Positions 1 to 21,605 of a stretch of 21,605 bases of DNA are shown in pieces (positions within the stretch are counted from its first letter, which is position 1; the number at the start of each line of letters is the position of its first letter). The notes under the pieces were generated by a model. That model was not told where the DNA came from and did not search any database. It worked only from the letters and a program-made list of their open reading frames with translations. This DNA comes from a virus: the IMG/VR virus record IMGVR_UViG_3300047318_000260, positions 1-21,605 of that record, one strand, 5' to 3'. The translations under genes and the position numbers were made by a program.

Positions 1-72
1 TACCCCGCTGATCTCACCATCGAGAACACCGGCACCATCGCTGACCTGCGACAGGCGATCCTCCCTGCGTAA
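1..72 (+). CDS. 3' end of an unidentified gene
   Basis: The frame is open from the first base and ends at TAA (70-72), giving the last 23 residues, which finish IADLRQAILPA. A strong terminator hairpin follows within one base, which supports a genuine gene end. Too little is present to assign a family or function. Transcription runs in the same direction as everything downstream, and the operator and promoter at 119-172 make the next gene a separate transcription unit. Confidence 0.6.
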   Translation, partial: YPADLTIENTGTIADLRQAILPA

Positions 73-108
73 CCCTGACCCCCTGGCCTTCACGGGTCGG
101 GGGGTTTT
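73..108 (+). terminator. Rho-independent terminator
   Basis: The arms CCCTGACCC (73-81) and GGGTCGGGG (94-102) pair over 9 bp with one G-U, and a short GGTTTT run follows. It closes the upstream gene. Confidence 0.75.
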
Positions 109-118
109 CTGCGTTCGG

Positions 119-140
119 CACCTACGATTTTTCGCAAGTG
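119..140 (+). promoter_or_regulatory. Operator-like palindrome, copy 1
   Basis: This 22-bp site has arms CACCTACGAT and TTCGCAAGTG around TT. It matches the recurring palindrome whose best halves are CACCTACGAA and TTCGTAGGTG, with mismatches in the right arm. It ends two bases before the -35 box at 143, so a bound protein would occlude the promoter. Confidence 0.7.
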
Positions 141-142
141 GT

Positions 143-172
143 TTGACACGCCATCAGCGATCGACATAGTGT
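143..172 (+). promoter_or_regulatory. Sigma-70-type early promoter for the 330-aa protein gene
   Basis: TTGACA (143-148), 18-bp spacer, TAGTGT (167-172). The leader contains CTCGTAAGGTCGAG, a small hairpin (CTCG...CGAG) shared in form with the leaders of the cassettes at 15.3-16.7 kb. The layout operator, promoter, leader, AGGGGAG ribosome site is the same as in those cassettes. Confidence 0.75.
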
Positions 173-216
173 GTCCCTCGTAAGGTCGAGACAGTGAAAC
201 TCCAGGGGAGAGCATC

Positions 217-1209
217 ATGGCCGAGAACACCGAGAACGTCGAAACCGTCATCGAGCAGATCGGCGCGAACATCGAGCGGGCGGCATCCCTCGTTGAGGCC
301 GAGAACGCCGAGGGTCTCGCGGAGCTGAGCAAGGAGACCGAGGCCCTGGTTTCCTCGCTGCCCTCCCGTGGCAAGGCGCCGCACGGCGAGACGTGGGCCA
401 AGACCAAGCAGAACATGCGCAACGACTTCCGCGCCGCTGCTGAGGTACAGGCCAAGCCCGAGCCCAAGGGTAAGGCCGTGGCTAAGGCGGCGCCTGCCGA
501 GCCTGCCATCGACCCCAAGGACTACAGCATCTACCAGGGCGTTACTGAGCTGATCGCCGACGGGGCCGAGCGCGTTGCCGAGGGTGTCAAGCTCCACCTG
601 AAGACCAGCAACCTTGCCAAGGAAGCTGCCTCCATCATGCTGGACATGTGGCGGCGCATCCCCAACAAGGATGGCAACCCCGACATCATGGGTGACAGCC
701 ACGCAGCGAAGGAGGCGGCCCGTGCGCTGTACGCCAAGGCGGGGGAGGGCTTCCAGGATGACTACGACACTAAGGAGGCTCTCGACAAGCTTCAGCGCTC
801 CGTGCAGTCTCAGCGCAGCGACGTCCGCGCCAAGTACCTGCGTGAGCTGGACGAGAACCCCGCCGAGCAGAAGCGCTACGCCAAGGCGCTGGAAGCCAAG
901 CCCGAGGGTGTCACCGTGTCCGAGTTCATCGCTGACCTTTACGGTACGCAGTTGAAGGGCCACGGAGAGTTGGCGCGTGAGCGCTACCAGCTCAAGAAGG
1001 AACTTGGTGCTGATGCGCCCAAGGCGATCGAAGCTGACACCACGCCGGACGAGCGGGTGCAGTCGTTCGTCAAGCGCGTCCGGACCGACTTCGTCAAGGC
1101 CACGCCGGAAGACTTCGAAGCGGCGAGCGACGAGACCAAGCAGTCGGTACGGGATGATCTCATGGAACTGCGCGACGCGGTGAACGCCATGATTAAGGCC
1201 ACCCTGTAG
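217..1209 (+). CDS. Unknown charged helical protein, 330 aa
   Basis: The family is not recognised. The protein is rich in Glu, Lys and Ala, with no Cys, no signal peptide and no membrane segment. Residues 1-60 look helical and acidic, residues 78-96 form an Ala/Pro/Lys-rich linker, and the rest is predicted mostly helical, including a run around 105-150 and an acidic C-terminus. The ATG at 217 has an AGGGGAG ribosome site seven bases upstream. The gene is alone in its unit, with an operator-controlled promoter before it and a strong terminator after it. That arrangement suggests early expression and possibly a DNA- or host-protein-binding role, but this is inference only. Confidence 0.85.
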   Translation: MAENTENVETVIEQIGANIERAASLVEAENAEGLAELSKETEALVSSLPSRGKAPHGETWAKTKQNMRNDFRAAAEVQAKPEPKGKAVAKAAPAEPAIDPKDYSIYQGVTELIADGAERVAEGVKLHLKTSNLAKEAASIMLDMWRRIPNKDGNPDIMGDSHAAKEAARALYAKAGEGFQDDYDTKEALDKLQRSVQSQRSDVRAKYLRELDENPAEQKRYAKALEAKPEGVTVSEFIADLYGTQLKGHGELARERYQLKKELGADAPKAIEADTTPDERVQSFVKRVRTDFVKATPEDFEAASDETKQSVRDDLMELRDAVNAMIKATL

Positions 1210-1227
1210 GCCGCCTGAGCCCCTCGT

Positions 1228-1264
1228 AGCCCCACCTGGCCCCAGTGGTCGGGTGGGGCTTTTT
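1228..1264 (+). terminator. Rho-independent terminator
   Basis: AGCCCCACC (1228-1236) pairs with GGTGGGGCT (1252-1260) over 9 bp and runs into a five-T tract. It terminates the 330-aa protein gene. Confidence 0.85.
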
Positions 1265-1344
1265 CATGCCCGCAGACGGCCGCTCAGCGCTTCTACACAG
1301 CGGAGTGGGCACGGCGCCTGAGCCCAACCCCCTGACCAGCCCTT

Positions 1345-1438
1345 ATGTAGTTATGTAGTTTCAGACCTAATTTCAAGAATCACATAAGAGTCTCTAAGGG
1401 ATTCCAGAAACACACTCCGTTTCTACACTCCTACACAC
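1345..1438. repeat. 94-bp AT-rich direct repeat, copy A
   Basis: Ungapped alignment with 19788-19881 gives 88 of 94 identical bases, including an unbroken 46-base identical stretch. It is much richer in A+T than its surroundings. It contains internal symmetry: paired GTAG motifs at the left end and CTAC motifs at the right end, GAATC (1377-1381) facing GATTC (1400-1404), a central AGAGTCTCT, and an AGAAAC/GTTTCT hairpin. It lies in a non-coding gap and runs directly into the TGCGTTCCAC element at 1439. Origin, partition or regulatory roles are all possible. Confidence 0.9.
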
Positions 1439-1458
1439 TGCGTTCCACTGGACAGACC
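1439..1458 (+). promoter_or_regulatory. Middle-promoter-like element, copy 1
   Basis: TGCGTTCCACTGGACAGACC is the most divergent match to the repeated TGCGTTCGACNTGACAGNGC element. It lies 51 bp upstream of the nuclease start codon and immediately follows the 94-bp repeat. Confidence 0.5.
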
Positions 1459-1489
1459 CTCTCTGTACCCACCTACGAGAGGGGCCCCA

Positions 1490-2320
1490 GTGGCTATCCG
1501 CACTATCCAGCGCAGCGGCTCGCGCTTCTACTTCAACGAGAACGCCCCGGATATCAAGTACCCCGGCGTGACGTCCGTTGTAGGCATGCTCCCCAAGCCT
1601 TTCCTTGCCTACTGGCAGGCGAAGATGGTTGCCGAACTCGCCGTTGACTCGCTGGACTTCATCGAGCAGATGGCACAGCGAGACCGTGACGGCGCAGTCC
1701 AGTACCTGAAGGGCGCAGCGACCCGCTACACCAAGACCCGCGCGAAGGTGGGCAGCGACGCTCACGATCTGTTTGAGCGCCTGATCCGGGGTCAGCGCGT
1801 CGGCCGTGTCCACCCGGACATGGAGCCGTATCGGCGTCACTTCGAGTCGTTCCTCGCTGATGTCCAGCCTGAGCTAGTCCGTGCTGAGGATGTGGCCTGG
1901 TCCGACACCCACGAGTACGCCGGTTCGTTCGACGGCATCCTCCGTCTGAAGCTCGACGAGAACGGCAAGCCCGATGCCTCCGGCGAGAGTGCACTCGTCA
2001 TGGCCGACTGGAAGACGTCCAAGGCTACCTACCCGGACGTGGCGTTGCAGATGAGCGCCTACGCACACGCTGACTTCATCGTTGACACCTACGGCAACCG
2101 TGAGGCCATGCCGGAGTTTGACGGCGCGGTGGTCCTTCACATCACGCAGGATCAGGCAGCGTTCAAGCCTGTCCGGATCGATGAGGCCGATGTGTTCGCT
2201 CAGTTCCTTCACCTGCGCCAGACGTTCGAGTGGGACCGGCGCGTGAGCAAGACCGTGTTGGGGGATCCGATCTGGTCCACCGATGGTGCGCTGATCACCG
2301 GCACACAGCGGCGCGCGTAA
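1490..2320 (+). CDS. PD-(D/E)XK nuclease, Cas4/RecB-like exonuclease
   Basis: This 276-aa protein has the RecB-nuclease motif set: GSDAHD near residues 88-93, a metal-binding Asp at D148 in EYAGSFDG, the D173-W-K175 signature in VMADWKTSK, and Q187 with Y191 (QMSAY). The Cas4-type iron-sulphur cysteines are absent. Phage relatives act in recombination or processing of replicating DNA ends, and its position just before the RDF and upstream of the primase fits that. The GTG start at 1490 is preceded by GAGAGGGG. A half-copy of the operator motif (CACCTACGA, 1470-1478) runs up to this ribosome site. Confidence 0.85.
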   Translation: MAIRTIQRSGSRFYFNENAPDIKYPGVTSVVGMLPKPFLAYWQAKMVAELAVDSLDFIEQMAQRDRDGAVQYLKGAATRYTKTRAKVGSDAHDLFERLIRGQRVGRVHPDMEPYRRHFESFLADVQPELVRAEDVAWSDTHEYAGSFDGILRLKLDENGKPDASGESALVMADWKTSKATYPDVALQMSAYAHADFIVDTYGNREAMPEFDGAVVLHITQDQAAFKPVRIDEADVFAQFLHLRQTFEWDRRVSKTVLGDPIWSTDGALITGTQRRA

Positions 2321-2321
2321 C

Positions 2322-2341
2322 TGCGTTCGACTCCACAGAGC
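2322..2341 (+). promoter_or_regulatory. Middle-promoter-like element, copy 2
   Basis: TGCGTTCGACTCCACAGAGC is identical over 20 bases to the copy before the sigma gene at 9503. It is 120 bp from the RDF start, more than twice the usual distance. The extra leader contains a GGGAGCG/CGCTCCC hairpin (2353-2359 with 2375-2381). Confidence 0.65.
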
Positions 2342-2441
2342 ATCAACGAAGGGGGAGCGGCGGTCGAGCCTGAGCGCTCCCGCCCCTCCCCGTTCCACCT
2401 TCACAGACTGCGCGCCTGCGCCTCACAGAATCGAGCCTTCC

Positions 2442-3170
2442 ATGGCCCTTCGCATCTTTGACACCGACCCGGACGCCAAGCCCCGCAAGCGCGAGAACAA
2501 GTCGAACTACGAGCAGCCGGTGTTCCAGTTCCGATCCGGCATGCAGGTCTTCAACAAGCAGGCACGGCGCAACGACCCGGTCTCGCTTGCCAATTGGCGT
2601 GTCCTGACCGATGATCCGTCGGTGGCGCAGGGGATCGCAGAGCTGATGGGTGGCACTCCCGAGGAGCACAACCCGACCGCAAAGCTTCACCTCCACGTCC
2701 TCACGGACAGCCCCTCGGTTGAGATCGTCATCAACGGCAGCAAGGCCATTGAGGACAAGCTCATCCAGTGGGGTGCCGGTGGCCCGGTCCACGAGTGTGA
2801 CGGCGAGTTCTCGCTACTGGAGGAGAACCGAGGCGAGCCGTGTGGTTGCCCGACGCTGATGTCTGAGCGTAAGGAGCTTGCCCGTCGTCGCCCGCCGCGT
2901 GGTCCGGCCCCGTCCATCAACGTCACGTTCCGCCTCGCTGGTGTCGGCTACGACTTGGGCCCCGGAAAGCTCATCGCAACGGCCTGGTCCCTCGCTGAGG
3001 TCATCCACGAGGTCAAGGACGCGCTTGACCAGGTCGACGGCGAGGCGCTTTGCCGACTGGAGATCGAGCACGTGGAGTACGAGACCAAGTCCGGCGAGCA
3101 CCGCGAGTTCAAGAAGCCTGTCATCACCGTGCTGGGCAGCTACAACGACGCCATCGGCGAGGAGCGCTAA
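2442..3170 (+). CDS. Recombination directionality factor, phiC31 Gp3-like
   Basis: This 242-aa protein has the order of motifs I associate with the Gp3-like family: an N-terminal IFDTDPDAKPRK, a NWRVLTDDPSV segment, IQWGAGGPVHECDG (C119), EPCGCP (C134, C136), then SINVTFRLAG and a C-terminal beta-rich domain. phiC31 Gp3 (about 244 aa) binds the serine integrase and switches it from integration to excision. The integrase at 18242 is the presumed partner. The usual fourth metal-ligand Cys after the CxCP motif is not obvious. The ATG at 2442 has no good ribosome site, which suggests weak or coupled translation. An alternative description is a generic hypothetical protein. Confidence 0.75.
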   Translation: MALRIFDTDPDAKPRKRENKSNYEQPVFQFRSGMQVFNKQARRNDPVSLANWRVLTDDPSVAQGIAELMGGTPEEHNPTAKLHLHVLTDSPSVEIVINGSKAIEDKLIQWGAGGPVHECDGEFSLLEENRGEPCGCPTLMSERKELARRRPPRGPAPSINVTFRLAGVGYDLGPGKLIATAWSLAEVIHEVKDALDQVDGEALCRLEIEHVEYETKSGEHREFKKPVITVLGSYNDAIGEER

Positions 3171-3173
3171 GCC

Positions 3174-3341
3174 ATGGGTGCACTGGTCGACTGGGCGACG
3201 GTCCTGCGGGGTGAGTCTGACGAGACGATCAGGCGCCCTCTCTGGACATTCCCCGCTGAGCTACGTCCGTCTGTGCTACACGAACGCCGTAGGCGCTTCA
3301 AGATCGACGATGAACCTATAGGCGATCCCGAGTACTCTTAG
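3174..3341 (+). CDS. Small protein of unknown function, 55 aa
   Basis: It starts at ATG 3174, three bases after the RDF stop, with GAGGAG inside the end of the RDF gene as ribosome site. Translation is therefore probably coupled to the RDF. The sequence begins MGALVDWATVLRGESDETIR and contains an Arg-rich stretch (HERRRRFK) before an acidic tail. No family is recognised. It could be a small adaptor or DNA-binding peptide, but nothing proves this. Confidence 0.65.
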   Translation: MGALVDWATVLRGESDETIRRPLWTFPAELRPSVLHERRRRFKIDDEPIGDPEYS

Positions 3342-3347
3342 CCACTT

Positions 3348-3382
3348 GCCCCGACCTGGTGCCCTGCGCATCGGGCCGGGGC
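3348..3382 (+). terminator. Possible terminator hairpin
   Basis: Outer arms GCCCCG and CGGGGC and inner arms GCCC and GGGC form a stem-loop just after the 55-aa gene. There is no real T tract (only CTTA), so termination is uncertain. Confidence 0.35.
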
Positions 3383-3410
3383 CTTAGGTGGTAGGAGAGA
3401 GGGGCACCCA

Positions 3411-3773
3411 ATGGCATTCATCTTCACCCCTGAACGCGACCCGAGGAGAGAGAACGTGACTGAGACCACCTACCGTGCTGGCAGCAAGGTGAAGTACCGA
3501 GGCATGACCATGCCCGCTGAGATCATCTCGGGTCCGCACAAGTCGCCCGGTGCCACCCGCTACCTCATCACCAAGGCTGATGGGAACGTGTCCCTTGTCT
3601 CCGAAAATGACCTGTCCCGCATCGTTCCCCGCCTGGACAAGGTTGCCGGAACCCTGGCCATGGTCCTGTACCGGCGCCCCTACTACTCGCTCGACGGTCA
3701 CGCTCAGGTGAAGGTGGCGCAGGCCGCCGCCCGTGCACTCGCCATCGCCGATGAGACAAGGGGTGAGGTCTGA
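3411..3773 (+). CDS. Small unknown protein, up to 120 aa, possible SH3/KOW-like fold
   Basis: No family is recognised. The segment YRAGSKVKYRGMTMPAEIISG followed by TRYLITKADGNVSLVSENDLSRIV has the alternating pattern of a small beta-barrel, followed by an Ala-rich helix at the C-terminus. Two starts are plausible: ATG 3411 after GAGAGGGG, or GTG 3456 after AGGAGAG, which has the better ribosome-site spacing and would remove 15 residues. The stop codon overlaps the next start (TGATG), so the next gene is translationally coupled. It belongs to an unassigned operon of small genes between the RDF and the primase. Confidence 0.7.
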   Translation: MAFIFTPERDPRRENVTETTYRAGSKVKYRGMTMPAEIISGPHKSPGATRYLITKADGNVSLVSENDLSRIVPRLDKVAGTLAMVLYRRPYYSLDGHAQVKVAQAAARALAIADETRGEV

Positions 3774-3937
3774 TGGACAGGGCATACGAGCGTCTCTACA
3801 TCGCGCTACTGGTCTTGCTCGCTGTGGCCCGCATCTTCGGTGGCGTCGAGTTCCCCGGTTGGTTCCTGGTCTCACTGGCGCTGCTCATCGCCGTTCAGTG
3901 GACCCTCATAATCTTCAGGATGGTGTCCCGTGGGTAA
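3773..3937 (+). CDS. Small membrane protein, 54 aa, two predicted TM helices
   Basis: ATG 3773 overlaps the previous stop. Residues 9-22 (YIALLVLLAVARIF) and 31-47 (FLVSLALLIAVQWTLII) are hydrophobic segments separated by the short loop GGVEFPGW. The N-terminus is charged (MDRAYER) and the C-terminus basic (FRMVSRG). It overlaps the next gene by eight bases. Small two-helix proteins in phage early regions can be holin-like, superinfection-exclusion or host-modifying proteins, but its distance from any lysis gene argues against a classical holin. Confidence 0.7.
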   Translation: MDRAYERLYIALLVLLAVARIFGGVEFPGWFLVSLALLIAVQWTLIIFRMVSRG

Positions 3938-4205
3938 GCGTGGAGTTGTGACCGACTATGCAGGCGAGGAGCTTTACGCGGGGGACCTGGTCACCTACGC
4001 GGCGCGCCAGGGCAACCGGGTTCGCATGACAGACGCCGTTGTCCTAGACGTCACCACAGAGAAGGTTGCCGGGCGCCTTATCCCGATGCTGGAAGTTCAG
4101 CCCACCGGCGCTGAGTCGGGATTCACCCGCAGGCGCACGCTCACTAAGCAGCGGATTGGCGCCGAGCACGTCCGGCTAGTCACGCCGGAGTTCACCGCTC
4201 AGTAA
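3930..4205 (+). CDS. Small unknown protein, 91 aa
   Basis: The GTG start at 3930 overlaps the membrane-protein gene, with AGGA about nine bases upstream. The sequence includes DYAGEELYAGDLVTYAARQG and later MLEVQPTG, suggesting a small beta-rich domain similar in style to the product at 3411. No family, cysteine motif or membrane segment is recognised. A strong terminator follows at 4224, closing the operon that starts near the RDF. Confidence 0.75.
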   Translation: MGKRGVVTDYAGEELYAGDLVTYAARQGNRVRMTDAVVLDVTTEKVAGRLIPMLEVQPTGAESGFTRRRTLTKQRIGAEHVRLVTPEFTAQ

Positions 4206-4223
4206 CACAGCCACATAACAGTT

Positions 4224-4255
4224 GGGGTCAGTGCTCATGCACTGGCCCCTTCTTT
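4224..4255 (+). terminator. Strong Rho-independent terminator
   Basis: GGGGTCAGTGC (4224-4234) pairs with GCACTGGCCCC (4239-4249) over 11 bp with one G-U and a TCAT loop, and TTCTTT follows. Confidence 0.9.
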
Positions 4256-4263
4256 GGGTTGAC

Positions 4264-4285
4264 CACATACGAATTTTCGGAGGTG
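4264..4285 (+). promoter_or_regulatory. Operator-like palindrome overlapping a ribosome site, copy 2
   Basis: Arms CACATACGAA and TTCGGAGGTG flank TT. In the right arm one base differs from the consensus, creating GGAGGTG, which is the Shine-Dalgarno of the HNH gene that starts six bases later. The 26 bases 4261-4286 are identical to 20724-20749 before another HNH gene. Confidence 0.65.
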
Positions 4286-4290
4286 CCGTT

Positions 4291-4710
4291 ATGCAGGTCT
4301 GTCGACTATGCGGGCGGGGAAAGCCCGTTGATCAGTTCCTTGCTGGCAAGGCTAAGAAGCCGAGCAGCGCATGCAGTACGTGCCGACGTAAGGCGCAGGC
4401 CAAGCACGTCAAGAACTACTACCGGTCGCTACCGCCGGACAAGCGCCACACGGTCACCCATAAGCGGCGTGCCGAGTCCTACGGCGTGGAGCACGTGGAG
4501 TACAGCCGGACGGAGATCCTTCACCGCTGGAATCACAAGTGCGCCTACTGCGGAGCGCATGCCACCCACCTAGACCACGTCGAGCCACTGAGCCGGGGCG
4601 GGGGAGACGTTGAGTCCAACATCGTTCCCGCGTGTCAGACCTGCAACCTTTCGAAGGGGGCCAAGACACTGGCCGAGTGGTCAGAGACGTTCGGTGAGCC
4701 GCCGTTCTAG
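4291..4710 (+). CDS. HNH endonuclease with N-terminal zinc finger
   Basis: This 139-aa protein starts at ATG 4291, chosen for the GGAGGTG ribosome site six bases upstream. A longer frame from 4222 would begin inside the terminator. The N-terminus has CRLCGRG and CSTCRRK pairs, a probable zinc finger. The C-terminal half is a canonical HNH domain: CAYCG, then THLDHVEPLSRGG, then NIVPACQTCNLSKG. Free-standing phage HNH proteins of this type are usually nicking or homing enzymes. It closely resembles the HNH protein at 10654 (LDHV.PLS.GG, NLVPAC..CNL.K, LA.W), so the two are probably paralogues. Confidence 0.85.
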   Translation: MQVCRLCGRGKPVDQFLAGKAKKPSSACSTCRRKAQAKHVKNYYRSLPPDKRHTVTHKRRAESYGVEHVEYSRTEILHRWNHKCAYCGAHATHLDHVEPLSRGGGDVESNIVPACQTCNLSKGAKTLAEWSETFGEPPF

Positions 4711-4715
4711 CTAAG

Positions 4716-4735
4716 TGCGTTCGACGTGACAGGGC
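4716..4735 (+). promoter_or_regulatory. Middle-promoter-like element, copy 3
   Basis: TGCGTTCGACGTGACAGGGC is identical over 20 bases to the copy at 12955. It begins 48 bp before the primase start codon, leaving room for a short leader and the GGAAGG ribosome site. Confidence 0.7.
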
Positions 4736-4763
4736 ATACAGCGAAGCCAACGGAAGGAACGCA

Positions 4764-7202
4764 ATGCAGATCAACGACCTGTTGAGCCACTTCGCTGATG
4801 TCTCCGAGCAGCCCGACGGCGGGTTTCTCGCTGTGTGCCCCAGCCACGGTGACAGTCGCCCGAGCCTGCGTCTGTGGATCGGCGAGGATCGCAAGGTTCG
4901 CATCACGTGCCGTGCCGGTTGCAAGCCGGACGAGGTGGTGTTCAGCGCCGGTCTCGGGTGGCCGGACATGTTCGACGTAGAGGGAGATGCGCCCACCGTG
5001 GCCAGTGCCAAGCCTGAGCTTGTTGGACCCAAGCACATCGCCGCCCTGACCATGTACGCGGACGATGCCCGTGATGCCCTGGTCGACTACAGCGACGAGT
5101 GGGCGGGGCGTGCCCGTGACTATCTCGCTGACCGGTTCGGTATGAGCGTGGACACGGCGTACGAACTCGGTGTCGGTGTGGATGACACGACCGTGAATCC
5201 CATGTGGTCGGCCCTGTCTCCCGCTTACAAGCGCTACGCGCGGCTGACTGTCCCGCTCAATGACTTCAGCGGTACGCCGCGTGGTCTCCAGGGGCGTGAC
5301 CTGACCGGCGACTGTCCGGGCCGGTGGGTGTCCCTCACTAACCCCGAGGGCTTCCGCTGGGCCCCGTACGGCGTCTTTCGCGGGCAGGGTGGATACGGAG
5401 TCACTCTCATCACTGAAGGGCCCGGAGATGGGCTCACAGCGGTTGCGGTGGGGTATGACGTCATCATGGTCCGGGGCGCCTCGCTGGTGGCTTCGCCGGA
5501 ACTCCTGGAAGAGATCGCCAACGGCGTGCGTGGCACTCAGGTAATCGCCTGCGGTGACAACGACCCGGCGGGGCAGGCGTTCAACCGGAAGCTTGCCGAG
5601 GGACTCAAGCCGTTCGGTGTTGATGTCTACGCGCTGAGCATCCCGGACAGCGGGCGTAAGTCTGACCTCACGGACTGGCGGAAGCTTGAGCCGGTTGAGT
5701 TCGCCGCGCAACTGCACTCCGCTGTGAAGACTGCCCGGCCGGTCAAGGATGCGCACGAGGCTCGCCGCGAGGCTGTCACCGAGGAACTCAGCGAGGCAAC
5801 CGGCGCCGACATCGTCTCGCGGGACCAGGGAGCCGAGGCCGGACGCATCCTCGCTTCGCTGATCGAGCGTTACGGCGATTCCGATGCGATGAACGCGCAT
5901 GCCCTGGTGGCGTGGACCGACGGACGTATCAAGTTTGCCCCGGGCCTCGGGTTCTACACGTGGAACGGCCGCACCTGGGAGCGCTCTGAGGTCAAGGTCC
6001 GGCAGGAGATCCACCGCATGGGCGCCGCACTGGTCATGGCGGGCAAACTCGCCGAGTCCAAGGGCTTCACCATGACGACGCGCATTGACGCGCTGATGAC
6101 TGAGCTGCGTTCGGTCCCCTCGGTGTACGTCGCTCCGCAGGACTTTGACAACCGGCCCGATCTGCTGAGCTTCCGCAACGGCACGGTGGAGTTGCGTACG
6201 GGACGCTTGCGGCCCCATGCCAAGGAAGACATGTTGACGTACTGCCTCGCGATCGAGTTTGACCCTGCGGCACGCTGCCCCCGATGGGAAGGGTTCCTCA
6301 CGGAGATCTTTCCGGAGAACGCCGACCTAGTCCCGTACATGCAGCGGCTCATCGGCTACGGCATCACGGGGTACACCGACGAGCAGTGCTTTGCGGTGCT
6401 GTGGGGCAAGGGTGCGAACGGCAAATCGGTTCTGACCGACACCCTGTCAACGGTGTTCGGCACCATCACCAAGACAACGCCGTTCGCCACCTTCGAGGAG
6501 AAGCAAGGCGGGGGCATCCCCAACGACATTGCTGCGCTTCGCGGTGCTCGTTTCGTTATGGCATCCGAGGGTGAGTCCGGCCGTCCGATGTCTGAGGCAG
6601 TCCTGAAGCGGGTTACCGGTAAGGACATGGTCTCGGCCCGGTTTCTGCGGCAGGAATTCTTCGAGTTCAAACCGTCCTTTCTGCTGATGCTCGCCACCAA
6701 CCACAAGCCCAAGTTCCGTGGCCAGGACGATGGTCTCTGGCGTCGAGTCAAGATGATTCCGTTCAAGCGGTTCTTTGCTCCGCACGAGCGTGATCATGAC
6801 CTTGACAAGAAGCTGATTGCCGAGGCGCAGGGAATCGCAGCGTGGGCGGTCCGTGGCGCTGGTCTCTGGTTCGCCGAGGGCTTGTCCGACCCGGAGACGA
6901 TCAGTAAGGCAACGACCGAGTACAAGGAAACTTCGGACACCCTCGCTGGGTTCTTCCCTGGCGTCCTGGTTGCCGAGGACGGGGCGCGGCTCGATGGCGC
7001 CGAGGCGTACAACAGTTACCGCGATTGGTGTGAGGCCGAGGGGCTCCCGTCCAAGGAGGTGTGGTCCCGCCGGGCGTTCTACAGCGCGATGGAGGAGCGG
7101 GGTATCCAGCGCGTGCGCGTGTCCAAGGGTATGGCGCTGACTGGCGTTCGACTCAACAGTGTGGCAGTGAAGACGGGTCCTGGCATCTTCGCCAACGACT
7201 AA
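4764..7202 (+). CDS. Replicative primase-helicase (CHC2/TOPRIM plus SF3 helicase)
   Basis: This 812-aa multidomain enzyme synthesises primers and unwinds DNA at the phage fork. Residues 25-53 carry a CHC2-type zinc site (C25, H28, C49, C53). TOPRIM motifs follow at E218 (LITEGPGDG) and D265-N-D267 (GDNDPAG). A D5_N-like region spans roughly 370-520. The SF3 helicase has Walker A GKGANGKS at 548-555, a B/C region with FVMASEGESG and LLMLATNHKP, and the conserved FRGQDDGLWRR. A D5-type C-terminal domain ends the protein. The ATG at 4764 has GGAAGG upstream. The DNA polymerase gene follows after an operator/terminator hairpin. Confidence 0.95.
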   Translation: MQINDLLSHFADVSEQPDGGFLAVCPSHGDSRPSLRLWIGEDRKVRITCRAGCKPDEVVFSAGLGWPDMFDVEGDAPTVASAKPELVGPKHIAALTMYADDARDALVDYSDEWAGRARDYLADRFGMSVDTAYELGVGVDDTTVNPMWSALSPAYKRYARLTVPLNDFSGTPRGLQGRDLTGDCPGRWVSLTNPEGFRWAPYGVFRGQGGYGVTLITEGPGDGLTAVAVGYDVIMVRGASLVASPELLEEIANGVRGTQVIACGDNDPAGQAFNRKLAEGLKPFGVDVYALSIPDSGRKSDLTDWRKLEPVEFAAQLHSAVKTARPVKDAHEARREAVTEELSEATGADIVSRDQGAEAGRILASLIERYGDSDAMNAHALVAWTDGRIKFAPGLGFYTWNGRTWERSEVKVRQEIHRMGAALVMAGKLAESKGFTMTTRIDALMTELRSVPSVYVAPQDFDNRPDLLSFRNGTVELRTGRLRPHAKEDMLTYCLAIEFDPAARCPRWEGFLTEIFPENADLVPYMQRLIGYGITGYTDEQCFAVLWGKGANGKSVLTDTLSTVFGTITKTTPFATFEEKQGGGIPNDIAALRGARFVMASEGESGRPMSEAVLKRVTGKDMVSARFLRQEFFEFKPSFLLMLATNHKPKFRGQDDGLWRRVKMIPFKRFFAPHERDHDLDKKLIAEAQGIAAWAVRGAGLWFAEGLSDPETISKATTEYKETSDTLAGFFPGVLVAEDGARLDGAEAYNSYRDWCEAEGLPSKEVWSRRAFYSAMEERGIQRVRVSKGMALTGVRLNSVAVKTGPGIFAND

Positions 7203-7219
7203 CACAACACAACGTCTCT

Positions 7220-7251
7220 GGGGTCACCTACGAATTTTCGTGGGTGGCCCC
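7220..7251 (+). terminator. Operator/terminator hybrid hairpin between primase and polymerase
   Basis: The operator palindrome at 7225-7246 is extended by GGGG (7220-7223) and CCCC (7248-7251) around the same centre, giving a near-continuous 32-base hairpin. The T tract is weak (CTTCG). Transcribed, it would form a terminator-like stem; as DNA, it is a full operator copy. Confidence 0.6.
7225..7246 (+). promoter_or_regulatory. Operator-like palindrome, copy 3
   Basis: CACCTACGAA, TT, TTCGTGGGTG: one mismatch to the perfect palindrome. It has no adjacent TTG/TAG promoter, so a bound protein would more likely block elongation into the polymerase gene than initiation. Confidence 0.7.
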
Positions 7252-7276
7252 TTCGCGTTCCATAGGAGGTACCCCC

Positions 7277-9127
7277 GTGAAGATCTACCCTTACGCCATC
7301 GCCGGTGAGCCGGTACAGGTCAAGGTTCCCGAGACGTACGCCGACCTTGAAGAGTTCGCCGAATGGTTCGACCGTGCTAACGCTGCTGGTCCCATCGCGC
7401 TGGACACCGAGACAACCGGCCTTGACATCTACTCGCCCGGGTACCGCCTGCGCACGGTGCAGTTCGGTGACGCGCGTACGGCATGGGTCATCCACTGGGA
7501 GCGAGGCGGACACTTCGAGCAGTTCGCCCGCGAAGCGCTGAGGCGTGGCAAGTGCTTCCAGATCCACAACGCGCCGTTTGACTGGGCAGTGATCGACCGC
7601 CACGCAGACGTGAGCATTGAGAGTCTCGCGCCGCGCACCATCGACACCCGCCTAAAGGCTGGACTGGTCGACCCCCGTCAACCTCAGGAAGGAGGCCGGG
7701 GCACGGCACTGAAGCCGAATGCGGCGTATTACATCGACCCTGCGGCGCCGGACACTCAGGGCGACCTTACGGCCGTGTTCCGCTCGCTGAAGCTGACCAA
7801 GGCAACCGGGTGGGCAGGCATCCCGCTGGACCACCCCACCTACAACCTGTACGCCGGTCTCGATGTGCTGCTGACGTCTCGGCTCGACGTGGCCCTAGAC
7901 AACGAACTGCGCTTGCTCGACGTCCGCCCTCGGCTGGTCCAGTACGAGCACGAGATCGCCCGCATCTGCGCCATCATGCAGCGCAAGGGGATGATCCTGG
8001 ACGTCGACTACGCGAAGCAACTGTCATCCACACTGTCTGATGAGGCGCTCCGCTACGAGGCTCAGGCGCTCCGCTACGGGGTCGAGAACATCAACGCGTC
8101 CCGACAGGTCACCGACGCGCTACAGGCCATGGGGGAGACGCTCACGGACCTGACAGCATCGGGCGCCTTCAAGGCCGATAAGGCCGTTCTGTGTGCGCTC
8201 GCTGACCTAGACCAAAACAACTGGACGCGACTCGGCACGCGCACCCCCAACCCGCTCGCCGATGCCATCCTGCGCAGCAAGCGGGCAGGTAAGTGGAACA
8301 GCGCATACGCACAGACGTTCTTGGATGTGGCCGACGATGAAGGGCGCATCCACTGTTTCATCAACAGCATGCAGGCGCGAACGGGACGCATGAGCATCAC
8401 TCGCCCCGCGCTTCAGACTCTCCCGTCCAGTGACCAGACGATCCGTCGTGCGCTGCTCGCTGAGCCTGGTGAGGTCATGGTCTCGACCGACTTTGCGGCG
8501 GTTGAACTGCGCGTGCTCGCTGCCCTCGGTGACGTGAAGAACATGAAGCGGGCGATAGCCAACGGCGAGGATCTCCACTCGTTCACCGCGCGCATGGTGT
8601 TCGGCGAAGGTTTCACCGCGAAGCATCGCAAGATCTCCAAGGGCATCGCCTTTGGCAAGGTGTACGGAGGTGGAGCAGCGACGATCAGTCGCCAGACAGG
8701 TGCGCCCCTGGAAGACGTCCGGCGCGCGATGGCTGCATACGACCGGGTGTATCCGGAGATCAAGCGCATGTCCAACCGCATGCAGCGCGAGGCGTATGAG
8801 ACTGGCATGGTCCACGTGTCCGTCACCGGTCGTCGCCTGCCGCTGGACCGGGACCGTACCTACGCCGTTGTGAACTACGGGGTGCAGAGTGCCGCGCGTG
8901 ACTGCCTCGGGCAGAGCCTGATCAACATGGAGGAATCTGGGCTGCTCGACACGATGCGCCTGCCGATCCACGATGAGGTGCTCTGCTCGGTGCCGCAGGC
9001 TGAAGCGGCCGAGTACGCACGTGCCATTGAGAAGTGCATGACGTTCGACCTGTACGGCGTGCCGATCGAAGCTGAGGCCGAGATCGGTAAGCGCTCGTGG
9101 GGCTCGCTGTACGGCGCTGATGTGTAG
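7277..9127 (+). CDS. Family A DNA polymerase with 3'-5' exonuclease
   Basis: This 616-aa replicative polymerase is of Pol I type without the 5' nuclease domain. The exonuclease domain shows DTETTGL (D43, E45), NAPFD (N98-D102) and YAGLD. The polymerase domain shows motif A STDFAAVELRVLAAL (D405), motif B RKISKGIAFGKVYGG and motif C HDEV (D566, E567). In motif A, Ala-Ala replaces the usual Ser-Gln or Ser-Ser before the conserved V/I-E-L. The GTG start at 7277 is set by the very strong AGGAGGT site. The frame is open further upstream, but that part overlaps the primase gene. Confidence 0.95.
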   Translation: MKIYPYAIAGEPVQVKVPETYADLEEFAEWFDRANAAGPIALDTETTGLDIYSPGYRLRTVQFGDARTAWVIHWERGGHFEQFAREALRRGKCFQIHNAPFDWAVIDRHADVSIESLAPRTIDTRLKAGLVDPRQPQEGGRGTALKPNAAYYIDPAAPDTQGDLTAVFRSLKLTKATGWAGIPLDHPTYNLYAGLDVLLTSRLDVALDNELRLLDVRPRLVQYEHEIARICAIMQRKGMILDVDYAKQLSSTLSDEALRYEAQALRYGVENINASRQVTDALQAMGETLTDLTASGAFKADKAVLCALADLDQNNWTRLGTRTPNPLADAILRSKRAGKWNSAYAQTFLDVADDEGRIHCFINSMQARTGRMSITRPALQTLPSSDQTIRRALLAEPGEVMVSTDFAAVELRVLAALGDVKNMKRAIANGEDLHSFTARMVFGEGFTAKHRKISKGIAFGKVYGGGAATISRQTGAPLEDVRRAMAAYDRVYPEIKRMSNRMQREAYETGMVHVSVTGRRLPLDRDRTYAVVNYGVQSAARDCLGQSLINMEESGLLDTMRLPIHDEVLCSVPQAEAAEYARAIEKCMTFDLYGVPIEAEAEIGKRSWGSLYGADV

Positions 9128-9142
9128 CCGAGAGTGACTATT

Positions 9143-9173
9143 GGGGCCACCTTCCATGACGGAGGGTGGCCCC
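9143..9173 (+). terminator. Terminator hairpin after DNA polymerase
   Basis: GGGGCCACC and GGTGGCCCC (9 bp), with an inner TCC/GGA pairing. The following sequence TCGTTCG is only weakly T-rich. Confidence 0.6.
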
Positions 9174-9353
9174 TCGTTCGCTGGTCGGATCTTTTTTCTG
9201 ACGAACCTTCACCTTCGATAACGGCGTGAAGGCCCTTCACATCCCCTGCACAACTCGCTGATTCCAAGGGATGACCCCGGGTCTCACCTTCGAATCCCCT
9301 ACAACGAACCCCGGTAGTAGGCCGTCAAACAGGTCGGGCATATGCCAGCCGCA
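9174..9353. other. Non-coding stretch with short inverted repeats
   Basis: No convincing gene is seen on either strand. It contains a CTTTTTTCTG tract, a CCTTCAC/GTGAAGG inverted repeat (around 9208-9234) with a further TTCAC just downstream, and a TTCGAATCCCC stretch that resembles a tRNA T-loop but has no partner arms. Together with 9354-9544 it makes a 417-bp gap between the polymerase and sigma genes. Confidence 0.5.
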
Positions 9354-9383
9354 TTGACCCACCTACGAAAAATCACGTAGAAC
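9354..9383 (+). promoter_or_regulatory. Operator-containing promoter upstream of the sigma gene
   Basis: TTGACC (9354-9359), 18-bp spacer, TAGAAC (9378-9383). The spacer carries CACCTACGAAAAATCACGTAG, an operator copy with one perfect arm (CACCTACGAA) and a degenerate second arm. Here the operator is between the two promoter boxes rather than before -35. It would give a repressible early start for the sigma gene. Confidence 0.5.
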
Positions 9384-9397
9384 TCACCTCAGCGAAT

Positions 9398-9458
9398 CGA
9401 GCTATCCGGCCGGAGGCTCGAAGCGCAGACCACCCGCAGTAAGGGTGTCCGTCTGCTC
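9398..9458 (+). other. Structured leader RNA segment of the sigma gene
   Basis: Two consecutive hairpins can form. One is CGAGC...GCTCG enclosing CCGGCCGG. The other is GCAGACCACCC pairing with GGGTG-TCC-GTCTGC around a seven-base loop. ATCCGGCCGG occurs twice in this leader (9402 and about 9482). This could be attenuation or mRNA stability structure; no known riboswitch class is recognised. Confidence 0.4.
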
Positions 9459-9502
9459 GTTGGTGCTGCCTCAGTGCACCCAATCCGGCCGGTCTCCCTA
9501 CC

Positions 9503-9522
9503 TGCGTTCGACTCCACAGAGC
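9503..9522 (+). promoter_or_regulatory. Middle-promoter-like element, copy 4
   Basis: TGCGTTCGACTCCACAGAGC is identical to the copy at 2322. It begins 42 bp before the sigma gene ATG. If the sigma factor reads this element, the gene is autoregulated. Confidence 0.7.
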
Positions 9523-9544
9523 GACACAGACCAAGGGAGACACC

Positions 9545-10657
9545 ATGTCCGAACTCACGCTTGCCCAGATCACCTCCGCTCAGGCTTACGACCAGGACGC
9601 CGTTACCGCCGTTCTCGCTGAGATGGACAGCCGAATAGTCAGCCTCGCCGCCAAGTCTGCGGGCATCCTGGCCACCAACCCGGCCCGGTACGCCGACTAC
9701 GCCGAGGAGTTCCGCCAGGACGCCATGGTTGCGCTGCTTGAGTACCTGCCTCGCTGGTCTGGTGACTCGGTGGACGCGTTCCGTGAGTACCTGTACGGCG
9801 CGATGGCTGGTGAGCTGAAGGCCAAGGTAAGCGGCGAGCGTCACTCGGGTGTGGACCGCAACGCGTTCTCCACCTTCAAGGCCATGGTTGCCGAGGCGGA
9901 CGGCGATGTGTATCTCGCTGAGAAGTTGGCTCAGACGCTGCCTGAGAAGGGGAAGCGCCTCAGCGCCGACCGTGCGAACGCTGCTCGCCTCGCATGGCAG
10001 GGTCCGGTTTCCATTGACAAGACCAGCGACGATGAGGACGAGACGTCCATCCTTCACACGCTCGCTGTGACCGACGTCGAGCCTGAGGTGAACCGCCCGA
10101 AGGTGGGCCAGGGTGCCGCACTGGAAGCGCTCGCGGTCCTTCAGCGCTACTCGTCGGCGCGCTCGGTTCTCTCGGCTCTGCCTCGCACCGCTGAGGACGT
10201 GGACGCCATTGAAGACACGGTGACCATCACCCGTGACTCGGCCAAGTACGTGACTGAGGCTGTTGCCATCCTCCGTAGCTACGTGAGCACGGTGGCAGAC
10301 GGTGAGCTTGCCGAGGATCTGCGGGAGGTTGCTGACGAGCGGCGCGAGGAGCGTGCGGCCCGTATCGGCATGGTTCACGCCTCGCTCGATGGCATGCGCT
10401 CCAAGGTGCAGGCCGAGGCCGTCCGCATGTCCTTCGGTATCGCTGACCGCAAGTGCTTTGGTACCGGCGACTCGGGCGACCTTGAAGGACTGGCGGAGAC
10501 GCTGGAGATCAGCCCGGTGCAGGCCCGTGACGCTCGCTCCCGTGGTCTCAAGTCCTTCGCAAAGGGATTCATCAAGCTCTTCGCTACGTCCGACGAGCAC
10601 GCCGCAGAGCTTGCCGTTGAGGCTGCTAAGAACCTGAGCCCGCGCGGACGCAAGTGA
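9545..10657 (+). CDS. Phage sigma-70-like RNA polymerase sigma factor
   Basis: This 370-aa protein has the two DNA-binding regions of a sigma factor. Region 2-like residues 49-96 (YADYAEEFRQDAMVALLEYL through FREYLYGAMAGELK) match the core-binding and -10 recognition helices. Residues 284-343 (VQAEAVRMSFGI... then LAETLEISPVQARDARSRGL) match the region 4 helix-turn-helix for -35 recognition. The middle section is acidic and unusual. ATG 9545 has GGGAG upstream. It heads an operon with an HNH gene and the ribonucleotide reductase. The likely role is redirecting host RNA polymerase to phage middle or late promoters. Assignment rests on pattern only. Confidence 0.75.
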   Translation: MSELTLAQITSAQAYDQDAVTAVLAEMDSRIVSLAAKSAGILATNPARYADYAEEFRQDAMVALLEYLPRWSGDSVDAFREYLYGAMAGELKAKVSGERHSGVDRNAFSTFKAMVAEADGDVYLAEKLAQTLPEKGKRLSADRANAARLAWQGPVSIDKTSDDEDETSILHTLAVTDVEPEVNRPKVGQGAALEALAVLQRYSSARSVLSALPRTAEDVDAIEDTVTITRDSAKYVTEAVAILRSYVSTVADGELAEDLREVADERREERAARIGMVHASLDGMRSKVQAEAVRMSFGIADRKCFGTGDSGDLEGLAETLEISPVQARDARSRGLKSFAKGFIKLFATSDEHAAELAVEAAKNLSPRGRK

Positions 10658-10908
10658 TCTCACCCGCCTACGCCGCCCTGTACCAGTCACGCCGACGGGT
10701 CAGGGCGGCCCCCTACAAGCGTGCTGAGATCTTCGCCCGCTGGGGCAATACCTGTTGCTACTGCCCGGCATTGGCAGAGCACCTAGACCACGTGATCCCG
10801 CTGAGCAAGGGCGGAGCGGACCGGGCTCACAACCTGGTTCCCGCCTGCGCCGGATGCAACCTCACCAAGTCTGACAAGAGCCTCGCCGATTGGGCGAGCA
10901 CCTTCTAG
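10654..10908 (+). CDS. Small HNH endonuclease
   Basis: This 84-aa protein is essentially an isolated HNH domain: CCYC, then EHLDHVIPLSKGG, NLVPACAGCNLTKSDKSLADW. The GTG start overlaps the sigma stop (GTGA), and its own TAG abuts or overlaps the next gene, so it sits inside an operon with no spare sequence. It lacks the N-terminal zinc finger of its apparent paralogue at 4291. It is probably an inserted homing-type or nicking enzyme; effects on replication or packaging are also possible. Confidence 0.85.
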   Translation: MISPAYAALYQSRRRVRAAPYKRAEIFARWGNTCCYCPALAEHLDHVIPLSKGGADRAHNLVPACAGCNLTKSDKSLADWASTF

Positions 10909-10919
10909 TGGAGAACGCT

Positions 10920-12953
10920 TTGAACATCACCCATGCCCCCGCCTTTGGTCCCACCGGCCAGACTGTCTATGAGCGCACGTACCAGCGTGTGAAGCCGAAC
11001 GGCGAGCGGGAATCGTGGCTGGACACCGTGACTCGCGTGGTCGACGGAAACACGGGCCTGGTGCCTGCGGAGCGGATCGAGCCTGGCGAGCGAGACAGGC
11101 TCATTGAGCTTATGTATGACTTCAAGATCCTGCCCGCTGGTCGGCATCTCTGGGCCTCGGGTGTGCCCGGACGTCAGTATTTGTTCAACTGTCATGTCAG
11201 TGGTTGGGAGCAGTCGCTAAGCGAGCACTTTGACTTCACCTTCATGCGCCTTATGGAGGGTGGGGGAGTCGGCGCGAACTACTCGTCTCGCTTCCTGAAG
11301 CCCTTCGGTGCCCCTGTCCGGCCGCTGGAAGTACACATCGTGTGCGACCCTGCACACCCGGACTACGAGGCCATGCTCGCCGCAGGTGTCCTCTCTGAGC
11401 ACTACTCCTACGAGTGGGGCGGGGCATTCGCTGTTGAGGACTCCCGCGAGGGTTGGGCCGCTGCAATGGTCGACCTGATCGATACCTACTACCGCGAGGC
11501 AAAGCACGCTGAGCGCGTCTATGACGTCTCCCGTGTCCGTGGTGCTGGTGCTCCGCTGCGTACGTTCGGTGGTACCGCTTCCGGCCCCCGTCCGTTCGCT
11601 CGGATGATGCTGGACATTGCAGGCGTGATGAACGGTGCCGTAGGCGCTGAGCACGTCTCGCCCCTGGGTGCCATGGAGATGGATCACGCCATTGCTGAGT
11701 GTGTGGTCTCGGGCGGCAACCGGCGCTCTGCCCGCATGGCAATGGTCGAGTGGGACGACCCGTCTATTTTCGAGTTCATCAACTGCAAGGCCGATTCGGC
11801 GAAGCATTGGACTACCAATATCAGCGTGGTGATCAACGACGCGTTCATTACCGCGCTAGGCGCCAAGGATCCTCACGCTGTGGCAGTGCATCGCGCAGCG
11901 ACCGAGGGCATGCTCAACAACGGTGAGCCTGGTTACTGGAACAAGGATCTCTCGAACGTCGGCGAGCCCAACGAGGTCATTGCCACTAACCCCTGTGGCG
12001 AGATCGCGCTCGAAGCGTGGGAGAACTGCAACCTAGGACATGTCAACCTTGACGCGTTCGCTCCTACGGCCAAGGGCAAGCGCGCTGATTATGCGGGCAT
12101 CTACGAGGCACACCGCCTTATGGCTCGCTTCCTGATCCGTGCCACCTACGGCGATGTGAACGACCCCAAGCAGGCAGCGAAGCTTGCCCGTAACCGGCGC
12201 ATCGGTGTTGGGCACTTCGGTGTGCAGGGATTCTTGGCGAAGCAAGGCGTTCGTTACAGCAGCGCGCCGGACAACTACAAGTTCCTGCGGCAGCTCAACA
12301 CCATGCGCTCGGTCGTTGATGCTGCCGCTGCTGACTATGCCCATGAACTCCGCATCCCGGTCCCCGTCAAGACGACCACGGTTGCCCCCACCGGCACCAT
12401 CGCCAAGATGCCCGGAGCCACCGAGGGAATCCACCCCATCTACGCCCGGCACTTCATCCGGCGCGTTCGCTTCAGCGTGGTCGACGAGCGGCAGGCGGCG
12501 ACGGTCGAGCAGTACCGGGCCGAGGGGCACACCGTGGAGCAGGATGTGTACGACGCTTCCGGCAACACCGTGGTGGTTGAGTTCCCCACCAAGGAGAAGC
12601 TAGTCCAGGAGGTTGAGGCGCTCGGGTACTCCGCTGGTCTGGTCGAGTCTGCCGATGAGATCAGCTTTGCGGACATGCTCGCGTTCCAGGAGATGTACCA
12701 GTCTCACTACGCCAACAACGCCGTGAGCTTCACGGTCAACATTGCCCCTGGGTCCATCTCGCTGGAAGACGCCATGGAGACCCTGCGTAGCTTCCTGCCG
12801 ACCCTGAAGGGCACCACCGTGTTCCCTGACCTCACGCGCCCGCAGAGCCCCTACGAGCGGATGACTGAGGCGGCCTATGAGGAGTCGGCGCAGCGCAGCG
12901 TGGATGCCTCTTACGACGAAGCCTGCGCGTCCGGCGCCTGCCCCGTGAAGTAA
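10920..12953 (+). CDS. nrdJ: Adenosylcobalamin-dependent ribonucleotide reductase (class II)
   Basis: It reduces ribonucleotides to deoxyribonucleotides using vitamin B12 coenzyme. The 677-aa protein has the catalytic pattern of the monomeric Lactobacillus-type enzyme: C91 in FNCHVSGW, C359 and E361 in NPCGE (thiyl radical and base), C370 eleven residues on (disulphide partner of C91), and a C-terminal redox pair C669/C674 (CASGAC). The spacings 11 and 5 match the known enzyme. The TTG start at 10920 is preferred because TGGAG lies six bases upstream; an in-frame GTG at 10908 is the alternative. The thioredoxin at 14109 could recycle the C-terminal pair. Confidence 0.93.
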   Translation: MNITHAPAFGPTGQTVYERTYQRVKPNGERESWLDTVTRVVDGNTGLVPAERIEPGERDRLIELMYDFKILPAGRHLWASGVPGRQYLFNCHVSGWEQSLSEHFDFTFMRLMEGGGVGANYSSRFLKPFGAPVRPLEVHIVCDPAHPDYEAMLAAGVLSEHYSYEWGGAFAVEDSREGWAAAMVDLIDTYYREAKHAERVYDVSRVRGAGAPLRTFGGTASGPRPFARMMLDIAGVMNGAVGAEHVSPLGAMEMDHAIAECVVSGGNRRSARMAMVEWDDPSIFEFINCKADSAKHWTTNISVVINDAFITALGAKDPHAVAVHRAATEGMLNNGEPGYWNKDLSNVGEPNEVIATNPCGEIALEAWENCNLGHVNLDAFAPTAKGKRADYAGIYEAHRLMARFLIRATYGDVNDPKQAAKLARNRRIGVGHFGVQGFLAKQGVRYSSAPDNYKFLRQLNTMRSVVDAAAADYAHELRIPVPVKTTTVAPTGTIAKMPGATEGIHPIYARHFIRRVRFSVVDERQAATVEQYRAEGHTVEQDVYDASGNTVVVEFPTKEKLVQEVEALGYSAGLVESADEISFADMLAFQEMYQSHYANNAVSFTVNIAPGSISLEDAMETLRSFLPTLKGTTVFPDLTRPQSPYERMTEAAYEESAQRSVDASYDEACASGACPVK

Positions 12954-12954
12954 C

Positions 12955-12974
12955 TGCGTTCGACGTGACAGGGC
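12955..12974 (+). promoter_or_regulatory. Middle-promoter-like element, copy 5
   Basis: TGCGTTCGACGTGACAGGGC is identical to the copy at 4716. It starts two bases after the reductase stop codon and 51 bp before the next start codon. Confidence 0.7.
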
Positions 12975-13005
12975 TTGAGTACACCAACGACGAACGGAGC
13001 ACACA

Positions 13006-13170
13006 GTGACTTACAACCTGCGCAACGGCTTCAAGGTCACCACTCGCAAGGTTGCAGACGGTACGGAGTTCGAGACGCTCAACCCCCAGGGGGAGACGAT
13101 CAGCACCGTAACGCTCGGATACCTGTCCGCCCGTGATCTGGTGCTCGACCTGCGCCGCAAGGCTGCTTAG
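13006..13170 (+). CDS. Small unknown protein, 54 aa
   Basis: The GTG start at 13006 is preceded by a CGGAGC ribosome site nine to ten bases upstream and by the promoter-like element at 12955. The product begins MTYNLRNGFKVTTRKVADG and ends with a helix LSARDLVLDLRRKAA. The first part looks like a beta-hairpin. No family is recognised. It starts the operon-like run that leads toward thyX. Confidence 0.7.
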   Translation: MTYNLRNGFKVTTRKVADGTEFETLNPQGETISTVTLGYLSARDLVLDLRRKAA

Positions 13171-13172
13171 CC

Positions 13173-13349
13173 ATGGCCCAGATTGACGCCACCATTGAGG
13201 ATTACTCGGCAACCGAGTTGCTCGCCGATCGGGTGGAGGCTTACCGCCTGGCCGTTCGGCTGCTCCGTGAGGCTGGCTACGACGCCGACTCGGCAAGTCC
13301 GGACGATGCGTTGATGCTGACGCAGTTCCTGTGTAACGACATCTACTAG
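13173..13349 (+). CDS. Small acidic unknown protein, 58 aa
   Basis: ATG 13173 follows the preceding stop by two bases, suggesting coupled translation, with no clear ribosome site of its own. The sequence includes a helical stretch TELLADRVEAYRLAVRLLREAG followed by an acidic turn and helix. It ends immediately before the operator/terminator hairpin. No family is recognised; it could be a small regulatory partner of the neighbouring nucleotide enzymes. Confidence 0.65.
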   Translation: MAQIDATIEDYSATELLADRVEAYRLAVRLLREAGYDADSASPDDALMLTQFLCNDIY

Positions 13350-13355
13350 ACCAGT

Positions 13356-13385
13356 GGGGCACCTGCGAAAATTCGTAGGTGCCCC
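13356..13385 (+). terminator. Operator/terminator hybrid hairpin before thyX
   Basis: GGGGCACCTGCGAA and TTCGTAGGTGCCCC form a 14-bp stem with one G-U around AA, followed by TT. The central 22 bases are the operator palindrome. It lies at the end of the 13006-13349 unit. Confidence 0.65.
13360..13381 (+). promoter_or_regulatory. Operator-like palindrome, copy 5
   Basis: CACCTGCGAA, AA, TTCGTAGGTG: one mismatch to the perfect palindrome, with the central dinucleotide inverted relative to most copies. No promoter boxes are adjacent. Confidence 0.7.
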
Positions 13386-13423
13386 TTGGTCATCCCAACC
13401 ACGGAGAGAGGGGCTCACGCCCG

Positions 13424-14119
13424 ATGAAGGTTGAGATCCTGGCACACACCACGATGCGTGAAGACGTGATGCGCGAGGCTTACGCGTATGACGCGTTCAA
13501 CGGAGACGACGATGTGCGCTACAGCGATGCACTCGGCGAAGCAGCGGGCCGACTCTGCTACAAGTCGTTCCGGCGTCCCAACCCGGCCACTGCGTCCAAC
13601 GATGGCTACATGCTCAACATCCTTCGCCAGGGGCACTACAGCGTGTTGGAGCACGCAAGTGCGACGTTCCTGGTACGCGATGTCTCGCGCGCCCTACTCG
13701 CTGAGCTGTCCCGTCATCGGCACCTGTCGTTCAGCGTGGTCTCACAGCGATACGTGAACTACGCCGGAACGGCTCCTGTCATCCCGCCTGCGGCCGAGGG
13801 GACACCCGCTGAGACTGCCATTGCCAACGCTTATACCTACGCACTGAACCGCTATGAGTGGCTCGTAGAAGACCTGACCGCCCGTGGGCTCAAGCGCAAG
13901 CAGGCACGTGAGGCAGCGCGAGCGGTTCTGCCCAATGCGGCACCCGTCGACATGGTGGTTACCGGCAACCTGCGGGCATGGCGGGACGTCCTCGGCAAGC
14001 GTTGGCACGAGGCTGCTGACGCTGAGATCCAGGAGTTCGCCGGTCTCGTGCTCGGTCACCTTCGCTCCATCGCCCCTAACAGCTTCCAGGATGTTCCGGA
14101 GACCCCCTATGCGTACTGA
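13424..14119 (+). CDS. thyX: Flavin-dependent thymidylate synthase
   Basis: It makes dTMP from dUMP using FAD and methylenetetrahydrofolate. The 231-aa protein has the diagnostic RHRx7S motif at R97-H98-R99...S107 ([16 protein letters not shown]). An N-terminal segment ([16 protein letters not shown]) resembles the first conserved helix of the family. The ATG at 13424 is preceded by GGAGAGAGGGG. An upstream in-frame start at 13379 would lie inside the operator hairpin and is rejected. Its end overlaps the thioredoxin start. It uses the dUMP made by the dCMP deaminase two genes later. Confidence 0.95.
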
Positions 14120-14366
14120 GCGTCTGACCCTGGTACTGATCGGCGCGTCCTGGTGTGCTCCGTGCAAGCGAACTGCCCCTATTGCGGAGCGAGTTGCAGA
14201 GCAAACCGGCGTGGCCTACGAGTACGTGGACGTTGAGTCCTACGACAGCCGAGCCAACGGGGTGACTGCCGTCCCGACCCTGCGGCTGTACGACGCGTCT
14301 GACACGGTAATTGAGGAGCACATCGGCGCCGCTACCGCTGATCAAATCAGGCTGCTCGTCTCGTGA
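14109..14366 (+). CDS. Thioredoxin-like redox protein
   Basis: This 85-aa single-domain protein has the active site WCAPCK (C16, C19), a following helix, and the cis-Pro region [10 protein letters not shown]. It is shorter than typical thioredoxin (about 105 aa), in the range of phage thioredoxin and NrdH-type proteins. ATG 14109 lies inside the end of thyX with GGAG seven bases upstream. Likely partner: the C-terminal cysteines of the class II reductase. No thioredoxin reductase is seen in the window, so host reductase is presumably used. Confidence 0.88.
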
Positions 14367-14773
14367 GCCGCCCGGATTGGGACACGTACTTTCTCGCCGG
14401 TGCCGAATGGGTTGCCACTCGGGCCGACTGCACCCGTAGCGCTGTGGGTGCCATCCTGGTCAACGCTTCGCATGAGGTTCGGGGGACTGGCTATAACGGT
14501 CCCCCGGCCGGGGTGCCCGGTTGCCTCTCCGAAGGAGCTTGCCCCCGTGGGCAGTTGACCTACGAGCAGTGCGCAGCGAACACCGACTACAGCAACTGCA
14601 CGGCCGACCACGCCGAGCGAAACGCCATCCGACACACGCGGCCCGAGGAGCGTCTAGGGGCGACCCTGTACACCACCCGAGCCCCTTGCCCGGCGTGCTG
14701 GACCCTGATCCGTGCGAGCGGGATTGCCCGGGTCGTCTGCCCTACTGCCCGCTGGAAGCTTGCTTTTTCGTAG
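14363..14773 (+). CDS. Deoxycytidylate (dCMP) deaminase
   Basis: This 136-aa zinc enzyme converts dCMP to dUMP. The catalytic signature is H83-A-E85 (TADHAERN) with C109 and C112 (APCPAC) as the remaining zinc ligands. The N-terminal DWDTYFLAGAEWVATRADCTRSAVGAILV matches dCMP deaminases of the ComEB type, including the conserved R-A-D-C. Extra cysteines between residues 54 and 79 could form a second metal site. The GTG start overlaps the thioredoxin stop. Its stop codon TAG lies within a copy of the operator half-site. Confidence 0.9.
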   Translation: MSRPDWDTYFLAGAEWVATRADCTRSAVGAILVNASHEVRGTGYNGPPAGVPGCLSEGACPRGQLTYEQCAANTDYSNCTADHAERNAIRHTRPEERLGATLYTTRAPCPACWTLIRASGIARVVCPTARWKLAFS

Positions 14774-14776
14774 GTG
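14764..14776 (+). promoter_or_regulatory. Operator half-site overlapping a stop codon
   Basis: CTTTTTCGTAGGT plus G: the right arm of the palindrome is perfect, but the left arm is missing. The dCMP deaminase stop TAG is inside it. It lies just upstream of the gene at 14796. Confidence 0.5.
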
Positions 14777-14795
14777 ACCCCTTACGGTCTGGGGC

Positions 14796-14969
14796 ATGGA
14801 CAACACGACGCACCTGTACGACGCACTCGCCGCCATCCTGAACGCGCTTGAGTCGGCAGGCGAACAGCCGATACCGATTACCTGCCGTGGACATAGCTCG
14901 ATCGCTGGTACGGATGGCCGAGTTGAAGCGGACAAGGTCACCGGCCGATGGATCGCACAGACGAACTGA
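14796..14969 (+). CDS. Small unknown protein, 57 aa
   Basis: Begins MDNTTHLYDALAAILNALES, a probable helix, then a short beta-like section ending VTGRWIAQTN. The ATG at 14796 has GGGG only one base upstream, which is too close for good initiation, so translation may be weak, coupled or leaderless. Codon use resembles its neighbours. It is followed after 12 bases by the next gene with a good ribosome site. No family is recognised. Confidence 0.55.
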   Translation: MDNTTHLYDALAAILNALESAGEQPIPITCRGHSSIAGTDGRVEADKVTGRWIAQTN

Positions 14970-14981
14970 GAGGGAGACATC

Positions 14982-15218
14982 ATGAGCCTGCGACACGTTG
15001 AGAACATCGCCCGCCTTACCGCCTCGCGCCTGGTCCCTGGTCCCCGCTGCGTGGCCGTAGAGATCGAGTACACAACAGCGGGCGGGGTGGACAAGGTGCT
15101 GAAGTTCTCGCACTCCGAGGCCGAGCAGATTCGTTCGCTGATCGGTGAGCAGCTGGACACGATGCCCGCCGGGCCCCGCAAGGCGTCGTTCTTCGCCTCA
15201 CTGAAGCGCAAGCGCTGA
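14982..15218 (+). CDS. Small unknown protein, 78 aa
   Basis: ATG 14982 has GAGGGAGA upstream. The product begins MSLRHVENIARLTASRLVPG, continues with a beta section (CVAVEIEYTTAG), a helix (SEAEQIRSLIGEQLDTM) and a basic tail ending SLKRKR. No family is recognised. The basic tail could contact nucleic acid. A strong terminator follows, separating this unit from the single-gene cassettes downstream. Confidence 0.75.
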   Translation: MSLRHVENIARLTASRLVPGPRCVAVEIEYTTAGGVDKVLKFSHSEAEQIRSLIGEQLDTMPAGPRKASFFASLKRKR

Positions 15219-15237
15219 CCCCTAAATGTCCAAGTTT

Positions 15238-15269
15238 GGCCCCTGGTCCTGCGGGACTGGGGGCCTTTC
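15238..15269 (+). terminator. Rho-independent terminator
   Basis: GGCCCCTGGTCC (15238-15249) pairs with GGACTGGGGGCC (15254-15265), 12 bp with two G-U pairs and a TGCG loop, followed by TTTCT. Confidence 0.88.
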
Positions 15270-15291
15270 TGCATACGAATTTTCGTAGGTG
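15270..15291 (+). promoter_or_regulatory. Operator-like site of cassette 1
   Basis: TGCATACGAA, TT, TTCGTAGGTG: the right arm is perfect and the left arm partial. It ends two bases before the -35 box at 15294. Confidence 0.7.
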
Positions 15292-15293
15292 CC

Positions 15294-15323
15294 TTGCGCG
15301 CGGGTCGCGGATGCGCATAGAGT
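15294..15323 (+). promoter_or_regulatory. Promoter of cassette 1
   Basis: TTGCGC (15294-15299), 18-bp spacer, TAGAGT (15318-15323). The leader contains CTCGTAAG...CAGCGAG, a CTCG/CGAG hairpin, followed by AGGGGAG. Confidence 0.75.
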
Positions 15324-15360
15324 TCCACTCGTAAGCACAACAGCGAGCAGGGGAGCGGAC

Positions 15361-15729
15361 ATGAACATCACGGTGCGAATCGCAGGCGGACGCTACTACG
15401 GCCAGGTGCGCGACGGTAAGCGCCTGATGTTCCACACCCCGGGCTACCTGACCGAGGCTATGGCCCTGGCCGACGCGAAGTGCTGGACCGCCTTCAACGA
15501 CAAGGGAGAGACCGTGGAAGACATCGTCAAGGACACGCAGACGTTCCAGACCCGCAGCGGGTACGACGGAAGCCTTAAGATCGTCGGCCCGGACCGGATG
15601 CGCGCCACCATCGCGAACGCCGAGCAGCACAAGGTGTCAGTCAGCGTGATGACCAACGATCGGGGCCGGAAGTACATCAACATCCACAACGGCGGATCGT
15701 CCTACGGCCGGTACTTCTACATGAGCTAG
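15361..15729 (+). CDS. Cassette 1 unknown protein, 122 aa
   Basis: ATG 15361 follows AGGGGAG by six bases; the open frame extends further upstream, but into the promoter. The protein begins MNITVRIAGGRYYGQVRDGK and looks beta-rich, with a helical segment TEAMALADAKCWTAFNDKG, then NAEQHKVSVSVMTNDRGRKY and a Gly/Tyr-rich C-terminus (GGSSYGRYFYMS). No family is recognised. It is transcribed alone from an operator-controlled promoter and ends at its own terminator, so it is probably an early accessory product. Confidence 0.8.
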   Translation: MNITVRIAGGRYYGQVRDGKRLMFHTPGYLTEAMALADAKCWTAFNDKGETVEDIVKDTQTFQTRSGYDGSLKIVGPDRMRATIANAEQHKVSVSVMTNDRGRKYINIHNGGSSYGRYFYMS

Positions 15730-15736
15730 GCAGTCG

Positions 15737-15765
15737 GGGCCCCTGGGAGACCGGGGGCCCTTTTT
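15737..15765 (+). terminator. Terminator of cassette 1
   Basis: GGGCCCC...GGGGCCC stem with an inner TGG/CCG region, followed by five T. The T tract is the first part of the next operator half-site. Confidence 0.88.
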
Positions 15766-15773
15766 CGTAGGTG
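15761..15773 (+). promoter_or_regulatory. Operator half-site of cassette 2
   Basis: TTTTTCGTAGGTG. The left arm of the palindrome is replaced by the terminator stem. It ends two bases before the -35 box. Confidence 0.6.
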
Positions 15774-15775
15774 GG

Positions 15776-15804
15776 TTGTGCCTGCGGCGCGGAGCGGCTA
15801 GTGT
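15776..15804 (+). promoter_or_regulatory. Promoter of cassette 2
   Basis: TTGTGC (15776-15781), 17-bp spacer, TAGTGT (15799-15804). The leader is more divergent than in the other cassettes and lacks the CTCG/CGAG hairpin. Confidence 0.7.
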
Positions 15805-15843
15805 TCCTCTTGTCAGCGCAGCAGCCCCGAAAGGACCAAGACC

Positions 15844-16152
15844 ATGGCCGGTAAGCGCCCCCAGAACAGCGGTAACCGCTCGTCCCTCCGCCTCGGCCCG
15901 GTCGTGAGCCGTCGACTCAAGGCAGCTGGGTTCAACATCAGCCCCGCCGCCCGCCGCTACCAGGCGCAGGGAATCTTCGTACGGGCCGCTGAGCGCCGGA
16001 TTAGCGTCACGGTGGACACGGGGGCCAACGCAGCCACGGTAGCCGCTGAGATCGCCGCTGAGGTGACCTCCTGGGGCTTCCCCGCTGAGGTTGCTTCGCA
16101 GACGCACGAGGGCGAGTCCTGGTCCACGGTGAGATTCACCTACAGCGCATGA
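15844..16152 (+). CDS. Cassette 2 unknown protein, 102 aa
   Basis: ATG 15844 has AAAGGA upstream. The N-terminus is basic (MAGKRPQNSGNRSSLRLG and VSRRLKAAGF), followed by YQAQGIFVRAAERRISVTVD, an Ala-rich helix and a final beta strand (STVRFTYSA). The fold hints at a small alpha/beta domain. The basic N-terminus could bind nucleic acid. No family is recognised. It has its own promoter and terminator. Confidence 0.8.
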   Translation: MAGKRPQNSGNRSSLRLGPVVSRRLKAAGFNISPAARRYQAQGIFVRAAERRISVTVDTGANAATVAAEIAAEVTSWGFPAEVASQTHEGESWSTVRFTYSA

Positions 16153-16157
16153 CGGTA

Positions 16158-16192
16158 GGGCCCCTGGGGGGAAACCCTGGGGGCTCTTTTTT
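16158..16192 (+). terminator. Terminator of cassette 2
   Basis: An imperfect GGGCCCCTGGG / CCCTGGGGGCT stem is followed by CTTTTTT, which merges with the operator half-site. Confidence 0.8.
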
Positions 16193-16200
16193 CGTAGGTG
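16187..16200 (+). promoter_or_regulatory. Operator half-site of cassette 3
   Basis: TTTTTTCGTAGGTG with a perfect right arm and no left arm. It is one base before the -35 box. Confidence 0.6.
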
Positions 16201-16201
16201 G

Positions 16202-16231
16202 TTGCGCAGGAGGCTCGCCCGTGTGTAGAGT
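16202..16231 (+). promoter_or_regulatory. Promoter of cassette 3
   Basis: TTGCGC (16202-16207), 18-bp spacer, TAGAGT (16226-16231). The leader TTCTACTCGTAAGGACACAG then CGAGC carries the CTCG/CGAG hairpin. Confidence 0.78.
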
Positions 16232-16269
16232 TCTACTCGTAAGGACACAGCGAGCCAGGGAGACACCAA

Positions 16270-16521
16270 ATGTCGTTCACCATCAAGTACAACCGGACCA
16301 CGAACCACATCGCGGGCATGGAGGTTCGTACCACGGGTGGGGGCAACGAGGTGGACGGCGCGATCACGTACTACGCTCAGAGCACCTGCGGCTCACTGAC
16401 CCGGTCCCGCCTGGCTACCGGAGCATCCTTCGAGACCCTGGCCGAGGCTGTAGCGGCTGCTCGCATCACCGGCGGTCGGAAGCTCTGCAAGACCTGCGCA
16501 AAGGCCGCAGACGCCGCCTGA
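16270..16521 (+). CDS. Cassette 3 unknown protein, 83 aa
   Basis: ATG 16270 follows AGGGAGA. Begins MSFTIKYNRTTNHIAGMEVR, then a beta-rich section, then a helix (FETLAEAVAAARITG) and a C-terminal KLCKTCAKAA. The CxxC pair plus an earlier Cys (STCGS) could bind one zinc ion. It resembles small phage proteins with a single treble-clef-like knuckle, but no family is assigned. It has its own promoter and a terminator hairpin. Confidence 0.78.
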   Translation: MSFTIKYNRTTNHIAGMEVRTTGGGNEVDGAITYYAQSTCGSLTRSRLATGASFETLAEAVAAARITGGRKLCKTCAKAADAA

Positions 16522-16528
16522 ACCACTC

Positions 16529-16554
16529 GGCCCCTGGGGGAGACCCTGGGGGCC
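16529..16554 (+). terminator. Terminator-like hairpin of cassette 3
   Basis: GGCCCC and GGGGCC form the base of the stem with a TGGGGGAGACCCT top. It is followed by ATTCCG, not a T tract, so it is weaker than its neighbours. Confidence 0.55.
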
Positions 16555-16565
16555 ATTCCGCTGTA

Positions 16566-16590
16566 GGACCAAAGATAGGTGTAACGCCCA
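16566..16590. repeat. 25-bp inverted repeat, left copy
   Basis: Begins GGACCAAAGATAGGTG and ends TAACGCCCA. Its exact reverse complement is at 16977-17001. The pair brackets cassette 4. A degenerate third copy is at 17024. Confidence 0.9.
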
Positions 16591-16621
16591 CACACGTCAC
16601 GGTCAGCGATGAGGCCCGGGT

Positions 16622-16643
16622 CACGTACGATTTTTCGTAGGTG
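16622..16643 (+). promoter_or_regulatory. Operator-like palindrome of cassette 4
   Basis: CACGTACGAT, TT, TTCGTAGGTG: the right arm is perfect, with two left-arm mismatches. It ends one base before the -35 box. Confidence 0.72.
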
Positions 16644-16644
16644 G

Positions 16645-16673
16645 TTGCGCGGGCGCTTCGCCATGTGTAGAGT
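16645..16673 (+). promoter_or_regulatory. Promoter of cassette 4
   Basis: TTGCGC (16645-16650), 17-bp spacer, TAGAGT (16668-16673). The leader begins TCTACTCGTAAGCACGAC, matching the other cassette leaders, and ends in AGGGGAG. Confidence 0.78.
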
Positions 16674-16712
16674 TCTACTCGTAAGCACGACAACGACGCA
16701 GGGGAGAACGAA

Positions 16713-16916
16713 ATGAACGCCACCACCGCCCGAGTCACGGTCAAGACGCAGGGTGCCGGGGGATGGGCCCTGGTCCGCGAGTTCGACGCGACGGGCGCTG
16801 AGATCCGCTCCTGCAAGGTCCGCAGCAACGAGGACATGCTCCTCACCGCGAACGCCAAGACCGGGCGCCGCTGGAGCTGGGGCGCGATGGGTACCGGCTA
16901 CTGGGCCGGGATGTAA
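16713..16916 (+). CDS. Cassette 4 unknown protein, 67 aa
   Basis: ATG 16713 has AGGGGAG upstream. The product begins MNATTARVTVKTQGAGGWAL and is beta-rich (REFDATGAEIRSCKVRSNED), ending in a Trp/Gly-rich section (RRWSWGAMGTGYWAGM). No family is recognised. It has its own operator, promoter and terminator, and the whole unit is flanked by a perfect 25-bp inverted repeat, which is unique among the cassettes. Confidence 0.78.
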   Translation: MNATTARVTVKTQGAGGWALVREFDATGAEIRSCKVRSNEDMLLTANAKTGRRWSWGAMGTGYWAGM

Positions 16917-16925
16917 GCACTGAAG

Positions 16926-16957
16926 AGAAGCCCCCTGGGAAACCGGGGGGCTTCTTT
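16926..16957 (+). terminator. Terminator of cassette 4
   Basis: AGAAGCCCCC and GGGGGGCTTCT form a long stem around a TGGGAAACC top, followed by TT. Confidence 0.88.
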
Positions 16958-16976
16958 GTGCCTCGGGAAAGATGCA

Positions 16977-17001
16977 TGGGCGTTACACCTATCTTTGGTC
17001 C
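16977..17001. repeat. 25-bp inverted repeat, right copy
   Basis: Begins TGGGCGTTACACC and ends TTTGGTCC. It is the exact reverse complement of 16566-16590. It lies just beyond the cassette 4 terminator. Confidence 0.9.
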
Positions 17002-17023
17002 CGAGCCGGCCGAATCCTATGCG

Positions 17024-17047
17024 TGGGCACTACATCTATCTGCCTCT
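17024..17047. repeat. Degenerate third copy of the inverted-repeat motif
   Basis: TGGGCACTACATCTATCT matches the right copy (TGGGCGTTACACCTATCT) at 15 of 18 positions, in the same orientation, 47 bp further on. The remaining six bases do not match. Confidence 0.55.
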
Positions 17048-17180
17048 GAGGCAAAGTGCTTGTTTTTCTTCACGGGATGGTCACAAATGGACCCTGAGCC
17101 TCCACACAGCGCGTTGTTGAGATCTCAAGCACTATTCTTACCTACCTAGCCGCAATGTCCCGTTGGGGGGGTTTTCGATC
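17048..17180. other. Non-coding gap with small palindromes
   Basis: No gene is seen. It holds TTGAGATCTCAA (17117-17128), a perfect 12-bp palindrome that could be a regulator site. It also holds an AGTGCTTG/CAAGCACT pair about 65 bp apart and a T-rich stretch near 17060. It is lower in GC than its neighbours. A promoter for the next gene is expected here, but no convincing pair of boxes was found. Confidence 0.5.
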
Positions 17181-17651
17181 ATGGTCTGCATCTCGTCGGC
17201 GCCTACCGTTGATTTGTTCCTGCACATCCCGGTGCCGATGGAGAGAGGTGGATGGACGTGGGGAGAACATCCCCGGTTCCCTGGCGCTCTCGCCGCTGAG
17301 TACGCCTACAGCGGGAAGGAAGGGTGCGACCTGGTACGCACCTACTCCGTGACGATCGCGCGTCTCCTGCGTCCCGCTGAGGCTGACCGGTTCTCTGTGT
17401 ACGCCCGGGGGAGAGTCACAGGGATGATCACAGCGCGAGACGAGTGGGTGTGGTCACCAGGCCGCCACGCTTACCGGCCGACCAGCGATCGACCCTGGGA
17501 CACATCGCAGGCCGCCATTCGCCGATACTTCGAGCTGACCGGCGTCCTGATCACCCGTCAGAAGTTCCGCGCGCGCATAGGTGGTGGCCCCGTGAGCCTG
17601 CCTCGGCTAGCCGACGTCATCCCGCTGATTCGTCCGCTGCTCGCCGCCTAA
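17181..17651 (+). CDS. Unknown protein, 156 aa
   Basis: Begins MVCISSAPTVDLFLHIPVPM and contains ALAAEYAYSGKEGCDLVRTYSVTI in pieces, RFSVYARGRVTGMI and WDTSQAAIRRYFELTGV. The last resembles a helix in a small alpha/beta domain. No family, helix-turn-helix or membrane segment is certain. The start is uncertain: ATG 17181 is used, and TTG 17163 would add six residues. A GGGGGG run lies upstream. Its place between the early cassettes and the integrase would suit an immunity or excision function, but nothing in the sequence shows that. Confidence 0.65.
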   Translation: MVCISSAPTVDLFLHIPVPMERGGWTWGEHPRFPGALAAEYAYSGKEGCDLVRTYSVTIARLLRPAEADRFSVYARGRVTGMITARDEWVWSPGRHAYRPTSDRPWDTSQAAIRRYFELTGVLITRQKFRARIGGGPVSLPRLADVIPLIRPLLAA

Positions 17652-17661
17652 GCTTCGCCCC

Positions 17662-17919
17662 ATGGAGATTGCATGGGTGATTGCGGGCAAGGGTGCAGGG
17701 TCGGCCGTGGTGGACAGCGAGGAAGACGCCGTGCAGGCGCTCACAGGGGCGTTGTGGGCCGCCTTTGAGCCCCAGGGTCAGGACGTGCTAGCGCAGGTGC
17801 TCACGAACGTCTGGGGGCCGCTGAGGCATCGTCTAGTGACCGAGGGAATCAAGGCAGTTGGCGAGGGTTCTTCATGGTCTGGTCACAGCGATGGACTGCT
17901 CGTTACGCTGCTCCCATGA
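17662..17919 (+). CDS. Small unknown protein, 85 aa
   Basis: ATG 17662 lies 10 bases after the previous stop with no good ribosome site. Begins MEIAWVIAGKGAGSAVVDSE, then a helical part (EDAVQALTGALWAAF) and a second helix (AQVLTNVWGPLRHRL). The end overlaps the next start (ATGA). No family is recognised. Together with 17181 and 17916 it forms a short co-oriented run just ahead of attP. Confidence 0.65.
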   Translation: MEIAWVIAGKGAGSAVVDSEEDAVQALTGALWAAFEPQGQDVLAQVLTNVWGPLRHRLVTEGIKAVGEGSSWSGHSDGLLVTLLP

Positions 17920-18185
17920 CAGGAATCACGCAGCGATACGTAGTGACGACCACGCCGGATCAGCGCATGTGGGGGATTCTCGACCGCCACCTGTACGGCT
18001 ACTGCACCCTGCCGGACGGAGAGGGCAACCTCCTGCCACTGGAGTGGAAGATTCGCGAAGGGGCCGAGGCATGGCTGTACAAGTGCCGGGTTGCATGGGG
18101 GAAAGACCTGGTCCCCGCGCCGGAAGGCTGGCGGGCACTGCGGCCGGAGCCATCCCCGTTTGATGCGGCGTACTACAACCGCTGA
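17916..18185 (+). CDS. Small unknown protein, 89 aa
   Basis: The chosen ATG 17916 overlaps the preceding stop (ATGA), consistent with translational coupling. ATG 17874, with GAGGG upstream, would add 14 residues and is the alternative. The product begins MTGITQRYVVTTTPDQRMWG and contains LYGYCTLPDGEGNLLPLEWK and a Pro-rich tail ending FDAAYYNR. It looks like a small beta domain. No family is recognised. It ends six bases before the attP dyad. Confidence 0.68.
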   Translation: MTGITQRYVVTTTPDQRMWGILDRHLYGYCTLPDGEGNLLPLEWKIREGAEAWLYKCRVAWGKDLVPAPEGWRALRPEPSPFDAAYYNR

Positions 18186-18190
18186 GAGTC

Positions 18191-18244
18191 CATGTCCTCA
18201 AGGGTGGTTGCATTCGGGCGAATGCGGGTAGCCTTGAGTACATG
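18191..18244. other. attP: Predicted phage attachment site attP
   Basis: A 54-bp imperfect dyad is centred on GG (18217-18218). The inner arms GCATTCG/CGAATGC are perfect, and the outer arms CATGTCCTCAAGG/CCTTGAGTACATG match at 12 of 13 positions. Size, dyad form, a non-palindromic central dinucleotide and the position directly upstream of int all fit a serine-integrase attP. The right end includes the integrase ATG. Alternatives are an int operator or a terminator, but there is no T tract. The expected crossover is at the GG. Confidence 0.65.
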
Positions 18245-19639
18245 AGCCAAATTGAGCACCCCGGCGTGGCCGTACATGCCTACTACCGCCTGAGCCGCGA
18301 GAACGATGGATCGTCCAGTATCGAGACTCAGCGACAGGCCGTCATCCGCTGGTGCATCGGGAACGGGTACGACCCTGCACTCATCGTCGAGCACACCGAC
18401 ACGAACGTAAGCGGCGCCAAGCCCCTGGAACAGCGCAAGGCAATGTCAGCGCTCATGCGCAGTGAGCCGACCATCGTCGTTGCCTGGAAGCAAGACCGGT
18501 ACGCCCGCAGCGTCTCCGAGTTCCTCCGGCTAGTCGCATGGGCCGAGGCACACGGGGTCTTGCTCGCCACCACGGACGGGCAACTGAACACCGGCACGTC
18601 CCATGGGCGCATGGTCGCCACGATCCTTGCCACCCTCGCAGCGTGGGAACGAGAAATGATCGTTGCCCGCATCACCGAGGGACACGCCACCCGCCGGGCC
18701 CAGGGTCGTTGGTCCAGCGGCCGAGCCCCCTTCGGCTACCAGATCGAGCGCAGGGACGGCGCCGCATACCTCACACAGGATCCTGAGCAAGCGCAGCGGG
18801 TACGTGACGCTGTCGCTGTCCTGGTGGCCCCCGGTGGGAACGCCACAGTGGCCTCAACGGCGCGCCTGGTGGGCCTCTCTGAGCCTCGTTGGCGCAAGCT
18901 GCTGAAATCCCCCATGCTCCGGGGTCAGCGCGACCACAACGGCAAGCTAGTGCTTGGTGCGGACGGAATCACGCCCATACAGTTCGCCGACCCCATCATC
19001 AATGCCGCTGAGCACAGGGCAGTGCGCGACCGCATGAAGGCACTAGCCACGGGTCAGGACCGAGCCCCACGGCATGCGGCGAACCTCTGCGCTGGTATGG
19101 CCTGGTGCTACAAGTGCTCAGGGCCGCTCAATGGAGGGGGTAGCGGCGCAGGTGTGCGCCTGTACAAGTGCAAGGCGGGTCACGTGACCATCTATGCCGA
19201 GACACTCGATCAGCGGGTGACGGAAGCCTTCCTGCGTCGCTGGGGTGGCTTCGCTGAGTACGTGGTCCGGCTCGAAGGTGGCAACGACCTATCAGCGGAG
19301 ATGATTGAAGCCCAGGAGCAAGCCGCGCGCATCGCCGCTGGTTTTGCTACCGCCGGGCCTCTCATGATCTCCACGCTGCACGAAAAAGCGGCCGAGCTGG
19401 AAGCCGCATACGCCGCTCTGAAGGCCGCACACGATCCGGACGTCCGAGAGGTGCTAGAGCCCACTGGGAGGACGCTGGGGGACGCCTGGCAGGATCCTGC
19501 GGCACGTTCCCGCTTGCTCAACGATGTGGGGCTGATGGTGACCCTGCATCCCAAGCAGCGGGCGGACCGGCTAGAGATCCATTGGGAGTCGGGCGGCGAC
19601 GATCACGCACTCGCTGACTACCTGGGCGACATGGCGTAG
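18242..19639 (+). CDS. int: Large serine recombinase (integrase)
   Basis: This 465-aa integrase recombines attP with a host attB. The N-terminal resolvase domain has catalytic S18 in YYRLSRENDG, with R16, SIETQ at 26-30 and the conserved D85-R86 (KQDRYAR), plus GRMVATILATLAAWEREMI. The recombinase domain covers roughly 155-280. A zinc ribbon has C289, C292, C310 and H314. A coiled-coil segment follows around residues 340-400. Size is close to R4 and A118 integrases (about 450-470 aa). The ATG lies at the edge of the attP dyad with no ribosome site, so translation may be leaderless or weak. The Gp3-like protein at 2442 is the likely directionality factor. Confidence 0.95.
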   Translation: MSQIEHPGVAVHAYYRLSRENDGSSSIETQRQAVIRWCIGNGYDPALIVEHTDTNVSGAKPLEQRKAMSALMRSEPTIVVAWKQDRYARSVSEFLRLVAWAEAHGVLLATTDGQLNTGTSHGRMVATILATLAAWEREMIVARITEGHATRRAQGRWSSGRAPFGYQIERRDGAAYLTQDPEQAQRVRDAVAVLVAPGGNATVASTARLVGLSEPRWRKLLKSPMLRGQRDHNGKLVLGADGITPIQFADPIINAAEHRAVRDRMKALATGQDRAPRHAANLCAGMAWCYKCSGPLNGGGSGAGVRLYKCKAGHVTIYAETLDQRVTEAFLRRWGGFAEYVVRLEGGNDLSAEMIEAQEQAARIAAGFATAGPLMISTLHEKAAELEAAYAALKAAHDPDVREVLEPTGRTLGDAWQDPAARSRLLNDVGLMVTLHPKQRADRLEIHWESGGDDHALADYLGDMA

Positions 19640-19646
19640 GTCACAT

Positions 19647-19694
19647 CCAAGGTCACGGATTGGTATCGGTGAGATATCGGTCCGTGACCTTTGG
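19647..19694. terminator. Inverted repeat after int, probable terminator
   Basis: CCAAGGTCACGGA (19647-19659) pairs with TCCGTGACCTTTGG (19681-19694) with one bulge, a 13-bp stem. The loop contains GGTATCGG and GATATCGG. There is no T tract on the + side. Confidence 0.5.
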
Positions 19695-19787
19695 CGTATC
19701 AGCGCACGGGGTGAGCGCCGCTCCTACATCCTGAAGCCTGACACCCAATCAGCTAGACCCTTTCTGACCAGGCAAAACACTCTCTCA
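19695..19787. other. Non-coding stretch after int
   Basis: No gene or clear site is seen. It is a spacer between the post-int inverted repeat and the second 94-bp repeat, becoming AT-rich toward its right end. Confidence 0.5.
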
Positions 19788-19881
19788 ATGTAGAGATGTA
19801 GTTTTAGACCTATTTTCAAGAATCACATAAGAGTCTCTAAGGGATTCCAGAAACACACTTCGTTTCTACACTTCTACACAC
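19788..19881. repeat. 94-bp AT-rich direct repeat, copy B
   Basis: 88 of 94 positions are identical to 1345-1438, same orientation, no gaps. Differences are two adjacent bases near the left end and four scattered substitutions. It is followed after seven bases by the sixth TGCGTTCGAC element, as copy A is followed by the first. Confidence 0.9.
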
Positions 19882-19888
19882 CCCCATG

Positions 19889-19908
19889 TGCGTTCGACAT
19901 GACAGATA
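19889..19908 (+). promoter_or_regulatory. Middle-promoter-like element, copy 6
   Basis: TGCGTTCGACATGACAGATA matches the core of the other copies. It lies 168 bp before the secreted-protein gene, further than the usual 42-51 bp. Confidence 0.55.
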
Positions 19909-19916
19909 CATGGTAT

Positions 19917-20046
19917 GGGGGCGGGCGTACCGCACATGTAGGCACACAGACCCGGTGGACCGAGGCACTCGCCCCCTAAGACTCCCTGCGTCGCTCCCTG
20001 GCCCTCTCTCCCCAGGTTGAGCACGCAGGGCCTCACTTCGTGAACT
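19917..20046 (+). other. Structured leader before the secreted-protein gene
   Basis: No convincing gene. Possible stems are GGGGCG (from 19917) with CGCCCC (near 19969-19974), and CCCTGCGT/ACGCAGGG enclosing CCTGG/CCAGG (about 19984-20032). A short TCAC-TTC-GTGA hairpin follows. It could be an RNA leader or non-coding RNA; no known class is recognised. Confidence 0.35.
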
Positions 20047-20056
20047 AGGGAGCCTC

Positions 20057-20437
20057 TTGAGACGTGTTGCAAAGATCCTCGGCGCTACTGGCCTGGCCCT
20101 CGCGCTAGCTACTGGCCCGGCGTTCGCGGGTGATGGTGCGACTTCGTCCGTGGACGGCGCTTCGTCTGCCTGGTTCGTTGCCTATGGCGACATCGTTTAC
20201 GTGAAGGACACCAAGAGCGACGGTCACAGTGCCCTAGCTCAGGTGCAGATCCCTTCCGCAGGAGTCTACGAGAACCTGTGGAACCCGGACGGCACCGGCA
20301 CTACGCGGAACAAGCACTACTCGTCCGTAGCCGCTGAAGGCGTAGGCGTCTGGTACAGAGCCTGCACCGGTGAATACGGCACCGGCGAACTTATCCACTG
20401 TGACGACACCTGGTACTACGCGACGACCGACAACTAG
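20057..20437 (+). CDS. Small secreted protein, 126 aa
   Basis: The TTG start at 20057 is set by AGGGAG five bases upstream. The N-terminus RRVAKILGATGLALALATGP with AFA before GDG is a classical signal peptide (basic start, hydrophobic core, AxA cleavage near residue 25). The mature part is about 100 aa, aromatic-rich and beta-rich (WFVAYGDIVYVKD, VGVWYRACTGEYG, CDDTWYYATTDN), with two cysteines that could form a disulphide. No enzyme motif is seen. Position next to int and away from structural genes suggests a lysogen-expressed secreted factor. A GCGCC/GGCGC hairpin follows. Confidence 0.82.
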   Translation: MRRVAKILGATGLALALATGPAFAGDGATSSVDGASSAWFVAYGDIVYVKDTKSDGHSALAQVQIPSAGVYENLWNPDGTGTTRNKHYSSVAAEGVGVWYRACTGEYGTGELIHCDDTWYYATTDN

Positions 20438-20464
20438 CCTGCGGCGCCCATGAGGCGCTTGCAA

Positions 20465-20536
20465 TGACGCATAGCACAACGGATAGTGTGCACGGCTACG
20501 AACCGTGCGATGGGGGTTCGAATCCCTCTGCGTCAA
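20465..20536 (+). tRNA. tRNA-Arg (anticodon ACG)
   Basis: A full cloverleaf: acceptor TGACGCA/TGCGTCA, D stem GCAC/GTGT, anticodon stem CACGG/CCGTG with loop CTACGAA giving ACG, T arm GGGGG-TTCGAAT-CCCTC, and discriminator A. No CCA is encoded. Confidence 0.93.
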
Positions 20537-20644
20537 CTGGTGCAGACAATAGGCCGTGACTGGCCGACGATATGCACCCTGGGTGAACACCGGCCCTAAC
20601 CCCTTGGCTAGTCACCTATGGGACGGGAAGCTAGTAACCCTTAA

Positions 20645-20728
20645 CCGCTGTTGGTGGAACGGAAGACACGCTGCGCTTAGAACGCAGTGCCTTAGGGCAT
20701 GGGGGTTCGAATCCCTCACAGCGGACCA
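20645..20728 (+). tRNA. tRNA-Leu (anticodon TAG)
   Basis: Acceptor CCGCTGT/ACAGCGG, anticodon stem CTGCG/CGCAG with loop CTTAGAA giving TAG, long variable arm GTGCCTTAGGGCAT as expected for class II tRNA-Leu, and T arm with GGTTCGAATCC. The 3' end reads ACCA, so CCA appears encoded. Its last two bases are also the first two of an operator copy. Confidence 0.93.
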
Positions 20729-20748
20729 CATACGAATTTTCGGAGGTG
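20727..20748 (+). promoter_or_regulatory. Operator-like palindrome between tRNA-Leu and HNH gene
   Basis: CACATACGAA, TT, TTCGGAGGTG, identical to 4264-4285. It overlaps the tRNA 3' end on the left and forms the GGAGGTG ribosome site of the HNH gene on the right. Confidence 0.65.
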
Positions 20749-20753
20749 CGTAC

Positions 20754-21116
20754 ATGGCACGCTCCATATGCTCCACACCTGGTTGCCCTGTCCTGGTGTA
20801 CCCCGCTGGTAGATGCACTGAGTGCAAGGCCAAGGCGGGGGCTATGCGCAAGACCTCACAGCGCAAGGGCTATGACAAGCAGTGGCGTACCACACGCCTT
20901 GCCTACCTACGTACCCACCCCTACTGCGAGTGCACTGAGTGTGGGGTACTGCCCATGCCGCTGAAGCCCACTGCTACTGAGGTCGACCACATAGATGGGC
21001 TCGGGCCACTAGGTCCACGTGGTCATGACTGGTCGAACCTTCGCAGCATGACCAAGGCTCATCACTCGCGTGAGACAGCACGTCATCAACCTGGTGGTTG
21101 GAACGATCGTGGTTGA
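20754..21116 (+). CDS. HNH endonuclease next to the small terminase
   Basis: This 120-aa protein has an N-terminal cysteine pair region (CSTPGC, CTECK) and an HNH domain: YCECTECG, TEVDHIDGLGPLG, NLRSMTKAHHSRETA. ATG 20754 is chosen for GGAGGTG five bases upstream; the frame extends into the tRNA upstream. HNH proteins beside the terminase stimulate terminase cutting at cos in several phages (HK97-type systems). It belongs to a different HNH subgroup from those at 4291 and 10654, but has the same 26-bp leader as the first. Confidence 0.88.
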   Translation: MARSICSTPGCPVLVYPAGRCTECKAKAGAMRKTSQRKGYDKQWRTTRLAYLRTHPYCECTECGVLPMPLKPTATEVDHIDGLGPLGPRGHDWSNLRSMTKAHHSRETARHQPGGWNDRG

Positions 21117-21141
21117 CAACTGCGCGTGACGTCCATTGTGT
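21113..21141 (+). promoter_or_regulatory. Possible promoter for the terminase gene
   Basis: TTGACA (21113-21118), 17-bp spacer, TTGTGT (21136-21141). The -35 is perfect; the -10 differs by one base from the TAGTGT of the early promoter at 143. No operator copy is present. Confidence 0.4.
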
Positions 21142-21249
21142 CCGTTTCGACCCTTAGGGGTGGGGATGGACCCCTTCGGCGCTAGGGGACAAAGAGCGCG
21201 GGGGAGGGCTTTCGGAGGCGCGCCCGGTTCAGAACTCACAGACAGTCAC
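21142..21249. other. GC-rich intergenic region, candidate packaging (cos) region
   Basis: Lies between the HNH and small terminase genes, the usual place for a cohesive-end site. It contains AGGGG...CCCCT and GCGC...GCGC inverted repeats (21155-21175 and 21196-21222) and a run of purine-rich G blocks. The exact cut site cannot be read from sequence alone. Confidence 0.3.
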
Positions 21250-21264
21250 GGGAGGTGACCACAC

Positions 21265-21605
21265 ATGCCCAAGGGCGGAGCACGCGCACGATCCGGCCCG
21301 GTGCCGACGAGCAGAGACCGTAGCCATAAGGCCAAGGCTCCCGACACGCATGGATGGGTCACCCTTCCCGCCGACGGTCGCCAGGGTGACGCACCGGCAT
21401 TCCCGCTGGACGCACCGAACACCCGTGAGCTTGAGCTGTGGTCAACCCTGTGGGAGAGCCCGCAGGCGACCATGTGGGAGCAGCTACACCAGCACTTCGA
21501 AGTTGCGTCCTACGTCCGGCTGCTGACTGTGGCTGAACGCCCGGATGCGCCGGTTGCTGCCTGGTCCCAAGTCAAGCAGTTCGCCGAGTCCCTGGGCCTG
21601 TCTGT
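21265..21605 (+). CDS. Terminase small subunit (5' part, cut by window end)
   Basis: The 113 complete codons visible begin MPKGGARARSGPVPTSRDRS, the basic, Gly/Arg-rich start common to actinophage small terminases of the P27 type. It continues with ELELWSTLWESPQATMWEQL and YVRLLTVAERPD, which match the helical DNA-binding core. The ATG at 21265 has an excellent GGGAGGTGA ribosome site. Its role is recognition of the packaging site and delivery of DNA to the large subunit, expected just downstream. The family is assigned from pattern and position. Confidence 0.82.
   Translation, partial: MPKGGARARSGPVPTSRDRSHKAKAPDTHGWVTLPADGRQGDAPAFPLDAPNTRELELWSTLWESPQATMWEQLHQHFEVASYVRLLTVAERPDAPVAAWSQVKQFAESLGLS

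Follow-up and report, generated by a model that had tools for sequence, protein, structure and literature searches.

The stretch of DNA analysed here, a virus record of 21,605 bases referred to below as the window, is, judged from its sequence, a genome fragment from a temperate Streptomyces phage of the phiC31 type. Its nearest named relatives are the phiC31-kind Streptomyces phages Lilbooboo, phiBT1 and Rowa, which match it over the primase and polymerase genes (70–76%), and its ribonucleotide reductase finds matches in other Streptomyces phages (70–76%). The genes of the window follow one another in the order repressor, primase, polymerase, a sigma-like gene, thyX, thioredoxin, dCMP deaminase, a series of small genes, serine integrase, tRNA and HNH, and a synteny comparison finds the same order in phiC31 and its relatives. 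The segment considered in the following lies between the dCMP deaminase and the serine integrase; in phiC31 this position is taken by genes 21–28.

Within this segment, at positions 15270–16957, four one-gene units are arranged in tandem, each of them composed of an operator or half-operator, a promoter, a leader, a ribosome site, one small gene (c1 to c4) and a hairpin, and all the elements named in the original prediction are present (Table 1). The front end of these units, defined as a right operator arm, a -35 element, a spacer of 17–18 nt, a -10 element and the leader, starts at 15282, 15764, 16191 and 16634, and a fifth time at 131, ahead of the gene at 217; this composite pattern is found at five places in the window and at none in 300 dinucleotide-preserving shuffles, both strands being searched. 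The operator half TTTCGTAGGT, with at most 2 mismatches, occurs 31 times in the window versus 8.6 ± 3.0 times in the shuffles. Two-arm operators precede c1 (at about 15270, with a degenerate left arm) and c4 (at 16622), and those of c2 and c3 are half-sites consisting of the right arm alone, which merges with the T tract of the terminator ahead of it, an overlap that had been correctly read from the sequence in these two cases. The hairpins that close the cassettes have folding energies of -19.3 to -30.3 kcal/mol (z of -2.5 to -5.9 against shuffled sequence). A terminator had been proposed after each unit, and hairpins are indeed found at all four, but the T tract is absent after c3, where the sequence reads ATTCC. 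The gap between c3 and c4 holds extra sequence, including a 25-bp element that recurs in inverted orientation at 16977. A generic σ70 scan of the window found no promoters, because TTGCGC fails the consensus on which that scan relies.

Table 1. Positions of the cassette features, their anchors and the repressor gene in the window
Feature	Position	Strand	Remarks
Repressor-gene front end	119–216	+	Operator at 119–140, TTGACA, 18 nt, TAGTGT, leader CTCGTAAG, ribosome site
phiC31-type repressor c, 330 aa	217–1209	+	Pfam PF25746, PHROG 19947; presumed to act on the operators
dCMP deaminase	14363–14773	+	Anchors the slot on the left; syntenic with phiC31 gene 20
Half-operator	14766–14775	+	Overlaps the 3' end of the deaminase gene; kept in L015, L016 and L017
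Terminator hairpin of the upstream 78-aa gene	15240–15263	+	Left flank of slot 1
Cassette 1 operator	15269–15290	+	CTGCATACGAATTTTCGTAGGTG region; left arm degenerate
Cassette 1 promoter and leader	15294–15335	+	TTGCGC-18-TAGAGT, CTCGTAAG
c1 gene, 122 aa	15361–15729	+	Homologues in classes A, B and C; dN/dS 0.20–0.56
Cassette 1 terminator	15736–15766	+	T tract continues into the cassette 2 half-operator
Cassette 2 half-operator, promoter and leader	15763–15816	+	TTGTGC-17-TAGTGT
c2 gene, 102 aa	15844–16152	+	dN/dS 0.15–0.35
Cassette 2 terminator	16157–16193	+	T tract continues into the cassette 3 half-operator
Cassette 3 half-operator, promoter and leader	16190–16243	+	TTGCGC-18-TAGAGT
c3 gene, 83 aa	16270–16521	+	Cys-containing module; dN/dS 0.07–0.37
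Cassette 3 terminator-like hairpin	16529–16554	+	Without T tract
25-bp element	16566–16590	-	Exact inverted copy of 16977–17001
Cassette 4 operator	16622–16643	+	CACGTACGATTTTTCGTAGGTG
Cassette 4 promoter and leader	16645–16685	+	TTGCGC-17-TAGAGT
c4 gene, 67 aa	16713–16916	+	PHROG 32368; dN/dS 0.24–0.37
Cassette 4 terminator	16924–16957	+	Hairpin fold
Serine integrase	18242–19639	+	Right anchor of the region; Pfam PF00239, synteny

The gene at 217 had been described as using the same front end. The composite front end is there, with TTGACA rather than TTGCGC as its -35 element, but the gene is no further small unknown and encodes a repressor of the phiC31 c family (PF25746, E 1.6e-71, whole model covered). 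Together with this repressor, the dispersed occurrence of a single palindromic operator family (seven two-arm sites plus half-sites in 21.6 kb) and a syntenic early region with a serine integrase at its end are features of the phiC31-type repressor/CIR early regulon; phiC31 is well known to have many repressor sites scattered over its genome (PMC4557955). Since a phiC31-family repressor c is present and dispersed sites are known for phiC31, the operators of the window are most simply read as sites of the repressor at 217, and they are most likely its binding sites, with a specificity other than that of phiC31.

When repeated palindromes were sought de novo, one family emerged per phage. The palindrome CCTACTCACGTGAGTAGG is present in 14–16 copies each in phiC31, phiBT1, Shawty, Vash and Lilbooboo, and this Lomovskayavirus operator class has no copy in the window, whose own palindrome is CACCTACGAATTTTCGTAGGTG (named class A here). 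Rowa carries 17 copies of CACCTACGGATTTTCGGAGGTG, which is class A-like, and Shady has a third palindrome family. Two further operator classes, B (CACATACTCTTTTCAGTAGGTG) and C (CAGGTACTGAATTCAGTAGTTG), are found in relatives. Scans of ten whole records of relatives found one class in each (A in six, B in two and C in two), the cross-class matches amounting to a single one with 2 mismatches. Repressor identity to the window is 65–100% in the seven closest class A phages and 52–56% in remoter ones, 44–45% in class B, 41–45% in class C and 32–39% in contigs of the phiC31 class. The predicted operator class tracks the repressor clade, each phage using one class.

Loci of relatives were collected from IMG/VR with the deaminase and each cassette protein as query; they are mostly metagenomic contigs, some of which are near-duplicates (L014 and L047 of the window, L109 of L110, L095 of L104). 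The order c1-c2-c3-c4 is shared by the window and L016, and other contigs have c1-c5-c3 (L015), c5-c3-c4 (L017, L120 and L122), c2-c3-c4 (L102) or c1-c4-c3 (L109 of class B; L123, L124 and L097 of class C); in L127, c4-c3 stands behind another gene, and in L095 another gene is found between c2 and c3 in the order c1-c2-another-c3. The first slot, after the terminator of the 78-aa gene, is thus occupied by c1, c5 or c2, with an upstream flank that is 71–94% identical and coding sequences that are mutually unlike (40–45%); the hairpin of the 78-aa gene is kept in L015, L016, L017, L102 and L122. The c5 gene corresponds to phiC31 gp21 (60–63%), which has the same place in phiC31, behind a phiC31 operator; no recognisable operator was found in the c5 unit of L015. 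The idea of a slot for swapping genes is supported by the related contigs, where the flanks are kept and genes are absent, substituted or reordered, rather than the same four genes recurring in unchanged order without turnover. Profile scans of genome contigs found no host-genome copies of c4 or c1, and a search with the leader through viral contigs matched 18, all of them from this phage group. As a separate observation, a leader of the type TATAGT..CTCGTAAG also stands ahead of small genes in the unrelated 69-kb phages PHTowN, Dryad and Wentworth.

Comparison of the same cassette behind different operators indicates where the exchanged pieces begin and end. For c4, L102 (class A) and L109 (class B) are 65% identical over the operator region, 96% from the -10 element to ATG, 97% over the gene and 51% over the first 60 nt past the stop. 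The corresponding values are 60%, 93%, 95% and 48% for c3 in L122 and L109, and 54%, 100%, 68% and 56% for c1 in the window and L095 (class B), against a baseline in which random 48-mers from both compared genomes align at 33% on average and at 46% at most. Elsewhere, L102 and L109 are 68% identical in thyX, 60% in dcd and 82% in the integrase, the last of which means that part of their likeness may stem from larger exchanges. The c4 gene of L109 groups within class A, with 97% identity to those of L122, L102 and L120, which is at variance with how the repressors are related; the copy in the window, itself of class A, is more distant (90–92%). Another instructive case is c2, which in L102 occupies the first place behind a two-arm operator and in the window the second place behind a half-operator fused to a terminator, and which is nevertheless identical in both from the -10 element to ATG. 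Because these two copies differ in operator and not in leader, the operator is tied to the place and the leader to the gene. The simplest reading is that the exchanged piece would measure about 250–400 bp, starting near the -10 element, in some cases a few bases ahead of it, and ending at the stop, with the operator and terminator supplied by the recipient. The 5' junction can be placed within about 10 bp, because the shared -35 element and spacer end add to the similarity of the operator region, and it is not always at the -10 element, since the leaders, too, are unlike in some class C pairs (60–65%). The occurrence of the same genes behind different predicted operator classes, one class per phage, is the new result.

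Taken together, the segment is probably a variable early-gene locus of cassettes that are units of their own, carry operators of the repressor's class and are exchanged from about the -10 element to the stop. The designation "early" agrees with the phiC31 gene order and with operators of the repressor type. In the prophage, the repressor would silence all the cassette units, and upon infection or induction these would fire early and each independently. The common -10/leader sequence and the GC-rich hairpins could provide short homology for exchange, and incoming cargo would come under the repressor of the recipient even if it brought no matching operator. The further step, namely that this amounts to a plug-in system in which heteroimmune phages trade cargo via junctions inside the promoter, the recipient's operator and terminator at once silencing it in the lysogen and firing it lytically, with -10/leader and hairpin as joining sequences, is a tentative proposal whose prospects fall slightly short of even.

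One alternative is vertical descent, in which the genes of the cassettes were passed down jointly and mutation altered the operators as repressor specificity changed, without exchange between phages. Operators and repressors do track each other in every tested record, and selection on the operators in step with the repressor would give such tracking too. However, co-evolution without exchange fits poorly, because the non-operator spacer and the downstream sequence change along with the operator and gene order differs; moreover, between A and B phages the identity is much higher in c4 and c3 than in thyX or dcd, and c4 of L109 nests among class A copies, so that this account appears quite improbable. 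Ordinary mosaicism is a more serious competitor, which we nevertheless regard as somewhat doubtful. Here, illegitimate recombination would occur anywhere and selection would keep junctions at gene edges, the uniform flanks being the result of shared regulation and not the means of exchange. Such mosaicism is well described for actinophages (PMC3203893), and the integrase and flanking genes are mosaic in these phages too, whereas the c1–c4 junctions recur just upstream of the -10 element and at the stop or terminator, and the -10/leader block is common to unlike genes, a pattern that selection could yield as well. We infer recombination through the shared leader and hairpins from the positions of the junctions, and selection on random junctions could leave the same joints.

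The nature of the cargo bears on another possibility, compatible with the variable early-gene locus favoured here, namely that early in infection the products of the cassettes counteract the defences of the host or redirect its functions. The genes look like real ones, with dN/dS of 0.07–0.56 in pairs with relatives, and, as anticipated for these small genes, the c1–c4 proteins are without detectable similarity to one another. As small accessory genes of early type that are rapidly exchanged and lack known domains, the cassette genes fit anti-defence or takeover islands of other phages. On the other side, c1–c4 have no match in Pfam or PADLOC (which covers defence, not anti-defence, proteins), and their only PHROG match is 32368 (c4), a family without annotated function. 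The models of c1 (pLDDT 81, pTM 0.61) and c2 (pLDDT 68, pTM 0.61) have no Foldseek match to solved structures at E < 0.001, and profile searches against the sequences of solved structures gave empty results or chance matches. The module of c3, with residues C40 and C73xxC76, is also the N-terminus of the Shawty repressor and of 147–272-aa proteins in class B and C phages, pointing equally to DNA or regulatory binding, and it is found in proteins of the unrelated phages Dryad, Wentworth and PHTowN. A role of this cargo in anti-defence or host takeover may exist but seems somewhat less likely than not. The N-terminus of c1 is a module of about 46 aa that also starts other phage proteins, and the recurrence of the c1 and c3 modules in other proteins means that the cargo is itself modular. 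A homology of c1 with phiC31 gp32 ("transcribed in lysogens") was considered and rejected, as the match covers 23 residues (E 8e-5) and at most the N-terminal module.

A widely used integrase and vectors derive from phiC31, yet many of the small early genes of this phage are unexplained. The locus marks which of these genes are exchangeable accessories and provides a list of small proteins to try for effects on the host. It may also represent a case in which a temperate phage acquires a foreign early gene and still keeps it under the control of its own repressor. From the operator classes, immunity groups among these phages can be predicted, and, if leader and hairpin are joining sequences, new cargo would be recognisable from its flanks alone.

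When compared with known systems, the locus resembles phiC31 and phiBT1 (Lomovskayavirus) in its homologous repressor family, its dispersed palindromic operators, the same gene order, the same location between deaminase and integrase, and the slot gene c5, the counterpart of phiC31 gp21. Early terminators without poly-U tails are on record for phiC31 (Ingham 1995, as cited in PMC13273304). The operator sequence differs, being TACGAATTTTCGTA rather than the ACTCACGTGAGT of phiC31, and the operators of the window lie upstream of the -35 element, whereas in Lilbooboo and Vash the palindrome can sit between TTGTGC and the -10 element; the phiC31 promoter details given here come from sequence and general knowledge. 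Densely packed one-gene cassettes with shared terminator/operator T tracts distinguish the window from phiC31 and phiBT1, and phiC31 has only 3 CIRs between its gene 20 and int. The cassettes also resemble morons, as single genes with their own promoter and terminator (that of c3 without a T tract) set between other genes. Expression of morons typically takes place in the prophage and does not depend on the lytic programme; unlike them, the cassettes carry the phage's own operator, which would predict no expression in the prophage.

In Cluster K mycobacteriophages, too, many accessory genes are preceded by a repeated front end with inverted repeats that are class-specific (SAS/ESAS), and the authors who described them suggested such repeats as possible recombination targets (PMC3203893). 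The SAS is, however, a 13-bp element at the ribosome site, GGGATAGGAGCCC, and the repeat of the window comprises operator, promoter and leader; a search of the window for GGGATAGGAGCCC gave 0 matches with up to 2 mismatches. Cluster A stoperators are many repressor sites per genome, with a motif that tracks the repressor and with heteroimmune classes (PMC6550527), and the window and its relatives resemble them in the many sites, in the motif that tracks the repressor and in the predicted immunity classes. In contrast, stoperators are asymmetric, oriented and mostly away from promoters, whereas the sites of the window are palindromic and those of the array each stand at a promoter. Both are parallels in design, not families to which the locus belongs. 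Nearest of all is the early region of phiC31 itself, to which the locus adds packed one-gene cassettes, class-matched operators before near-identical cargo and the positions of the junctions.

Two HNH endonuclease genes in the window are each preceded by a copy of a 26-bp putative operator (see the table below), whose right arm, GGAGGTG, also serves as ribosome site, so that the presumed repressor site overlaps the translation start of both genes. Operator and terminator can be joined in a further way, as is seen in phiC31 (L005), where the operator (CIR) lies within a terminator-like hairpin.

Positions of the features in the window and, where prefixed, in phiC31 (L005) and phiBT1 (L008)
Feature	Position	Remarks
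26-bp operator	4261-4286, 20724-20749	identical copies, each immediately 5' of an HNH endonuclease gene
25-bp element GGGCGTTACACCTATCTTTGGTCC	16566-16590 (-), 16977-17001 (+)	exact inverted pair flanking cassette 4
AT-rich 94-bp repeat, copy 1	1345-1438	3' of repressor gene
AT-rich 94-bp repeat, copy 2	19788-19881	3' of integrase gene
Motif TGCGTTCGAC-NNN-ACAG	2322, 4716, 7143, 9503, 12955, 19889	dispersed; + strand in every case
Hairpin AGCCCC-CIR-GGGGCTTTTT	L005:34779-34800	phiC31 operator within it
gp21 gene, phiC31	L005:34492-34764	
gp21 gene, phiBT1	L008:34926-35066	

Other repeated elements are shared with related phages. The 25-bp element often occurs there in two copies, 38-45 bp apart, adjoining the cassette genes c3 or c4. 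The AT-rich repeat, with 94% identity between its two window copies, is also present in the class A relatives L102, L106, L108, L115, L150 and L151. Most copies of the dispersed motif, one of which reads GGCGTTCGAC, lie a short distance 5' of a gene, and looser forms are found in relatives at the same position 5' of the gene at 13006; the motif is possibly a second promoter or a processing signal.

At the variable slot between the deaminase and integrase genes, gp21 of phiC31 consists of c5, an alternative slot gene, plus a C-terminal Cys module (CTRHG..CDRDPKKAHIF), whereas that of phiBT1 consists only of copies of this module, a make-up that is a sign of domain shuffling. Four unrelated Streptomyces phages of 64-69 kb, PHTowN, Dryad, Wentworth and Xkcd426 (L146, L148, L007, L147), carry a -10 box followed by a CTCGTAAG or TTGTAAG leader 5' of small genes, including c2-, c3- and c4-like ones.

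When compared with phiC31 c (683 aa), the window repressor (217-1209; 330 aa) is about half the size and is devoid of the N-terminal part. The Shawty repressor, in turn, starts with the c3 module, which in the window forms a separate cassette.
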